From contig JANYDS010000084.1 in NCBI GenBank assembly GCA_025363475.1, positions 1 through 64,000 on the forward strand: a stretch of 64,000 nt of DNA, in the 5' to 3' direction. This document shows positions 1 through 64,000 of this stretch, in pieces. The position numbers and the translations under genes are program-made. The DNA comes from Terriglobia bacterium (GTDB lineage Bacteria; Acidobacteriota; Terriglobia; Bryobacterales; Bryobacteraceae). Each line of letters opens with the position of its first letter. Position 1 is the stretch's first letter. The notes under the pieces were generated by a model, which ran no database searches, had not been told where the DNA came from, and was given only the letters and a program-made list of their open reading frames with translations.

Positions 1-349
1 CCGTTACTTCGAGACCTGCCAGCAGTTCAAGCTGCTGCCGTCCATGGTCGAAAGGCGCTTCCGAGCCAACCAGCGCCAGCATGCGGCGCACACCGGGCGA
101 CGACTCGGTTTTCTCTATATCCAGAGCGGCGTCGACCGGACACTGGCCGTTATGGCAGTGCGGACACAGATACCATGCGCGCAGCAACTCGACCTCACCT
201 ACGTACGGCGTCAGTACGCGCCGGGCGCGCATCTCCCGGCAGCGGGCCTTGTGACCGCAGGAACAAGGAATCTCCCACTCATCCGGGCCCGGAGGATCGC
301 CGCGCAACAACTGACTCAGCGCGCACGCTCCGGCCCGATGCATGGCCGC
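1..349 (-). mobile_element. ISKra4-family transposase, N-terminal-region fragment (truncated)
   Basis: Reading the minus strand from about 349 down to the window edge gives an uninterrupted frame with ISKra4 transposase hallmarks: a CSCGH zinc-finger-like pair, then CPHCHNGQ, then PGVRRM and PFDHGR. These occur in that order in the N-terminal half of ISKra4 transposases. The frame has no good start of its own: an ATG lies at 341-343, but a stop lies just upstream where the frame enters foreign sequence. The element is therefore 5'-truncated and leaves the window at its 3' side. No terminal inverted repeat or target duplication is visible at the junction. Transposition activity is very unlikely for the visible part. 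Confidence 0.8.
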
Positions 350-489
350 CCGCAAGCAGGCTCCAGGAACCGGGAGTCAATGCTCTCAGTCTCGCCTTTG
401 ACGAGGTCGAGCATTTTTTCGACCAGCCACCCAGGTGTAAGCACCTCCCCGTGGTCTGCAATGCGCCGCTTGGACTTGATCAGATTCAT
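316..489 (-). pseudogene. 5' fragment of an N6-adenine DNA methyltransferase gene
   Basis: From the ATG at 487-489 the minus strand encodes a start beginning MNLIKSKRRIADHGE, followed by LTPGWLVEKMLDLVKGE and then FLEPACG. This is the conserved N-terminus of class I SAM-dependent DNA methyltransferases of restriction-modification type, in which ACG is normally followed by SGNF (SAM-binding motif I). Similarity ends exactly there, at about 349. The next codons belong to an ISKra4 element in a different frame, and a TGA follows at 316-318. Only about 47 genuine codons remain, so no SAM pocket or catalytic motif is present. Family recognition is from memory of the motif order. Confidence 0.7.
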
Positions 490-1104
490 CGGTGATGGCA
501 GGTTGCTATCTCGACCGGCAACTTGTGGCGGTCGGCCCGGTGCGCTTAGCCGCGCCGCGTTTCGCCAGTCACGCGCCCAACCAGTATATTTTCAATCCCT
601 AACTCTCCGGTTTTCCACAACTTGCAGTCGCTCGAAAACGCGCCAGGCACCAACAGCCCGCCACCCAGGTGTATCGTGTACCGAAAGCGCACAACTGGCT
701 AATACTGCAATCCAGCCAGAACGCACAGGGAATGTCTGTCAAAGACCGCTTCCCAAATGATCCTTGACAACTGAATATCGTAGTCAGCGTGAATAACCAG
801 CACGCCACAAATCCACCCTCAGCGCTGGCCTAAACCAGGGCGTAAACCGTGACCTCCCCGCAGCGGGCGGCGGAGGTCACAAAAGCGGGCCTTCCGGCAC
901 AACTCATTCCGGAAAACACTAATTTGGTCATTTGATCCTACTTCAAACAGCCTAACGAACTGAAATAAAAGGAGATCCGAAAAATTAGGATCGGAATTTT
1001 GATCCTAATTTGATCCTAATCGATCCTAAAACGATCCTAAAAACGATCCTACTTTACCCTAATCCGATCCTACTTTTGGAAGGTCAAAACGACCCCCAAA
1101 CCCG
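490..1104. other. Gene-free stretch between IS/methylase debris and the DUF151 gene
   Basis: No convincing coding region is seen on either strand; the open frames here have no recognisable protein character. Two structural features stand out. A 9-bp inverted repeat (GTGACCTCC at 849-857 against GGAGGTCAC at 872-880) could form a hairpin. A cluster of GATCCTA heptamers fills the last 100 bases. The stretch lies 3' of the minus-strand DUF151 gene and 5' of the methylase remnant. Confidence 0.6.
986..1072. repeat. Helically phased GATCCTA heptamer array
   Basis: GATCCTA occurs at 1001, 1012, 1022, 1033, 1045 and 1066, with another copy at 934 and an inverted copy (TAGGATC) at 986-992. Start-to-start spacings are 11, 10, 11, 12 and 21 bases, i.e. 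one helical turn each and then two turns. Most copies continue as GATCCTAA or are preceded by A/T or C. The spacing is not a multiple of three, which argues against coding repeats. The arrangement resembles a multi-site protein-binding region or iteron-like array; the actual function is unknown. Confidence 0.75.
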
Positions 1105-1593
1105 CTACATCTTATAGCGCCCCAGATCCTCATCGCCCAAATTCTCCAGCCACCGGCGAAGCTCCTGATTCGTACTCACCTTCTCAGCAACATTACTCGC
1201 CAGCTTGGTCGATTTCAAAATCGAATCATCCACATAGATCGGGCAATCCAGCCTCAGTGCAAGTGCCAGCGCATCGCTCGGACGCGAATCCACTGAAATC
1301 AGTTCCCCATTGCGCATTACCCAAATCACAGCGAAGAACGTGTCGTCCTTCAACTCGTTCACCACCACCTTCTGAATGCCCGCATCCAGCCCCAGCAGCA
1401 GCGTCTTGATCAGGTCATGCGTCATCGGGCGCGGCGTCGAAACCTTTTCGATTTCCAGCGCAATCGCATTCGCCTCGTAAATCCCCACCCAGATCGGCAG
1501 CACATGCGCACTGCCCACATCCTTCAAAATGACGATCGGCATGTTGGTAACTGGGTCCATCATCAGCCCGCGGATCTTCATCTCTACTTCCAT
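1105..1593 (-). CDS. Bifunctional nuclease family protein (DUF151/BFN domain)
   Basis: 162 residues, the usual length for a stand-alone BFN-domain protein. It contains the characteristic VLPIWVGIYEANAIA segment near residue 30 and the SVDSRPSDALALALR motif near residue 100, which define DUF151. Proteins of this family have been linked to RNase/DNase activity and DNA-damage responses, but the biochemical role in bacteria is not settled. A second in-frame ATG (MKIRG) four codons downstream is an equally good start. It lies about 125 bases downstream of miaB on the same strand and may be co-transcribed with it. Confidence 0.9.
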   Translation of the reverse strand: MEVEMKIRGLMMDPVTNMPIVILKDVGSAHVLPIWVGIYEANAIALEIEKVSTPRPMTHDLIKTLLLGLDAGIQKVVVNELKDDTFFAVIWVMRNGELISVDSRPSDALALALRLDCPIYVDDSILKSTKLASNVAEKVSTNQELRRWLENLGDEDLGRYKM

Positions 1594-1719
1594 GGCTTCA
1601 TTACATCACAGCGCCGCTGCAAGGGGGCCAGTCCCTCCCGGTCCACCACGCTGCGATGGGTGTTCTCTGCGGCCTCTGGGTCTCTGCGAGAAACTGTTTT
1701 CCCGTGCCCCCTGGCTTAC

Positions 1720-3045
1720 TTAGTTCACACTGCCGGGAATGGATTCACCCGCCAGCGAAGCCGGACCCGCCCGCGTCACACGAACCTTGACATACTTGCC
1801 AATCAGCTCTTCATCACCCTCGTGACTAAACGTCAGCGTACGGTTTCGTGAAGTGCGGCCCATCCACTGGCCCAGCAGTTTATACTGCGCCTCCACATTC
1901 ACTTCTTCCACATCGCCTACCAGCCCGAAATTCTGCCGCAGTTGAATCGCCCTCTGCCGCTCCTGCACAATCGCCAGCCGCCGCGATTTCTCTTCTTCCG
2001 GAATGTGGTCGCCCAGTTCCAGCGCATACGTGTTCGGGCGCTGCGAATACTTAAAACTGAAGATGGAATCGTACTTGATCTCTTCCAGCAGCTCCAGCGT
2101 TTCCTCAAAGTCCTTTTCAGTCTCGCCGGGGAAGCCGACAATGATGTCAGACGTAATGGCAATGGGCCGCCTGGCATTTTTCATCCAGGCAATCCGCTCC
2201 ATATACTGGTCACGCGTATACAAGCGGCGCATCGCAGTCAGCACCCGTGTGGACCCCGATTGCACCGGCAGATGCACATGATTGCAAAGGTTCTCGTTGG
2301 CCTCAATCACATCAATAATGGGCCGCACGAAATCGCGCGGATGAGAAGTCGTGAACCGCACCCGGCGGATGCCCGGAACACCGCCCACACTATCCAGCAG
2401 CGTCGCAAAATCCCAGCCCGTTGCCGAAGGGTCACGATAACTGTTCACGTTCTGGCCCAGCAGTTGAATCTCGGTATAGCCGCTGTCGGCCAGACGTTTC
2501 GCTTCGTCCAGCACGCTGGCGCTGGTGCGGCTGCGTTCCGGCCCGCGCGTGAACGGCACCACGCAATAAGAACAGGCTTTGTCGCAGCCTTCAATAATCG
2601 TGATGTAAGCGCGGTGCGGATTGTCGCGACGCGTGAACGGCGTATCAAACGCCTCTCCCGCATCGAAACTCAAACCGGTCACACGCTTGTTGCCGGCCTC
2701 AAGCTGCACCAGCATCTGCGGCAGTTTCGAATAGCTGGCGGACCCCGCCACCAGACTCACATGCGGCGCGCGTTCAAATATCTTTTCGCCTTCCTGCTGG
2801 GCCACACAGCCAATCACCGCGAACACCTTGCCCTTGCCCGCATCGCGTTTGAAATGCTGCAGCCGGTTAAACACCTTCTGCTCCGCCTTGTCGCGAATGC
2901 TGCACGTGTTGTAGAAGACGTAACCCGCCTCCTCCACCGTGTCAACCTGTGTATAGCCCTGCTGAACCATGGTGCCCACGACTTTTTCACTGTCGTGCGC
3001 ATTCATCTGGCAGCCGAAGGTCTCGATATAGAACGTCTTTTCCAC
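1720..3045 (-). CDS. miaB: tRNA-2-methylthio-N6-dimethylallyladenosine synthase MiaB
   Basis: 441 residues, full length for MiaB, a radical-SAM methylthiotransferase that adds the 2-methylthio group to i6A37 of tRNAs reading UNN codons. The N-terminal UPF0004 domain carries Cys12, Cys48 and Cys80 (auxiliary cluster). The radical-SAM CxxxCxxC is at Cys154, Cys158 and Cys161 (GCDKACSYC). A TRAM-type RNA-binding domain closes the protein (KLLGQWMGRTSRNRT onward). FTTSHPRD and HLPVQSGS, typical of MiaB, are present. The start is 42 bases from a divergent oxidase gene, so both promoters must be compact. Confidence 0.96.
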   Translation of the reverse strand: MEKTFYIETFGCQMNAHDSEKVVGTMVQQGYTQVDTVEEAGYVFYNTCSIRDKAEQKVFNRLQHFKRDAGKGKVFAVIGCVAQQEGEKIFERAPHVSLVAGSASYSKLPQMLVQLEAGNKRVTGLSFDAGEAFDTPFTRRDNPHRAYITIIEGCDKACSYCVVPFTRGPERSRTSASVLDEAKRLADSGYTEIQLLGQNVNSYRDPSATGWDFATLLDSVGGVPGIRRVRFTTSHPRDFVRPIIDVIEANENLCNHVHLPVQSGSTRVLTAMRRLYTRDQYMERIAWMKNARRPIAITSDIIVGFPGETEKDFEETLELLEEIKYDSIFSFKYSQRPNTYALELGDHIPEEEKSRRLAIVQERQRAIQLRQNFGLVGDVEEVNVEAQYKLLGQWMGRTSRNRTLTFSHEGDEELIGKYVKVRVTRAGPASLAGESIPGSVN

Positions 3046-3087
3046 GAACCTCTATTGTAGCCGCGCAGCAATGATAAAGTGACCCCT

Positions 3088-4278
3088 ATGACCATTTCCG
3101 CGTCCCGTCACCGTCGGGACTTCCTGCGGTTCCTGGCAGCCAGTCCGCTGCTGGCCAAGGCTCTCGGCAACAGTGCGTTTGCCCAGGACAACAGCATCAT
3201 CGCCAGTGCCAAAGATGCCCTGAACATCATGGATTTCGAAGCAGCGTCCAAAAAAGCCCTGCCGCCCGCCCATTGGGGTTACATGGCGACAGGCGTAGAA
3301 GACGACGCCACCTTGCGCCTCAATCACGACGCTTACAAGAACATCCAGCTCCGCCCGCGGCGTTTGATTGATGTCAGCAAAGTCGATACGTCGGTCAACA
3401 TTTTCGGCACCACCTGGGAAACGCCGATTTTCATCTGCCCGGTAGGCAGCCAGAAGGCCTTCTATCCGGCAGAGGGTGAACTGGCCACAGCCCGCGCCGC
3501 CCGCGCCAAAAAGCACCTGCAGATTCTTTCCACCCAGACATCAACTCCGGTGGAAGATGTCGCGAAAGCCCTCGGCCAGCCGCCCTGGTATCAGCTCTAC
3601 ATGCCACTCACATGGGATTCAACTGAGAAACTGGTCAAGCGCGTGGAAGATGCCGGCTGCCCCACGCTCGTCTGGACCATCGATCTGCTGGGCGGCCGCA
3701 GCACCGAAACCCAGGAACGTTTCCGCCGTCAGGACACGCGTGATTGTACGCAGTGCCACACTTCAGCACGCGGCGGTTCCATGGCGAAACCCAAGCCGAT
3801 GTTCCGCGATATTCCGCAGGGCTTCAATCCTCCCGAAGCCACCTGGGAATATGTTGACCGCTTAAAGAAGCTCACCAAAATGAAGCTCATTCTCAAGGGC
3901 ATTGAGACCGGCGAAGATGCGGCCCTCGCAAGGCAGCACGGTGTGGATGGAATTATCGTTTCGAACCACGGCGGCCGTGCCAACGAAGATCTGCGGGCAA
4001 CCATCCAGTCACTTCCGGAAGTCGTGGAAGCAGCAGGCGGGCAGATTCCCGTGATGGTTGACGGAGGTGTCCGGCGCGGCGCGGATGTATTTAAAGCACT
4101 GGCCTTGGGTGCCACGGCTGTTGGAATCGGGCGACCTTATATCTGGGGTTTAAGTGCGTTCGGGCAGGAAGGTGTAGAGAAAGTGCTGGAGTTGTTGCGG
4201 GCGGAACTGAGCCTCACCATGCGGCAAATCGGAACAACATCAGTGAAGCAGATCACACGAGCGGCAATTAAGATCTAA
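3088..4278 (+). CDS. Tat-exported FMN-dependent alpha-hydroxy-acid oxidase/dehydrogenase with a CxxCH motif
   Basis: About 396 residues of the glycolate oxidase / lactate dehydrogenase / flavocytochrome b2 family, which oxidise 2-hydroxy acids to 2-keto acids using FMN. Visible family signatures are CPVGSQKAFYP, WYQLYMP, the active-site block SNHGGR (catalytic His, substrate Arg) and VDGGVRRGADVFKALALGA for FMN phosphate. The N-terminus RHRRDFLRFLAASPLL is a twin-arginine signal, ending AFAQ, so the protein is probably folded with FMN and exported. Unusually, the central loop contains CTQCH (Cys220, Cys223, His224), the form of a heme c attachment site. I prefer the ATG at 3088; a GTG at 3079 is also in frame. 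Substrate cannot be named from sequence. Confidence 0.9.
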   Translation: MTISASRHRRDFLRFLAASPLLAKALGNSAFAQDNSIIASAKDALNIMDFEAASKKALPPAHWGYMATGVEDDATLRLNHDAYKNIQLRPRRLIDVSKVDTSVNIFGTTWETPIFICPVGSQKAFYPAEGELATARAARAKKHLQILSTQTSTPVEDVAKALGQPPWYQLYMPLTWDSTEKLVKRVEDAGCPTLVWTIDLLGGRSTETQERFRRQDTRDCTQCHTSARGGSMAKPKPMFRDIPQGFNPPEATWEYVDRLKKLTKMKLILKGIETGEDAALARQHGVDGIIVSNHGGRANEDLRATIQSLPEVVEAAGGQIPVMVDGGVRRGADVFKALALGATAVGIGRPYIWGLSAFGQEGVEKVLELLRAELSLTMRQIGTTSVKQITRAAIKI

Positions 4279-4295
4279 AGGTCATCCACATCACT

Positions 4296-4322
4296 CCGGG
4301 CCGCGCAAAGCAGCCGGCCCGG
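4296..4322. terminator. GC-rich hairpin between convergent genes
   Basis: CCGGGCC at 4296-4302 pairs with GGCCCGG at 4316-4322 across a short loop. It lies just after the hydroxy-acid oxidase stop and just before the convergent small acidic gene's stop, so it could end both transcripts. It has no clean T-tract, so strength is uncertain. Confidence 0.5.
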
Positions 4323-4348
4323 GGATTTCTTCGCAGCTTGAACAGCCG

Positions 4349-4621
4349 CTATTCTTCGTCGTCCTCTTCTTCGTCTTCATCCTCGTCGTCCTCGTCGAGG
4401 TCTTCGTCGTCTTCGTCAGGGTCGTCGTCATCCTCATCAAGGTCTAACTCGTCGAGGTCTTCCTCTTTTTCTTCCTCATCTTCATCTTCTTCGTCTTCGT
4501 CATCCTCTTCTTCGTCGAGGACTTCATCTTCGAGATCGTCGAAACCGATGTCGTCAGGATTGCGCTTCGGTGGACTCATTTCCCACGCCCCGGCGCTTGC
4601 GAAGTTGTTCAGGTACGCCAT
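4349..4621 (-). CDS. Small hyperacidic protein with an Asp/Glu-only tail
   Basis: 90 residues. The first ~30 are ordinary (MAYLNNFASAGAWEMSPPKR...), after which nearly every residue to the C-terminus is Asp or Glu, so the tail must be disordered and extremely negative. A strong Shine-Dalgarno (AGAGGAG, 3 bases from the ATG) supports translation on this strand. The opposite-strand poly-serine reading is its shadow. Function is not recognised. Acidic tails of this kind occur in DNA/histone mimics, metal-binding proteins and the RNA polymerase delta subunit, but no homology is claimed. It is divergent from hslV, with 132 bases between starts. Confidence 0.7.
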   Translation of the reverse strand: MAYLNNFASAGAWEMSPPKRNPDDIGFDDLEDEVLDEEEDDEDEEDEDEEEKEEDLDELDLDEDDDDPDEDDEDLDEDDEDEDEEEDDEE

Positions 4622-4753
4622 ATCTCCTCTTAACCAAACTCACTCTAAGCTTTTACCGCTTCGATTGCAGTTTACACGGTCGCACCGTTTGTGCAAAATC
4701 CTTGCAGGCAAGGTTCACCCCGTTGCTGAGCTACACTTGAATTTCAATATAAA

Positions 4754-5293
4754 ATGAAGCAACGAATTCGTTCTACAACGGTGCTTTGTGTGCGCCGTGA
4801 CGGCAAAGTGGTTATGGCCGGCGATGGCCAGGTCACACTGGGCAGCGAAGTCCTCAAGTCCTCCGCACGCAAACTCCGCAGACTCTATAACGACAAAATC
4901 ATCGCCGGGTTCGCCGGTTCAACGGCAGACGCGTTCTCGCTGTTCTCCCGCTTTGAGACCAAGCTGGAACAGTTTAACGGCAACCTCTCCCGCTCCGTGG
5001 TGGAACTGGCGAAAGACTGGCGCACCGATAAGATCCTGCGCCACCTCGAAGCTCTGCTGCTGGTTGCCGATGCTCAGAATACATTTCTGCTCAGCGGCAA
5101 CGGCGACGTGATTGAGCCGGATGAAGACATCGCAGCCATTGGTTCCGGTGGTCCCTTCGCCCATGCCGCAGCCACCGCGCTCATGCGCCATACCAAGCTC
5201 TCCGCGCGCCTCATCGTCGAAGAGTCGATGAAGATCGCGGGCAAGACCTGCATTTATACGAACGACAATGTGACGTTCGAGGAGTTGTCCTGA
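4754..5293 (+). CDS. hslV: ATP-dependent protease proteolytic subunit HslV
   Basis: 179 residues, the peptidase of the HslUV (ClpQY) protease, a bacterial proteasome-like dodecamer that degrades unfolded and regulatory proteins in the cytoplasm. The catalytic N-terminal threonine corresponds to Thr8 in [10 protein letters not shown], so a seven-residue propeptide must be removed; E. coli HslV loses only Met. Conserved [21 protein letters not shown] and AIGSGGP blocks are present. It is followed one base later by hslU. No obvious Shine-Dalgarno precedes the ATG; the leader is AT-rich. Confidence 0.97.
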
Positions 5294-5294
5294 C

Positions 5295-6653
5295 ATGGTG
5301 ATCTACCTGCCGGTTCAGGCTGCTGATCAGGGGCCGGTTCTGGATGAACTGACGCCACGTGAGATCGTCCGCGAACTGGATAAGTACGTGATCGGGCAGC
5401 CGCTCGCCAAACGCGCCGTGGCCATTGCGCTGCGCAACCGTCTGCGCCGCCAGAAACTCCCGCCAGAGATGGCCGATGAAGTGATGCCGAAAAACATCCT
5501 CATGATCGGCCCTACCGGCGTTGGCAAAACCGAGCTGGCGCGGCGTCTGGCCAAGCTCGCAAATTCGCCTTTCATGAAAGTGGAAGCCAGCAAATTCACC
5601 GAAGTGGGCTATGTGGGCCGCGATGTCGAATCGATGATTCGCGATCTGGTTGACATCGCCATCGACATGATCCGCGAAGAGAAGCTGGACGAGATTGGCG
5701 ACCGCGCGGAAGAGACTGCGGAGAATCGGCTGCTCGATCTTCTCGTTCCGCCTGCCACGGAGAACGTCGAAGACAACACTAAAACCCGCGACAAGCTGCG
5801 CCACCGCCTGCGCGAAGGCAAACTGGATGAGCGCATGGTCGAAGTGGAAGTGAAAGACCGTGGCCCGACGTTTGAAATTGCCAGCAATGTCAATTTCGAC
5901 GAAATGGGAATCAACATCAGGGACATGCTGCCCGCCATGTTTGGTCCGCGCTCGAAGAAACGCAACATGCGCGTGTCTGAAGCCATGGATTATCTGGTGC
6001 AGGAAGAAGAACAGAAGCTCATCGACATGGATCAGGTGACCCGCATCGCCATTGACCGCGTAGAGTCGAACGGCATCGTGTTCCTCGATGAGATCGACAA
6101 GATCGCGGGGCGTGAAGGCGGGCATGGCCCCGATATCAGCCGCGAAGGCGTACAGCGCGATATCCTGCCGATCGTCGAAGGGACAACGGTCAACACGCGC
6201 CATGGTTTCGTTCGCACCGACCACATTCTGTTCATCGCCGCTGGGGCTTTTCATGTATCAAAACCCAGCGATCTGATTCCTGAGCTGCAGGGGCGCTTTC
6301 CCATTCGTGTGGAATTGAAGTCGCTCACCGTGGAAGATTTCGTCCGCATCCTCAAAGAGCCCAAGAACGCTCTGGCGCGGCAATACGTGGCGCTGCTCGA
6401 AACGGAAGGCATCAAGCTCACGCTCACTGATGATGCGCTGGAAGAAGTGGCAAAATTCGCCGCTCAGGTGAATGAGTCTTCCGAAAACATCGGTGCCCGC
6501 CGGTTGCACACGATCATGGAAAAACTGCTCGAAGAAATTTCTTTCGAGGGCCCGGACCTGCGCAAAAAGACAGTTAAAGTGGATGCTGCATACGTGCGCA
6601 AGCAACTGGCTGACATCGTAAAAGATCAGGACTTGAGCCGGTATATTCTGTAA
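5295..6653 (+). CDS. hslU: ATP-dependent protease ATPase subunit HslU
   Basis: 452 residues, the AAA+ unfoldase partner of Hsl[18 protein letters not shown] opens the protein, the Walker A is GPTGVGKTE near residue 76, a pore-loop GYVGRD follows, and Walker B is VFLDEIDKI. The intermediate I-domain lies roughly between residues 110 and 240. The C-terminal LSRYIL is the HslV-activating tail and is intact. It forms a compact operon with hslV (1-base gap) and a downstream lipoprotein gene (1-base TAATG overlap). Confidence 0.97.
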
Positions 6654-7609
6654 TGCGCCTGCTGCCCGTGCTGGTGATTCTGCTGGCAGCAATGCTGTGT
6701 GGGTGTGGTTATACCGGTGAGCCTTTGCCCCCCGCGTTGCGGCGGCCTGTGCCGGTACTTGACCTTCGGGCAGTAGAGCGCGGTGCCAATATCGAAGTGC
6801 AATTCACGGTTCCGCTGACAACCACTGAAGCTCTGGCCATTCAGGGTCAGCCCGATATTGAGTTGCGCATTGGCACTGCGGGCGAAGGCGGCTTCGATGT
6901 TGGTGCCTGGCAGCAGACTGCGGACCTTGTCCCCAATGTTCATGCCGGCTCTGTTGAGATCCCGGTGGGGAAATTTGTGGGTAAGACCGTGATCGTGGGT
7001 GTGAATGTTCACGGGCCGCACGGTCGCACTGCCGGCTGGTCAAATTTTGTTACTGTTCCCGTAGTCCCGCCGCTGGCTAAGCCGGAAGGACTTGAAGCGA
7101 AGGATGCCCCCGATGCTGTCAGTCTCGACTGGCATGCGGCAGCCGGTGAATTCCGCGTCTATCGCAAGTCTGTCGATGGCACCATCTGGGAGCTTTCCGC
7201 CACAGTTCCGAAACCCCCGTACAACGACGCCACCATCGAATACGGCAAGACGTATCAATACTACCTGGAAGCAGCGGAAAAGACAGGTGAAACGGCGGCT
7301 CTCAGCGAAGCTTCCGCCGTCATTACCTTCAAGCCTGTAGACAAGTTTGCTCCTGCGGTTCCCGCCGGACTGGTGGTGGTGGCAGGGGCTCGCGGCATCG
7401 AACTGGTCTGGGAGCGCAATGCGGAAAATGATTTTGCCGGCTACCGCATTTACCGCAATGACGTGAAGCTGGTAGACAATCTGACTGCCCCTTCCTATTC
7501 CGACCAGAGCGTTCAGGCAGGCACCAAATACCGTTATCAGCTCACCGCATTCGACAAAGCGGGTAACGAAAGCGCAAAGTCTCCAGTCGCGGAGACCGCA
7601 CTCCCCTAG
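6653..7609 (+). CDS. Fibronectin type III domain lipoprotein
   Basis: 318 residues. The N-terminus has a hydrophobic signal ending in a lipobox (LCGC), so the mature protein should be lipidated. Two Fn3-like beta-sandwich segments can be seen in the second half, each with a YRVYRK or GYRIYRN strand and a YQYYLEA or YRYQLTA strand. The first 110 mature residues look like a further beta-rich domain. Fn3 domains usually mediate protein or glycan contacts; no enzyme motif is seen. The start codon overlaps the hslU stop (TAATG), implying translational coupling to the HslUV protease. Confidence 0.85.
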   Translation: MRLLPVLVILLAAMLCGCGYTGEPLPPALRRPVPVLDLRAVERGANIEVQFTVPLTTTEALAIQGQPDIELRIGTAGEGGFDVGAWQQTADLVPNVHAGSVEIPVGKFVGKTVIVGVNVHGPHGRTAGWSNFVTVPVVPPLAKPEGLEAKDAPDAVSLDWHAAAGEFRVYRKSVDGTIWELSATVPKPPYNDATIEYGKTYQYYLEAAEKTGETAALSEASAVITFKPVDKFAPAVPAGLVVVAGARGIELVWERNAENDFAGYRIYRNDVKLVDNLTAPSYSDQSVQAGTKYRYQLTAFDKAGNESAKSPVAETALP

Positions 7610-7611
7610 CC

Positions 7612-7639
7612 TTGCGGCGTGTACTGGTACGTCTATACT
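7612..7639 (+). promoter_or_regulatory. Putative sigma-70 promoter for the PEP-CTERM metalloprotease
   Basis: TTGCGG at 7612-7617 and TATACT at 7634-7639 are separated by 16 bases and lie about 50 bases upstream of the TTG start at 7689. It sits directly after the stop of the preceding lipoprotein gene, so the metalloprotease probably has its own transcript. Confidence 0.45.
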
Positions 7640-7688
7640 GCTCAGACCCGGGGGCATCCGCTATGCTTAGTATTGTGGGGGAAGCTAT

Positions 7689-8675
7689 TTGAAAAGAGAG
7701 ATTCTAATCTCCAGAGTTTTTGCCTTTTTGTTGCTTTCCGCTGTCACCGCTGGATCGGCATCGGCCAATTCATTCGTGATCAACGCGACTTTCGATTCAA
7801 GCATTACGAGTCTGTCGAATGCGCTGGCTATCGAGTCGAGTATTAACAATGTGATCAGTTTCTATGAGGCCACGTTCCTGGATCCCATCTCGGTGAACAT
7901 CACGTTTTCGAACATGACCTCGGGTTTGGGGCAAAGCAGCTTCAATCTATACACCGTCACGTATGCCAATTTCCGTTCTGCTCTGGTGGCCGATAGAACC
8001 AGTGCAGATGACACAACGGCACTGGCTAACCTTGCCGGCGGTGCAGGTAACCCGGTCAACGGCGGAACGGATATCCTGATCAAGTCCGCGACCAGGAAGG
8101 CGCTGGGGTTGCTGTCCGGTTCGTTTGCGGCGAGCGATGGCACTGTTTCCCTCAATACCTCGTTGATGAACATTGACCGAACCGGCGCGCAGAATGCCGG
8201 GCTGTACGATTTGCAGGCAGTTACCAGTCACGAAATCAATGAAATTCTGGGCCTTGGTTCAACGCTTGGGCTGGGCTTGTCGGCACCCTTCAATTCTGAG
8301 CCTTCACCCGAAGATCTTTTCCGTTATGACGGAAGCGGCGGCCGCAGCTTCAATGAAAGCGCAGTGTCTTCGTATTTATCGATCGATGGCACCACCTTGC
8401 TGGCGGCATTCAACCAGAGCAGTGGAGGTGATTACGGGGACTGGCAAACCGCGGGCGCTGCGAAAGTACAGGACGCGTTTGGCACTCCTGGTTCGCAGCC
8501 CAACATGGGAGTTGAGATACGGGCGCTTGACGCAATCGGATACGACGTGGCTACAGCTCCTGAACCTTCCACCTGGCTGCTGATCGCGACGGGCCTCATC
8601 GCCGGAGCAATTTACCGGAAGCGCAAGACGTCTCTGGTGCCGGTACCCGTTGTCGCTCGTTATAATAACGGGTAA
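7689..8675 (+). CDS. PEP-CTERM-sorted putative metalloprotease (NF038122-like)
   Basis: 328 residues read from a TTG start preceded by a GGGGGAA Shine-Dalgarno about 7 bases upstream. A signal peptide ends near SASA. The core INNVISFYEATFLDPISVNITF and the later TSHEINEILGLGSTLG (His181, Glu182) match the PEP-CTERM proteins annotated as NF038122 metalloproteases. In this copy the HExxH third ligand position holds Glu (HEINE). A C-terminal PEPSTWLLIATGLIAGAIYRKRK is a PEP-CTERM exosortase signal, followed by ~15 extra residues. Likely exported and cell-envelope processed; catalytic activity is uncertain. The stop directly abuts the next gene. Confidence 0.75.
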   Translation: MKREILISRVFAFLLLSAVTAGSASANSFVINATFDSSITSLSNALAIESSINNVISFYEATFLDPISVNITFSNMTSGLGQSSFNLYTVTYANFRSALVADRTSADDTTALANLAGGAGNPVNGGTDILIKSATRKALGLLSGSFAASDGTVSLNTSLMNIDRTGAQNAGLYDLQAVTSHEINEILGLGSTLGLGLSAPFNSEPSPEDLFRYDGSGGRSFNESAVSSYLSIDGTTLLAAFNQSSGGDYGDWQTAGAAKVQDAFGTPGSQPNMGVEIRALDAIGYDVATAPEPSTWLLIATGLIAGAIYRKRKTSLVPVPVVARYNNG

Positions 8676-9323
8676 ATGAAATTTTTCCTCGACACCGCGA
8701 ATCTTGAAGAGCTTCGCAAAGGGGCAGAATGGGGCATTGTTGACGGAGTCACAACCAACCCCTCTCTGATCGCCAAAGAAGGAAAGCCCATCAAAGAGCA
8801 GATCGCTGCCATCTGCGATATTGTGGACGGGCCCATCAGCGCCGAAGTAGTTGCGGTTACCGCGAAGGATATGATTCGCGAAGGCCGTGAACTGGCTAAG
8901 GTACATAAGAACGTCGTGGTGAAAGTGCCGCTGATCCGCGACGGCATTGAAGCTTGCTCCGCTTTGAGCAAGGAAGGCATTCGTGTCAACGTCACGCTTT
9001 GCTTCTCGGCTGGACAGGCCCTGCTTGCCGCGAAGGCGGGTGCCACTTACATCAGCCCGTTTGTCGGACGCCTCGATGACATCGGCGCAAACGGCATGGA
9101 TCTGATTCGTCAGATTGTGGCGATTTACGACAATTACGATTTCGAAACCCAGGTTCTGGCCGCATCACTGCGGGGTCCAGCGCATGTGATTGAATCGGCT
9201 CTTGCCGGTGCACACGTCGGAACTATGCCTTTCAAAGTCATGGACATGTTGTTCAGCCATCCGCTTACGGACAAGGGCCTGGAACAGTTTCTGAAAGACC
9301 ACGCCAAAGCGTTTGGAAATTAA
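8676..9323 (+). CDS. fsa: Fructose-6-phosphate aldolase / transaldolase (TalC-FSA type)
   Basis: 215 residues, the length of the small TalC/FSA subfamily. [13 protein letters not shown] and [13 protein letters not shown] at the N-terminus, Schiff-base Lys83 in VVVKVPL, and [14 protein letters not shown] are all conserved. The family either cleaves fructose 6-phosphate or transfers dihydroxyacetone units in the pentose phosphate pathway; sequence alone does not separate the two activities here. It begins at the base after the metalloprotease stop and overlaps the next small membrane protein gene by 11 bases. Confidence 0.92.
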
Positions 9324-9696
9324 CCAGCAGACTTTCGCTTATGGGGCGCTTGCTGTCGTCATTATGGCGGCAGGCGCACTGTTATTGCGCCGCTGGTTGG
9401 GCGGACGCGTCACTCCTGAAGAAATAGAGCGGCGCAGACGCGACTCGATTCAGCAAAGCGGCAAGCTCGGAGATGCCGAGGTGGAAGATGTCGATGGCGT
9501 GAATATCATCTACACCTATCGCGTAGCCGGTGTCGGCTATACCGTGTCACAGGATGTGAGTGCGCTCGAATCCTTGTTACCGCTGGACCGGATGACACTG
9601 GTCGGCCCTGCGGCAGTCAAGTTTCTTCCCCGCAACCCGGCCAATTCCATCGTTCTGAGCGAGCACTGGAGCGGTGTGCGGCGACGGGTTCGCTGA
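9313..9696 (+). CDS. Small membrane-anchored protein of unknown function
   Basis: 127 residues from a TTG start that overlaps the preceding aldolase gene by 11 bases. One N-terminal transmembrane helix ([17 protein letters not shown]) is followed by an Arg-rich stretch and a soluble domain with regular beta-strand character ([19 protein letters not shown]), somewhat like DUF3592-type proteins. No catalytic motif is visible. The start is uncertain because no strong Shine-Dalgarno is present. Confidence 0.6.
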
Positions 9697-9735
9697 CAGA
9701 CTCGTCAGTCGTTTGCGATTCCCCGCACCCGATAA

Positions 9736-10170
9736 TTACTGCACGCCGCGGTGATTATCCAGGAAGTTCTTGTCGATGGTTTTACGCCCGTCGAAACCTT
9801 CACTGATGCGGTGCCAGTGGTCGATATCGGCTTCGTCCATCCGCCAGCAGAGGTAAACTTCTTCGCCCCGGAACAGAGTGGGGAAATCTACCAGACCGGT
9901 GTCCAGATCTTTCACCTGCACGCCCATTTCTTCGATGCGCTCCATGGCGTTTTTCAGCGCGTTGGCGCTGGTATCGAACTGCGTTTTCCAGGCTTCCGCC
10001 CGGTTGGTATCCACAGAGATGCCGCCCAGCATCAATATGCGTTGCGTCAGCCAATGGATGGCATGTTCCGCTTCGTCGTAGCGCGTTTTAGATGACACCG
10101 CTTCGCGGATGCTGCGCCCTACAGCGGGCAGGGCCGCTCGGGCTTCATCGAGAGTGAAGTAACGGGGCAT
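9736..10170 (-). CDS. DUF2203 family protein
   Basis: 144 residues from the ATG at 10170, which gives the typical family opening MPRYFTLDEARAALPAV. A longer frame to 10215 would overlap ispG and is less likely. The family is a mostly helical cytoplasmic protein with a conserved C-terminal region (VDFPTLFRGEEVYLCWRMDE, then IDHWH), seen in full here. Its role is unknown. It directly follows ispG on the same strand, with the start overlapping nothing but only ~10 bases from the ispG stop. Confidence 0.85.
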   Translation of the reverse strand: MPRYFTLDEARAALPAVGRSIREAVSSKTRYDEAEHAIHWLTQRILMLGGISVDTNRAEAWKTQFDTSANALKNAMERIEEMGVQVKDLDTGLVDFPTLFRGEEVYLCWRMDEADIDHWHRISEGFDGRKTIDKNFLDNHRGVQ

Positions 10171-10180
10171 GATGTTGCGG

Positions 10181-11440
10181 TCAGGCCATGACCGTTTCTT
10201 GCGCAACGGTGACAATGGGTTCCGCCGCAGCGTAATGCGTATCTACGTACTTGTTGAGGATGGCGATGAACTCGGCCACAATGGCATCACCGCGCAGAGT
10301 CATGGCCAGTTTGCCGTCAATGTAGACCGGTGCTACAGGCTCTTCAAAAGTTCCGGGCAATGAGATACCGATATTGGCGTGTTTCGATTCGCCGGGGCCG
10401 TTGACGATGCAGCCCATCACGGCGAGTTTCATTTCTTCCACACCGGTATATTGCGTTTTCCAGAGTGGCATTTTCTCGCGCAGGTAATTCTGGATCTGAT
10501 CCGCCATGTCCTGGAAGAATGTGCTGGTGGTCCGGCCGCAGCCCGGGCAGGCGGTGACCTGGGGGGCGAAACTGCGAATGCCGAGGGACTGCAGGATCTG
10601 CTGGCTGACGAAAACTTCTTCGCTGCGGTCGCCGCCGGGCAGGGGAGTGAGCGAGGCGCGGATAGTGTCACCGATACCTTCCTGCAGCAGCACCGATAAC
10701 GCGGCTGTCGTGGCCACCACACCCTTGGAACCGAGGCCTGCTTCCGTCAGGCCCAGGTGCAGGGCGTAATCGCTCTGACCAGCCATAGCGCGGTAGCAAT
10801 CAATCAAATCCTGTACGCCGCTGACCTTCGCGCTGAGGATGATGCGTTCACGCGGCAAACCGTAACTTTCGGCGGCTGCAGCTGAGCGCAGGGCGCTGGT
10901 GACAATGGCATCAAGCGTAACTTCGCGGGCGTCTTTCGGCTCGGGCAGCAGGTTGTTTTCGTCCATCATTCGCGTGAGCAGCGCGCCGTCTAGCGAACCC
11001 CAGTTGACGCCAATTCGCACGGGCTTGCCGTATTCGATGGCAGCTTCAATCATGGTGCGGAAATTGTCGTCGTGCTTCTTGCCGATGTTGACGTTGCCGG
11101 GGTTGATTCTGTACTTGGAAAGGGCGCGGGCGCATTCCGGGTATTTCTTCAGCAGCAGGTGGCCGTTGTAATGGAAGTCGCCAATGATGGGTACACGGAC
11201 GCCAAACTGGTTGAGAGTTTCGACGATCTTCGGCACTGCGGCTGCGGCCGCATCGGTGTTGACGGTAACGCGAACCAGTTCCGAACCAGCGCGTGCCAGG
11301 GCCATCACCTGATTGACAGTGGAGGAAACATCGGCCGTATCGGTATTGGTCATGGACTGCACCACGATGGGATTTTCCCCGCCGACTTTCACTCCACCGA
11401 CGTTGACGGTAACCGATTTGCGGCGTGCGATGAGTGCCAT
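10181..11440 (-). CDS. ispG: 4-hydroxy-3-methylbut-2-en-1-yl diphosphate synthase IspG
   Basis: 419 residues. IspG (GcpE) is the [4Fe-4S] enzyme of the MEP isoprenoid pathway that converts methylerythritol cyclodiphosphate to HMBPP. Conserved [13 protein letters not shown] opens the TIM-barrel part, RINPGN and GVNWGSL follow, and the cluster-binding CPGCGRT and CIVNGPGES are both in the C-terminal domain. It is the longer bacterial type. It sits just downstream of an MFS gene whose stop is 5 bases from the ispG start, so co-transcription is likely. Confidence 0.96.
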
Positions 11441-11445
11441 TCCTG

Positions 11446-12660
11446 CTATTTTACCAGCGCAGGTTCGCGCACCACGATGGTTTTCAGCAACAGCCAGCCC
11501 GCGAAGGGAGGCAACGCCACCAGCCAGCAGACCGGAGTGAAGCCGAAATGGTCAACCAGATAGCCGATCAACGGCGAGACGCCGAATTGCATCAGACCAT
11601 AAGCAAAGCCGAGTGCGGAGATGGCGGTGCCCGCGTGTTCGCCACCCCAGATGTCGAGGGGGATGGTGTAAATGTTGACACTGCCGGCCACGATGGCGAA
11701 GTAGCTCAGCGAAATCGGAATCAGAGCGATGAGCGGCGTGGGGCAGAATGGCGTGAGGATAGTCACCAGGCAGAGAAACGCACTGAGATAGACGGCGGCA
11801 ACGCGGGCTTCAACTGAAGAAGTGCCGCGGTTAATCGAGCGCCGTGAGAGCCAGCCGCCGGCGAACCCGCCCAGCGTGGAGGCTACCGGCGGAACCCATG
11901 CGTATTTGTTGGCCTGAGAAGTCGTCAGGCTGTAGGATTTCACCAGATAAAGCGTGGTCCAGTTGGTCCAGAACGTGTAGCCCAGCATCCAGACGATGTT
12001 GGCTCCGGCAAGGGCCAGCAGGCGCGGGTCTTTGAGGATGCCAAAGCCGCCCCTGGATTTTTGCGGGGCGATTTCCTGCCATGGACGCACGGAGCGGCGC
12101 ACCAGCATCCAGATGGGAATCCAGCCGAAGCCAAGAGCGGCGCAAACGAAGAACGGGCTGCGCCAGCCGGTGAATAAGCCGACCAGCAGGGGTGCGGCAA
12201 CTCCGGCGATGCCGATGCCAATCTGCGTCATGGCTGCGCCGAGGGCGCGATCTTTCGGTTCGAGATAAATGGAATTCAGTTTGCCTGCGGCCGGAACCCC
12301 GGCTGATTCCCAGACAGCGAGGAAGATGCGGACGCCGACCAGTTGGTTGAAAGTGCGCGTCCAGCCGGAAACCGCCGCGCTGAAGGACCAAAGGGCGACC
12401 GCGAGGATGATACCTGTTTCCAGACCCAAACGGTCAAGCAGCCAGCCCACGAAAGGCGCGCCCAAAGCGTAGGCCAAGCCAAAAGCGCCGACCAGGTAGC
12501 CATAGTCTGTATTGCTCAGGTGGAATTCCGCCATCACGCGCGGGGCGGCGGCGGAAAGGATGATGCGGTCGAGGTAATTCCAGGCAGAGGCCAGGGCAAA
12601 AACGGAGACGGCAGCCCAGCGGGCGGTGGAGGAACCGGGACGTAATCTGGCTTCACTCAT
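11446..12660 (-). CDS. MFS transporter, anion:cation symporter (ACS)-like
   Basis: 404 residues with twelve predicted hydrophobic segments. [23 protein letters not shown] and [13 protein letters not shown] near the N-terminus resemble the ACS family (hexuronate, galactonate, phthalate and similar anion transporters). A cytoplasmic loop around residues 195-210 separates the two six-helix halves. Substrate is unknown. It is the first gene of a minus-strand group leading into ispG and lies downstream of a 310-base spacer that holds a perfect operator-like palindrome. Confidence 0.88.
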
Positions 12661-12969
12661 GTTGGGGAGAGGGGGAAATCAAAAAAAACCCCTCGTGCTG
12701 CAATCGACGTGCGGAGGATAACGAGCCGAATAAATCTGACTGTCGCTCCCGAAAGCTACAGCCTCGAACTCGCTACCCCTTTCGCCAGCGTGTTGCAGCA
12801 GAGGGCAGGTTTGGAGTACTTCTAACGATTCGCGAACTAGAATAGCAAACGAGATGCCATAGCGGGAAGATTGCAAGTGATTGATTCTTTATGTAAAAGT
12901 CGGGGGACAAGGAAAAGGCCCGTAGAGTGTCGCGACGCCCCTGTGTCACTGTGACACACCCCGGTCGCG
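12661..12969. other. Non-coding spacer upstream of the MFS gene
   Basis: No protein with recognisable character is encoded on either strand. The spacer contains a run of eight A residues near 12680 and, near its far end, a 17-base perfect inverted repeat. As the MFS gene reads leftward from 12660, this is its natural promoter region. Confidence 0.5.
12942..12958. promoter_or_regulatory. Perfect palindrome, operator-like
   Basis: TGTGTCAC-T-GTGACACA: two 8-base arms around a single central base. The inner part resembles CRP/FNR-type half sites (TGTGA/TCACA), but the spacing differs. It lies about 280 bases upstream of the MFS start and 11 bases beyond the stop of the minus-strand hypothetical gene. 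It could be an operator or simply a hairpin ending that gene. Confidence 0.4.
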
Positions 12970-13707
12970 CTATGTGACATGGTCATCAAGCCAGCGCACC
13001 CGTTCCATCTGGGCGGCGTACTCGCCGATGGCGCATTCGAGGTTGATGTAACGGACTCCGAGGCGGGCGGCGAGGCGGGAAAATGAGCCATCGTCCGGGT
13101 CTGGCCGGGTTTGAAGGACGACGTTCCAGGGAGATTTTTTCAGGGTTTCAAAATCGTGCGGATCGGTACACAGGAAAAAATTGCGTGGCAGATCCGGCTG
13201 TTTGAGGGAAGTCTCGTCGCTGGCGGCAATCTCGTCGAGCATGGAATAACCCCGGTTGTTGTGGAGAGCGAAGAGGCGTCCGCCCCGGGGAGGGAGGAAG
13301 GCGCGGAGGAGTTTTGGCCGTTCGTGGTCCAGATAGTTGAGGACACCGATGACTTTTTCGACGTCGAGGCCGGGGTTGAGGTTGCGGATGCTGCGTTCGG
13401 CTCCTTCACGCGAATACATGCGATTGGGGTCGATTTTTACTCCCTGAAGTTCGACAATGCGGAATTTGCCGGTTACTGTATACGCAGTGCCGGGCTGGTC
13501 TTTGATGTAGGCGGTGAGGACGTCGCTGGCGGTGTCTTCATCGCCGTGGATGACCAGATAGCGCCGGGGCCCGCGTTTGTTGCGGAGGAAGCGGAATTCG
13601 ACGCCGGAAAGGTGAACGAGTTCCTGCCTGCGGAAGAAGTGGAACCATCTCGGAATTCCACCCAGCACGAAGGACCGGCGGTTTAGATTTTGCGGCTGCA
13701 AGTCCAT
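12970..13707 (-). CDS. Conserved hypothetical protein (succinylglutamate-desuccinylase-region unknown)
   Basis: 245 residues from the ATG at 13707 (MDLQPQNLNRRSFVLGG). The frame remains open much further upstream, but that part is the antisense shadow of the M20 peptidase gene. The protein has repeated features: a YLVIHGDEDTASDVL segment, DPNRMYSREGAERSIRNLNP, and a C-terminal VRYINLECAIGEYAAQMERV. These look like a conserved cytosolic or exported enzyme-like protein found in Acidobacteriota, but I cannot assign a function. An N-terminal RRSFVLGG suggests a twin-arginine motif, yet no clear hydrophobic core follows. Its start is only 9 bases from the divergent M20 gene start. Confidence 0.65.
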   Translation of the reverse strand: MDLQPQNLNRRSFVLGGIPRWFHFFRRQELVHLSGVEFRFLRNKRGPRRYLVIHGDEDTASDVLTAYIKDQPGTAYTVTGKFRIVELQGVKIDPNRMYSREGAERSIRNLNPGLDVEKVIGVLNYLDHERPKLLRAFLPPRGGRLFALHNNRGYSMLDEIAASDETSLKQPDLPRNFFLCTDPHDFETLKKSPWNVVLQTRPDPDDGSFSRLAARLGVRYINLECAIGEYAAQMERVRWLDDHVT

Positions 13708-13716
13708 AATTGTTTC

Positions 13717-15087
13717 ATGCGTATTACGTGTTTTGCCCTGATCCTTGCGATTCCCGCGTTTGCTCAGCTGGAACCTCGCCAGCAACTGGCGCGGGAGATT
13801 TTCAAACAGCTGATTGAAATCAATACGACTGACTCGGTGGGCGACAACACCAAAGCCGCAGAGGCCGTCGCGGCACGCTTCCGGGCTGCGGGCGTACCGG
13901 ACAAGGATATTCACGTTTTGGCGCCACAGGCCAGGAAGGGCAATGTTGTGGTGCGGTTCCACGGCACAGGCACGGCGAGGCCGATTCTTTTCATTGGCCA
14001 TCTGGATGTGGTGGAGGCGAAGCGCGCAGACTGGACGATGGATCCTTTCGAATTTCGCGAACAGGACGGTTATTTTTACGGGCGCGGGACGCAGGATATG
14101 AAGGGCGCGGATGCGATTTTGATCGCGAATTTTCTGCGACTGAAACAAGAAGGCTTCCGGCCGTCGCGTGACCTGATTCTGGCGCTGACTTCGGATGAGG
14201 AAAGTGGTCCGGCGAATGGTGTGGAGTGGCTGGTGAAGAATCACCGCGATTTGATTGACGCCGAGTATTGCGTAAATTCCGATGGCGGCGGCGGGCACCT
14301 CAAGAACGGCAAGCCAACCTTCATGGGAGTGCAGGCTGCGGAAAAAGTGTTTCTGAGCTTCAAACTCGAAGTGACGAATGCGGGTGGACACAGTTCACTG
14401 CCGCGAAAGGACAATGCGATTTATCATCTGGCGGGCGGGCTTTCACGACTGGCGGAATTTGATTTTCCGGTGCGGCTGTTTGATGTAACGCGCAGCCAGT
14501 TTGAGCGTGCGGCGTCGCTGTATCCGGGGCAACTCGGGGCAGATTTGAAGGCGATCGGGCAGACTCCTGGGGATTTAGCCGTGATTGCGCGGCTGTCGGC
14601 GCTGCCTATGTACAACGCTTTAATCCGTACGACATGCGTGCCCACGATGATGACGGCGGGCCATGCGGAAAATGCTTTGCCGCAGTCTGCTTCAGCTACG
14701 GTGAACTGCCGGTTATTGCCGGTGGACAATCCGGCGGACGTGCAGCAGACGCTGCGCAGGGTGCTGGCAGACCCGGCGATTACCATCACGGAAATGGCTC
14801 CGGCCAAGCTGGGGAATTACAAGCCGCTCAACCCGGAAATGATGACGGCAGTGACTGCGGCCACGAGCAAACACTGGCCGGGATTGCCTGTGATTCCTCT
14901 AATGACGACGGGTGCCAGTGATGGCGTCTATCTGAATGTTGCGGGCATTCCGACCTACGGAGTTGACGGCATTTTTGGCGATGAAGATGACAGCCGCGCG
15001 CATGGCCGGGACGAGCGGATTCTGGTGAAATCATTTTATGAAGCACTTGATTTCATGTACGACGTGACTGTGGCACTGGGACGGTAA
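13717..15087 (+). CDS. Secreted M20/M25/M40 family metallopeptidase
   Basis: 456 residues. The ATG at 13717 gives a signal peptide (MRITCFALILAIPAFAQ) and is preferred over an upstream ATG at 13690. Zinc-site signatures are FIGHLDVVEA, GRGTQDMKG, DEESG and a C-terminal DDSRAHGRDER. The dimerisation domain lies between about residues 215 and 340 with the GGHSSLPRKDN loop. Members hydrolyse dipeptides or acylated amino acids; a periplasmic peptide-scavenging role is likely. It is followed immediately by a PP2C gene. Confidence 0.93.
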   Translation: MRITCFALILAIPAFAQLEPRQQLAREIFKQLIEINTTDSVGDNTKAAEAVAARFRAAGVPDKDIHVLAPQARKGNVVVRFHGTGTARPILFIGHLDVVEAKRADWTMDPFEFREQDGYFYGRGTQDMKGADAILIANFLRLKQEGFRPSRDLILALTSDEESGPANGVEWLVKNHRDLIDAEYCVNSDGGGGHLKNGKPTFMGVQAAEKVFLSFKLEVTNAGGHSSLPRKDNAIYHLAGGLSRLAEFDFPVRLFDVTRSQFERAASLYPGQLGADLKAIGQTPGDLAVIARLSALPMYNALIRTTCVPTMMTAGHAENALPQSASATVNCRLLPVDNPADVQQTLRRVLADPAITITEMAPAKLGNYKPLNPEMMTAVTAATSKHWPGLPVIPLMTTGASDGVYLNVAGIPTYGVDGIFGDEDDSRAHGRDERILVKSFYEALDFMYDVTVALGR

Positions 15088-16056
15088 ATGGAAACAGCGC
15101 CGTCTCAGAAGATGCAATGCATGGAGGTTTGGGGCGGAAGCCAGCTGACTTCCCAGGGCATGGAATTCGGCGGGCTTGACGCCTGGGTTTACAGCAAGCC
15201 GTTCGGAGATGCGGAGCGAGGCGGCGATGTCTATTACGCTTCGAGTTGCGCTACGGGGAGAATTACGCGCATGCTTTTGGCCGACGTTTCCGGGCACGGG
15301 AAAGGCGTCGCCGCGACAGCCACTGGCCTGCGCGCGCTGATGCGCCGGTTTGTCAACCGGCTGGATCAGGGTGAATTTGTGGGTCTGTTGAACCGCGAGT
15401 TTTCTGAGTTGTCGCAGGACGGATCTTTCGCCACTGCAGTGGTCACGACGTTTTTTGCGCCCAGCAACCGGCTGACGGTTTGCAATGCAGGGCATCCGCG
15501 TCCGCTGCGGTATCGTGCTGGTCAGCGCGAGTGGAGCTTTCTGAGCCATGAACGCAAGGCCGGGCCGGCAGCGCGGGGGCCGCAGAACATACCGCTGGGC
15601 ATGATCGCGATTTCCGAGTATGAGCAGTTTGATGTGGAACTGGAAGAGGGTGATTGTCTGCTCACCTATACCGATGCGCTGATTGAATCGAACGATGCGG
15701 ATGGGGAGATGCTGGGAGAGCCCGGGCTGCTTCAGCTCATTCGGGCGCTGGACGTGCCGGAAACGGGCGTTGACCCGAGGCAGATTACGGAGAGTCTGCT
15801 GGCGGCAATTTCGGCCCGCGACGCGGCGAACCTCACGGACGACGATGTGACGGTGCTGATTGTGCGCGCCAATGGCCGCCAGCCGCGGTATTCCCTGGGG
15901 GAGAAACTGGGCGCGATGGCCCGCTTTGCCGGTGCGGCTTTCCGTTCCTTAAAACCGGGTGCGGAACGTGCGCCGTTTCCCGATTCGAGCCTGCCCAATA
16001 TGGGGGGTGCGCTCATTCCCGCATTGGCCCGGCGTTGGCGTGCGCCCCGTGATTGA
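15088..16056 (+). CDS. PP2C/SpoIIE-type serine phosphatase (RsbU-like)
   Basis: 322 residues beginning at the base after the M20 stop. The phosphatase core is visible as YYASSCATGRITRMLLADVSGHGKG (metal-binding Asp in DVSGHG), FATAVVTTFF, VCNAGHPRPL and the C-terminal DDVTVLIVR. This is the SpoIIE fold, typically dephosphorylating anti-anti-sigma factors in partner-switching stress control. No sensor domain precedes it, and no anti-sigma factor or STAS gene is adjacent. The last ~60 residues are a basic, Pro-rich tail. Confidence 0.9.
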   Translation: METAPSQKMQCMEVWGGSQLTSQGMEFGGLDAWVYSKPFGDAERGGDVYYASSCATGRITRMLLADVSGHGKGVAATATGLRALMRRFVNRLDQGEFVGLLNREFSELSQDGSFATAVVTTFFAPSNRLTVCNAGHPRPLRYRAGQREWSFLSHERKAGPAARGPQNIPLGMIAISEYEQFDVELEEGDCLLTYTDALIESNDADGEMLGEPGLLQLIRALDVPETGVDPRQITESLLAAISARDAANLTDDDVTVLIVRANGRQPRYSLGEKLGAMARFAGAAFRSLKPGAERAPFPDSSLPNMGGALIPALARRWRAPRD

Positions 16057-16072
16057 GATAACATAAACACCA

Positions 16073-17071
16073 ATGAACAGTCGATTCTTAGCTGCGACCG
16101 CGGGGTTCGCATTGATATTTACAGCAGCACTTCCGGGCCAGGCGCCAAAGCCGGCCGCAGTGAAGTCAGGGAAGATTACGCGGACGCCGGACGGGCATCC
16201 AGACCTGCAGGGCGTGTGGACTAACGCTACGCTGACGCCCATGGAACGTCCGACGCAATACAAGGACAAAGCCACCTTGCCCGATGCGGAAGCGAAGGCA
16301 TATGAGCAGAAGGAACTCGATGTCAATAACATCGACAAGCCGGATGCTCCGCTGCTGGCGGCGGCGGGTTCCGGATCCGGAGCCACGGCTGTCGGCGGTT
16401 ACAACAATTTGTTTATGGATCGCGGGTCGGAACTGGCACGTGTGGACGGGGTGAAGCGTACTTCGCTTGTGATTGATCCGGCGGACGGGCGTGTGCCTGC
16501 GATGCTTCCGGAAGCGCGGACGCGCAATGCCTCGATGTTCCGCAACAGCTTCAATAATGTGAAAGACCGGCCGCTGGCTGAGCGCTGTCTGGTGGGGTTT
16601 AGTTCCACTTCAGGTCCGCCGATGATGCCGGTGCTTTATAACAACAATTATCAAATTATTCAGACTGCGGATGTGGTGATGATTCTGGTGGAAATGAATC
16701 ATGATGCGCGGCTGGTGCGGATCAATGGAACCCATCCTCCGGCGAGTGTTCATCAGTGGCTGGGCGATTCGATCGGGCACTGGGAGGGCGACACGCTGGT
16801 GGTGGATACGACCAACTTTAACGACCAGACGCGCTTTCGCGGTACCGCTGAAAAGCTGCATGTGATTGAGCGGTTTACGCGGGTGGATTCGAACACGATC
16901 CTGTATAAGGCCACGATTGACGACCCTTCCACCTTCACGAAGGCCTGGACGATGGAGTTTCCTTTTGTTGCAGCACAGGGGCCGGTTTATGAATATGCGT
17001 GCCATGAAGGCAATTACGCGATGACCGATATTCTGGGCGGCGCGCGCAAGCTGGAAGGCGAACCGAAATAA
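16073..17071 (+). CDS. Secreted hypothetical protein with PDGHPDLQGVW motif
   Basis: 332 residues with a signal peptide ending near LPGQA. TPDGHPDLQGVWTNATLTPMERP near residue 40 is the hallmark of a large family of secreted proteins abundant in Acidobacteriota and other soil bacteria. Later segments (GHWEGDTLVVDTTNF, HVIERFTRVD, YEYACHEGNY) complete the family pattern. Function is unknown. It may be associated with extracellular substrate binding, but nothing in the sequence shows catalysis. Confidence 0.85.
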   Translation: MNSRFLAATAGFALIFTAALPGQAPKPAAVKSGKITRTPDGHPDLQGVWTNATLTPMERPTQYKDKATLPDAEAKAYEQKELDVNNIDKPDAPLLAAAGSGSGATAVGGYNNLFMDRGSELARVDGVKRTSLVIDPADGRVPAMLPEARTRNASMFRNSFNNVKDRPLAERCLVGFSSTSGPPMMPVLYNNNYQIIQTADVVMILVEMNHDARLVRINGTHPPASVHQWLGDSIGHWEGDTLVVDTTNFNDQTRFRGTAEKLHVIERFTRVDSNTILYKATIDDPSTFTKAWTMEFPFVAAQGPVYEYACHEGNYAMTDILGGARKLEGEPK

Positions 17072-17626
17072 TTATTCGATCCGGCGGGCGAAATCGAGCA
17101 CGCAGATAAAACGGTATACGCTTTGGTGTGGCCGGACGGCAACACCTACAAAAGCCAGAGTGGGGTCGAGAATATTGCGCCGGTGGCCCCGATCGGCGAT
17201 GCCTTCATCGATGAGTAAATCCAGTACGATCAGTAAAGCGTCGTTCCGGCCGCAGGAGATGTTTTCGGCTATGGAGCCATCCCAGTTGCCGTGCCGCTCG
17301 ATGCGCTGCCGCAGGGTAGAGCCGTTGCGTCCCACGTGGCCTGTTATGCCTGCGCGGCCTGTGTCTTCCGCGTGGTCGGCAGAGGATTCCGTCAGGGCTG
17401 TGGCTTTTTGCAGGGGAGCGATTTGGGGCGTGCGCTGCAGTTCGCGGTAGCATTCTTCGGCCTCCGGACTTTCTTTGCGTCGGTTTCGCAGGTAATTTTC
17501 GGCAAAGCGGAAGGGTTGGGTTCGGGCTTCGTTTATTAGGTCCACTACTTCGTTTTGGATTTGGATTTGGTTTGGTGTTTGGGCTTGCAGTGCTATTAGG
17601 GCGCAAAAAAACAGCAGGCAGCACAT
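17072..17626 (-). CDS. Secreted CAP (SCP/PR1) domain protein
   Basis: 184 residues with a short signal peptide (CCLLFFCALIALQAQ). The CAP fold is indicated by LINEARTQPFRFAENYL at the start, SSADHAEDTGRAGITGHVGRNGST in the middle, AENISCG, and a final DRGHRRNILDPTLAFVGVAV. The two His and two acidic residues of the canonical cavity (H in ADHAE, E in AENI, H in GHRRN) are present. Bacterial CAP proteins are extracellular with poorly known function. It converges on the PDGHPDLQGVW gene with zero spacing. Confidence 0.88.
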   Translation of the reverse strand: MCCLLFFCALIALQAQTPNQIQIQNEVVDLINEARTQPFRFAENYLRNRRKESPEAEECYRELQRTPQIAPLQKATALTESSADHAEDTGRAGITGHVGRNGSTLRQRIERHGNWDGSIAENISCGRNDALLIVLDLLIDEGIADRGHRRNILDPTLAFVGVAVRPHQSVYRFICVLDFARRIE

Positions 17627-17670
17627 ACCTTTATTGTAGTTTGGCCGGACGGGGGCCGCTCCCCGGTGGG

Positions 17671-18309
17671 TTATGGGCGGGTTCGGAGCAGGGCGCTGGC
17701 TCCGTTCCAGACGATTTGCACTCCGATGCAGACCAGGATGAATGACGAGAGGCGCATGATTACGTTCATGGCGGTTTCACCCAGTGCGCGAGCGATTCGT
17801 TCGGCGAACCTGTAGCTCAAGTAGACGCTGATGGCGATCACCATGGAACCGATCACAGCAGCGAGTACGTTGCCCTGGGTGCGGTTGGCTCCGAGCGTGA
17901 TTGCTACCGAGATTGCTCCCGGCCCTACTGTGAGCGGTAGCGTAAGCGGGTAAAAGGCCCGCTGGGAAGCCTCGGCGGCGCTGATTTGAGTGCGAGGAAC
18001 ACCTTCATCCGCGCTGCGGTGGAGCAGGGTCCAGCCGGTAGCGAGAACGACCATACCTCCGCCCACCTGGACTACGGGCAGGGAGATGCCGAAAAACGCC
18101 AGGATGTAAGTGCCGATGAAAATGGAGACCAGCAACAGGATGAAACTGCTGGTGGCGATTTTGCGGGCCAGCAGGGCGCGGGAGTCACTGGAAACGTCGC
18201 GCGTGAGGGTGAGAAATATGGGAGCTGTGCTCAGTGGACTGACGATGGGGAAGAGAGCGCCGACGATCAGGAGCACTTCCCGTATAATTTCGTCCAGTTC
18301 ACGGGGCAT
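17671..18309 (-). CDS. MarC family integral membrane protein
   Basis: 212 residues from MPRELDEIIREV; a longer frame to 18366 would overlap the divergent gene and is not preferred. Six hydrophobic segments are visible, with the family's FPIVSPLSTAPIFL near residue 20 and LTLPLTVGPGAISVAITLGAN near residue 120. MarC proteins are inner-membrane proteins of unknown transport function; the old link to multiple antibiotic resistance has not held up. The start lies 56 bases from the divergent metallo-beta-lactamase gene. Confidence 0.9.
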   Translation of the reverse strand: MPRELDEIIREVLLIVGALFPIVSPLSTAPIFLTLTRDVSSDSRALLARKIATSSFILLLVSIFIGTYILAFFGISLPVVQVGGGMVVLATGWTLLHRSADEGVPRTQISAAEASQRAFYPLTLPLTVGPGAISVAITLGANRTQGNVLAAVIGSMVIAISVYLSYRFAERIARALGETAMNVIMRLSSFILVCIGVQIVWNGASALLRTRP

Positions 18310-18365
18310 GCTTTCAGCATAGTCGCACGCGATGGCGGATACAGATGTCAGACAATGGAGGGGCA

Positions 18366-19222
18366 ATGATTTTTCGGATACTTCTGATCGCTGTAACTAC
18401 CCTTTTCGCCCAACAGGTGCGAAGTCTTGACTCTCCGGAGTGGAGCAAGCCTTTTCCGCCGTTACGGATCATTGGCAACGTCTATTACGTAGGGACCTGG
18501 GACCTGGCTTGTTACCTGATCACTACCCCGCAGGGGAACATTCTCATCAATACGGGGCTGGCGGATTCGGCTCCGCAGATTCTGGCAAATGTGGAAACGC
18601 TTGGGTTTAAGCTCTCTGACACGAAGATTCTGCTGGCTACGCATGCTCATTGGGATCATGTCTCTGCGATGGCTGAAATTAAGCACATGACCGGGGCGCG
18701 GCTGCTGGCTGTTGACGCGGAAACCACGCTGCTTGAAAGCGGCGGGAAAACCGATTTCCGCTGGGGTGCTGACAGTTCGGCCTGGTATGCGCCGGTGAAG
18801 GTGGATGAGCGGCTGAAAGACCAGCAGAAAGTCACTTTTGGCGGGATGGAAATTACAGTTTTGATGCATTCCGGGCATACGAAGGGCGCGGCCAGTTATG
18901 CGTTCACCGTTAAGGACGGGGGCAAGGATTATTCGGTGCTGATCGCCAACATGGGGAGCATCAATCCAGGCGTCACGCTGCTCAACAACGCCAATTATTC
19001 GAATATCGCGGCCGATTATGCACATACGTTCGAAGCGCAGAAGGCGCTGCATCCGCAGATCTGGCTGCCCTCGCATGCTTCGCAGTTTGGACTCCATGAC
19101 AAGTACAAACCGGGCGATCCGTATCTGCCGGCGCGTTTTGTGGACCCGGATGGGTACCAGAAAGCGGTGCGGCAGCTGGAATCTGTCTATTTGAAACAGC
19201 TGGAGCAGGAACGTTCCAAGAA

Positions 19223-19226
<4 letters not shown>
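18366..19226 (+). CDS. Subclass B3 metallo-beta-lactamase
   Basis: 286 residues. ATG 18366 is chosen because GGAGGGG lies four bases upstream; a second ATG at 18345 has no such site. A short signal peptide (IFRILLIAVTTLFAQ) directs export. The zinc ligands are all present: His93-x-His95-x-Asp97-His98 in ATHAHWDHV, His171 in HSGHTKGA and His237 in SHASQFGLHDK. The last block and the single Zn2 Asp/His/His set are typical of B3 rather than B1 or B2 enzymes. Environmental B3 proteins hydrolyse penicillins, cephalosporins and carbapenems, but the activity of this one is untested. A GNAT gene overlaps its stop. Confidence 0.9.
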
Positions 19227-21126
<1,900 letters not shown>

Positions 21127-21127
21127 C

Positions 21128-21463
21128 GTGCACATTTTTAACGTCATTCCTCTACTCTGGCTGCAATCCGCACCCAATCAGATTGTGCTCTTCGCGCCGT
21201 ATATTCTGATCGGTGTTGTTTTCTATTTTCTGCTGTTTATGCCTATGCAGAGGCAGAAGAAGAAGCTGGCGCAGATGCTGGCGGAACTGAAGAGCGGGGA
21301 CGTTGTGATTACGTCGGGTGGCATCACCGGCATGATTACGGCGGTGGATAGTGACACAATAGTGCTCAGAGTCAAACCGGACAACGTGAAACTTCAGTTT
21401 GCGCGTTCGGCGGTGAGTACGCTGGTATCAGCTGAAACCGGTAAAGCAGAAATCTCCAAGTAA
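21128..21463 (+). CDS. yajC: Preprotein translocase subunit YajC
   Basis: 111 residues from a GTG start. One transmembrane helix (PYILIGVVFYFLLFMPM) is followed by QRQKKKLAQMLAELKSGDVVITSGGITGMI, the defining YajC block. YajC associates with SecDF in the inner membrane and is not essential. It is one base after tgt and just before secD, the classical tgt-yajC-secD-secF order. Confidence 0.95.
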   Translation: MHIFNVIPLLWLQSAPNQIVLFAPYILIGVVFYFLLFMPMQRQKKKLAQMLAELKSGDVVITSGGITGMITAVDSDTIVLRVKPDNVKLQFARSAVSTLVSAETGKAEISK

Positions 21464-21515
21464 ACGACTCGTATAGACTAGCGCTGGGCAATCTCGCAAT
21501 AAGGCAAACATTCGT

Positions 21516-23144
21516 ATGCAACGGAACCTGATGGTAAAAGTGATCGTGATTCTGGCGATCGTACTCGCATGTGTATTCGGGATTATCGGATTTCCCCGGT
21601 CCCTCGATCAGCTTAAGGCCAATGTTTCACACAACATTCGCCTGGGTCTGGATTTGAAGGGCGGCAGCCATCTGGTGCTGCAGGTACAGGTGCAGGACGC
21701 GGCACGGACGCAGGCAGACCAGTTGATTGAATCACTGCGCGAAGGTGCGCGGGTGGCCAACATCATCGTGGAGGGATATGACCGGAACGATCCCCGGACT
21801 CTTGCCGATACCAATACGATTCAAGTGAACGTTCATGGAGTTGATCAGGCGAAGACGCAGGCGTTTCGTGCCCTGGTCGCCGATAAGTATCCTGACTGGC
21901 TGCTGACGCCGGTGAACGCGGCTGATTACCGTCTTAATATGAAGCCGAGTGCGCTCATTGAACTGAAACGGAACACGGTTACGCAGGAACGGGAAACCAT
22001 TGAACGGCGTGTGAACGCGCTCGGCCTTACCGAGCCCACGGTGCAGGACCACGGAGCGCCGGAAACACAGTCGGAAATTCTGGTGGAACTGCCGGGTGTG
22101 GATGATCCGGCCCGCGTGAAAGATCTGATCGGAACCACGGCGCAACTCAAGATTGTCGAAGTCAAGAATGAAGGCCCGTGGAAGAGCAAAGAAGAAGCGC
22201 TGGGTGCGAAGGGCGGAATTCTGCCGATTGGTACGGAAGTGCTGAACTGGCCGGCGAGCGCGAACAACGGTTCAGGCGGCTGGTATCTGGTATCCCGGTC
22301 TCCGGTGATCACTGGCCAGGACATGCGCAGTGCCCGTGCCGCGACTGATTCGGATTCGCCGGGTCGCTGGGAATGCTCGTTTACGCTGTCGCAGGACGGG
22401 GCGCGCCGCTTTGAGAAATTCACGGGTGCCAATATCGGCAACCGGCTGGGTGTGATTCTGGACGAACAGATTCGCAGCGTTGCCACGATTCAGAGTGCCA
22501 TCAGCGACTCGGGTCGCATTAACGGTCTGTCTACGGAGCAGGAAGCTTCTGATCTATCGCTGGTTTTGCGCACGGGCGCCCTGCCTGCCGGTATCCGGTA
22601 TTTGCAGGAACGGACGATCGGGCCGTCCCTTGGTGCTGATTCGATCCGCGAAGGGCTTTATGCCGGTGTGGCAGGCCTGATTGCGGTGATTCTGGCGATG
22701 CTGGTTTATTACAAGAAGGCGGGCATCAACGCGGTGCTGGCGCTGCTGCTGAATACGATTCTGCTGATTGCGGCACTGTCTTACTTTGGTGCGACGCTGA
22801 CGCTGCCGGGCATCGCGGGTGTGATTTTGACGATTGGTATGGCGGTGGATTCGAACGTGCTGATTTTCGAGCGCATTCGGGAAGAGCTGCGGGCAGGGAA
22901 GTCCATTCCCGCCGCGGTGGATGCCGGGTTTGGAAAAGCCTGGTGGACGATAGTTGATACTCACGTGACCACGATCGTCTCGTGTCTGTTCCTGTTCCTG
23001 TTCGGGACTGGGCCGGTACGCGGCTTTGCGGTGACGCTGGTGATCGGTTTGCTGGCGAATGTGTTTACCGCTGTGTTCGTTTCGAAGGTGATCTTCGACT
23101 GGGAACTCGGTGGCCGCAAGCAGATTACCGCACTGAGCATCTAA
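21516..23144 (+). CDS. secD: Protein translocase subunit SecD
   Basis: 542 residues with an AAGG-type ribosome site. One N-terminal helix, then GLDLKGGSHLVLQVQ, the long P1 periplasmic domain (about residues 60-370), and five C-terminal helices with LTIGMAVDSNVLIFERIREEL. SecDF uses the proton motive force to pull preproteins through SecYEG on the periplasmic side. Length and motifs are complete. Between secD and secF there is a 133-base gap that contains a small ORF rather than the usual tight junction. Confidence 0.96.
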   Translation: MQRNLMVKVIVILAIVLACVFGIIGFPRSLDQLKANVSHNIRLGLDLKGGSHLVLQVQVQDAARTQADQLIESLREGARVANIIVEGYDRNDPRTLADTNTIQVNVHGVDQAKTQAFRALVADKYPDWLLTPVNAADYRLNMKPSALIELKRNTVTQERETIERRVNALGLTEPTVQDHGAPETQSEILVELPGVDDPARVKDLIGTTAQLKIVEVKNEGPWKSKEEALGAKGGILPIGTEVLNWPASANNGSGGWYLVSRSPVITGQDMRSARAATDSDSPGRWECSFTLSQDGARRFEKFTGANIGNRLGVILDEQIRSVATIQSAISDSGRINGLSTEQEASDLSLVLRTGALPAGIRYLQERTIGPSLGADSIREGLYAGVAGLIAVILAMLVYYKKAGINAVLALLLNTILLIAALSYFGATLTLPGIAGVILTIGMAVDSNVLIFERIREELRAGKSIPAAVDAGFGKAWWTIVDTHVTTIVSCLFLFLFGTGPVRGFAVTLVIGLLANVFTAVFVSKVIFDWELGGRKQITALSI

Positions 23145-23154
23145 GGCTGATTGA

Positions 23155-23274
23155 ATGAAAGAAAACTTTCAGCACGCGGGGAACGGAATTCTTACTTTGA
23201 CCGGGAACATTTTGTCAGCGGGTGGTGTCATACTCGTGGGCACGGTTCGACCCGGGACGTTGGGCGGGCAGTGA
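23155..23274 (+). CDS. Candidate 39-residue small protein between secD and secF
   Basis: An ATG-initiated frame of 39 codons (MKENFQHAGNGILTLTG...) ends three bases before the secF ATG. The central part (GILTLTGNILSAGGVILVG) is hydrophobic enough for one membrane segment; the C-terminus is Gly/Arg-rich (RPGTLGGQ). An AAGG lies about 10 bases upstream, a weak ribosome site. It is on the same strand and fills almost exactly the secD-secF gap. I recognise no family. It could be a Sec accessory peptide, an upstream ORF that tunes secF translation, or chance. Confidence 0.4.
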   Translation: MKENFQHAGNGILTLTGNILSAGGVILVGTVRPGTLGGQ

Positions 23275-23277
23275 TCG

Positions 23278-24522
23278 ATGGAATTATTTAAACAAACAAA
23301 TTTTGATTTTCTTGGCAGGAAGTGGCCATTCATTATTGCTTCGCTGGTGTTGACCGCGGTCGGCCTGGTGAGTCTTGCGGTGAAGGGCGGGCCGAGATAC
23401 GGTATTGAATTCAAGGGCGGAATGTTGATGACTGTGAAGTTCCAGTCCGCGCCGCCGGTGGAAAAAGTACGGTCGGTGCTGACGGCGGCGCTGGCGAACG
23501 CGCCTACGGTGGAAACATTTGAGAGCGGTTCGAACGAGATTCAGATTGGCACCGAAGGTGCTGATGACGTGACTCTGGCGAAGAACCGGCAACTGGTGCT
23601 GGATACTCTGGCGAAATCATTCGGCCAGCCGGGTAATGGCAAGCTTGATTTGAACAATACCAGTGCAGGGCAGCTGGCAGACCGTATGCGTGATCCTTTG
23701 CAGAAGGCCGGGACCTCGTTGTCTGATCCGCAAGTGAATGATCTGGCGGCGGCGATTGTCGGCTGGAGGAATCAGCATGGCGGGCTGTTGTCGGGCCTGG
23801 GTGAGTTGAACGCGGTGGCCGGGGTTACGCCTCAGGTGCAGGGAATTCTGGCGCAGGAGACGTATCTTGCTCCTTATACGGCGGCCCGGGACATAGAGAT
23901 TGTTGGTCCGAAGGTGGGCGCGGAATTGCGATCGCAGGCGATCAATGCGACTCTACTGGCGCTGGCAGGAATGCTGGTTTATATCTGGTTCCGGTTTGAG
24001 TGGATTTACGGTGTGGCCGCTGTAGTCGCGGTTTTCCATGACACGATTATTACGATCGGACTTTTTTCACTGCTGAACAAAGAAATAAGTTTGACAGTTA
24101 TTGCGGCGCTGCTCACTTTAGTGGGATACTCCATGAACGACACGATTGTTATCTTCGATCGTATCCGCGAGAATCTGCACCTGAATCGCAGGGAGCGGCT
24201 GACTGATGTGATTAACAGGAGCGTCAACCAGACGCTGAGCCGGACCGTGATGACTTCCGGCCTGACCTTCCTGACAGTTATTGCTTTGTTCCTTTTCGGC
24301 GGTCCGGTGCTGCATGGCTTCTCTCTGGCTCTGGTGCTGGGAATTCTGGTGGGAACTTACTCTTCGGTGTTTGTGGCCAGTCCGATTGTTGTCTTCTGGC
24401 AGAATTTCATGGATGATCGTCGGAAGACGGCGGGTCCGGCCGCAGTAGCGGCGGCCAATGCGCCGAAGGCCGTTAGTGCCAAGCCGATGGCCGCAAAGGG
24501 TTCGGTTAAAGCGGCCAAGTAA
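23278..24522 (+). CDS. secF: Protein translocase subunit SecF with an inserted HhH-like domain
   Basis: 414 residues, longer than typical SecF (about 300-325). Standard parts are present: N-terminal helix, YGIEFKGGMLM, VGPKVGAELR before helix 2, and SMNDTIVIFDRIRENL with the last five helices. The extra length is mainly residues ~118-198 in the first periplasmic domain. It begins KLDLNNTSAGQLADRM and ends AAAIVGWRNQHGG plus SGLGELNAVAGVTP, which resembles the helix-hairpin-helix repeats of GspK/ComEA-like proteins. The C-terminus is an Ala/Lys-rich tail. Confidence 0.93.
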   Translation: MELFKQTNFDFLGRKWPFIIASLVLTAVGLVSLAVKGGPRYGIEFKGGMLMTVKFQSAPPVEKVRSVLTAALANAPTVETFESGSNEIQIGTEGADDVTLAKNRQLVLDTLAKSFGQPGNGKLDLNNTSAGQLADRMRDPLQKAGTSLSDPQVNDLAAAIVGWRNQHGGLLSGLGELNAVAGVTPQVQGILAQETYLAPYTAARDIEIVGPKVGAELRSQAINATLLALAGMLVYIWFRFEWIYGVAAVVAVFHDTIITIGLFSLLNKEISLTVIAALLTLVGYSMNDTIVIFDRIRENLHLNRRERLTDVINRSVNQTLSRTVMTSGLTFLTVIALFLFGGPVLHGFSLALVLGILVGTYSSVFVASPIVVFWQNFMDDRRKTAGPAAVAAANAPKAVSAKPMAAKGSVKAAK

Positions 24523-24676
24523 GCCGGTATTTTGGAGCGGTTGGGTTGCGCGGTAAGAATTTTCAAATTCAGTACTAACATGACCTCCGGAAATCGGATA
24601 TCATGGGCAGCGCGGCACCGGGTTCACCTGGTGGTTGTGCTGGGCGATCAGAGTTTTTTTGGATTGAAAGGGAACT

Positions 24677-25414
24677 ATGTTTGAGCAAACTTTCGTCGAT
24701 GGTGTCGGTCAGACCAAGCGGCCTTACACGATCCTTCTTTCGCTCGCGATTCAGGTCGTGGGAATCGTGGTGCTTGTTATTATTCCCCTGATCTACTTCG
24801 AGGCTTTGCCTGCGGCGCAGATGTCGGCGATGTTTGTTGCCCCGCCGCCGCCGCCTCCGCCGCCTCCTCCTCCGCCACCTCAGGCGGTGAAGGTGGTTAA
24901 GGTCGCGCCCAAGCAGTTTGACATGGGTAAGCTGACGGCCCCGAAGAGCGTGCCGAAAGAGGTTAAGATGATCGTGGAATCGGAAGAGCCGCCATCAGCA
25001 GCGGGCGTCGTGGGCGGAATGCCCGGCGGCCTAAGCGGTGGCGTCCTGGGTGGCATTCTGGGCGGCTTGCCTACGGCGGCACCTCCTCCTCCTCCTCCTC
25101 CGGTGAAGCCCAAGGCTCCGCTGGCGCCGGTGCGGGTGGGTGGTAACGTGCAGCAGGCGAACCTTCTCAAGCAGCCGAAGCCGATGTATCCTCCGCTGGC
25201 CAAGGCGGCACGCGTTCAGGGGGTTGTGAAGTTTGAAGCCAAGATCGCGAAGGATGGCACGATTCAGGATTTGAAACTGGTAAGTGGTCCCCCTCTTCTG
25301 GTACAGGCGGCGATGCAGGCCGTGCAGCAGTGGGTCTACAAACCAACGCTTCTTAACGGTGAACCCGTGGAAGTGCTCACGACAATCGACGTGAACTTTA
25401 CTCTTAGCCAGTAG
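24677..25414 (+). CDS. tonB: Energy transducer TonB
   Basis: 245 residues with one N-terminal transmembrane helix (ILLSLAIQVVGIVVLVIIPLIYF), a periplasmic proline-rich spacer with 13 consecutive Pro and a second Pro run, a Gly-rich repeat (GGVLGGILGGL), and a C-terminal TonB domain (PMYPPLAKAARVQGVVKFEAKI ... VQQWVYKPTLLNGEPVEV). TonB carries proton-motive energy from ExbBD to outer-membrane receptors. It heads an exbB-exbD-exbD-TPR cluster. The Pro codons form CCG/CCT microsatellites that could slip. Confidence 0.94.
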   Translation: MFEQTFVDGVGQTKRPYTILLSLAIQVVGIVVLVIIPLIYFEALPAAQMSAMFVAPPPPPPPPPPPPPQAVKVVKVAPKQFDMGKLTAPKSVPKEVKMIVESEEPPSAAGVVGGMPGGLSGGVLGGILGGLPTAAPPPPPPPVKPKAPLAPVRVGGNVQQANLLKQPKPMYPPLAKAARVQGVVKFEAKIAKDGTIQDLKLVSGPPLLVQAAMQAVQQWVYKPTLLNGEPVEVLTTIDVNFTLSQ

Positions 25415-25482
25415 TTCAGGCCCAGGGTGAGATTTCGCCGAAGGTAATTCTTTTAAATCAACTCGCAGGAGATTAAGAAAAG

Positions 25483-26217
25483 ATGCTTTTACAGATGCAG
25501 GTTCGGGCGTTCATGTTGTTGCAGGAAGCCCCAGGTTGGGATGTCGGTCACCTCTGGTCACAGATGGGTGGACTGGCCAAGGCCGTCGTCATCGTCATGT
25601 TCTTCATGTCGGCATGGTCAATCGGCGTTATGATTGATCGCGTACTGGCATTCAATGCTGCGCGGAAACAGAGCCGCGCGTTTGCTCCGGCAGTCGCCGG
25701 GGCGTTACGGGAAGGCAAGCTGGATGAAGCTATCAAGATTGCTGACCGTTTCAAGAAGAGCCACCTTGCCAAGGTAGTAGTAGCCGGTTTGCAGGAATTC
25801 TCAGCGCACCAGAATAGTGCAGAAATTTCGGGTGAAGAGATTGAAGCATCGAAGCGTGCCCTCGAACGTTCGGAAGCAATCGTTCATGCTGAGTTGAAGC
25901 GTGGCGTGAGCGCCCTTGCGACCATTGGTTCCACGGCACCGTTCGTCGGTCTGTTCGGAACGGTGGTCGGTATCATCAACGCCTTTAAGACGATGGCATC
26001 GCAGAAGACGCCCGGTATTGGCGCGATCGCCGGTGGTATCTCGGAAGCGCTTGTGACCACTGCGCTCGGCCTGTTCGTGGCCGTTCCCGCAGTCTGGATG
26101 TTCAACTATTTCACGGGCCGTTGTGATGCCTTTGACGTAGAAATGGGCAACTCCAGTTCGGAACTGCTCGACTACTTCCTGAAGCGCAGCCAGATGCGTG
26201 CCAGCGCACGCAAGTAG
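25483..26217 (+). CDS. exbB: MotA/TolQ/ExbB proton channel protein
   Basis: 244 residues with an AGGAGAT site upstream. Three helices are visible: KAVVIVMFFMSAWSIGVMI near residue 30, then LATIGSTAPFVGLFGTVVGIINAFKTM and the region GIGAIAGGISEALVTTALGLFVAVPAVWMFNYF, the highly conserved proton-channel pair. ExbB forms the pentameric stator of the TonB motor. The short N-terminal leader before helix 1 is the ExbB/TolQ arrangement. It lies between tonB and the first exbD. Confidence 0.94.
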   Translation: MLLQMQVRAFMLLQEAPGWDVGHLWSQMGGLAKAVVIVMFFMSAWSIGVMIDRVLAFNAARKQSRAFAPAVAGALREGKLDEAIKIADRFKKSHLAKVVVAGLQEFSAHQNSAEISGEEIEASKRALERSEAIVHAELKRGVSALATIGSTAPFVGLFGTVVGIINAFKTMASQKTPGIGAIAGGISEALVTTALGLFVAVPAVWMFNYFTGRCDAFDVEMGNSSSELLDYFLKRSQMRASARK

Positions 26218-26274
26218 CAAGTCGTTCTGAAGTCAGGCATTTTCTCAAGCGCCAAGCGAGTTGACGGGACTTAT

Positions 26275-26304
26275 CTGCGGCTGGCTCGATGGAGCCAGCC
26301 GCAG
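26275..26304 (+). promoter_or_regulatory. Strong intercistronic hairpin between exbB and exbD
   Basis: CTGCGGCTGGCT at 26275-26286 is perfectly complementary to AGCCAGCCGCAG at 26293-26304, with a 6-base loop. A T-tract does not follow, so it is not a classical intrinsic terminator. It could stabilise upstream exbB message or reduce read-through into exbD, helping set the unequal ExbB:ExbD ratio. That role is inference. Confidence 0.55.
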
Positions 26305-26351
26305 GGAGTTTCGCAACATACCCTGATAGAACGCGAACAGGAGACACCCCA

Positions 26352-26798
26352 GTGAAACTGAAAAAAGCCCCACCGCCGGTATCGGACATCAACGTGACGC
26401 CCATGGTTGACGTGATGCTGGTCGTTCTGATCATTTTCATGGTCATTACGCCCATGCTCAACAAGGGCGCGAATGTGACCCTTGCGAATGCGCGCAATCC
26501 CATCGTCATGTCAGATGCAGACAAGGAAGATTCCGTCATTGTTGCGGTTACACGCGACGGACAGGTCTACCTCAGCCCTGGACTGCAGAAAGTAAACCCG
26601 GAAGATCTCTCCCTGAAGGTTCAGGAATTGTTGAAAGACCGGCCCTCGAAGATGGTCTATATCCGGGCCGATGCGCGGTCGAAGTACGAACGGGTTGAAG
26701 ATGTTATCGACAATTTGCGGGCGGGCGGCGTTGATGATGTCGGTTTGTTGACCGAACAGATCATGGACAATGTTATGCCCAGCAAACCGAAGACCTAG
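26352..26798 (+). CDS. exbD: Biopolymer transporter ExbD/TolR (first copy)
   Basis: 148 residues from the GTG at 26352, which follows an AGGAG site; a longer frame to 26289 overlaps the hairpin. KAPPPVSDINVTPMVDVMLVVLIIFMVITPML is the ExbD membrane helix with the essential Asp (MVDVM). The periplasmic domain ends in a DDVGLLTEQIMDN-like segment typical of ExbD/TolR. It is followed by a second, different exbD. Confidence 0.93.
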   Translation: MKLKKAPPPVSDINVTPMVDVMLVVLIIFMVITPMLNKGANVTLANARNPIVMSDADKEDSVIVAVTRDGQVYLSPGLQKVNPEDLSLKVQELLKDRPSKMVYIRADARSKYERVEDVIDNLRAGGVDDVGLLTEQIMDNVMPSKPKT

Positions 26799-26899
26799 TC
26801 AGGCAGGCAGCAAAGTTCCAGCGTAGCGGCGTGAGGTAACTCCGTCGGCATTTAAGTCACGTTGAATCAGAATCTACTTAACTTTAAGGAGCAATTTTT

Positions 26900-27325
26900 A
26901 TGGCAATGGCCGTTGGATCCGGTGGTGGTCCGCAGTCCAATATCAACATGACTCCCATGATTGATATTCTGCTCGTGCTGCTGATTATCTTCATGGCGAT
27001 TTCGCCGGTCTCTCCTCACGGGCTGGATACGCTGGCGCCGCAACCGCCGCCGCCGAATCAACCGCAGAACCAGGATAATGATCGCACCGTTGTCATTGTG
27101 CTGGACAATCAGGGCAACGTGAAGCTCAATCAGAACGAAGCGACATGGGATACCCTGAACGATCGCCTGATCGACATTTTCAAGAGCCGCGCAGAAAAGG
27201 TTGTCTTCGTAAAGGGCGACAAAGATCTTGAGTTTCAGGTTGTAGCCCGGGCAATCGACATCGCTCACGGAGCCGGAATCGATAAAGTCGGTCTGATGAC
27301 TCCGAAAGTAGAGGAAGGCAAGTAA
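26900..27325 (+). CDS. exbD: Biopolymer transporter ExbD/TolR (second copy)
   Basis: 141 residues with a TTAAGGAGC site nine bases upstream. NINMTPMIDILLVLLIIFMAI carries the essential Asp. The periplasmic part begins with an unusual PQPPPPNQPQNQDND linker, absent from the first copy, and ends DIAHGAGIDKVGLMTPK. Two ExbD paralogues in tandem occur in several TonB systems, where they may form a heterodimer within the ExbB pentamer. The next gene starts at its stop (TAATG). Confidence 0.93.
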   Translation: MAMAVGSGGGPQSNINMTPMIDILLVLLIIFMAISPVSPHGLDTLAPQPPPPNQPQNQDNDRTVVIVLDNQGNVKLNQNEATWDTLNDRLIDIFKSRAEKVVFVKGDKDLEFQVVARAIDIAHGAGIDKVGLMTPKVEEGK

Positions 27326-28185
27326 TGCAGGCTTTTCGGATGAATTCAGGTAGTTCCTTACTCTCTGCCGGTGTGCTGGCGCTGGTCGCGCTGGTTAGCT
27401 CCGGATGTAACAAACTTGAATCGCGGGACAACCTAAACAAGGGCGTTAATGCGTTCAAGGCCGGGCAGTATACCGCTGCGGCAGATGCGTTTAAAACCGC
27501 AATTGACCTTGATCCGGATCTGCCGGTTGCACGTCTCTACTTGGCCACAGCTTACCTGCAGCAGTACGTTCCGGGATCAGATACACCTGAGAACAAGCGG
27601 AATGCGGATGCGGCTCAGGAACAATTCAATAAGGTTTTGTCCGACCCCAAGAGCACCGATGCCAACAGGTTGATTTCGACTCAGTCTCTGGCAAGTCTTT
27701 ACTACAACATGAAAGACTTTCCGAAGGCGGAAGAGTGGAACAAAAAGATTCTGCAGCTTGACCCGAAGAACAAGGAAGCGTTCTACGTTCTGGGCGTGAT
27801 TGCATGGACTGACTTTGTGGCACCGGATCGTGAAGCGCGTTCCTCGCAGGGTTTGAGTCCTGAAGCACCGGGGCCTCTTGCCGCCGCGCCGAAAGCAAAA
27901 AAAGGCAAGGACGTCAAAGATGTTAAGGGCGAGCTGAAAGCCAAGTATTGGGATTCTCTGACCGCCGGGATTGAAGCCGAAAAGAAAGCTTTGGCGATTG
28001 ATCCGGAATATGAGAACGCAATGTCATATATGAACCTTCTGGTTCGTTTCCGTGCCGACCTCCGCGATACCAAGGACGAGTACGAAGTGGACAAGAAGGA
28101 AGCCGATGACTGGGTGCAGAAGTCTTTGCAAACGACAAAGATGAAGGCTGCCAGAAAGTCGAAATCAGCCGAACAGACTCCGTAA
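27325..28185 (+). CDS. TPR-repeat lipoprotein linked to the TonB motor genes
   Basis: 286 residues. A signal with lipobox SSGC (SSGCNKLES) gives a lipidated protein. Tetratricopeptide-like helices follow: DNLNKGVNAFKAGQYTAAADAFKTAIDLDPDLPVARLYLATAYL, then YYNMKDFPKAEEWNKKILQLDPKNKEAFYVLGVIAW and a later YWDSLTAGIEAEKKALAIDPEYENA. A Lys-rich linker (KAKKGKDVKDVKGELK) lies near residue 195. Translation is coupled to exbD by a TAATG overlap. It is probably an envelope scaffold for the motor or receptors. Confidence 0.85.
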   Translation: MQAFRMNSGSSLLSAGVLALVALVSSGCNKLESRDNLNKGVNAFKAGQYTAAADAFKTAIDLDPDLPVARLYLATAYLQQYVPGSDTPENKRNADAAQEQFNKVLSDPKSTDANRLISTQSLASLYYNMKDFPKAEEWNKKILQLDPKNKEAFYVLGVIAWTDFVAPDREARSSQGLSPEAPGPLAAAPKAKKGKDVKDVKGELKAKYWDSLTAGIEAEKKALAIDPEYENAMSYMNLLVRFRADLRDTKDEYEVDKKEADDWVQKSLQTTKMKAARKSKSAEQTP

Positions 28186-28210
28186 TTCAGTTAACAGTCA
28201 GGCAGTTACG

Positions 28211-28243
28211 AAGGGCAGTCGCAAATCCGCGGCTGCCCTTTTT
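28211..28243 (+). terminator. Intrinsic terminator after the tonB-exbBD-TPR cluster
   Basis: AAGGGCAG at 28211-28218 pairs with CTGCCCTT at 28233-28240 and runs into a T-tract (TTTTT). The inner bases TCGC/GCGG extend the stem. It ends the envelope operon about 25 bases after the TPR stop and before the rel gene. Confidence 0.8.
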
Positions 28244-28280
28244 CGCATATATGAAGCAAGCATGACGTTAAAATAGGAGC

Positions 28281-30497
28281 GTGTCCCCCGTGCCCGGAAG
28301 TGAATTGACACTGGCGAGCCCTGGTCCGGATGCCGCCACTGCTGCTGCATTTGAAGCGCTGCTAGCGGCGGTCACTGAAGCACGGCCCAAAGATGATCTG
28401 GGGCCGATTCGCAAAGCCTGGGAGTTTGCTGCTCAATATCATTCCGGCCAGCTGCGGGTCTCGGGTGAACCGTATCTGATTCATCCGCTGGCGGTAGCGC
28501 GGATTCTCGCGGAAATGAAGATGGATGTCGTCAGCATTGAGACCGGGCTGCTGCATGATGTTGTTGAGGACACGTCTGTCACTGTCGCTGATGTCCTGAA
28601 ACATTTCGGCGACGAAGTAGCCAGTTGTGTTGACGGCGTTACCAAACTCAGCAAGATCAATTTCTTTTCGGCGGAAGACAGGCAGGCGGAGAGTTACCGC
28701 AAGATGCTTCTGGCGATGACGAAGGATGTTCGGGTCATCATCGTCAAGCTGGCGGACCGGCTGCATAATATGCGTACGCTGGGCTGCCTCAATGAGGAAC
28801 GCAGAGAGCGGATTGCGAAGGAGACGCTGGAAATTTATGCGCCGATCGCACATCGTTTGGGCATGGGCAAGGTGCGCGGAGAGCTGGAAGATCTTGCCTT
28901 TCAGTACCTTGATCCTGATGCCTGGGCTGACATTTCGCACACCATTGATAATCAGCGGGCGGCGAACGAAGAGTATCTGGAGCGAATGCGGCGGACGGTG
29001 GAATCGGAACTGCGCAGAGAGGGTGTTCCGGCGCGGGTGGAAGCACGGGTAAAACGCGCCTATTCCGTTTATCAGAAGCTCAAGAAGCAGAAGATTTCGC
29101 TCGATCAGGTCTATGATCTGATGGCGCTGCGGATCATTACGGATTCGGTTAAGAACTGCTACGGGGCGCTCGGGGTAATCCACAACGAGTGGCGGCCCAT
29201 TCCGGGCCGGATCAAAGATTTTATCGCGATTCCGCGGCCCAACCTGTATCAGTCGCTGCACACGTCCGTGGTGGGGCCTGAAGGCAAGCATTTCGAGATT
29301 CAGATTAGGACGGAAGAGATGCACCGCATTGCTGAGGAAGGCATTGCGGCGCACTGGAAATACAAAGAAGGCCGGCGTGGCGTGCAGGATGACCAGCGCG
29401 TGGCGTGGCTGCGGCAACTGGTGGAATGGCAGCAGGAAATGCGCGATCCGGGTGAGTTCATGTCCACGCTTAAGGTGGATCTTTATCCGGAGGAAGTCTA
29501 CTGTTTTACGCCTAAGGGCCGTGTGATCGCACTTCCCGCACAAGCTTCGCCCGTGGATTTCGCCTATGCCGTTCACACACAGGTGGGTACTACCTGCGTC
29601 GGCGCGAAAGTGAACAGCCGGATTGTTCCCCTGCGTTACGAACTGCAGAACGGGGATGTGGTGGATATCCTCACGCAGACTGGTCATGAGCCCAGTAAAG
29701 ACTGGCTTTCATTCGTCAAGACTTCCCGCGCCAAGAACAAGATCAAGCACATCATCAACGCCAATGAGCGTGAACGTGCCATTGAAATCGGACAGAAGTA
29801 CCTGGAGAAAGAAGCCCGGCGACTGGGGGTGCAACTGGCGCGCATTCAGAAGAATGATCTGGAGCGTGTTGCCGCAGAATATGGCCTGAGCAAGGTTGAA
29901 GATCTGTATGCCAGCCTGGGATACGGCAAATTCTCAGCCCGGCAGGTGCTTCAAAAATCTGCCCCGGAACAGATTGCGGAAGAACCGGTGGTTGTCCCTG
30001 CACCTTATGATCCAACGGCTGTATCGCGGAAGGATGACGATGCTGTTATCACGGTTCATGGCGTTGACGACGTCATGGTCTACCGGGCCAAGTGCTGTAA
30101 CCCCATTAAGGGTGAAGCGATTGTTGGCTATGTCACGCGAGGGAAGGGCATTGCCGTTCACTCGAAAACCTGCAGCAATGTGCAGAACCTGATGTATGAC
30201 TCGGAGCGCAAGATTGAGGTGGACTGGGCGCGTCATGCGAGCGATTCATTTCCGGTTCGCATTGTGGTTCACACGGATGACCGCCCGGGGCTTCTGCATC
30301 AGCTCACGAGTATACTTTCCGACGAAAAGACCAATGTCCGGAGCCTCGAAGCGAAGACCGATATCAGCCAGACCAGCGACTCCGCTCTGGTTGAAATGAC
30401 TGTGGATGTCCGGGACAAGAAGCAGCTGGAAAAACTTTGTTCGGCCATGCGGCGCATCTCAGGCGTCCGCGACGTAGAACGAATCGTTAACCTATAA
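28281..30497 (+). CDS. rel: Bifunctional (p)ppGpp synthetase/hydrolase Rel
   Basis: 738 residues from a GTG start. The hydrolase HD domain is intact (HSGQLRVSGEPYLIHP and LLHDVVEDT, His92-Asp93), as is the synthetase domain (GRIKDFIAIPRPNLYQSLHTSVVGPEG, with the RxKD motif of bifunctional enzymes and FEIQIRT). A TGS domain (VYCFTPKGRVIALPAQASPVDFAYAVH), a helical region and a C-terminal ACT domain complete the protein. It controls the stringent response. The DUF971 gene follows at nine bases. Confidence 0.96.
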   Translation: MSPVPGSELTLASPGPDAATAAAFEALLAAVTEARPKDDLGPIRKAWEFAAQYHSGQLRVSGEPYLIHPLAVARILAEMKMDVVSIETGLLHDVVEDTSVTVADVLKHFGDEVASCVDGVTKLSKINFFSAEDRQAESYRKMLLAMTKDVRVIIVKLADRLHNMRTLGCLNEERRERIAKETLEIYAPIAHRLGMGKVRGELEDLAFQYLDPDAWADISHTIDNQRAANEEYLERMRRTVESELRREGVPARVEARVKRAYSVYQKLKKQKISLDQVYDLMALRIITDSVKNCYGALGVIHNEWRPIPGRIKDFIAIPRPNLYQSLHTSVVGPEGKHFEIQIRTEEMHRIAEEGIAAHWKYKEGRRGVQDDQRVAWLRQLVEWQQEMRDPGEFMSTLKVDLYPEEVYCFTPKGRVIALPAQASPVDFAYAVHTQVGTTCVGAKVNSRIVPLRYELQNGDVVDILTQTGHEPSKDWLSFVKTSRAKNKIKHIINANERERAIEIGQKYLEKEARRLGVQLARIQKNDLERVAAEYGLSKVEDLYASLGYGKFSARQVLQKSAPEQIAEEPVVVPAPYDPTAVSRKDDDAVITVHGVDDVMVYRAKCCNPIKGEAIVGYVTRGKGIAVHSKTCSNVQNLMYDSERKIEVDWARHASDSFPVRIVVHTDDRPGLLHQLTSILSDEKTNVRSLEAKTDISQTSDSALVEMTVDVRDKKQLEKLCSAMRRISGVRDVERIVNL

Positions 30498-30505
30498 CTT
30501 CCTGT

Positions 30506-30877
30506 ATGACGCTGACTCACACTGACCCTGAACACATCGCCGTTTCTAAATCCAAAGGGATTGAGATCGACTGGAAGGATGGCCACCACAGTTCCTACGG
30601 GGTTGATTACCTGCGCGACTGGTGCCCGTGCGCGACCTGCACCGGCGCTCACGGGACCGAGCCGCGCCCCAAGACGGCCGCAACCAAAACCAGCGAACCT
30701 GCGAATCCTTTTCAGATGTTTAAATCGCGCGAGCGGATGGTGACGATTGAAACGGTGGGGAATTATGCGCTGCGCATCGTTTGGGTGGACGGGCATGGTT
30801 CCGGTATTTACTCTTTCGGGCATTTGCGCAGTATTTGCCCGTGCGCCGCTTGCGCCGCCGCGCCTGCACAGGCTTGA
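30506..30877 (+). CDS. DUF971 (gamma-butyrobetaine hydroxylase-like N-terminal domain) protein
   Basis: 123 residues. GIEIDWKDGHHSSYGVDYLRDWCPCATC and the C-terminal VDGHGSGIYSFGHLRSICPCAAC are the two conserved blocks of the stand-alone DUF971 family, each with a CPCxxC cysteine cluster. The domain is a small metal-binding fold often found near Mrp/ApbC or other Fe-S genes, with no proven enzyme activity here. An unusually long Pro/Thr/Lys linker separates the blocks. Confidence 0.85.
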   Translation: MTLTHTDPEHIAVSKSKGIEIDWKDGHHSSYGVDYLRDWCPCATCTGAHGTEPRPKTAATKTSEPANPFQMFKSRERMVTIETVGNYALRIVWVDGHGSGIYSFGHLRSICPCAACAAAPAQA

Positions 30878-30887
30878 GGGACGCGCG

Positions 30888-31583
30888 ATGTCGAAAAAGA
30901 TAGCTGTTGTTGAAGACGAGGCCGAACTGGCGACGCTGATTGAATACAACCTCAGCCGGGCTGGTTTTACGGTGCTGCTTTTTCCGGGCGGGGCGCAGAC
31001 GATGAGCGGGCTTGAGGCGGCGGAACCGGATCTGATCATCCTCGACGTGATGTTGCCCGGGCAGGATGGTTTTGAGTTGTGCCGACAGATCCGGCGCACG
31101 GGAAAGCTGGCACGTGTGCCGGTGGTTTTTCTTACGGCGCGTTCGGAGGAAGTGGACAGAGTTCTGGGGCTGGAACTGGGCGGCGACGATTACATCACCA
31201 AACCATTTAGTCCGCGGGAGCTGGTGGCGCGGGTGAAGGCGCACCTGCGGCGGGCGGATTCCGATGCAGAACCGGTGGTGACAACTCTGACGCTGGGTCC
31301 GTTCCGGCTCGACAGGGGCGCAAGGCGCGTTTGGCAGGCGGACAGGGAACTGGAACTAACTCCCACGGAGTTTAAGCTGCTGGAGTTCTTTCTGACTCAT
31401 ACGGGTACTGCCTGGTCTCGGGAGCAACTGCTGCGTGATGTCTGGGGTGAGCAGCATTTCGTGACGCCGCGTACTGTGGATGTTCACATCCGGCGTCTGC
31501 GGGAACAAATCGAAGAAAAACCAGACGAACCGGATTGGCTGATCACGGTGAGGGGCTTTGGCTACCGTTTCGAGACCCGTTAA
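30888..31583 (+). CDS. OmpR/PhoB-type response regulator (first of a pair)
   Basis: 231 residues; the start MSKKIAVVEDEAELATL is chosen because the upstream part of the frame overlaps DUF971. The receiver carries the phospho-acceptor Asp in DLIILDVMLPGQDGFE, the Thr in VFLTARSEE and the Lys in DYITKPFSPREL. A winged-helix output domain follows (LTPTEFKLLEFFLTHTGTAWSREQLLRDVWGEQHFVTPRTVDVHIRRLREQIE). It resembles PhoB. No histidine kinase is encoded nearby. Confidence 0.92.
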   Translation: MSKKIAVVEDEAELATLIEYNLSRAGFTVLLFPGGAQTMSGLEAAEPDLIILDVMLPGQDGFELCRQIRRTGKLARVPVVFLTARSEEVDRVLGLELGGDDYITKPFSPRELVARVKAHLRRADSDAEPVVTTLTLGPFRLDRGARRVWQADRELELTPTEFKLLEFFLTHTGTAWSREQLLRDVWGEQHFVTPRTVDVHIRRLREQIEEKPDEPDWLITVRGFGYRFETR

Positions 31584-31681
31584 CTTCACGCTTCGTTTAT
31601 CGGCCCTTAACCCTGCTGTAACGCAATTCCCGCTAGGCTAAAGATGCGGGGCAAGGCAGCAGTCCCGCTTAAGAGGGCTTT

Positions 31682-32395
31682 GTGACCAAACGAATTGTTG
31701 TAATCGAAGACGACGCGGACCTGTTTGCGCTGCTGAAATACAACCTCGAAAAGGAAGGCTTTCAATTCACGGGGGCACAGACCGGGCTCGGTGCCATTGA
31801 TCTGTGCCGTCGCGCGCGGCCGGATCTGATTCTGCTCGATATCATGCTGCCGGATTCTGACGGACTTGATATTTGCAAGGCCATTCGGAGAGACCCGGAA
31901 CTGAGCCAGACTCCGGTGATTTTCCTGACAGCCCGTGCTTCTGAGACGGATCGCATTGTGGGCCTTGAACTGGGTGCGAACGACTATATTGTGAAGCCGT
32001 TCTTTATCCGGGAAGTGATCGCCAGGATTAAACTGCAGTTCCGTACGCAGGCGGCCCCTGTGCGGACGCTAAAAGCGGGAGGGGTGGAACTCGACCGCAG
32101 CAGTTGTCAGGTGAAGCTGGATGGCAGTATTCTGGCGCTGACCGCGACTGAGTTCCGGCTGCTGGAATTTCTAATGACGCGGCCGGGCGTGGTTTTCAGC
32201 CGGGAGCAACTTCTGAATGCTGTGTGGGGCCAGGACCGCGCGATTACAGACCGCACGGTTGACGTCTACATTTTGCGTTTGCGGCAGAAAATTGAGGCAG
32301 ACGCCGCGGCTCCGCGGATGATTCATTCGGTTCGCGGATTTGGGTATTCGTTTGAACCGCGCAGTCAGGAAATGGCTCTCGTAGCAGCAAGCTAG
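31682..32395 (+). CDS. OmpR/PhoB-type response regulator (second of a pair)
   Basis: 237 residues from GTG. Receiver: RIVVIEDDADLFALLKYNLEKEG, phospho-Asp in LILLDIMLPDSDGLD, FLTARASETDR and DYIVKPFFIRE. Output: LTATEFRLLEFLMTRPGVVFSREQLLNAVWGQDRAITDRTVDVYILRLRQKIE. It shares an overall plan with the preceding regulator but is clearly diverged, so the pair is an old duplication. A 98-base gap separates them, enough for an independent promoter. Confidence 0.92.
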   Translation: MTKRIVVIEDDADLFALLKYNLEKEGFQFTGAQTGLGAIDLCRRARPDLILLDIMLPDSDGLDICKAIRRDPELSQTPVIFLTARASETDRIVGLELGANDYIVKPFFIREVIARIKLQFRTQAAPVRTLKAGGVELDRSSCQVKLDGSILALTATEFRLLEFLMTRPGVVFSREQLLNAVWGQDRAITDRTVDVYILRLRQKIEADAAAPRMIHSVRGFGYSFEPRSQEMALVAAS

Positions 32396-32427
32396 AACTC
32401 CTCGGGCCGCGTGTTACTCTGAGCCAC

Positions 32428-33075
32428 GTGGCCACCGATCTGATCGGCATTAATCCGCTGGAACCCTCGGCAGAAGCTCTGGATCGTGCCGCTGAGGCGA
32501 TTCGCGAGGGCCGTGTGGTGGCTATTCCCACCGACGCTCTTTACGCCCTGGTGGCTGACCCTTTTAATCTGAATGCGGTTCGGCAGGTATACAGGGCGAA
32601 GGGCAGGGAAGTGAATCGGGCGCTGCCGATGCTGGTGCGGGATTCACTGATGGTGGAAGATTTTGTTTCCGAGGTTCCGGCTGGTTTTAAGCTGCTCACG
32701 CGCAGGTTCTGGCCGGGGCCCCTTACGATTATTTTGCAGGCATCGGCGCGGGTGCCTTTGCGGGCGACTGGTAATACGGGCCGGCTGGCCGTACGACAGG
32801 CTCGTTCCTTGATTGCGGATGAACTGATTGCGCGATTGAATCAGCCATTGATTGCCACGAGTGCGAATATTTCCGGACGACCCACCTGCAGTAGTGGAAT
32901 TGAAGTTTTTGGAGTGCTGGATGGGGGCGTCGATCTGGTACTCGATGGTGGCATTTGTGAGGGCGTGGGCGCGAGTACTGTAGATATTACGGAACCGGGC
33001 TGGCGGATGATCAAAGAGGGTGTGATCAGTCGCCACGAAATTGCGGAATGTCTGGGTGCACTTCCGCAGGCTTAA
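32428..33075 (+). CDS. L-threonylcarbamoyladenylate synthase (Sua5/YciO/YrdC family)
   Basis: 215 residues from a GTG start; a YrdC-domain-only protein. EGRVVAIPTDALYALVADPFN, then KGREVNRALPMLV, FWPGPLTIIL and ATSANISGRPTC are the fingerprint of the family. These enzymes make threonylcarbamoyl-AMP for t6A37 of tRNAs. The lack of the Sua5 C-terminal domain makes it the TsaC/YrdC type, but YciO-like paralogues of unclear activity cannot be excluded. Confidence 0.88.
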   Translation: MATDLIGINPLEPSAEALDRAAEAIREGRVVAIPTDALYALVADPFNLNAVRQVYRAKGREVNRALPMLVRDSLMVEDFVSEVPAGFKLLTRRFWPGPLTIILQASARVPLRATGNTGRLAVRQARSLIADELIARLNQPLIATSANISGRPTCSSGIEVFGVLDGGVDLVLDGGICEGVGASTVDITEPGWRMIKEGVISRHEIAECLGALPQA

Positions 33076-33102
33076 TGCCGTGAGGGCCGACGTGGGCGTC
33101 GG

Positions 33103-33126
33103 CCTGCGGGTCTGGGGACCCGCAGG
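33103..33126. terminator. Bidirectional hairpin between convergent yrdC and htrA genes
   Basis: CCTGCGGGTC at 33103-33112 pairs perfectly with GACCCGCAGG at 33117-33126 around a four-base loop, and a second hairpin (GCCGAC/GTCGGC) lies just before it. A short ATTTT follows on the plus strand. The position between two convergent genes fits a shared terminator. Confidence 0.75.
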
Positions 33127-33136
33127 CCATTTTGAG

Positions 33137-34303
33137 TTAGAGTGTTTCAGGGGCGGATCCGAGCGGGACTTTGATGGTCACGTTCCGGCCATTGCGGAAT
33201 ACGGTTAGCGACATGGATTCACCGGCGCGCTTCTGGCCGAGGGCTCTGCGGAGGGCGTCCTGGTTATCGACTGCCTTACCATCAATTGCGGTGATTAAGT
33301 CACCGCCAATTCCGAGGCGGTACATCCCGACAATCACGGTTTGAGTGGGGCCGCGGAGGCCTGCCGTATCTGCCGGGGATCCGTCTTCGATCCCTTCAAT
33401 CAACAAGCCGCCGGAGCGGGGCAAGCCCAGTTCCTGCGCGAGGTCGCCTTGCACCAGAACCACCTGCGCAACACCCAGGACAACCCGCGAGATGTGTCCG
33501 GTGGTGCGGTATTCTTCGAGCTTTTCCTTGGCGCGATTGATGGGGATGGCGAAGCCGATGCCGACGCTGCCAGCGTGCTCTCCACCCCCCTGAGGGCTAT
33601 AAATCGCGGTGTTGATCCCAATCACGTTGCCATGAGAATCGAGCAGCGGGCCGCCGCTGTTGCCTGGGTTGATGGCGGCATCGGTTTGGATCAGGCCTTC
33701 GAGCGGGTTGCCGTTTTCGCCTTCCAGACTGCGCCCCAGGGAACTGACGATGCCGGTGGTAAGGGTGCCTTCAAGACCGAACGGGTTGCCGATGGCGAGA
33801 ACCTTTTGGCCCACCACGAGGTCGTCGGAATTGCCAAGGTGGACGAAGGGGAACTTCTTGTCGGATTGGATGTGTAGAATGGCGAGATCGCTGCGGCTGT
33901 CGATGCCTGCAACGGTTGCTTTGAATTGCCGCTTGTCAGCCAGGGTCACGGTCACGTTGCGCGAACCCGAGACCACGTGGTTGTTGGTGAGGATGTCGCC
34001 TTCCTCGTTGATGATGAAGCCCGACCCGATTCCCTTTTGCGGAAAGACCTGAAAGAACATGTTGCGCTGGTAAACGATGCTGGTGATGTTGACCGTGGCC
34101 AGGTGATTGGTTTTATAGATGTCGATGTTGTTCTGTTCGTCGGACCCGAAGGTGGCGCTGTGAGCGGTGACGGGCTCGGACCACAGTTTGCTGTTGGCCG
34201 ATAAGGGCTGGAGGACGCCACGCAGGGTCCAGTCGGCGCGGCTGGTAACGAACCAAAAGCCCCCTGCAAGGAGCAAAGTGAGGATTAAAGCTCTGGGTTT
34301 CAT
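33137..34303 (-). CDS. HtrA/DegP-type serine protease with PDZ domain
   Basis: 388 residues with one N-terminal membrane anchor/signal (ALILTLLLAGGFWFVTS). The trypsin-like triad is His109 in LTNNHVVSG, Asp139 in DSRSDLAIL and Ser216 in NPGNSGGPLL. A single PDZ domain lies from about residue 285 (GGLLIEGIEDGSPADTAGL ... DLITAIDGKAVDNQDALRRAL). This is the DegS/HhoB-like one-PDZ arrangement for periplasmic protein quality control. It is last in a minus-strand run from aroB. Confidence 0.93.
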   Translation of the reverse strand: MKPRALILTLLLAGGFWFVTSRADWTLRGVLQPLSANSKLWSEPVTAHSATFGSDEQNNIDIYKTNHLATVNITSIVYQRNMFFQVFPQKGIGSGFIINEEGDILTNNHVVSGSRNVTVTLADKRQFKATVAGIDSRSDLAILHIQSDKKFPFVHLGNSDDLVVGQKVLAIGNPFGLEGTLTTGIVSSLGRSLEGENGNPLEGLIQTDAAINPGNSGGPLLDSHGNVIGINTAIYSPQGGGEHAGSVGIGFAIPINRAKEKLEEYRTTGHISRVVLGVAQVVLVQGDLAQELGLPRSGGLLIEGIEDGSPADTAGLRGPTQTVIVGMYRLGIGGDLITAIDGKAVDNQDALRRALGQKRAGESMSLTVFRNGRNVTIKVPLGSAPETL

Positions 34304-34327
34304 GGGCGTGGTGTTGTGTACGTTTCG

Positions 34328-34930
34328 TCAGGCTTGTAACTTCAAATTTTCCCATATCGCGCGAGTTTGTTGCAGGGTCTCTGCCTCGGTCCCGCTGGCG
34401 TCGAGCAGGTAATCGGCGAAGGGCTTTTTCGCATCGGGCGGCATCTGGCGGTCGAGCCTCGCTTTTACGGTTGCTTCGGTGGCACCGGGCCGTTTCAGAG
34501 AGCGTTCCAGCTGCTGTTCGCGGGTACAGGTGACTAAGATGATTTTTTGGACATCGCGGTACGCGCCTGATTCCAGCAGAATTGCAGCGACATAAATGAC
34601 TAGCGCGTGAGGGTCGCGTTCGCCGATTTCGTGCATCCGCCGCAGTGAGGTGCGGCGTACGGCCGGATGCACGATGGCGTTGAGGCGCTGCAGTTCAGAT
34701 GGGTTTTCAAACACTTTTGCCGCCAGTGCGGCGCGGTCGATCAGACCCTGAGTGTTGAGGATATCTTTGCCGAATGTGGCCACTACTGGTTCAAATGCTT
34801 CTCCGCCAGGCAGTAACACTTCATGGCCCACTTCATCGGCTTCGATCACCGGGCAACCGAGGTCACGCAGGGCTTTCGCGACGAAAGATTTGCCGCAACC
34901 CATGCCGCCGGTGAGTCCGGCGATCAGCAT
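34328..34930 (-). CDS. coaE: Dephospho-CoA kinase CoaE
   Basis: 200 residues from MLIAGLTGGMGCGKS. The frame stays open upstream but that part is folD antisense shadow. The P-loop GGMGCGKS is near residue 8, VIEADEVGHEVL and LIDRAALAAKVF follow, and the NAIVHPAV motif is near residue 84. CoaE phosphorylates dephospho-CoA in the last step of CoA synthesis. It overlaps the 3' end of folD by seven bases, implying coupled translation. Confidence 0.94.
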   Translation of the reverse strand: MLIAGLTGGMGCGKSFVAKALRDLGCPVIEADEVGHEVLLPGGEAFEPVVATFGKDILNTQGLIDRAALAAKVFENPSELQRLNAIVHPAVRRTSLRRMHEIGERDPHALVIYVAAILLESGAYRDVQKIILVTCTREQQLERSLKRPGATEATVKARLDRQMPPDAKKPFADYLLDASGTEAETLQQTRAIWENLKLQA

Positions 34931-35859
34931 AGCCCGGAATTTGAATACAGACCGGTGCGGCTTTCGGCGGATTCGATAGTGTTGCGCATGAGCATGGCGA
35001 TGGTGAGAGGGCCTACGCCGCCCGGAACCGGAGTATAAGCAGAAGACACCCGGGCCATGTCGCCAGGGTGAACATCGCCTACGAGAAGACTGCCTTTGAG
35101 GTCGAAATCGGGCAGGCGGGAGGGATCGAAAATTCGTTCGGCCTCGGTGCGGGATGTTACCCGGCTTTGGCCCACGTCGATGACAACTGCGCCGGGGCGA
35201 ATGTATTCCGCGGTGATCATGGCGGGGCGTCCGATAGCAGCTACCAGGATGTCCGCTTCGCGGCACACAGCGGGCAGGTTTCGGGTGCGGGAATGGCAAA
35301 CGGTGACGGTGGCATTTTCGTGCAGCAGCAACATGGCCATGGGTTTGCCAACGATATCGCTGCGACCGATTACGACTGCGTTTGCGCCAGCCATAGGAAT
35401 TTCGTAGCGCCGCAACAGCTGGATTATCCCTGCTGGTGTGCAGGGGCGGGGGCCGGGGCGGCCTGTCGAAAGCAGACCCACGTTGAGGGGATGAAAGCCG
35501 TCTACATCCTTTTCAGGAGCTACTGCGAGCAGGATTTTTTGCGAATCGATGTGAGCGGGCAGCGGGAGCTGCACGAGGATGCCATCAATCTCAGGCCGTG
35601 CGTTGAGTGAAGCAATGATGGCCAGCAGGCCCGCCGTATCGATGGCGGCGGGCGGGGTGATGGTCTCGCTGTAAATCCCCAGATCGTCTGCAGTTTTGGT
35701 TTTGCTGCGAACGTAAATTTCGGAAGCCGGGTCGTGGCCCACCAGCACCACTGCCAGGCCCGGTGCACGGCCTGCGTGGGCGATGATTCGTTCTACCTGC
35801 GGACGAGCTTCGGCTTTTATCTGATCGCGGACGCGATTACCGTCAAGAATCTGGGACAC
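34924..35859 (-). CDS. folD: Bifunctional methylenetetrahydrofolate dehydrogenase/cyclohydrolase FolD
   Basis: 311 residues. LVGHDPASEIYVRSKTKTADDLGI includes the catalytic Lys; DGILVQLPLPAHID, DVDGFHPLNVG, PCTPAGIIQLL and VVIGRSDIVGKPMAMLLL (NADP-binding) are all present and GVGPLTIAMLMRNT closes the protein. FolD interconverts methylene-, methenyl- and formyl-tetrahydrofolate. It precedes coaE in the same transcript direction. Confidence 0.96.
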   Translation of the reverse strand: MSQILDGNRVRDQIKAEARPQVERIIAHAGRAPGLAVVLVGHDPASEIYVRSKTKTADDLGIYSETITPPAAIDTAGLLAIIASLNARPEIDGILVQLPLPAHIDSQKILLAVAPEKDVDGFHPLNVGLLSTGRPGPRPCTPAGIIQLLRRYEIPMAGANAVVIGRSDIVGKPMAMLLLHENATVTVCHSRTRNLPAVCREADILVAAIGRPAMITAEYIRPGAVVIDVGQSRVTSRTEAERIFDPSRLPDFDLKGSLLVGDVHPGDMARVSSAYTPVPGGVGPLTIAMLMRNTIESAESRTGLYSNSGLC

Positions 35860-35899
35860 AGTTTATTTTACGAACCGTGTACCGGTGGCCGGGGCGACC

Positions 35900-36247
35900 T
35901 TACATTTTTACGGATGTGATGGATTCGACCGAGACCAGGGTATCGCCTTCGATCTTGCCTGAGAGTGTCACTTTATGACCGAGCATGGGCATGATTTTGT
36001 CCATAGCAGCGGCGCCGATCTTGACGATCTTGTTGTCAGCCGTCACGAAGACGGGAGCTGAGCCTTCTTTGACGCATTGTTTGGCACAGGTTTCAAAGGC
36101 GGCGGGTTTAATCCATTCTGAGGCCGCGCCGACTTTCGAGTTGTTGGCCGCGCATTTGGTATCGGAGACGTAGCCCGTGAAGTCAGCGGCAAACGCGCTC
36201 ATCGCACTGACCGCGGTCAGGACAGCAATCGACAGGAAGATTTTCAT
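35900..36247 (-). CDS. Small secreted protein of unknown function
   Basis: 115 residues with a clear signal peptide cut after SAFA. The mature part contains three cysteines in a pattern DTKCAAN ... FETCAKQCVKEGSAP, then a beta-rich C-terminus (VTLSGKIEGDTLVSVESI). Proteins with this GYVSDTKC opening are common in Acidobacteriota, but no function is assigned. It lies between menG and folD. Confidence 0.75.
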   Translation of the reverse strand: MKIFLSIAVLTAVSAMSAFAADFTGYVSDTKCAANNSKVGAASEWIKPAAFETCAKQCVKEGSAPVFVTADNKIVKIGAAAMDKIMPMLGHKVTLSGKIEGDTLVSVESITSVKM

Positions 36248-36257
36248 GGATCCTATT

Positions 36258-37004
36258 CTATCCGGTGGTTATGCGGCCAATGTGGAGCGCGGCGATTCCA
36301 AACGTCAAATATTCCCATTCGACCGAGGGGAACCCGGCGTCTTTCATCATTTCTGCCAGTTCCGGTGCTTCGGGGAATTTTCTCACGGAAGCAGGCAGGT
36401 ATTCATACGCCTCGCGCGTGCCCGAGATGACTCCGCCCAGGATGGGAAGCACTTTGCAAGAATACCAGTTGTAGACGGCGGCAAAGGCGGCATTGGGCGG
36501 ATTGGTGAATTCCAGAATGGCCAGAGCCCCGCCGGGCCGCAGGACGCGTCGCATCTCAACCAGACCAGCCCGGTAGTTGGCGAGGTTGCGGTAACCGAAA
36601 GAGATGGTGATCAGGTCGAGACTGGCGTCGGGAAACGGCAGGGCGAGCGCGTCTGATTCCACCAGGGTGGATCGCAACCTCTCCCGGTTGAGTTTCGCGC
36701 TGGCGCCTGTGAGCATGGGGTGGCAGAAATCGCTGCCGATCAGACTGCGGCCGGCCTTGCGTTCGAGGGCAATGAGCAAGTCTCCGGTGCCGCAGGCAAG
36801 GTCAAGAATTCTGGTGTCTGGTTTGTCGAGGATACTGGCCACGCGGGCAACGGTGTGGTTGCGCCAGTATTTATCGACGTTGGCGGAAAGCAAATGATTT
36901 GCCAGATCGTAACGGGGCGCGACCTGTCCGAACATGCGGCGGACCCAGCGTGATGCTTCCTGTTCGGTGCGTGCGCCTTCCGGGGTGGTGCCTGTTGCGC
37001 TCAT
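36258..37004 (-). CDS. menG: Demethylmenaquinone/ubiquinone methyltransferase (UbiE/MenG family)
   Basis: 248 residues from the ATG at 37004, which overlaps the aroB stop (ATGA). The SAM site ILDLACGTGDLLIAL and the family blocks VAPRYDLANHLLS, GSDFCHPML, LPFPDASLDLITISFGYRNL and FPEAPELAEMMKDAGF define UbiE/MenG. It carries out C-methylation of the quinone ring. Menaquinone is the expected quinone in this group, so MenG is the likelier name. Confidence 0.9.
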   Translation of the reverse strand: MSATGTTPEGARTEQEASRWVRRMFGQVAPRYDLANHLLSANVDKYWRNHTVARVASILDKPDTRILDLACGTGDLLIALERKAGRSLIGSDFCHPMLTGASAKLNRERLRSTLVESDALALPFPDASLDLITISFGYRNLANYRAGLVEMRRVLRPGGALAILEFTNPPNAAFAAVYNWYSCKVLPILGGVISGTREAYEYLPASVRKFPEAPELAEMMKDAGFPSVEWEYLTFGIAALHIGRITTG

Positions 37005-38089
37005 ACGTTTTGACAATCTGCAAGCGCACGCTCGATGGCGCGCTGCACCCGGGTTTCAGGGACATCGGCAACCACTTTCACCTGGCCGATTTTTACAGGC
37101 AGAACAAAATGAATACGCTGCTGGATGGTCTTCTTGTCGTGGAGCAGCAGGGCCTGCAGTGACGCGACGGGAATTCCATCGAGCGGCGGAATCGGGCCAT
37201 AGTTATCGAGGACCGAAAGGATTTCCGCCCTGTCGGTTTCGGGCAGCATTCCCAAGCCGTCTGCCAGGTAAGTGGCGGCCCTCATGCCCCAGGAAACGGC
37301 CTCGCCATGCAGGAAGCGGGTGTACCGCGTCTCGGCTTCCAGAGCATGGCCAAAGGTGTGGCCGAAATTCAAAATGCGGCGCAGCCCTGATTCTTTTTCG
37401 TCTGCTGAAACCACCTCGGCTTTGATGCGTACGGCTTCAGCTATTAGATGGTCAACCACTTCCGGGACCTGGGCGAGCACCTCCGTGCGTCGTTCTGCGA
37501 ACAGGCGGAACAAGGGCGCGTCAACGATGATGCCTGCTTTGATGACTTCGTAAAGGCCGGCGCGGTATTCCCGCTCCGGCAGGGTGCCAAGGACCGCCGG
37601 ATCAATCAGAACGACGAGCGGCTGGTGGAAGCTGCCTGCCAGGTTTTTACCGACGGTGAGGTTCACGCCGGTTTTGCCGCCGATGGCTGCATCGACCTGG
37701 GCGAGCAGGGTGGTGGGGATTTGAATCACCGGAATTCCACGCATGAAAATTGCGGCGAGGAAGCCCGTTATGTCGGTGACGATACCGCCGCCGAAAGCGA
37801 TGAGCAGACTGGAGCGGTCAGCTCCCGCTTCCACCATCTGAACGGCGAGTTGCTCAACCTCCGAGATGCGTTTGTTTGCTTCTCCGCCCGCGAAAAAGAG
37901 AACTTCAAACGCTGTGCCGCCAAGAGCCGCACGGAGGCGATCGCCCTGCAAATCCCAAACATCGCGCGTGGTAACGACAAAAATACGACCACAGCCTGAC
38001 GGGATGAACCCCTTCAGGCCCGTGATCGCACTACGTTCAATGAGGGCGGAATAGGTTCGTTGGGGCGTCGCAACCTGATACTGGGGCAT
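37001..38089 (-). CDS. aroB: 3-dehydroquinate synthase AroB
   Basis: 362 residues. NAD- and metal-binding features are intact: AFGGGIVTDITGFLAAIFMRGIPVIQIPTTLLAQVDAAIGGKTGVNL, GLYEVIKAGIIVD and the metal site region LRRILNFGHTFGHALEAET with HGEAVSWGM. It makes 3-dehydroquinate from DAHP in the shikimate pathway. menG overlaps its stop by four bases. Confidence 0.96.
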   Translation of the reverse strand: MPQYQVATPQRTYSALIERSAITGLKGFIPSGCGRIFVVTTRDVWDLQGDRLRAALGGTAFEVLFFAGGEANKRISEVEQLAVQMVEAGADRSSLLIAFGGGIVTDITGFLAAIFMRGIPVIQIPTTLLAQVDAAIGGKTGVNLTVGKNLAGSFHQPLVVLIDPAVLGTLPEREYRAGLYEVIKAGIIVDAPLFRLFAERRTEVLAQVPEVVDHLIAEAVRIKAEVVSADEKESGLRRILNFGHTFGHALEAETRYTRFLHGEAVSWGMRAATYLADGLGMLPETDRAEILSVLDNYGPIPPLDGIPVASLQALLLHDKKTIQQRIHFVLPVKIGQVKVVADVPETRVQRAIERALADCQNV

Positions 38090-38126
38090 CTACCCCCAAT
38101 TGTGTCATTTGACTATTTTCGGCTGA

Positions 38127-39176
38127 TTATTTTCCGCGAAACGATTTGATTGCGGACATCATGGCTTTTGCTTCCCGGTCATGGTGATTCTCTTTCAGCA
38201 CTCCTGCATAGCGCAGCATGATGCGTTCAGCTGTTGACTGCCCATCGGGAATATTACGGGCGAGTGTCAGGGCTTCTCCGTATTTTGCCGCAGCGGCTTC
38301 CCAGGCTCGCGCGTTCGCTTCAATATCGCCTTGTACAACCAGGGCGGTTGCCACAGCCAGAGACGCCTCGCCGCAAGCCTGCCGCGGCACCGCCGCCGCC
38401 AGTGCCGCGTGGTGCCGGGCCAGCTCGAATTCCTGCCTTCTTGAATAGACAACAGCGAGGCGCTCCATCAGCCAGGCAACCTGGGGATGTTTTTTGCCGA
38501 AGGCGAGACGGTTCAGGTCCAGGGCTTTGGTCCAGGCTTCTTCGGCGAGCGCCATTTTGTCCTGCGCCTGATATGCCGCGCCCTCGGCGGCCCAGGTTGC
38601 GGCGATTTCCCAGCGTGTGGCGCTGGGGCTAGCTTCGAGAAGTTTCATCGCGCGGTGCAGCAGGGGTTCGGCTTGTGAAGGATTCCCGCCGTCGAGCCAG
38701 CTGGTGGCGAGGCCGCGGAGACAGTCTGCCTCTCTGGCGGTGTCCTGGTGATCGCGTGCCAGCGTGATTGCCGCGCCCCATTCCGCAGAACTTGCGCGCA
38801 TTGCCCCCATATGGCCGTCAATTCCGGTAATACCCATCAGGACATCCAGATGCTGAATCCAGCTCAGTTCCGAATCATTGAGGATTGCGGCAAACATCTG
38901 CCGACCATCGGAATCACGGCCCTCTTCCCGCAACAAATCCGCGAGGGCGATCCGGAGGTTGGTGGTCGCTGCGGAATCCGGAACGGAGGCGGAGATGGAT
39001 ATTCGCAACTCCCGTTCCGCATCGCCATAGTGACCAGCGGCCAGGTAGCGCCGAACCGTCAGTGTGCTGGCGGCAGATTGTTCCGGTGATGCCGTGCCGT
39101 TGTTCTTGCGGGCCTCCTGCCCGAAATGACTGCTGGTTAAAGACACGTATAGTAAGAGCGCGACAGAAGTGCGCAT
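38127..39176 (-). CDS. Secreted TPR-repeat protein of unknown function
   Basis: 349 residues. MRTSVALLLYVSLTSS is chosen as start because AGGAGG lies just upstream; a longer frame to 39272 lacks this. After a signal peptide, several helical repeats are visible: YLAAGHYGDAERELRI, AEPLLHRAMKLLE, KMALAEEAWTKALDLNRLAFG and RQEFELARHHAALAAAV, of TPR type. No enzyme motif is seen. It lies upstream of aroB, 37 bases away, and divergent from a CaCA-like transporter. Confidence 0.75.
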   Translation of the reverse strand: MRTSVALLLYVSLTSSHFGQEARKNNGTASPEQSAASTLTVRRYLAAGHYGDAERELRISISASVPDSAATTNLRIALADLLREEGRDSDGRQMFAAILNDSELSWIQHLDVLMGITGIDGHMGAMRASSAEWGAAITLARDHQDTAREADCLRGLATSWLDGGNPSQAEPLLHRAMKLLEASPSATRWEIAATWAAEGAAYQAQDKMALAEEAWTKALDLNRLAFGKKHPQVAWLMERLAVVYSRRQEFELARHHAALAAAVPRQACGEASLAVATALVVQGDIEANARAWEAAAAKYGEALTLARNIPDGQSTAERIMLRYAGVLKENHHDREAKAMMSAIKSFRGK

Positions 39177-39456
39177 GGGAATGTCCTCCTGGGCCAAAGA
39201 CACCTTTGGCCACGGTTGTGTTTTAACTGCTGTTGTTAGATGCGTAGTCCGGACATCGGCGGACAGGTGCAACGGGGCTTGGAATTTTCAGTAAAAGGGT
39301 CTTCAGCGAACATGGCCGGCAGGAGCCTGTTTTGAAGTCGGGGAGCGAGTATCGCTCAACTGAATTATCCCATGGCAACCGGCTGCAGTCGTTGAAAATC
39401 ACGCTGTTTGCCTAGCGTCTTTTTCTATCGGGAGTATTAGCGCCACCGTTCAGAGG

Positions 39457-40680
39457 ATGAGACGTGGGACGATTGTCCCTGACAGGCGGAATGCATTGAA
39501 CGCACTCACTACAGCTCTTTTTTTGATGGGCGAAACGTCGATGCAGGCGGGCAGCCCGATGGCTGTCCTCTGGACCACGCCCGCCATTATCGTGGCAAGC
39601 CTGATGATTGCGTGGGGCGCGGAGGCTGCGCAGTTTTTCATGGCGCAGGGAATCGCGCTGGCTGTGCTGGCACTGCTGCAAACTTTGCCGGAATTTGCGG
39701 TTGAGGCGGTGCTGGCGTGGCATCAGCAAGTTCCGTACCTGCTGGCTAATCTGACTGGTGCGCTGAAGTTGCTGACAGGTCTGGGCTGGCCGCTGATCTA
39801 TTTCGCAGCTGCGAGGGGTTGTCGCAAGCGCACAGGCAAACCGCTGGGCCGGATCAGGCTGGATGACGCGCAGTCGATCCAGGTGATCGCCCTGTTGTTC
39901 AGCATTGCCTGGCAGGTGGTGATCTGGATCAAAGGATCGCTCACCGTCTATGACGCCATTGTACTGCTGGTGATCTACGCCAGTTGCCTCTGGATGATGC
40001 GAAAACTGCCTCCTGAGGAAGGCGAAACGGTTGAGGAAATCGGGTCCATTCCGCGGGCAATTGTGAAGGCGAGAAAGCCTGTGCGGATTCTTGCCCTGCT
40101 GGGTTTGTTTGGCGTTGGCGGTGTGGCGGTTTTCGTTGTGGCAGAACCTTTTATTTCCGGGTTGTTCGGTCTGGCATCGGCGATGGGTGTGTCCAATTTT
40201 ATCTTTATCTCCTGGGTGGCTCCGATGGTTTCAGAGGCTCCGGAGGGGGTTTCCGCATATTATTGGGCCCGCGATCACGTGCGGGCACCGATTGCGCTGG
40301 TGAATCTGGTTTCGAGCAATATCAATCAGTGGACGCTGCTGGCCGCGATGTTGCCGATCGTTCTTTCTTTTAGTGTTGGTGCCGTCACACGGATTCCTCT
40401 TGATGCGCTGCAGAGCCGGGAACTGATCATGACGCTGGCGCAATCGCTGCTGGGGGCTCTGTTTCTATTGAATCTGGAGCTGGCCTGGTGGGAAGCTGCG
40501 GGTTTGTTTGTTCTCTGGCTGCTGCAATTTATTCTTTCGCTGGGGCCTGTGGGTGAAGAGGTGCATGTCGCGATCACTGGCGTTTACATTTTGTGGTGTC
40601 TGGTGGAGGTGGCGAGAATTGTCACTGGCAACCGAAAAGCTGAGGCGATTGGCCACTTCCGCAGGCTGATGTCGCATTAG
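39457..40680 (+). CDS. CaCA-like sodium/cation exchanger family membrane protein
   Basis: 407 residues with about ten hydrophobic segments. Two inverted-type motifs resemble the alpha repeats of Ca2+/cation antiporters: LLQTLPEFAVEAVLAW and FISWVAPMVSEAPEGVSAYYW, each with acidic residues placed where cation ligands occur. The middle carries a cytoplasmic acidic loop (KLPPEEGETVEEIGS). The ion is not determined. The true start is unclear: ATG 39457 lacks good spacing to its GAGG, and a TTG 13 codons later has AGGCGG upstream. Confidence 0.72.
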   Translation: MRRGTIVPDRRNALNALTTALFLMGETSMQAGSPMAVLWTTPAIIVASLMIAWGAEAAQFFMAQGIALAVLALLQTLPEFAVEAVLAWHQQVPYLLANLTGALKLLTGLGWPLIYFAAARGCRKRTGKPLGRIRLDDAQSIQVIALLFSIAWQVVIWIKGSLTVYDAIVLLVIYASCLWMMRKLPPEEGETVEEIGSIPRAIVKARKPVRILALLGLFGVGGVAVFVVAEPFISGLFGLASAMGVSNFIFISWVAPMVSEAPEGVSAYYWARDHVRAPIALVNLVSSNINQWTLLAAMLPIVLSFSVGAVTRIPLDALQSRELIMTLAQSLLGALFLLNLELAWWEAAGLFVLWLLQFILSLGPVGEEVHVAITGVYILWCLVEVARIVTGNRKAEAIGHFRRLMSH

Positions 40681-40727
40681 AGTGCGAGAATCCTGCTGCC
40701 GGTATAGTGCCGGGCCGTCCGGTTCGA

Positions 40728-40733
40728 TATAAT
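40728..40733 (+). promoter_or_regulatory. Putative -10 element before the periplasmic repeat protein
   Basis: A perfect TATAAT lies 25 bases upstream of the ATG at 40758. No good -35 box sits 16-18 bases further upstream, so the assignment rests on the -10 hexamer alone. Confidence 0.35.
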
Positions 40734-40757
40734 TAGCCGTTTCGGGAGATTTCACAT

Positions 40758-41618
40758 ATGAAAAAACTTATGATTGGCGCAGCAGTCGCCTTTGTTATGT
40801 GCCATGCCGCTATGGCCGCTGATGATCTGGACAGTGCGTACACAGATTTCAAAGCCGCCGTGGATGCGAAAAAGAGCCCGGCTGAACTCAAGCCTTTGGC
40901 CGTGACGGTATTTGGCTTTGTCAACAAAGCCGCAGGCGATGCTCACGCCAAAGAGATCAGCGTTTCTACTGAGTACGCGATCTATGCCGCTGCCTTGCAG
41001 GGGCCGTCCGCAGTGACGGTTGACCTGATGGGGGTGCTGGAAGCGGGCGCGCCGAAGAGTGAATATCTGGGAACCGGTTACGGTACCTACCTGGGAGCGC
41101 TGGGCCAGGTGGCTCCGGGTCGCGTTGCCGCAGTGGCAGACAAGGGCCTGACCAACTTTCCGGACAATAAAGACCTGCTGGCTGCCGCAGCCAATGGTGC
41201 CATGCAGAAGAATCAGGCTGACCGCGCATTGACGCTGGCCAAGCGCGCTATAGCTGTTCATCCGAAAGCTCCTGAGGGTGTTGCCGCCGCGGACTGGGAC
41301 CGGGCACAGAACTCACTGAACGGCACTATGCACTGGATTGCGGGCCTGGTTTACGGCAGCAAGAATAACTTCTTCGAATGCGACAAAGAATTGCGTGCAG
41401 CGCTGCCGCTGATCAAAGGCAATCAGGGGCTGGAAGGTCCGGCGTATTTCTACCTTGGCCTCTCCAACTATCAACTGGGCCGCAGCGCGCTGAATAAGGC
41501 GCAGGTCCAGGAAGGCGGCAAGTTCAGCGAAATGTCAGCGGCGATTCCTGGCCAGTATCAGCGCCAGGCTTACGCCAACGTTCAGTCGATCAAAGCAGAA
41601 GCCGCGAAAATGCGGTAG
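40758..41618 (+). CDS. Periplasmic helical-repeat protein of unknown function
   Basis: 286 residues with a signal peptide cut after CHAAMA. The mature protein is Ala-rich and helical; pairs such as ALQGPSAVTVDLMGVLEAGA, LLAAAANGAMQKNQADRALTLAKRAIAVHP and PAYFYLGLSNYQLGRSALNKAQVQEGGK have the spacing of TPR motifs. No catalytic residue pattern is seen. It has a GGGAG-type site and its own -10-like box, and precedes a large TonB-dependent receptor. Confidence 0.7.
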   Translation: MKKLMIGAAVAFVMCHAAMAADDLDSAYTDFKAAVDAKKSPAELKPLAVTVFGFVNKAAGDAHAKEISVSTEYAIYAAALQGPSAVTVDLMGVLEAGAPKSEYLGTGYGTYLGALGQVAPGRVAAVADKGLTNFPDNKDLLAAAANGAMQKNQADRALTLAKRAIAVHPKAPEGVAAADWDRAQNSLNGTMHWIAGLVYGSKNNFFECDKELRAALPLIKGNQGLEGPAYFYLGLSNYQLGRSALNKAQVQEGGKFSEMSAAIPGQYQRQAYANVQSIKAEAAKMR

Positions 41619-41641
41619 AGTTTTTTCCGTCCGGTTGTTTT

Positions 41642-41676
41642 CCGGTGAGGCGGTTCATAAAAAGACGTCTCACCGG
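41642..41676. terminator. Hairpin after the periplasmic repeat gene
   Basis: CCGGTGAG at 41642-41649 pairs with CTCACCGG at 41669-41676 across an A/T-rich loop. It starts 23 bases after the preceding stop. No T-tract follows, so termination would not be classical. Confidence 0.5.
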
Positions 41677-41780
41677 GAGTCTTGCCTTGTCTTCCTCCAT
41701 TGGTTCTATGCTGAAGCCGCTTGTAATTTGTTGCGTTTTTGACATAAAGTTGCAATATGCTGACGCTAAGCTAGTTGAAT

Positions 41781-44700
41781 ATGAAATCTCAAAAATTCCT
41801 GGGGTTAGGCCTTGTTCTGCTTACCTCTTTCGCGACTCCGTTGCTCGCACAGTTTGATGCCGCAGAAGTACTCGGGTCCGTTCGGGACAAGAGCGAAGCC
41901 GTTGTCGCGAAGGCAGCCGTGACGCTGACCAGTCAGTCGACCGGCATCGAGGCACGAACCGAAACCGATTCCGACGGCCACTATACTTTTTCGAATGTGA
42001 AAATTGGCGTTTATACGGTGACAGCGGAAGCTGCCGGCTTCTCCCGCGCTGTGGCCAAGGATGTGACAGTTAACGTCAACGCCCGGCAGCGCGTGGACCT
42101 AACTCTTCAGGTAGGCGCTGTCTCCGAGTCGGTGGAAGTTACGGGCGCGGCCTCGATTCTGCAAACTGACTCCAGTGAACGCGGGCAGGTGATCGGCGGC
42201 AAGTCGATCGTTGAGCTGCCACTGAACGGCCGGGCCTATTCAGACCTGGCGCTGTTGACGACGGGCGTGCTGCGGTCGCCCTCTTCTTTTTCTGGAACAC
42301 CGCGTGAAGGTTCGTTCGTTGTGAATGGTCTGCGCGCCACGTTTAATAATTTCCTGCTGGATGGCATCGACAACAATTCCTACGGAACCAGTAACCAGGG
42401 TTTCGCCAATCAGGTGGCGCAGCCTTCGCCGGATTCTGTGGCTGAGTTTAAAGTCATCACGAATAACTACAGCGCCGAGTATGGCCGCAGCGGCGGCGCA
42501 ACTATTGACGTTGCAACGAAGAGCGGTGGTAACCAGTTCCATGCGACGGCATATGACTACCTGCGCAATACCAGCTTGAACGCGGTTGGCTACATCTTTG
42601 GCGCGCGCCCTGTTACGTTCAAGAAACCGACGTTACAGCAGAATCAGTTCGGGGCCACACTGGGTGGACCGGTGGTTAAGAACCGGGCCTTCTTCTTCGG
42701 TGATTATGAAGGTTTTCGCCAGATTGCACACACGCTGAAGTTTGCCAGTCTTCCTAATCTGGATGACCGCCGCGGAGTGCTTCCGGTGTCGGTACGGAAT
42801 CCGCAGACGGGTGCTGTTTATCCGGCCGGAACGGTGGTTCCGATGACGGCTTTCGCCAGCAAGGTTTTGAATGATCTTCCACTGCCGAATGCCGGCGCGG
42901 CGGCTTCAAGCCGTTCCAACAACTACGTGGCGACACCGCTCGACCGCAACTACAATGACAAGTTCGATGCCAGGCTCGATGGTCAGGTGAGGCCGAGTGT
43001 TCAGACTTTCCTGCGCATTAGTCAGCGCAAGGTTAATATTTTCAATGAACCCACCATTCCCGGCCCTTCGGGCGGAAACAGCAACGGTTTCACCCGCGTA
43101 CTCAGCCAGCAGGGCAGCGCAGGTGTGACGTGGGTAGTTACGCCAAAGTCAGTTCTTGAGGGACGGTTTGGAATCTCCCGGACCAATGCAGGCAAGTTCC
43201 CGCCCGCTTTTGGCGGAGCCAGTATGCTGGCTGTTTACGGCATCACGGGCCTGCCCACCACTCCCGATCTGACCGGCGGCCTGACAGCTACCACCATCTC
43301 TGGCCTTGATGCGCTGGGCCGACAGGCTACCAATCCTCAGTTCCAGAATCCGACGGATTTTGACTGGAAACTCAACTACTCCCGGCTCATAGGCAGCCAC
43401 TCGCTCAAAGTGGGTTACGAATTTATCGCGATTCGGACGCAGGTCAATGACATCAATCCGCTGTATGGCCGTGATGCCTATGCGGGGAATTTCTCCGGCG
43501 GCGGCGGTACCAACGGTTCTCTCGCTGATTTCTATATGGGTCTGCGGAGCCAGTACGCGCTGGCCAACTACCTGGTGGGAAATTACAGGCAGCACGAGAA
43601 TTTCATGTATGTGCAGGATGACATTCACGTGAATGCGAAGCTGACTGTTAACGTCGGCATTCGTTATGAATACGCGACGCCGCGCTGGGAGCTGAATAAT
43701 CAACTGTCGAACTTCGACCCCGCCACGCGCACTATGCTGATCGCGAAGCCGGGCGGTATCTTCGAACGCTCGCTGGTGCATCCGGACCGCAACAACTTTG
43801 CACCGCGCGTGGGATTTGCGTGGAGCGTAATGCCCGGCACCGTTGTGCGCGGGGGCTACGGCTGGAGCTATATTCACCAAAACCGTGTGGGCAGTGCCGA
43901 CCTTCTGGGAATCAATTACCCGCAGGTTGTTATTGCCACCATCAACCAGACTGATCCAAATGACCCTGCATTTGTAACCACACAGCAGGGTTACCCGGCT
44001 GGCCTGACTAACGCCAAAAATTTCCCGGTTCTCAACTCAAACATCACCTACCTTCCGGCCAATATCAAGACTCCCTATGTTCAAAGCGTGTTTTTCTCCG
44101 TACAGCGTGAACTGATGAAGAATCTGGTGCTGGACATCGGTTACGTGGGCAACCACTCAGTGGCGCTGCCAGTAATTGCGGATTACAATCAGGCGGCTCC
44201 GCAGGCGACGCCGACATCGGCACTCGGCCTGAACGCACGCCGGCCGATTGCGGGTTACGGTGCCATCACCTGGTTTAATCCGGCGGGTTTCTCCAACTAC
44301 AACTCGCTTCAGGTGAAACTGGAAAAACGACTCTCGGGTGGTTTCCAGTTCCTGAATTCTTTTGTGTGGGGCAAGGCGATTGACAACTCATCCCAGGCGC
44401 TTGATACCGCTGGCGGCAACGATGCCAGCCCGCAGGATGTGCGCAATATGGCTTCCGAGAAGGCTCTCTCGTCCTATGACCAGAAGTTCACTGATGTTTT
44501 CAGCATGTACTACCAGATACCGGTCGGGCGCGGCAGGAAGTACGGGGCGGGGATGAACCGCATCGTGGATGCGGTTGCAGGGGGCTGGGAGATGAGCGTG
44601 ATTAACAACGCGCTGTCTGCTGCGCCTCTGACGCTCCGAGCCTGGAGTGGTTCCATCCCCGCAGCATTCCAGACTGTGGGTAACCTTGCTGGTTTCCGTG

Positions 44701-45071
44701 GCGGCGAAGTGTTCCGCCCGAACGTTACCGGCCCGGTGCTTGCGAACAATCCGGCGGATATTACGAACACCTACTTCAACACTGCCAACGTGTCACTGTC
44801 TACTGATCCGAGCCATCCGTTCGGCAACGTCGGGCGCAATACGGTTAGGGGGTATGGAATCCATTCTCTCGATCTTGGTATTCACAAGAACTTTAATATT
44901 GCACGGGAAGGCACGTATATTCAGCTGCGCGGGGAGGCGTTCAATTTGTTCAACCATACGAACTTCGCGCCGCCCAACACGGACCGGGCGTCGTCTGCCT
45001 TTGGAACTACACGGAGTATCCTGACGAACTCACAGCGGCAAATACAGGTGGCACTGAAACTGGTGTTCTAA
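41781..45071 (+). CDS. Oar-like TonB-dependent receptor (first)
   Basis: 1096 residues; the ATG at 41781 gives a signal peptide (MKSQKFLGLGLVLLTSFATPLLAQ). Next is a carboxypeptidase-regulatory/SdrD-B-like domain (GSVRDKSEAVVAKAAVTLTS ... TVTAEAAGF), then a plug (ELPLNGRAYSDLALLTTGV, NGLRATFNNFLLDGIDNN, EYGRSGGATIDVATKSGGN) and a long beta-barrel ending QRQIQVALKLVF, with terminal Phe as usual for outer-membrane barrels. Such receptors are hugely expanded in Acidobacteriota and probably import large substrates. The local tonB-exbBD operon could energise it. Confidence 0.93.
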   Translation: MKSQKFLGLGLVLLTSFATPLLAQFDAAEVLGSVRDKSEAVVAKAAVTLTSQSTGIEARTETDSDGHYTFSNVKIGVYTVTAEAAGFSRAVAKDVTVNVNARQRVDLTLQVGAVSESVEVTGAASILQTDSSERGQVIGGKSIVELPLNGRAYSDLALLTTGVLRSPSSFSGTPREGSFVVNGLRATFNNFLLDGIDNNSYGTSNQGFANQVAQPSPDSVAEFKVITNNYSAEYGRSGGATIDVATKSGGNQFHATAYDYLRNTSLNAVGYIFGARPVTFKKPTLQQNQFGATLGGPVVKNRAFFFGDYEGFRQIAHTLKFASLPNLDDRRGVLPVSVRNPQTGAVYPAGTVVPMTAFASKVLNDLPLPNAGAAASSRSNNYVATPLDRNYNDKFDARLDGQVRPSVQTFLRISQRKVNIFNEPTIPGPSGGNSNGFTRVLSQQGSAGVTWVVTPKSVLEGRFGISRTNAGKFPPAFGGASMLAVYGITGLPTTPDLTGGLTATTISGLDALGRQATNPQFQNPTDFDWKLNYSRLIGSHSLKVGYEFIAIRTQVNDINPLYGRDAYAGNFSGGGGTNGSLADFYMGLRSQYALANYLVGNYRQHENFMYVQDDIHVNAKLTVNVGIRYEYATPRWELNNQLSNFDPATRTMLIAKPGGIFERSLVHPDRNNFAPRVGFAWSVMPGTVVRGGYGWSYIHQNRVGSADLLGINYPQVVIATINQTDPNDPAFVTTQQGYPAGLTNAKNFPVLNSNITYLPANIKTPYVQSVFFSVQRELMKNLVLDIGYVGNHSVALPVIADYNQAAPQATPTSALGLNARRPIAGYGAITWFNPAGFSNYNSLQVKLEKRLSGGFQFLNSFVWGKAIDNSSQALDTAGGNDASPQDVRNMASEKALSSYDQKFTDVFSMYYQIPVGRGRKYGAGMNRIVDAVAGGWEMSVINNALSAAPLTLRAWSGSIPAAFQTVGNLAGFRGGEVFRPNVTGPVLANNPADITNTYFNTANVSLSTDPSHPFGNVGRNTVRGYGIHSLDLGIHKNFNIAREGTYIQLRGEAFNLFNHTNFAPPNTDRASSAFGTTRSILTNSQRQIQVALKLVF

Positions 45072-45097
45072 CGTCTTCGTCATTCAGCAGGGCAGGA

Positions 45098-45132
45098 AGC
45101 GCCGCGGGATTACCCCCTGCGGCGCTTTTTTT
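45098..45132 (+). terminator. Intrinsic terminator after the first TonB-dependent receptor
   Basis: AGCGCCGC at 45098-45105 pairs with GCGGCGCT at 45119-45126, and a seven-base T-tract follows immediately. A textbook intrinsic terminator 27 bases after the receptor stop. Confidence 0.9.
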
Positions 45133-45222
45133 GTGTTGTTACGTTGGGAAATCTTCCGGGTAACCGTTACGGGTTCCCTGTTTCTTCCCCAAATTAATCC
45201 TTGATAAATATTTTCCCCATGG

Positions 45223-45251
45223 TTGACACCGGATTCATGCTCATGTAGCAT
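45223..45251 (+). promoter_or_regulatory. Sigma-70 promoter of the second TonB-dependent receptor
   Basis: TTGACA at 45223-45228 and TAGCAT at 45246-45251 with exactly 17 bases between them, 33 bases upstream of the GTG start at 45285. The consensus -35 and ideal spacing make this the best promoter seen in the window. Confidence 0.7.
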
Positions 45252-45284
45252 CGTCCCGCTTACAGTTTCACCAGGGGGATCAGA

Positions 45285-48200
45285 GTGATTAATTTCAGGT
45301 ACGTAACATACGCTATTGCGAGCCTTGCACTGCTTGCACTTTCTTCTTCAACGGCTTGGGCCCAGAGTGCTATTTCCGGGACGGTCAAAGACTCTTCGGG
45401 CGCGTCGATGGCGGGCGTCAAAGTGGAAGCGGCGAGCCCGGCTCTCATCGAAGGTTCAAGGTCTGTCACCACCAATGGCGAGGGCCGTTACACGATTATC
45501 GATATCCGGCCGGGAACTTACACGGTCAGCTTTGGCCAGCAAGGGTTTTCTACTGTAAAGCAACAAGTGGAGGTGCCTTCCAACGTTACGGTCACCGTCG
45601 ATGGAGATATGAAAGTTGGCGCAGTGACCGACACGGTGAACGTGGATGCCGTTGTGGCCACCGTAGATATTGACAACGTTGCGCATCCTTCCGTGCTTAC
45701 CCGCGATGACATGGATGCACTCCCCAGCGCACGCAATCCTCAGTCCATGGGTTCTTATACGCCGGGCGTACACCTCAACTTCCCTGACGTAGGCGGCAGC
45801 CAGCAGACGGAACAGACGTATATGGTGGCGCACGGCAACCCATCAGGACGCGATATTTATCTGCTGGACGGTATGCGCGTAAATACCATGCAGAACGACG
45901 GGCAAATTCAAATCTACGTCGACAATGAACTGATTCAGGAGACTACTTATCAGACCAGCAGTGTGACGGCCGAAGTGGGTGGCGGCGGCGTGTACACGAA
46001 CATGGTCCCGCGCGACGGCGGCAACGAATTCCACGGCAGTGCCTTTCTGGGTTATGTTCCCTCCAGTTTTGTCAGTACGAATATCTCGCCCGAATTGACG
46101 GCGCGGGGCCTTACCGGTCAATCGACTGTTACGAAGATCCAGGATTTCGATGGTGCGGTCGGCGGACCAATTATTAAAAACAAACTCTGGTTTCTGGCAA
46201 CCGGGCGCAAGCAGTTGAGCTTTATTCAGGCTGCAGGTTCCTTTTACCTGAACGGTGAACCCGGTGTTGAACGCAGCTACATTTATTCGGGTGCCATGCG
46301 ACTCACGTATCAGCTCAATGCGAAGAACAAACTGTCAGCGATGTGGACACGTGATTTCAAGACCAAGGAAACCGACGTCGTCACGGGAGCGGGCGGACTC
46401 AGTGATGTCAATCCGCTGGTCTCTTCGCTTGAACGCAGCCCCGTCATGTATTACATTGTGCAGACACGGTGGACGGGTACTCTGACGCCGAAGCTGCTGC
46501 TGCAGGCCGGGATGACGTATACCAAGCTTGATTACGACATTCTCTATCATTCTGGCGTGCAGAAGACGCCATTCACATCGGAATGGTATGACGGGGCGTC
46601 CGAGGTGGACAGCGTGAAGGGCACCCGCAGTGTTGCGGGCGCGGTCAACACTTACGCGAAATATGACAGGTGGGTTTACACCGCGTCGGGTGCATACGTA
46701 ACAGGTTCTCATCAATACAGGTTCGGAATTTCTGACGACACCGGCATTGCTTTCCTGAATAATATCGCCAACGGAGATGCTTACTATAACTACCTCAACG
46801 GCGTGCCTTCGAGCATCACAGCCTTCAACACGTCGACTTATTCGAAGCCGCGTCTGAAATCGGATCTTGCCGTCTATGCGATGGATACCTGGCGCTTCAA
46901 GCGTCTCGCTGTGACGGCTGGAATCCGTTTTGAGTATTATGCCGGCCAGATTGACGAAGAGTCTGCCCCTGCAGGCCGTTTCGTTGGTGCCCGGAGTTTT
47001 CCAAAAGTTGATTGCAGCACGATCAAAGGCCTCGGCTGTTTCAAGAACTGGGCGCCCAGACTGGGCTTGGTCTACGATTTGTTCGGGAATCACAAGACAG
47101 CGCTCAAAGCCGGTATCGGCAAGTACAACTCGCCGCTGGCAACGGGGGTTTTGAATAATTTTAACCCCATGTTCACAGCAACCCAGACTGTTCCGTGGGT
47201 CAATGCGCCGACCACCGCCTGCCAGACAACCGGAGTGAGCCCCGGATGTGTCCCCTCAGGCAAAGGATTTGGCGACGGCAATATTGGAGCCAATACGAAT
47301 CCCCGCTTCGGCTTGATCAATAACATCAATCTGGACCCAAATTTCCATCGGGAATATCAGTGGCAATATCATCTCGGCATCCAGCACGAACTGTTCCGGG
47401 GTGTGACTCTCAACGTAAGCTGGAACCGCATGTCGAACTACCAGCAGGTGCTGGTTTTGAATTCCGCAGTTCCGTTCTCTGCATACACTCCTACAAAAAT
47501 CACGAATCCGCTGGACGGAACGCCCATTACGATCTTCAACCTGCAACCCGCGTTCTTTGGTTTGGTTCCGGCCCTTCACCAGACCAATGCACCGCAGAGT
47601 CTGCGGAACAACAGCTACAACGGTTTTGAAACCGCCATGAGTGCCCGCCTTCCGCACCACATCTTCGTGGCGGCCGGCTGGACCAGGGAAAAACAGACAG
47701 ACCGGTCATGCGACAACAACGCCAACCCTACAGGTACCGCCTACAACGACCCGAACAGTCTTCGCTTCTGCGACTGGACCGGTAGTCTGTTCCAAGACCT
47801 GGGCGCCGTCACCGGCGTACCTTACCGGAATGAGTTTAAGCTCCAGACCAACGTGCCACTGAAGTGGGGCGTGGAAGTGAGTGCGTCGCTGTACTCGAAT
47901 CCCGTGTTCAGTACGAACTACACAGGTTCTTCGCTTACGGGCAACCTGTCCGGCGGCGTCGGCGGCTTCAAGATGGTGAACTGGAGCATCACGCCGTCGA
48001 CGCGCTATCCAGCCGACTGCTCGTCGTGTCCTCAGGATGCCGTCAACCCTGCGCTGAAAGCCGTGGTTGATCCTGCGTTGAAACAGGGTTCTGCCCTGGT
48101 CCAGCTGGTGGCACCGGGTACCAGGCTTACCCCTCGTCTCAACCAGTTTGACCTTGGCCTGCGCAAAAAATTCAAAATCAAGGAAAAGGTGACGTTGATG

Positions 48201-48365
48201 GGAGAAGCCCAGTTTTTCAACCTCTTCAATGTCAACACGCCTTTGACGGAGAGTTACTCGCTGGGAAGTACCGTGAAACCTTATCTTGAAGGTGGTCCCG
48301 GAGGATCGGTCTCGGTAGTCGAAATACCGCGCATGCTCCGTATTAACTTCCAGTTGAAGTTCTGA
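45285..48365 (+). CDS. Oar-like TonB-dependent receptor (second)
   Basis: 1026 residues from a GTG with GGGGGA upstream. Signal peptide (ASLALLALSSSTAWAQ), regulatory Ig-like domain (ISGTVKDSSGASMAGVKVEA ... GTYTVSFGQQGF), plug with LLDGMRVNTMQNDGQ and VYTNMVPRDGGNEFHG, then the barrel ending MLRINFQLKF. The plug is clearly different from the first receptor, suggesting another ligand. It has its own promoter and terminator, so the two receptors are separately transcribed. Confidence 0.93.
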   Translation: MINFRYVTYAIASLALLALSSSTAWAQSAISGTVKDSSGASMAGVKVEAASPALIEGSRSVTTNGEGRYTIIDIRPGTYTVSFGQQGFSTVKQQVEVPSNVTVTVDGDMKVGAVTDTVNVDAVVATVDIDNVAHPSVLTRDDMDALPSARNPQSMGSYTPGVHLNFPDVGGSQQTEQTYMVAHGNPSGRDIYLLDGMRVNTMQNDGQIQIYVDNELIQETTYQTSSVTAEVGGGGVYTNMVPRDGGNEFHGSAFLGYVPSSFVSTNISPELTARGLTGQSTVTKIQDFDGAVGGPIIKNKLWFLATGRKQLSFIQAAGSFYLNGEPGVERSYIYSGAMRLTYQLNAKNKLSAMWTRDFKTKETDVVTGAGGLSDVNPLVSSLERSPVMYYIVQTRWTGTLTPKLLLQAGMTYTKLDYDILYHSGVQKTPFTSEWYDGASEVDSVKGTRSVAGAVNTYAKYDRWVYTASGAYVTGSHQYRFGISDDTGIAFLNNIANGDAYYNYLNGVPSSITAFNTSTYSKPRLKSDLAVYAMDTWRFKRLAVTAGIRFEYYAGQIDEESAPAGRFVGARSFPKVDCSTIKGLGCFKNWAPRLGLVYDLFGNHKTALKAGIGKYNSPLATGVLNNFNPMFTATQTVPWVNAPTTACQTTGVSPGCVPSGKGFGDGNIGANTNPRFGLINNINLDPNFHREYQWQYHLGIQHELFRGVTLNVSWNRMSNYQQVLVLNSAVPFSAYTPTKITNPLDGTPITIFNLQPAFFGLVPALHQTNAPQSLRNNSYNGFETAMSARLPHHIFVAAGWTREKQTDRSCDNNANPTGTAYNDPNSLRFCDWTGSLFQDLGAVTGVPYRNEFKLQTNVPLKWGVEVSASLYSNPVFSTNYTGSSLTGNLSGGVGGFKMVNWSITPSTRYPADCSSCPQDAVNPALKAVVDPALKQGSALVQLVAPGTRLTPRLNQFDLGLRKKFKIKEKVTLMGEAQFFNLFNVNTPLTESYSLGSTVKPYLEGGPGGSVSVVEIPRMLRINFQLKF

Positions 48366-48396
48366 CCGGACCCGTTTACTTCGTCCGTTTTACCAG

Positions 48397-48439
48397 CCGG
48401 ATACCTGTCGTGCCAACCGGGCATCGGGTATCCGGTTTT
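48397..48439 (+). terminator. Intrinsic terminator after the second receptor
   Basis: CCGGATACC at 48397-48405 pairs with GGTATCCGG at 48427-48435, followed by TTTT. It lies 32 bases after the receptor stop and separates it from glnA. Confidence 0.85.
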
Positions 48440-48586
48440 GTGCGTTTGAAGGCGCAGTGCAATGGCCGCCACGGGCCAGGTTCGGATTGTCCTGACCAGC
48501 TGCGTTAAACTGAGGATGCTCTTTGCCCGTTTCGATTCAGCCTGTAAATAAGGGTGGTTCGGGCCATGTTTGAGTAAGGAAGCCTG

Positions 48587-49996
48587 ATGACACCAGCCGA
48601 AGTTCTCCAGCTCGCAAAAGAAAAGGGCGCACGCCAGGTCGATGTGCGTTTTTCAGATATTCCCGGTTTGCAGCATCACATTTCCTATCCCATCAGCGAA
48701 TTCAGCGAGAGTTCGTTTGTTGACGGCTTTGGAATCGATGGCTCCAGTATTCGCGGGTGGGCCGCCATCAATGAGAGCGACATGCTGCTCATACCTGACC
48801 CCAACACAGCCTTCATGGACCCGTTTATGGAGACGCCTACGCTGGTGATGATCGGTGATGTTCGTGACCCCATCACACGGCAGAATTATGAACGCGACCC
48901 CCGCTGGATTGCGCAGAAAGCCGAACTGTATCTGAAGAATTCCGGAGTTGGCGATACCGCGCTGTTCGGGGCTGAGGCTGAATTTTTTATTTTTGATAAC
49001 ATTCGTTTCGATCAGAACGCGCACTCGGGTTTCTATTTCATAGATGCCGAGGAAGGCCGCTGGAACTCCGGGCGCAAAGAGAATAATCTTGGCTACCGTC
49101 CGCGTTACAAAGAAGGTTATTTCCCGGTGCCGCCTACGGATCACTACCAGGATCTGCGCGCTGAAATGGTCAATGTGATGGAGGGCTGCGGTCTGGTGAT
49201 CGAATGCCACCACCACGAAGTGGCCAGTGCCGGCCAGTGTGAGATTGACCAGCGCTTTAATACGCTGCTCAAGTCTGCGGACAACATGACCATTTACAAG
49301 TACGTGGTCCGTAATGTGGCCAACAAGGCGGGCAAGACCGTTACCTTTATGCCTAAGCCGATCTTCGGCGATGCGGGCAGCGGCATGCATGTTCACCAGT
49401 CCCTTTGGAAAGGCGACAAGGCGCTTTTTGCGGGTGACGGCTATGCCGGTTTGAGCCAGATGGCTCTCTATTACGTCGGCGGGCTGCTCAAACATGCGCG
49501 CGCGCTTTCGGCGATAATTGCCCCCACCACGAACAGCTACAAGCGGCTGGTGCCCGGCTATGAAGCACCGGTGAATCTGGCGTATTCGCGCCGCAACCGT
49601 TCTGCGGCCTGTCGCATTCCGATGTACTCCGCCAGCCCGAAGGCCAAACGTGTGGAGTTCCGGCCGCCAGACCCTTCGTGTAACCCGTACCTGGGCTTCT
49701 CGGCGATGCTGATGGCTGGTCTCGACGGGATTTTGAACAAGATTGAGCCCGGTGAACCGCTGGACAAGGATATTTATGACTTGTCGCCGGAGGAAATGAA
49801 GTCGGTGCCCTCGATGCCGGGTTCGCTCGAAGAGGCTTTGGATTGCCTTGAAGACGACCATCAGTTCCTGCTGAAGGGTGATGTCTTCACGGAAGAACTA
49901 ATCGAAACCTTTATTGAATATAAACGACGCGCGGAGGCTGACGCGGTTCGGTTGCGCCCTCATCCGTGGGAGTTTGCGCTGTATTACGATATCTAG
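48587..49996 (+). CDS. glnA: Glutamine synthetase type I (GlnA)
   Basis: 469 residues, the usual GSI length. DGSSIRGW, the ATP/metal segments [10 protein letters not shown] and [45 protein letters not shown] and [26 protein letters not shown] are all conserved. Tyr397 in [13 protein letters not shown] aligns with the adenylylated Tyr397 of the E. coli enzyme, so GlnE-type control is possible. It joins ammonia and glutamate to make glutamine. A terminator follows and a porin gene is next. Confidence 0.97.
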
Positions 49997-50015
49997 TCTG
50001 CCAGCCCGCGCCCGA

Positions 50016-50048
50016 AGAGTTAGCTGTCGACTGGCAGCTAACTCTTTT
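50016..50048 (+). terminator. Intrinsic terminator after glnA
   Basis: AGAGTTAGCTG at 50016-50026 pairs with CAGCTAACTCT at 50035-50045 and runs into TTT. An 11-bp perfect stem about 20 bases after the glnA stop. Confidence 0.88.
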
Positions 50049-50220
50049 GTTTTCATGTACTCCTCTTATTCAGCCTGCCTCAAATAGCCCCGATTCAAAA
50101 AATCTATTTCCTGTCCTTGTCATAGGAACGTAAACTGAACTTTTCGGTTGGATCAATTTCAGCAGATCAAAAAGTAATACCCTGTCACTATTATTTTTGC
50201 TTATTTTAAGGAGAACCAAT

Positions 50221-51387
50221 ATGCGCACCCCCTTCTGTCTTCTGGTACTTGCGGTGTCTGCCTGGGCGGCCGGCCCTGCCACGCCAGACCCTGTAGACAT
50301 CAACGATCAGGCCCCTGCTGCGGATGCAGCCGCCGCCCCGGCACCGCCGCCCGCGAAACTCAATGGTTTCGTGATCAGCGGCCTGGTGGATGGTTATTTC
50401 TCGCTGAATTTCAATCACCCGAACAACCCGGCGTATTATGCGGGTGGCAACAACCAGTTGCACAATTTCGATATCAATTACGGTCAGCCTGAACTGAGCT
50501 TCGCCAAGATCACCATCGACAAATCCGACAAGATGCTCGGCTTTCACGTGGACGCCGGGATCGGCCAGACGATGCGTCTGATTCATGCGACTGATCCGGC
50601 CGCGATTGATCACAAGGCCCTTCGCTACTTTGAACAGATGTATGCCATCGCGAAACCGAACCATGCGCACGGGCTGGAACTTGATTTTGGTCAGTTTGTG
50701 ACCTCAGCCGGTGGGGAAGTTATTGAATCCACCTCTAACTGGAACTACACCCGCTCGCTTTTGTTTGCCTGGGCCATTCCCTACTACCACTTCGGTGCCA
50801 GGGCCTCCGTGCCGGTTACCAAGACCTTTACTGTAGGTGCTCAACTGGTCAACGCCTGGAACACGGTCAACGGTAATGGTGATTTCAAGAACGTCGGCCT
50901 TACGACGGCGCTGGTCAAGGAAAAGTACAGCTGGTTTGCCAACTATTACGTTGGTCCGAATCATCCGGGTACTTCGGTGGGGAAGCGCAATCTGCTCGAT
51001 TCCACGGTGCTGCTGACGCCGAATTCCAAGGTGAACATCTACATTAATGGAGACTACGGGCGTGACAACCGCATCGGCGGTGGCTACGACCAGTGGTATG
51101 GACTGGCAGCGGCGGCGCACATTCAGCTCAACAAGCAGTTTGCTTTCGCCCCACGTGTTGAGTTCTTTAACGATTCAAATGGTTATTCCACAGGCACCAG
51201 GCAGGTAATTAAAGAAGCGACGCTGACGGGTGAATACAAGTACAACGACCACATGATTGGCCGCCTTGAATACCGTCACGACGTTTCGGACAAGGCGTTC
51301 TTTGACCGTGGAGCACAGACCGCGAAAGCGAAAGCGCAATCGACGGTTGCCCTCGGTTTGATGTATGTTTTTGGACCTTACAAATAG
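50221..51387 (+). CDS. Outer-membrane beta-barrel porin
   Basis: 388 residues; the ATG at 50221 has a strong AAGGAG site, and a signal peptide (FCLLVLAVSAWA) follows. An Ala/Pro-rich linker (DAAAAPAPPPA) precedes a barrel rich in alternating aromatic strands: LVDGYFSLNFNHP, FHVDAGIGQTMR, YHFGARASVPVTK and the final ALGLMYVFGPYK. The layout is that of the BBP2/DUF1597-like porins found in Acidobacteriota. It sits directly after glnA, but a separate promoter is expected because of the terminator. Confidence 0.85.
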   Translation: MRTPFCLLVLAVSAWAAGPATPDPVDINDQAPAADAAAAPAPPPAKLNGFVISGLVDGYFSLNFNHPNNPAYYAGGNNQLHNFDINYGQPELSFAKITIDKSDKMLGFHVDAGIGQTMRLIHATDPAAIDHKALRYFEQMYAIAKPNHAHGLELDFGQFVTSAGGEVIESTSNWNYTRSLLFAWAIPYYHFGARASVPVTKTFTVGAQLVNAWNTVNGNGDFKNVGLTTALVKEKYSWFANYYVGPNHPGTSVGKRNLLDSTVLLTPNSKVNIYINGDYGRDNRIGGGYDQWYGLAAAAHIQLNKQFAFAPRVEFFNDSNGYSTGTRQVIKEATLTGEYKYNDHMIGRLEYRHDVSDKAFFDRGAQTAKAKAQSTVALGLMYVFGPYK

Positions 51388-51417
51388 ACTGGAGTCGGGT
51401 TGCGATTTCTCCGTATG

Positions 51418-51455
51418 CCGGGCATGTCCTTCACGGGATGTGCCCGGTTTTTTGT
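51418..51455 (+). terminator. Intrinsic terminator after the porin
   Basis: CCGGGCA at 51418-51424 pairs with TGCCCGG at 51441-51447, followed by six T and TTTT. It lies 30 bases after the porin stop. Confidence 0.85.
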
Positions 51456-51488
51456 TTTAGCGGCTTTTGTTTGAGCGACAATGTTCCT

Positions 51489-51818
51489 ATGACAAGGCCC
51501 GCCGTACTGGCAGTTCTGCTGGCAACAGCGGTGTTGGAAGCGGGCGGCGATGCCTTGATTCGGATTGGCCTGCGCGAGCACTCGGGAGTTGCGCGGGGAG
51601 TGTTTCTGGTTTGTGGTGCCCTGGTCCTGGCCGCTTACGGTCTCACGGTAAATCTGCCGAACTGGGATTTTGGCCGGCTGCTGGGTGTTTACGTTGTCTT
51701 CTTTTTCCTTGTGGCGCAGGTGATTTCGTTGGTTGTCTTCCATCAGCAACCGTCCCGCGTGGTGTTTGCAGGAGGCGCTCTGATCGTTGCCGGCGGGGTT
51801 GTTCTTACTCTCTGGTGA
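51489..51818 (+). CDS. YnfA/SMR-3-like small membrane protein
   Basis: 109 residues from the ATG at 51489, with four hydrophobic helices. LATAVLEAGGDALIRIGLREH, then NWDFGRLLGVYVVFFFL and AGGALIVAGGVVLTL resemble the UPF0060/YnfA family, whose signature is an FGR motif after the second helix. YnfA-type proteins are proposed efflux or exchange proteins. The similarity is at motif level only, so an EamA-type origin is possible. Confidence 0.65.
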   Translation: MTRPAVLAVLLATAVLEAGGDALIRIGLREHSGVARGVFLVCGALVLAAYGLTVNLPNWDFGRLLGVYVVFFFLVAQVISLVVFHQQPSRVVFAGGALIVAGGVVLTLW

Positions 51819-51871
51819 GTTTTCCTGCCTGGCGCGATGGTTATTGATTAAACTGGTAGCAGTCAATCCGT

Positions 51872-51960
51872 GGCGGAATGGCGGAACTGGCAGACGCACC
51901 AGACTCAAAATCTGGCGTAGTTCACTCTACGTGTGGGTTCGACCCCCACTTCCGCCACCA
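51872..51960 (+). tRNA. tRNA-Leu (CAA anticodon)
   Basis: The acceptor stem pairs GGCGGAA with TTCCGCC, and the 3' CCA is encoded. The anticodon stem CCAGA/TCTGG encloses CTCAAAA, so the anticodon is CAA, reading UUG. A long variable arm (CGTAG...CTACG) confirms a class II tRNA, as expected for leucine. T-loop GTTCGA is intact. 89 nt in total. Confidence 0.97.
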
Positions 51961-52063
51961 AATTTGAAACCGATGCATGTCAGAAAGATGATTGGCCGCA
52001 GGCTCACCTGCCGGCTTGAAACGTTTGGTGCCGGCCCGGTCACCCTGTATTAACATTAAATTT

Positions 52064-52249
52064 ATGTGTCCGGCTTGCGGATCCGTCCATTTGAAGATTA
52101 AGCAGGCAGCCGGAGTCGAAAGACTCCTCATTTTCTGGACCAAAAAACGCAAGTACCGCTGTAAAGACTGCTTTCGTTCGTTCCGTGCGCCTGACCGGCG
52201 GACGACTAGCCGTGAGCCAGTTTCGGATGCGTTAAAAACGCACCGCTAG
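52064..52249 (+). CDS. Small zinc-ribbon protein
   Basis: 61 residues. CPACG at residues 2-6 and CKDCFRSFRAP about 30 residues later make a four-cysteine zinc ribbon; the region between is Lys-rich (KIKQAAGVERLLIFWTKKRK). The start MCPACG is the first ATG of the ribbon, though no strong Shine-Dalgarno is visible. It resembles short transposase-like or transcription-related zinc ribbons. Function is unknown. Confidence 0.55.
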   Translation: MCPACGSVHLKIKQAAGVERLLIFWTKKRKYRCKDCFRSFRAPDRRTTSREPVSDALKTHR

Positions 52250-52264
52250 GCAGACAAGATAGCG

Positions 52265-53389
52265 TTATTTCGTTGGGCCAGGTATGATATCCGCAATTGG
52301 CGCTCCCCGCCCCGGAACTGCACTGTAGTAGTCCTCACCCAGCAACTTCGCAACAGTAGCTGCGACCTGATTCTGGGTCACCGCCGCGATGTTGACGCGT
52401 TCACCCAGAGCCGGCGTATCCGGCCCCATAAACGCCAGCCAGATATATTTTGAGTCCGGAATTTTCTGCCCGTGGCTGCGCCAGTCTTCGCCCTCGCCCC
52501 GGCCATGGTCAGGCGTAAAAACCAGCGTCGTCACGCCGCGATATTCGGGCATGGACTGCACCGTATCCCACAGTGTTTTGAGATAACCGTCGGCGCGCCG
52601 GGCTGATCGCAGATACTCCCCATACTTCGTGTCATGCGCCCAGTCGTCCGTCTCGCCGAGGGAGAGAAACAACACTCGCGGCTTGCGTTCCTTCAGATAT
52701 TCGAGGGCCGTGTGGAAGGCGAGATTGTCGTAGACTTCATCGTCCCAGTCGCGCGGCGAATCGGCTTTCAGTTCGTTCAATAATTGTATCCGCGGGTTCG
52801 CGGGAAACCCTTCCAGTGCGGCGTAACCTGCGTTGACGGGGAAGCCGGCGCGTTCCGCATTGAAGATCCAGGGAAACAAATCCCACGCGCCAAACGCTGC
52901 TACCTTGCCGCTAAAGGCGGGCTTTCGGTGCAGCCACTCCAGGACTGTAACGTTGGGATTATTGATTTTGTGGTTGCTGTCGATGGCGGGGTCGGCTGCA
53001 CCGGTCAGCGTTTCGTTGTAGCCGGGATAGGAAAAATTCATTCCATTCGTTACGTAAGCGTCCGATGCGAGTTTCCGGTTGCCATAAATCTGCCCGTCCC
53101 GCCCCATAGTGCCCCAGAGAAACGGCATCAGCACTTGTCGCCGCTCCAGTTCCGACCCGCGCCAGAAGTCCCGCCTGAGCGCCTCTTCATCCGCAACTCC
53201 GTTGGCTTTGGTCATCAGGCTGGCCTCTGCGCCTTGAAACAGTTCCTGCCAGCGCAGTCCGTCGGTCATCACCCAGATCACCCGGCTTGTTTTGGGAGAT
53301 GGGGCAGTCTGGGCCACGCACAGGACCCCGGCGAGGGAAACGGCAGCAATAGTGAAGGCGAGACGAGACAAGCGCATGGCCTTGAGCAT
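52265..53389 (-). CDS. Secreted alkaline-phosphatase-superfamily (sulfatase/nucleotide-pyrophosphatase-like) protein
   Basis: About 374 residues from MLKAMRLSRLAF; upstream frame to 53488 has no signal character. Signal peptide ends near CVAQT. Superfamily signatures include IWVMTDGLRWQELFQG near the N-terminus, RVLFLSLGETDDWAHDTKYGEY (metal Asp/His) and TLVFTPDHGRGEGEDWRSHG (metal Asp-His), followed by a conserved C-terminal helix. Substrate class cannot be chosen between phosphoesters and sulfates. It faces comM across a 390-base spacer. Confidence 0.85.
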   Translation of the reverse strand: MLKAMRLSRLAFTIAAVSLAGVLCVAQTAPSPKTSRVIWVMTDGLRWQELFQGAEASLMTKANGVADEEALRRDFWRGSELERRQVLMPFLWGTMGRDGQIYGNRKLASDAYVTNGMNFSYPGYNETLTGAADPAIDSNHKINNPNVTVLEWLHRKPAFSGKVAAFGAWDLFPWIFNAERAGFPVNAGYAALEGFPANPRIQLLNELKADSPRDWDDEVYDNLAFHTALEYLKERKPRVLFLSLGETDDWAHDTKYGEYLRSARRADGYLKTLWDTVQSMPEYRGVTTLVFTPDHGRGEGEDWRSHGQKIPDSKYIWLAFMGPDTPALGERVNIAAVTQNQVAATVAKLLGEDYYSAVPGRGAPIADIIPGPTK

Positions 53390-53777
53390 AGCGAATCCTG
53401 GCCCGGTTAGACCGGCGGATCTAATTACAGAGAGAGACGCCCAAGACTCCGTTTGAACGCCTGCCTGGCCGGCGCCGCGCTGTTCCACGAATCGTTCGCG
53501 GTGGCGGCAATGCTCGCGACACCGAGATCATCTTTAAAATAACCGCGGCTTACTTCCGCACGGGACTTCATCAATACGCTGAACCCTCCTCTGGAGCGCG
53601 TCTTTCTGGTGGGCGATTACTTCCACAACTATGGACCAGGTGGACTGGAACACGCACTATTCAAAGCTGTACCATTCAAAGTCGTACGACAGGCTGTCAA
53701 AAGGCTGAGAAATCCCCGGCGTTTCTGCACTCTCTACCCTTGAGCGCCCGTGCGCTTGAAGGGGAGACCGCTGTCCA
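53390..53777. other. Spacer with possible degraded coding sequence
   Basis: No intact gene. One plus-strand frame from about 53554 to 53742 reads like real protein (LERVFLVGDYFHNYGPGGLEH ...) and ends at a stop, with a stop also just upstream. A GDY followed by a Gly-rich helix start is seen at the C-terminal flavin-binding end of amine oxidases, so a decayed oxidase tail is possible. The resemblance is weak. Near 53660-53690 an ATTCAAAG..GTAC unit is repeated once. Confidence 0.35.
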
Positions 53778-55301
53778 ATGCCGCTGTTCAAAACCCGCAC
53801 GGCCACACTTTCCGGCATTGACGCACATCCTGTCGATGTTGAGGTGGATCTTTATCGCAGCGGCATGGCCCGCGATTTCATGCTTGTGGGGATGCCGGAT
53901 ACTGCGGTGCGGGAGAGTCGGGAGCGCATCAAATCCGCGTTGACGAATTCCGGTTTTGGATACCCCAGTCAGGCGGTTACGGTGAATCTTGCGCCCGCCC
54001 ATGTCCGTAAGGAAGGGTCGGGTTTTGACCTGCCAATGGCACTGGCGATTCTTGGGGCGATGGGGACTTGCAAGGGTCTCGACAAACACATGTCGATCGG
54101 CGAGTTGTCTCTGGATGGTGCGATCCGTCCGGTGCGCGGCGCGCTTTCCGTCGCAGTCTGCGCACGCCAGCAGGGCGTTGAAAATTTGATTCTGCCGTTT
54201 GAAAATGCCGCCGAGGCTGCGGTGGTGGATGGCATCCGGGTCTACGGGGTGAAACACCTGGCTGAAGTGGTGGCGATGCTGGCCAAACCGGAAGATTTTG
54301 CCCCCACGCGGCACACGCCTTCTCAGGCGAGCATTGCCCTCGAAGACGCGGCTCCTGATTTTCGTGATGTGCGCGGTCAGACTACGGCAAAGCGGGGTTT
54401 GCTGGTTGCGGCAGCGGGCGGCCACAACGTGCTGATGATCGGGCCGCCGGGTTCAGGCAAAACGATGCTGGCGCGACGGTTTGCGGGTATTCTGCCGCCG
54501 CTCACGTTTGAAGAAGCGATTGAGACCACCCGCATCCACAGCATTGCCGGGGCTTTGAATCCGGGGGCGGGCCTGCTGCGTACGCGGCCCTTTCGTGCGC
54601 CCCATCACACCATTTCTGATGCCGGATTGATTGGAGGCGGCACGGGTTCGCCCCGTCCCGGCGAAGTCAGTCTGGCTCACCATGGTGTGCTTTTTCTGGA
54701 TGAATTTCCTGAGTTCCCGCGCAATGTTCTGGAGATCCTGCGGCAGCCGCTGGAAGACCGCACGGTGACCATTGCGCGGTCGAATATGTCGTTTTGTTTT
54801 CCGGCGGGATTCATGCTGGTGGCGGCGATGAACCCGTGTCCGTGCGGTTACTATGGCGACCCCACGCGTGAGTGCCGCTGCACCCCGGCAATTATCCAGC
54901 GCTACCTGGGCAAGATCAGTGGACCGCTGCTGGACCGCATTGATATCCAGATTGAAGTTCCGGCAGTGCCTTACCGCGAATTGCGTGCGGGTGAAGAAGC
55001 GGTATCTTCCGCAGATATGCGTGCCCGTGCAGAAGAGGCTGCGGCTACGCAGCAAAAGCGAGGGTACAGCAATTCACGGATGCCCACACGCGCTATCCGC
55101 AAAGACTGCGCACTGGATGAAACGGGCGAACGCACGCTTGAACTGGCCATGCGCCGTATGAGTCTTTCAGCGCGCGCGCATGACCGGATTCTGAAGGTTG
55201 CCCGCACTGTGGCGGATCTGGATCATTCAGAAAGCGTTTCAGCGAAACATATCGCCGAAGCCATTCAGTACCGCAGCCTCGACCGTAATTACTGGAATTA
55301 G
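53778..55301 (+). CDS. comM: YifB/ComM family Mg-chelatase-like AAA ATPase
   Basis: 507 residues. N-terminal ChlI-type domain (DVEVDLYRSGMARDFMLVGMPDTAVRESRERIKSALTNSGF), then DFRDVRGQTTAKRGLLVAAAGGHNVLMIGPPGSGKTMLARR (Walker A), LFLDEFPEF (Walker B), and a cysteine cluster CPCGYYGDPTRECRC of the Mg-chelatase-like C-terminal part. ComM helps branch migration during natural transformation in some species. Full length. Confidence 0.95.
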   Translation: MPLFKTRTATLSGIDAHPVDVEVDLYRSGMARDFMLVGMPDTAVRESRERIKSALTNSGFGYPSQAVTVNLAPAHVRKEGSGFDLPMALAILGAMGTCKGLDKHMSIGELSLDGAIRPVRGALSVAVCARQQGVENLILPFENAAEAAVVDGIRVYGVKHLAEVVAMLAKPEDFAPTRHTPSQASIALEDAAPDFRDVRGQTTAKRGLLVAAAGGHNVLMIGPPGSGKTMLARRFAGILPPLTFEEAIETTRIHSIAGALNPGAGLLRTRPFRAPHHTISDAGLIGGGTGSPRPGEVSLAHHGVLFLDEFPEFPRNVLEILRQPLEDRTVTIARSNMSFCFPAGFMLVAAMNPCPCGYYGDPTRECRCTPAIIQRYLGKISGPLLDRIDIQIEVPAVPYRELRAGEEAVSSADMRARAEEAAATQQKRGYSNSRMPTRAIRKDCALDETGERTLELAMRRMSLSARAHDRILKVARTVADLDHSESVSAKHIAEAIQYRSLDRNYWN

Positions 55302-55359
55302 TACAACTGCGGACGGGTCATCGGTCCGGTGCAGACCAAACAGCCGAGGATCGCCAGCC

Positions 55360-56232
55360 CTAGCCGACGCCGAGTAAATCCCGCCGGATGCGTCCCTGTA
55401 GTTCACTTCCGTCCGGGTCACCCTGTATTTTTTCCCTCACAAATGCCTTCGCCGCCGGGCTCGTAAGCGTGCGCAGGCCGCTCGACTCATCCTGCAAACT
55501 GTGGACAATCACTTCGGCTACCTGAGCCCCGGTCTGGGCGCTGCTTTCAAACGCTCCGTGTTTCTGGATCTGGCCGATATAGGCCCCCAGCACCGGCCCG
55601 TAGACTTCCTGCAACGGGGCGGCTTCCTTTTGCAAGTCTGCCATCACCCGGCCCACAAACCCGGTTCGGATTCCGGCCGGCTCGATCAGCGTCATACGGA
55701 TGTTGAAGAAAGGCTCCATGTAGGTAGCCATGCTCTCAATCAAACCTTCCAGCGCGAATTTTGCTGCACAATAGATCTCATTCAAAGGCTGGCCTACCAG
55801 ACCGCCTACAGACGAAACAGTAACAATCCGGCCGGATTTCCGGCTACGCATCCCGGGCAGCACGGCGCGGATACAGCGGGTCACGCCGAAGAAGTTGACA
55901 TCCATAATCTCCGAGAGTTGCTCCGGCGTTGCTTGTTCCAGAGTGCGCACAGAACCGAAACCTGCGTTGTTGATGAGGACATCAATATGGCCGGCTTCGC
56001 TTTCAACCAGCGCAACAGCCGCGCGCACGGATTCATTATTCTGCACGTCGAGGGTGAGTACCGAAACTTCGACCGCAGCCTCCCCTGCCAGTGCCTTCAA
56101 TGCCCCTGCCTTTGCCGGGTTGCGCATTGATGCGTAAACACGCGCGCCCTGCTGGGCCAGTTGCACTGCCGCATGCATGCCAACGCCCGAAGAGCACCCT
56201 GTAATCAGTACGATTTTTTCGCCTAAGTCCAT
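55360..56232 (-). CDS. Short-chain dehydrogenase/reductase
   Basis: 290 residues of classical SDR type. NAD(P)-binding TGCSSGVGMHAA near residue 12, NNAGFGS, the catalytic Ser in SSVGGLVG and YCAAK (Tyr and Lys) near residue 150 are present. The substrate is unknown. The extended C-terminus (about 60 residues beyond the Rossmann core) is typical of SDRs with acyl or steroid-like substrates. It is divergent from a ROK-kinase pseudogene 35 bases away. Confidence 0.92.
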   Translation of the reverse strand: MDLGEKIVLITGCSSGVGMHAAVQLAQQGARVYASMRNPAKAGALKALAGEAAVEVSVLTLDVQNNESVRAAVALVESEAGHIDVLINNAGFGSVRTLEQATPEQLSEIMDVNFFGVTRCIRAVLPGMRSRKSGRIVTVSSVGGLVGQPLNEIYCAAKFALEGLIESMATYMEPFFNIRMTLIEPAGIRTGFVGRVMADLQKEAAPLQEVYGPVLGAYIGQIQKHGAFESSAQTGAQVAEVIVHSLQDESSGLRTLTSPAAKAFVREKIQGDPDGSELQGRIRRDLLGVG

Positions 56233-56266
56233 AAAATCCCCTCGCTAAAGGCTACACTAACCGTGC

Positions 56267-57083
56267 ATGAAAGTATTCGGTGCGATAGAGGCGGGTGGCA
56301 CCAAATTCATCTGCGCTACCGGCAGTTCTCCGGATGACATTGAGACTACGCGGATTCCGACTACGACGCCCAAAGAAACGCTAGCGGCGGTCGCAACCTG
56401 GTTTCAGGGGCAATCAAAGCGCCGAATCACTGCAATCGGTATTGGTTGTTTTGGTCCGCTGGAGCTCGACCCCTTGTCGCCCGCCTTCGGCCGCATCACC
56501 ACCACGCCCAAGGGTGCCTGGCGCAACTGCGACATCCGTGGTGAAGTCCACAAAGCGCTGGGTGTCCCCGTTCATCTTGACACCGATGTGAATGCCGCAC
56601 TGCTCGGCGAATCGCGCTGGGGCGCGGCATAGGGTCTGCAGGGATGTTTGTACCTCACTGTGGGAACCGGTATTGGCGGCGCGTTCGGCAACGGTCACTC
56701 TGAAATGGGACACATCCGGATTCCGCATGATGGCAGCTTTCCTGGGTTTGTCCGTACCATGGCGATTGCCTGGAAGGCCTGGCTTCGGGCCCGGCAATGG
56801 AGCGCGCTGGGGCAGGCGGGCTGATGATCTCCCGCCCGATCATCCAGCATGGGCGATGGAAGCCCGCTACCTTGCGCTGGGTATCGCGAATCTCACGCTC
56901 ACACTGGGCCCGCGACGGATTCTGCTGGGAGGGGGAGGGATGCGGCACCAGCCGCTCTTTGAACCAATCCGCCGGGAGCTAAGGCTCATCCTCGCGGACT
57001 ATGTCGCGGTGCCTGAAATTTTGCCGCCCGGGCTCGGTGAGCGCGCTGGCATCCTGGGGGCACTCGCGCTCTGCACAAAGTGA
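56267..57083 (+). pseudogene. Degraded ROK-family sugar kinase (fructokinase-like)
   Basis: The first part (MKVFGAIEAGGTKFICATGS ... HLDTDVNAALLGESRWGAA) is a normal ROK kinase up to an in-frame TAG at 56630-56632, after which the same frame continues with LTVGTGIGGAFGNG and GHIRIPHDG. The CPYHGDCLEG zinc motif is in a second frame, and the remaining RRADDLPPDHPAWAMEARYLALG ... ILGALALCTK is in a third. Thus one stop and at least two frameshifts have accumulated, plus a short deletion near the TGIGG loop. The intact family length is about 300 residues. Several independent lesions argue for a true pseudogene. Confidence 0.85.
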
Positions 57084-57110
57084 CTCCAACCAGATAAACT
57101 CGTAGCCACC

Positions 57111-58076
57111 ATGAGTTACCGCTTTTACGCAATTCTTGTCCTTGCGGCTTCGGGTCTGTGCGCACAGAGTCCGGAATTCGAAGTAGCGTCGATTAAGCCA
57201 GCGCCGCCGATCCTGAATCAGGTCAGTTCAGGCAAAATGCACATCGGGATGACGGTTGACGGAGCGCGTGTCGATATCGGCAGTCTGTCACTTGCGGAAC
57301 TGCTGCCCGCCGCCTTCCGCGTTAAGTCTTACCAGATCAGCGGACCGGACTGGATGTCTGCAAATCGCTTCGATATCATGGCGACTATTCCCCAGGGTGT
57401 CGCCAAAGACAAAACGCCGGAGATGCTGCAGGCTCTTCTGGCCGAGCGCTTCAAGATGACTTACCACCGGGAAACAAAGGATCATTCTGTTTACGCGCTG
57501 GTGCCGGGCAAAGACGGGTTTAAAATGAAGCCGGCGGAACCAGATGCGCCGGGAAGCCCTGTCGCCGACACTGCGGCTGCAGGGCTGGGGGGCTTCATGC
57601 TGGGCAGTCCTGGTCAGGCGCGCCCATCCGTGCAAACGAGCGGCGGCGGGCGCGGAATGGTGATTAACACGCCGCAGTCCGGTGCCACCAAAATGTCCAT
57701 GGGACCTGATGGCAAGATGCACCTTGAAGCCGCTAAGGTGAGCATGGCAGGTCTGGCCGAGATCCTTTCGCGCTTCGTGGACAAGCCGGTGATTGATATG
57801 ACCGGGCTTGAAGGCAATTACCAGATTTCTCTGGATCTTACGATGGCAGACCTAATGAAAGTGGCCCAGGCCTCGGGCATGATGCCGGCAGGAATGGCTG
57901 CCGGGCTGATGCCCGGCGGACGCGGCGGACCGGGGGCTCCGGACACTGCTTCAGAACCCGCAGGCGCTGCCATTTTTTCCAGCGTTCAGAAACTGGGGTT
58001 GAAGCTGGATTCACGCAAGGCTCCTATTGACACCATCGTGATCGACCATCTGGAAAAAATGCCAACGGAAAACTAA
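57111..58076 (+). CDS. TIGR03435 family secreted protein
   Basis: 321 residues with a signal peptide (YAILVLAASGLCAQ). FEVASIKPA right after the signal is the hallmark of TIGR03435, a family almost confined to Acidobacteriota. Further blocks (YQISGPDWMSANRFDIMATIP, LLAERFKMTYHRETKDHSVYALVPGK, KLGLKLDSRKAPIDTIVIDHLEKMP) complete it. Function is unknown; members are often copies by the dozen in one genome. The stop overlaps the end of the convergent transglutaminase-like gene by four bases. Confidence 0.93.
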   Translation: MSYRFYAILVLAASGLCAQSPEFEVASIKPAPPILNQVSSGKMHIGMTVDGARVDIGSLSLAELLPAAFRVKSYQISGPDWMSANRFDIMATIPQGVAKDKTPEMLQALLAERFKMTYHRETKDHSVYALVPGKDGFKMKPAEPDAPGSPVADTAAAGLGGFMLGSPGQARPSVQTSGGGRGMVINTPQSGATKMSMGPDGKMHLEAAKVSMAGLAEILSRFVDKPVIDMTGLEGNYQISLDLTMADLMKVAQASGMMPAGMAAGLMPGGRGGPGAPDTASEPAGAAIFSSVQKLGLKLDSRKAPIDTIVIDHLEKMPTEN

Positions 58077-58882
58077 GTCGAGATTTCGTCGGCAAACACC
58101 TGAAAGCTTTCCAGAATATTGGGGCCAAAGGTGGTTGTAATCGCGACGTCTGAAGCATCGCGTCCGCGCGCAATCAGAATCCTGCCGATACGGGGTTCGT
58201 TATTGCGGGCGTCAAACGTGTACCAGGTGTTGTCCAGATAGACATCAAACCATGCGGCAAAATCCATGGTTCCGTGGGGCAGGGGAGTGCCGATATCGGT
58301 GAGGTAGCCAGTGCAGTAACGCGCCGGGATATTCATGCAGCGGCAGAATGTGACGGCAAGGTGCGCGAAATCCCGGCACACTCCCGTACGTTCCTCATAA
58401 ACCTGCCCTGCCGTTTTGGTGGAACGAGCATTCTGATAGTTAAAGGCAATGTGGTTGTGGACGAAATCGCAGATGGCCTGAACCCGCGCCCAACCCGCAA
58501 AGGTGTGGCCGAACAGTTGCCAGGCAGTGGCCGAGAGCACATCGGTCTCGCAGTAACGGCTGCCCAACAGGAATACCAGAGTCTCTTCCGGGAGGTCTTC
58601 CACTGCATGCTGCACAGCATCAGGATTGACGACATCGGGCACCGCTGAATCTCTCACCACCCCTATGGCTGCGAGGCGAATCCTGCCCGGAGGCGCTAAA
58701 ATCCGCTGGCACCAGTTGCCGAAACCATCCCGGTAGGCGGTTATGGGGACAGGCGGGTCGGTGGTCAGGTAATCGGGAATTTCAACATCGGACGCGCGCG
58801 AATAGTGAACGCTGGTGGTCAGAATTACGGGGGTGGCCTGGGGGAAATCGTAGACGAATTCGTAGCCTAACTTAATTTTCAT
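58073..58882 (-). CDS. Transglutaminase-like cysteine protease family protein
   Basis: About 269 residues from MKIKLGYEFVYDFPQATP; a start 10 codons earlier is possible. A beta-rich N-terminal domain precedes the transglutaminase-like core: YEERTGVCRDFAHLAVTFCRC with the nucleophile Cys, then MDFAAWFDVYLDNTWYTFDARNNEPRIGR, where the catalytic Asp is in TFDAR. In the classical triad a His stands at the position of FAAWF; here it is Ala. No signal peptide. It clusters with a GH130 and a GT4 gene on the same strand. Confidence 0.85.
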   Translation of the reverse strand: MKIKLGYEFVYDFPQATPVILTTSVHYSRASDVEIPDYLTTDPPVPITAYRDGFGNWCQRILAPPGRIRLAAIGVVRDSAVPDVVNPDAVQHAVEDLPEETLVFLLGSRYCETDVLSATAWQLFGHTFAGWARVQAICDFVHNHIAFNYQNARSTKTAGQVYEERTGVCRDFAHLAVTFCRCMNIPARYCTGYLTDIGTPLPHGTMDFAAWFDVYLDNTWYTFDARNNEPRIGRILIARGRDASDVAITTTFGPNILESFQVFADEIST

Positions 58883-58953
58883 AGTGTCTTCGGTCGCGAA
58901 TTCAACTGCCATGCTTTGGCGCTAGCATGCCAGATGCCATTGTACCGGGAGTT

Positions 58954-59889
58954 CTACCGAGGGCGGCGGCTGTGGTTCAGGCACAACTCCACTAAATCGG
59001 AAATATTCGCCTCGCCGGCGCACATCACGGTGTCGGCTCCGCCCCAATAAATTTTGACGGTACCGTCCGCTTCAGGCACTGCACCGCAGCTGAAGACTAC
59101 ATTGTGGACGTAGCCCGTAATCTCCCACGGATCTTCCGGCTGCAGGATCCAAGTGGCACTGACGCCGATCACAGTGGAGGGGTCTGTGAGGTCATGAAGT
59201 GCGACACCGAGCCGGTAAACAGAACCGTCCATGGTCTGAAAGACACCGTGATAGATACAAAGCCAGCCCGCATCGGTGCGAATGGGCGGCGCACCCGGAC
59301 CGATTTTCATTTCATCCCAGTGGTAGGGCTCGGGCCGCATAATCAGGTGCGCCTCTCCCCAGAAGCGCAGGTCCGGCGAATAGGAAATCCAGATGGACCA
59401 GGGGGCGATTTCGGAATGCGGGCGGTCCAGACGCGCGTAGAGGCCGGCGAACTTTTCAGGGAAGATCACTATGTTCCTGTAGTCGGCTTCGGTGATCAGC
59501 GAAAATCTTTCCAATGCCCGGAAATCTTTCGTCTTCGCCAGCGCAACTCTCACGCCATTGCGGGAATATGCGCTGTACGTGATGAGAAATTCGCCACCGA
59601 GAAAAGTAATGCGAGGGTCTTCCACGCCGAACTCTTCATACTCTGCAAACGGGCCGTCCCGCGCCGGTGTCAGAAAGGGCGCCGGGTCCGCCGTAAATTG
59701 ATAACCGTCCAGGCTGCGAGCCAGACCGATAATCGAACGCCCCGTCCGCAGATGAGAGCGGAAGAGCATGATGTATTCGGCCCCATATTTGACGACAGCC
59801 GCGTTATGAACCGTTTCGACAGGGTAGGGAATAGCTGCCTTTGTCAGGATGGGGTTGCCATGGTACCGCCGGACGATTTCTTTAGTCAT
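58954..59889 (-). CDS. GH130 family glycoside phosphorylase-like protein
   Basis: 311 residues. The five-bladed propeller fold of GH130 is suggested by NPILTKAAIPYPVETVHNAAVVKY, YIMLFRSHLRTGRSIIGLARS, EFGVEDPRITFLGGEFLITY and WGGADTVMCAGEANISDLVE. GVEDPR is the most conserved GH130 block, containing the catalytic Asp. GH130 enzymes phosphorolyse or hydrolyse beta-mannosides. Its stop lies upstream of the transglutaminase gene and its start overlaps the 3' end of a GT4 gene by four bases, indicating a gene cluster. Confidence 0.88.
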   Translation of the reverse strand: MTKEIVRRYHGNPILTKAAIPYPVETVHNAAVVKYGAEYIMLFRSHLRTGRSIIGLARSLDGYQFTADPAPFLTPARDGPFAEYEEFGVEDPRITFLGGEFLITYSAYSRNGVRVALAKTKDFRALERFSLITEADYRNIVIFPEKFAGLYARLDRPHSEIAPWSIWISYSPDLRFWGEAHLIMRPEPYHWDEMKIGPGAPPIRTDAGWLCIYHGVFQTMDGSVYRLGVALHDLTDPSTVIGVSATWILQPEDPWEITGYVHNVVFSCGAVPEADGTVKIYWGGADTVMCAGEANISDLVELCLNHSRRPR

Positions 59890-60836
59890 GCCTGCCTCAT
59901 TGCTTCCTGATCAAACACCGCCTGGTAAACCCGCTCATAGGCTTCCACCATTACCTCCGTCGAAAAATGCTCTTCAACACGCGCACGGCACGCCCGGCCA
60001 TCAAGTTCCGCCACGCGTTTTAACGCCTGCACTGCTTCATTCACATCCCGTACCAGAAAGCCCGTGCGCCCGTCTTCGATCACTTCGCCGCACGATCCCA
60101 AATTCATCGCAATGACCGGTACTCCGGCCGCATTGGCCTCCGCCAGCACCAGACCAAACCGCTCTGGAATCGTGTTCAGGTGCAACAGCGCCAGTGCTTG
60201 CGCAAAGAGCTCATTCTTGCCTTTTATGTCCACTGGCCCGAGGTATTGAATCGTTTGACTGAGGTGTGGTTCGACGAAGTCGCGAAAATACGCCTGGTCC
60301 TGCAGGATGCCGGCGATCAGCAGCGGGACGCCGCTTTTGCGAGAGGTCTCAATCGCCAGATGAACGCCCTTGTCCGGATGAATCCTGCCCAGAAAAATCA
60401 GATGACTGCCGCTCGTTTTGCGCAGTGGATAGAGGCTGAGGTCGATGCCGTTGTAGACCGTCGCCAGGTAATTCAGACCTGGTGCCCGGTCCGAGTTACT
60501 AATCGAGACAAAATAGCCGTCACGATATTTCTCATAGACTGGCATGATCTGCGGCGATGAAAAGCCGTGAATCGTAGTCACGACGGGCGTTTTCACAAGA
60601 CGGGTGAAGCAGAGAGCCATGAAATCGTAATGGCTGTGGATCAAATCAAACTCTCTCGCGTGTTCAAACAATTCTGAGATATGAAGGTATTCCGCCACCT
60701 TCGGGTCTATGGAGCGGTCTTCTTCATACCCGCGACGGATAACGGGGTGGAGGTGCGCACGCGTTACTGAATCCCCGGTGGCAAACAGTGTCACATCCCA
60801 GCCGCGAGCGACTAACTAACGCAACTCAGGGTCCAT
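59886..60836 (-). pseudogene. Glycosyltransferase family 4, 5'-truncated
   Basis: The open frame starts at a GTG (60794) inside the first beta-strand of a GT4 protein: VTLFATGDSVTRAHL. Upstream in frame the codons LVARGWD precede it, consistent with a normal N-terminus, but a TAG stands at 60816-60818 and the next ATG (60836) is six codons further, so the usual 35-residue start with a GGTE loop is missing. The rest is intact: HGFSSPQIMPVYEKY, IFLGRIHPDKGVHLAI and ERFGLVLAEANAAGVPVIAMNLGSCGEVI with the donor-binding Glu pair. Probably inactive, or started from a non-canonical site. Confidence 0.7.
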
Positions 60837-61131
60837 TGCGTGAAACGCAGCCGGTCCATCAGGCCTGTCTCATCGGCATGGCAAGGGTAGTACCGGAACT
60901 GATGTGCGGGACCAGTGGTATCTAAGTAGCTGGATGCGGCGCTGAATTTTCTGACCAAATGAGGGCATCGGTGACCAGGGCCGACTGATTTGGGAAAAAA
61001 AGAACAAATGCGACGAGAGGAGGCACTAAAAAATGACGGGAGATGAACTATTACTCGCCCGCCCGGAATCTGCTCATGCAGACCCGGGCAAGCGATTGGT
61101 CCCTGTTCATCCACACCGGGACAGGAGTCAG
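60819..61131. other. Spacer between the GT4 remnant and dps
   Basis: No confident gene. A plus-strand frame starts at 61033 after a strong GAGGAGG site but runs 225 bases into the antisense of dps and has no recognisable protein character, so it is treated as doubtful. The first 100 bases would hold the lost 5' part of the GT4 gene, but no homologous codons were found there. Confidence 0.45.
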
Positions 61132-61743
61132 CTATTGGTTGACGTGAACGAGGTGCTCGGCCAGAAACCAGGTCTGGAGTTCATTAGTTCGCAGGACGTT
61201 ACTTACCAGCAAGTCGTTGGTACCCGGATCATCATCAGCAACGCTTCGGGCCTGTTTGCGCGCATCGCTCACAATCAACTTGTGGGCGCTGAGAAGGCGG
61301 GTTACCTGAACCCCGACGTCCTCCCGCCCGATGGGCGGAGTTTCGATGCGGGTTAATTTCGCCACATGCGCGGCCATGGCGATACTGACTCCACCCAGCA
61401 ACTGGATACGTTCGGCGATCTGGTCTACCAGTTCCGACTGTTCTTCGTAGTGCTTGTCGAACAGAAGATGGAATTGATAGAACGAGGGGCCGGTGACCTG
61501 CCAGTGGTGCTTCTTATAGAGATCACGCAGGGTCATAGTGTCGGCCAAAAGCTGGTTTAGCTTTTCCGCACTCTTGCGCGCGACCGAATCGGGCAGGGAG
61601 TTGGGGAGTCTTGCGACTGAGCCGAAGCGCTGTGTTTCGCCTGCCGAACGCACCATTTCAGGTACTACGCCTTTACTCTTGCCCTGTCCTTTGACAGAGC
61701 CATTACCGGAACCAGGTTTCTGTTCTTTCCTGATGGATTTCAT
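61132..61743 (-). CDS. dps: Dps family ferritin-like protein
   Basis: 203 residues. The four-helix core carries the ferroxidase residues: LYKKHHWQVTGPSFYQFHLLFDKHYEEQ (His, Asp, Glu), and then LVDQIAERIQLLGGV. The ~50-residue N-terminal extension is Lys/Gly/Ser-rich, as in Dps proteins that bind DNA by a basic tail. It protects DNA and stores iron in stationary phase or oxidative stress. It lies next to a YtxH gene on the same strand. Confidence 0.92.
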   Translation of the reverse strand: MKSIRKEQKPGSGNGSVKGQGKSKGVVPEMVRSAGETQRFGSVARLPNSLPDSVARKSAEKLNQLLADTMTLRDLYKKHHWQVTGPSFYQFHLLFDKHYEEQSELVDQIAERIQLLGGVSIAMAAHVAKLTRIETPPIGREDVGVQVTRLLSAHKLIVSDARKQARSVADDDPGTNDLLVSNVLRTNELQTWFLAEHLVHVNQ

Positions 61744-61746
61744 TGG

Positions 61747-62169
61747 TTACGCCTGAGTTTTTGCGCGCATCGCTTCGGTAGCGTTGTTGACGGCGACATG
61801 ACTAACGACTGCGCCGTTATGCACGGATTTCTCGGTGCGGGAGATCGCTTCATGAGCATCCTTCGATCCCGTTTCCACCGCTGATGAAACCATTCCACGG
61901 ATGGCTCCGGCAGCGACTTCGGCGCCCTTCCGGACGTCGTCACGGCCGCGTTCCACCAGCTTGCCGGCAGAGGTTTTGAGTTCGTCCGCACTCTTGCGGG
62001 CGGTGTCCATATAATCATTCACTGCGTCGCCAATTTCAGCGCGGAGTTTTTCCCCTGATTTTGGCGCCATCAGCAGGCCTGCGGCCAAGCCGGCGCCCGC
62101 ACCTGCTACCAGTGCCAGCACTATATTCTTATTCGATGAGTCTGAGTTTTTTTCGTGATTGCAAGTCAT
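61747..62169 (-). CDS. YtxH-domain protein
   Basis: 140 residues from the ATG at 62169, which has TAGGAG upstream. A single membrane helix (NIVLALVAGAGAGLAAGLLMAPKSG) with the Gly-rich YtxH signature opens the protein, followed by a long amphipathic helix region with many Lys/Glu/Ala (KLRAEIGDAVNDYMDTARKSADEL). YtxH proteins are general stress proteins. It ends 3 bases before the dps start, so the pair is probably one operon. Confidence 0.85.
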   Translation of the reverse strand: MTCNHEKNSDSSNKNIVLALVAGAGAGLAAGLLMAPKSGEKLRAEIGDAVNDYMDTARKSADELKTSAGKLVERGRDDVRKGAEVAAGAIRGMVSSAVETGSKDAHEAISRTEKSVHNGAVVSHVAVNNATEAMRAKTQA

Positions 62170-62240
62170 GTAGCTCCTAAAGCACGTCAAGGGCCGTGTG
62201 GTCGCAAACTCGCAATGAAATTGTGCGAAGGATTTCAACT

Positions 62241-62495
62241 ATGACTCACAAACGGATATTCGCCCTCGGATTTGCAGCTTTCGCTCTCGGGCTTACAGGT
62301 TGCCAGCAAAGTGCCACCCCGCCGGTGGTGGTGCCAGTCACCGCTGTGCCATCCTGAACAACGGAACACAGCACCAGTACGGACAGCACGACGACCCGGA
62401 CGGATACGTCTACGCCTGCCGTGCCCGAGACGGGTACGCCCGCGACGCAGAGCACCACGACTCAGCAATCCACCACAACTGATAAGAAGCGTTAA
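62241..62495 (+). pseudogene. Small Thr-rich lipoprotein interrupted by an in-frame TGA
   Basis: From ATG 62241, a signal and lipobox (ALGLTGC) are followed by a short VVVPVTAVPS stretch, then a TGA at 62355-62357 (codon 39). The same frame continues without further stops for 45 codons, TTEHSTSTDSTTTRTDTST ... TTTDKKR, to TAA at 62493-62495. The tail is strongly biased to Thr and Ser, typical for a lipoprotein linker, so the reading frame was clearly coding. Either a nonsense mutation, a readthrough event or a sequencing error explains the TGA. Its ATG lies 71 bases from the divergent YtxH start. Confidence 0.65.
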
Positions 62496-62576
62496 ACACC
62501 AGCGCGCAAAAACGACGGCTGCCGGTCTTTGACCATACGTGGTTATTTAAACCGGCGGTCGCCAGTTCGGCGGCCC

Positions 62577-63998
62577 CTAAAAGAGGGCGGGCTTGAAGCG
62601 AAAGACCATGACGACAGGGGCGGCCTGAAGACCGCCTGGATAATTGCGCGTGAACTTGTTGCCGGTATGGGCGACAGGATGCACTGGCTGCCAGACGTCC
62701 GGCAGGATTAAGGTACGGTCGCCAGGCGTCGCGCCGCCGATAGTCCAGGTGAGGCGGCCATCCTCAATTACTATCTCCTGTGGACCGCCTGCGGCAGTAA
62801 CGTCAAACGCGGACTGAGTGGTTCCGTCGTAAACCGTAAGAACATTGGCAGTAGCGCGGCCATACTGAGCGACGGAATCCGTGAAGCACAAAGTTTCGCT
62901 GGCTTGTGCGATTCGGGTGCCGCAGGCATCCTGCGTTACGATGCGGTCTGGTCTGGCGGCCTTGGCATAGGGCATCAGGATGGTAGTGAAAGCCCCGGTA
63001 TCGTGGACGCGGAGGATGTGTTGGGTTTCTGCAAACGATCTTCCGGAAGCGCGCAGAAATTCCGCCGCTTCACGGCTGGCATGGCAACCATGGCCCCAGT
63101 TACCCAGATTGAATTGAGCTGTGCCGCTGCCTGAGAGCGTGTACAAGTCCCAGTTGATGCCGCCGGCAGGATGTTTGACCCAAGGTACGCCTGTGAAGGT
63201 GAATTGCTGAAGGCCTGTCTCGAGACCGTAAACATTGCCCGATGAGGGTAGTTCCCCGGCCACCGACTGGCACCCCGCGCTGAAGCGTGGCAAAGGTGTA
63301 ACGGGGCCGGCGGGTGTATCGACGGGTCCTGCGGCCATCATATTCCAAGTCAGCGTTTTGCCGATACCTGCTCCGGGACCGGAAAATGTATCACGAATGT
63401 AGATCACAGGATACGCGGGATTGAAAGCCATGGTGCGCACAGTGCGGGTCCAGAGAGTGCTGTCGGATGCGGTGAAGCTGGCAGTTGCGGTGGTGGAACC
63501 GCTGAAGGCTGCAAACTCGGTATTAGTGGGGTTCTGGAGGAGCGTGGGCGCGTCCGCGAGGCCCGGCTGATCCGCATTCCACGGGTGGAGCAATTCGGTA
63601 TCGAAGACGACTGAATTGTGCTGGAAGCGACCCGGCGTCGCAGGCGAATACAAATTGGCGTTCCAGTCGATGGCAAGAGGGGCGGCCTGTGAATAGATGG
63701 TGACCTGGCCATCGTCATAGTGACGATGCCCTCCGAGGGAATAGAAGCCGCCATCAATCAGCCAGACCGCCGTTTCGTTCGGCGTGCCGAAGCCGTGGCG
63801 TTCGGAGGCGTGGTATCCGGGGATATTCACGCTGCCCAGTAGTGGTGTGACTGCGGGCACGGAAGGGTCGATAGCCGCGATCGTAGTGAGAAACTGTGAG
63901 TCTTCCGTCAGCACTGTCGGACTGTTCATGCTTCGCCATGCCCACATCAGATTGCCGGCAACGACCGGGCTGACGTCTCGAAGCGCGGTGCCCAGCAT
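62577..63998 (-). CDS. Heparinase II/III-like protein (C-terminal part, runs off window)
   Basis: At least 473 residues; the apparent start at 63998 is at the window edge and is probably internal. YHASERHGFGTPNETAVWLIDGGFYSLGGHRHYDDGQVTIYSQ and DWNANLYSPATPGRFQHNSVVFD resemble the beta-sheet (His-containing) domain of heparinase II/III-type polysaccharide lyases, which act on uronic-acid polysaccharides. The rest is beta-rich with a Gly/Thr bias. The N-terminal alpha/alpha toroid would lie beyond the window, so the family call is tentative. Confidence 0.6.
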   Translation of the reverse strand: MLGTALRDVSPVVAGNLMWAWRSMNSPTVLTEDSQFLTTIAAIDPSVPAVTPLLGSVNIPGYHASERHGFGTPNETAVWLIDGGFYSLGGHRHYDDGQVTIYSQAAPLAIDWNANLYSPATPGRFQHNSVVFDTELLHPWNADQPGLADAPTLLQNPTNTEFAAFSGSTTATASFTASDSTLWTRTVRTMAFNPAYPVIYIRDTFSGPGAGIGKTLTWNMMAAGPVDTPAGPVTPLPRFSAGCQSVAGELPSSGNVYGLETGLQQFTFTGVPWVKHPAGGINWDLYTLSGSGTAQFNLGNWGHGCHASREAAEFLRASGRSFAETQHILRVHDTGAFTTILMPYAKAARPDRIVTQDACGTRIAQASETLCFTDSVAQYGRATANVLTVYDGTTQSAFDVTAAGGPQEIVIEDGRLTWTIGGATPGDRTLILPDVWQPVHPVAHTGNKFTRNYPGGLQAAPVVMVFRFKPALF

Positions 63999-64000
63999 AC

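Follow-up and report, generated by a model that had tools for sequence, protein, structure and literature searches.

Can an enzyme built on the glycolate oxidase fold carry a c-type heme on its own flavin domain? The question is raised by one gene in a 64,000-nucleotide stretch of DNA from a Terriglobia bacterium (hereafter the window), whose predicted product is an FMN-dependent 2-hydroxy-acid dehydrogenase with a twin-arginine (Tat) signal peptide and a CxxCH motif, the attachment sequence of heme c. We examined the fold and active site of this protein, the conservation and phylogeny of the motif among its homologues, and the readings other than heme that the same residues would allow.

The window protein and its loop-4 motif

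The gene opens with an ATG at 3088, and its stop codon ends at 4278. A Pfam profile search of the 396-residue protein matched the FMN_dh family (PF01070) over residues 55-394 with E=2.5e-114; it returned no Cyt-b5 match, the N-terminus being a signal peptide, and no known cytochrome c domain. Counterparts of the glycolate oxidase (GOX) residues Y24, Y129, D157, K230, H254 and R257 are all present as Y65, Y171, D199, K270, H294 and R297 (Table 1), so that ordinary FMN oxidation of an L-2-hydroxy acid would be expected. The counterpart of GOX R164 varies, being Arg in the window protein and Ser in many members of the CxxCH clade described below, and so does not fix the substrate.

An AF2 model from 83 aligned sequences gave a mean pLDDT of 90.5, averaging 90 over residues 211-220 and falling below 50 at 226-232. 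It replaced a poor first model from 19 sequences, in which loop 202-232 was below 50. The best solved match of the predicted fold was spinach glycolate oxidase (1gox; Z 48.2, rmsd 1.7, 339 residues), with flavocytochrome b2 next at a Z of about 45.7.

Table 1. Features of the dehydrogenase gene and their positions in the window
Feature	Position	Strand	Basis or conservation
Whole gene: FMN-dependent 2-hydroxy-acid dehydrogenase, predicted Tat-exported, loop-4 CxxCH	3088..4278	+	396 aa + stop
Twin-arginine signal peptide, residues 1-32	3088..3183	+	RR at 9-10; likely cleavage between AFA and Q, inferred from AxA
His62, proposed distal axial heme ligand	3271..3273	+	96/96 CxxCH proteins vs 3/68 others
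Tyr65 (= GOX Tyr24, Fcb2 Tyr143), active-site Tyr	3280..3282	+	alignment
Tyr171 (= GOX Tyr129), active site	3598..3600	+	alignment
Asp199 (= GOX Asp157), active site	3682..3684	+	alignment
C220-T-Q-C223-H224, proposed heme c attachment site and proximal ligand	3745..3759	+	C, C, H 96/96
Met238 in conserved [KR]PM downstream of CxxCH, second-choice distal ligand or pocket residue	3799..3801	+	Met 68/96, Asn 20/96
Arg258, clade-specific, possible heme-propionate partner	3859..3861	+	R 94/96, K 2/96; W or F in most others
Lys270 (= GOX Lys230), FMN site	3895..3897	+	alignment
His294 (= GOX His254, catalytic base) to Arg297 (= GOX Arg257, substrate carboxylate)	3967..3978	+	invariant in homologues examined

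The signal is of the Tat rather than the Sec type, and an exported location is predicted from the sequence. The twin arginines (SRHRRDFLRFLAASPLLAKALG...AFA/QD, the slash marking the likely cleavage site) sit within RHRRDFLRFLAASPLL, upstream of that site, and TatC is encoded in the same genome. The hydrophobic core of the signal, FLAASPLL (window 3118-3153, residues 11-22), is unusually conserved for a signal peptide and is kept even in relatives lacking the CxxCH (FLISSPLL, FLAGSPLL); this core might do more than direct export, or the signal might be left uncleaved. Some tens of extra residues separate the signal from the barrel in one subgroup of homologues (L015-L020, L050, L054, L055), and this stretch contains a CxxCG resembling half a zinc knuckle (CPDCGQDM in L017).

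Only four cysteines occur in the protein (117, 191, 220 and 223), and the last two belong to CTQCH, which is located in loop 4 between Asp199 on beta4 and Trp253 at the loop's end. Loop 4 (RRQDTRDCTQCHTSARGGSMAKPKPMF) is mostly polar, and its sequence is unlike the hydrophobic, membrane-inserting loop 4 of the mandelate dehydrogenase/LldD type. The original prediction, made from the letters of the DNA, had described a twin-arginine signal, a CTQCH at Cys220-Cys223-His224 and its placement in a mobile loop, and our analysis agrees with it on all three.

The gene is flanked by a miaB-like gene on the minus strand and, downstream, by an hslV/hslU-like pair on the plus strand (named from their translations); no cytochrome gene adjoins it. 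Across 22 loci we found no conserved neighbour, a cytochrome partner included, only scattered genes, and gene neighbourhood was set aside as a functional clue. Among these, two Acidobacteria (L032, 9287-10231; L033, 6173-7219) have, some 110-120 bases downstream and in the same orientation, a gene for a secreted HpcH/HpaI-type aldolase that possibly acts on the 2-keto acid product, and an HbpS/GlcG-like gene (PF03928; L031, 4087-4509, minus strand) converges on the dehydrogenase gene at a distance of 10 bases. Within the window, a convergent 90-residue open reading frame directly downstream (4349-4621, minus strand) encodes a C-terminal part made almost wholly of Asp and Glu, its opposite strand reading as a poly-Ser frame, and a secreted protein at 7689-8675 (plus strand) ends in APEPSTWLLIATGLIAGAIYRKRK..., a PEP-CTERM-like sorting tail.

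Conservation and origin of the CxxCH group

Homologues were collected by searching 297 genomes from the phylum, which yielded 30 fetched loci, and by a public genome scan and three further group searches, giving 164 distinct proteins in total. The CxxCH occupies the same loop in every fetched phylum homologue of at least 45% identity except one (L021), and none of the distant ones (35-43% identity) has it there. Over the whole set, 96 of the 164 proteins carry the motif at the loop-4 site. Pairwise identity among these 96 has a median of 49% and goes down to 38%, and yet C220, C223 and H224 show zero entropy, with 12 and 13 different residues occurring at the two x positions and no constraint on residue 225. 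Invariant C, C and H combined with free x positions suggest a heme c signature rather than a structural motif.

Family composition predicts about 5e-4 CxxCH per protein by chance, and the motif occurs nowhere in the 68 homologues outside the clade. The coincidence that the original prediction had kept as an alternative is ruled out by this expectation set against conservation in 96/96. The same prediction had asked whether both cysteines and the histidine are invariant together with Tat signals: all three residues are, and the twin arginines are present, by sequence, in 94 of the 95 full-length clade members.

CxxCH members are found in Acidobacteriota, Gemmatimonadota, Alpha-, Gamma- and Deltaproteobacteria and a Verrucomicrobia MAG; named confirmed sources include Acidobacteria (Bryobacterales, Sulfopaludibacter), Gemmatimonadota, a Verrucomicrobiia MAG, Gammaproteobacteria, a Deltaproteobacteria MAG, Bradyrhizobium lablabi and Afipia. 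A copy with the motif, the His and the Met also resides on a 2.8-Mb replicon of Methylobacterium bullatum, outside the 96. Judged by match score (E below 1e-98), with the motif itself read in fetched loci only, close relatives occur in 54 of 249 Gemmatimonadota genomes and 22 of 199 Bradyrhizobium-family genomes; in the class of one gammaproteobacterial carrier, any match at that threshold was seen in only 3 of 369 genomes. Tandem copies stand on one contig (G1015, C147: 399358-400575 and 400738-401952; L160, L173), and genomes G304, G993 and G229 each also have two close relatives.

Phylogenetic reconstruction with IQ-TREE used 80 rows and columns that exclude the signal, loop 4, H62 and R258. 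A branch supported at 100/98 set the CxxCH proteins apart, dividing 55 CxxCH rows from three sister rows. A FastTree analysis of all 164 proteins likewise brought the 96 together with no others inside (local support 0.72) and identified L021, L056 and L146 as their sister lineage (0.99 for the joint group). These three have twin arginines and lack both the CxxCH and H62, and the next group outward (L024, L026, L063 and L077) has twin arginines too. Such Tat-bearing homologues without the motif, which the original prediction had named as evidence against heme, do exist, but every one of them (L021, L056, L146, L024/L026, L063/L077) falls outside the CxxCH branch. They are therefore compatible with heme and indicate that its site arose later than Tat export. 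Because twin arginines appear in successive outgroups without the CxxCH, Tat export most likely came first, with the heme site gained once afterwards. One origin suffices for the whole group, so that H62 and the CxxCH are not independent co-varying events, and the weight of this sequence evidence is their joint invariance after that apparent single origin.

A candidate heme pocket and its alternatives

Besides the twin arginines, the positions that are both clade-specific and invariant or nearly so are H62, C220, C223, H224 and R258; R92 and F358 are similarly conserved, in the CxxCH clade and the sister group alike, and W176 and R211 are enriched in the clade. H62 precedes the active-site Tyr65 by three residues. 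Its distribution, with presence throughout the CxxCH proteins, rarity elsewhere and absence from the Tat-exported sister lineage, makes it the leading candidate for a second axial ligand to the heme. In flavocytochrome b2, Tyr143, the equivalent of Tyr65, touches a heme propionate, and by analogy H62 would be within reach of a heme at the active-site mouth. R258 is distributed in nearly the same way. Together, H62 and R258, neither of which figured in the original prediction, point to a heme pocket. Met238 was considered as a general distal ligand, being invariant in the first 19 sequences, but Asn replaces it in 20 of the 96, and H62 is preferred.

Could these residues serve something other than heme? 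C220, C223, H224 and H62, all invariant, are residues of the kinds that could ligate a CCHH metal site (Zn or mononuclear Fe), which would order loop 4 in a structural or regulatory role and involve no heme. Loop 4 is otherwise flexible in the FMN_dh family, and the subgroup with a further N-terminal CxxCG would suit such a site. We nevertheless consider it highly improbable: one Zn bound by a Cys and the directly adjacent His is uncommon, a contiguous His in CxxCH is the heme c signature, the Gly and turn residues of zinc knuckles are not conserved, and the x positions are free. Alternatively, C220 and C223 might form a redox-active CxxC disulfide beside the flavin, in the manner of Erv-type thiol oxidases, coupling hydroxy-acid oxidation to disulfide reduction. 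Export, the CxxC spacing and a loop over the flavin mouth would fit this, but it leaves the invariant H224 and H62 and the Arg258 change unexplained, and we know of no precedent for a hydroxy-acid dehydrogenase with a thiol acceptor; we regard it as extremely unlikely. Both the metal site and the disulfide explain less than heme c does.

It is also conceivable that heme c is attached for a purpose other than electron uptake from FMN, namely sensing, the handling of O2/H2O2 or stability. Stand-alone heme-c Cache domains, in which CxxCH insertions can act in NO sensing or otherwise, offer a parallel (PMC12889525), and ligation might vary with the Met or Asn at position 238. A loop lying over the active site, an H62 so close to Tyr65 and conserved catalytic residues speak against it, and such a function is very unlikely.

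Proposed heme attachment and mechanism, and relation to known systems

Heme c needs an extracytoplasmic location, and the near-universal twin arginines of the clade therefore count in favour of the heme c reading. The Tat signal is at the same time a point against it, as a review holds that every cytochrome c apoprotein has a Sec signal and is unfolded before ligation (PMC10663686). Tat carries proteins that are already folded, and a redox cofactor is bound by most of its substrates in E. coli (PMC3712460). For CcsBA, only a limited stretch with CXXCH is required for heme attachment (PMC8112865), which makes an exposed loop a plausible substrate. Tat export and heme c ligation would be compatible if the CxxCH lay on a flexible loop of an otherwise folded protein. 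Three PF01578 cytochrome c assembly proteins are encoded in the same genome; PF01578 co-occurrence was dropped as support, since its presence in 44 of 46 searched genomes does not discriminate against a baseline of 75 of 80 phylum genomes.

We infer that the window protein is very probably a periplasmic flavocytochrome c made of a single chain, where the electrons that FMN draws from a 2-hydroxy acid are taken up by a covalent heme c borne on the loop. FMN would be taken up and the protein folded in the cytoplasm before crossing by Tat, after which the cytochrome c maturation machinery would join heme to C220 and C223 on flexible loop 4; H224 would be the proximal ligand and H62 probably the distal one. 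The flavin would oxidise a small L-2-hydroxy acid of the lactate or glycolate type through H294, R297, Y65 and Y171, and the reduced flavin would then release single electrons to a heme positioned at the entrance of the active site, close to the docking position of the b5 domain in yeast flavocytochrome b2. From the heme they would move to a soluble periplasmic cytochrome c or an oxidase; of these the cytochrome is the probable acceptor, as the comparison with flavocytochrome b2 suggests. With a loop-4 heme taking the electrons, O2 would be unnecessary. It seems reasonably likely that this is a natural single-domain flavocytochrome c on the glycolate oxidase fold, formed when a folded, FMN-loaded Tat substrate receives heme c on a flexible loop after export.

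If this holds, one entire branch of a well-known enzyme family would consist of respiratory dehydrogenases that should need no O2 and make no H2O2, giving soil and water bacteria a one-domain route from hydroxy acid to the cytochrome chain. Such a protein would break the rule of Sec-exported, unfolded cytochrome c apoproteins and provide a test case for cytochrome c maturation, namely heme ligation to a folded Tat substrate. It would also provide in natural form the direct electron transfer that biosensor makers now obtain by fusing proteins.

Among known systems, the flavocytochromes c (FccAB sulfide dehydrogenase, p-cresol methylhydroxylase and fumarate reductase Fcc3) bring flavin and heme c together in the periplasm, as proposed here; their flavin folds are unrelated to that of the window protein, they use FAD rather than FMN, and their heme occupies a separate domain or subunit. 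Spinach glycolate oxidase and the PF01070 family share the (beta/alpha)8 fold, the catalytic residues and about 40% identity with the window protein, which departs from them in its Tat signal, loop-4 CxxCH, H62 and R258. To our knowledge, no known PF01070 member has a heme on its barrel. A screen of 122 representatives annotated EC 1.1.3.15 mentions cytochrome b5 fusions and a long mandelate-dehydrogenase-type loop 4, but not heme c (PMC8491902), and we found no earlier report of the CxxCH group or of heme c in this family in the open-access literature, although a report elsewhere is possible. Yeast flavocytochrome b2 (EC 1.1.2.3; 35-36% identity) likewise passes electrons from an FMN barrel to a heme in the same chain. 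That heme is b-type and lies in a separate N-terminal b5 domain (PMC8348568), whereas the window protein has no b5 domain, a CxxCH on the barrel's own loop 4 and a Tat signal.

The heme-c Cache domains (DUF3365/Tll0287; preprint PMC12889525) likewise gained a CxxCH element in a non-cytochrome fold and then conserved it strictly, in a sensor fold rather than a flavoenzyme. Engineered flavin oxidase-heme c constructs, built for direct electron transfer, have the same aim of flavin-to-heme c transfer; among them, an FMN lactate oxidase delivers electrons to the heme c protein with which it is joined (PMC9915066, PMC8348568). Those constructs are man-made and employ a whole cytochrome, whereas the putative site of the window protein is natural and contained in a loop of ~50 residues.
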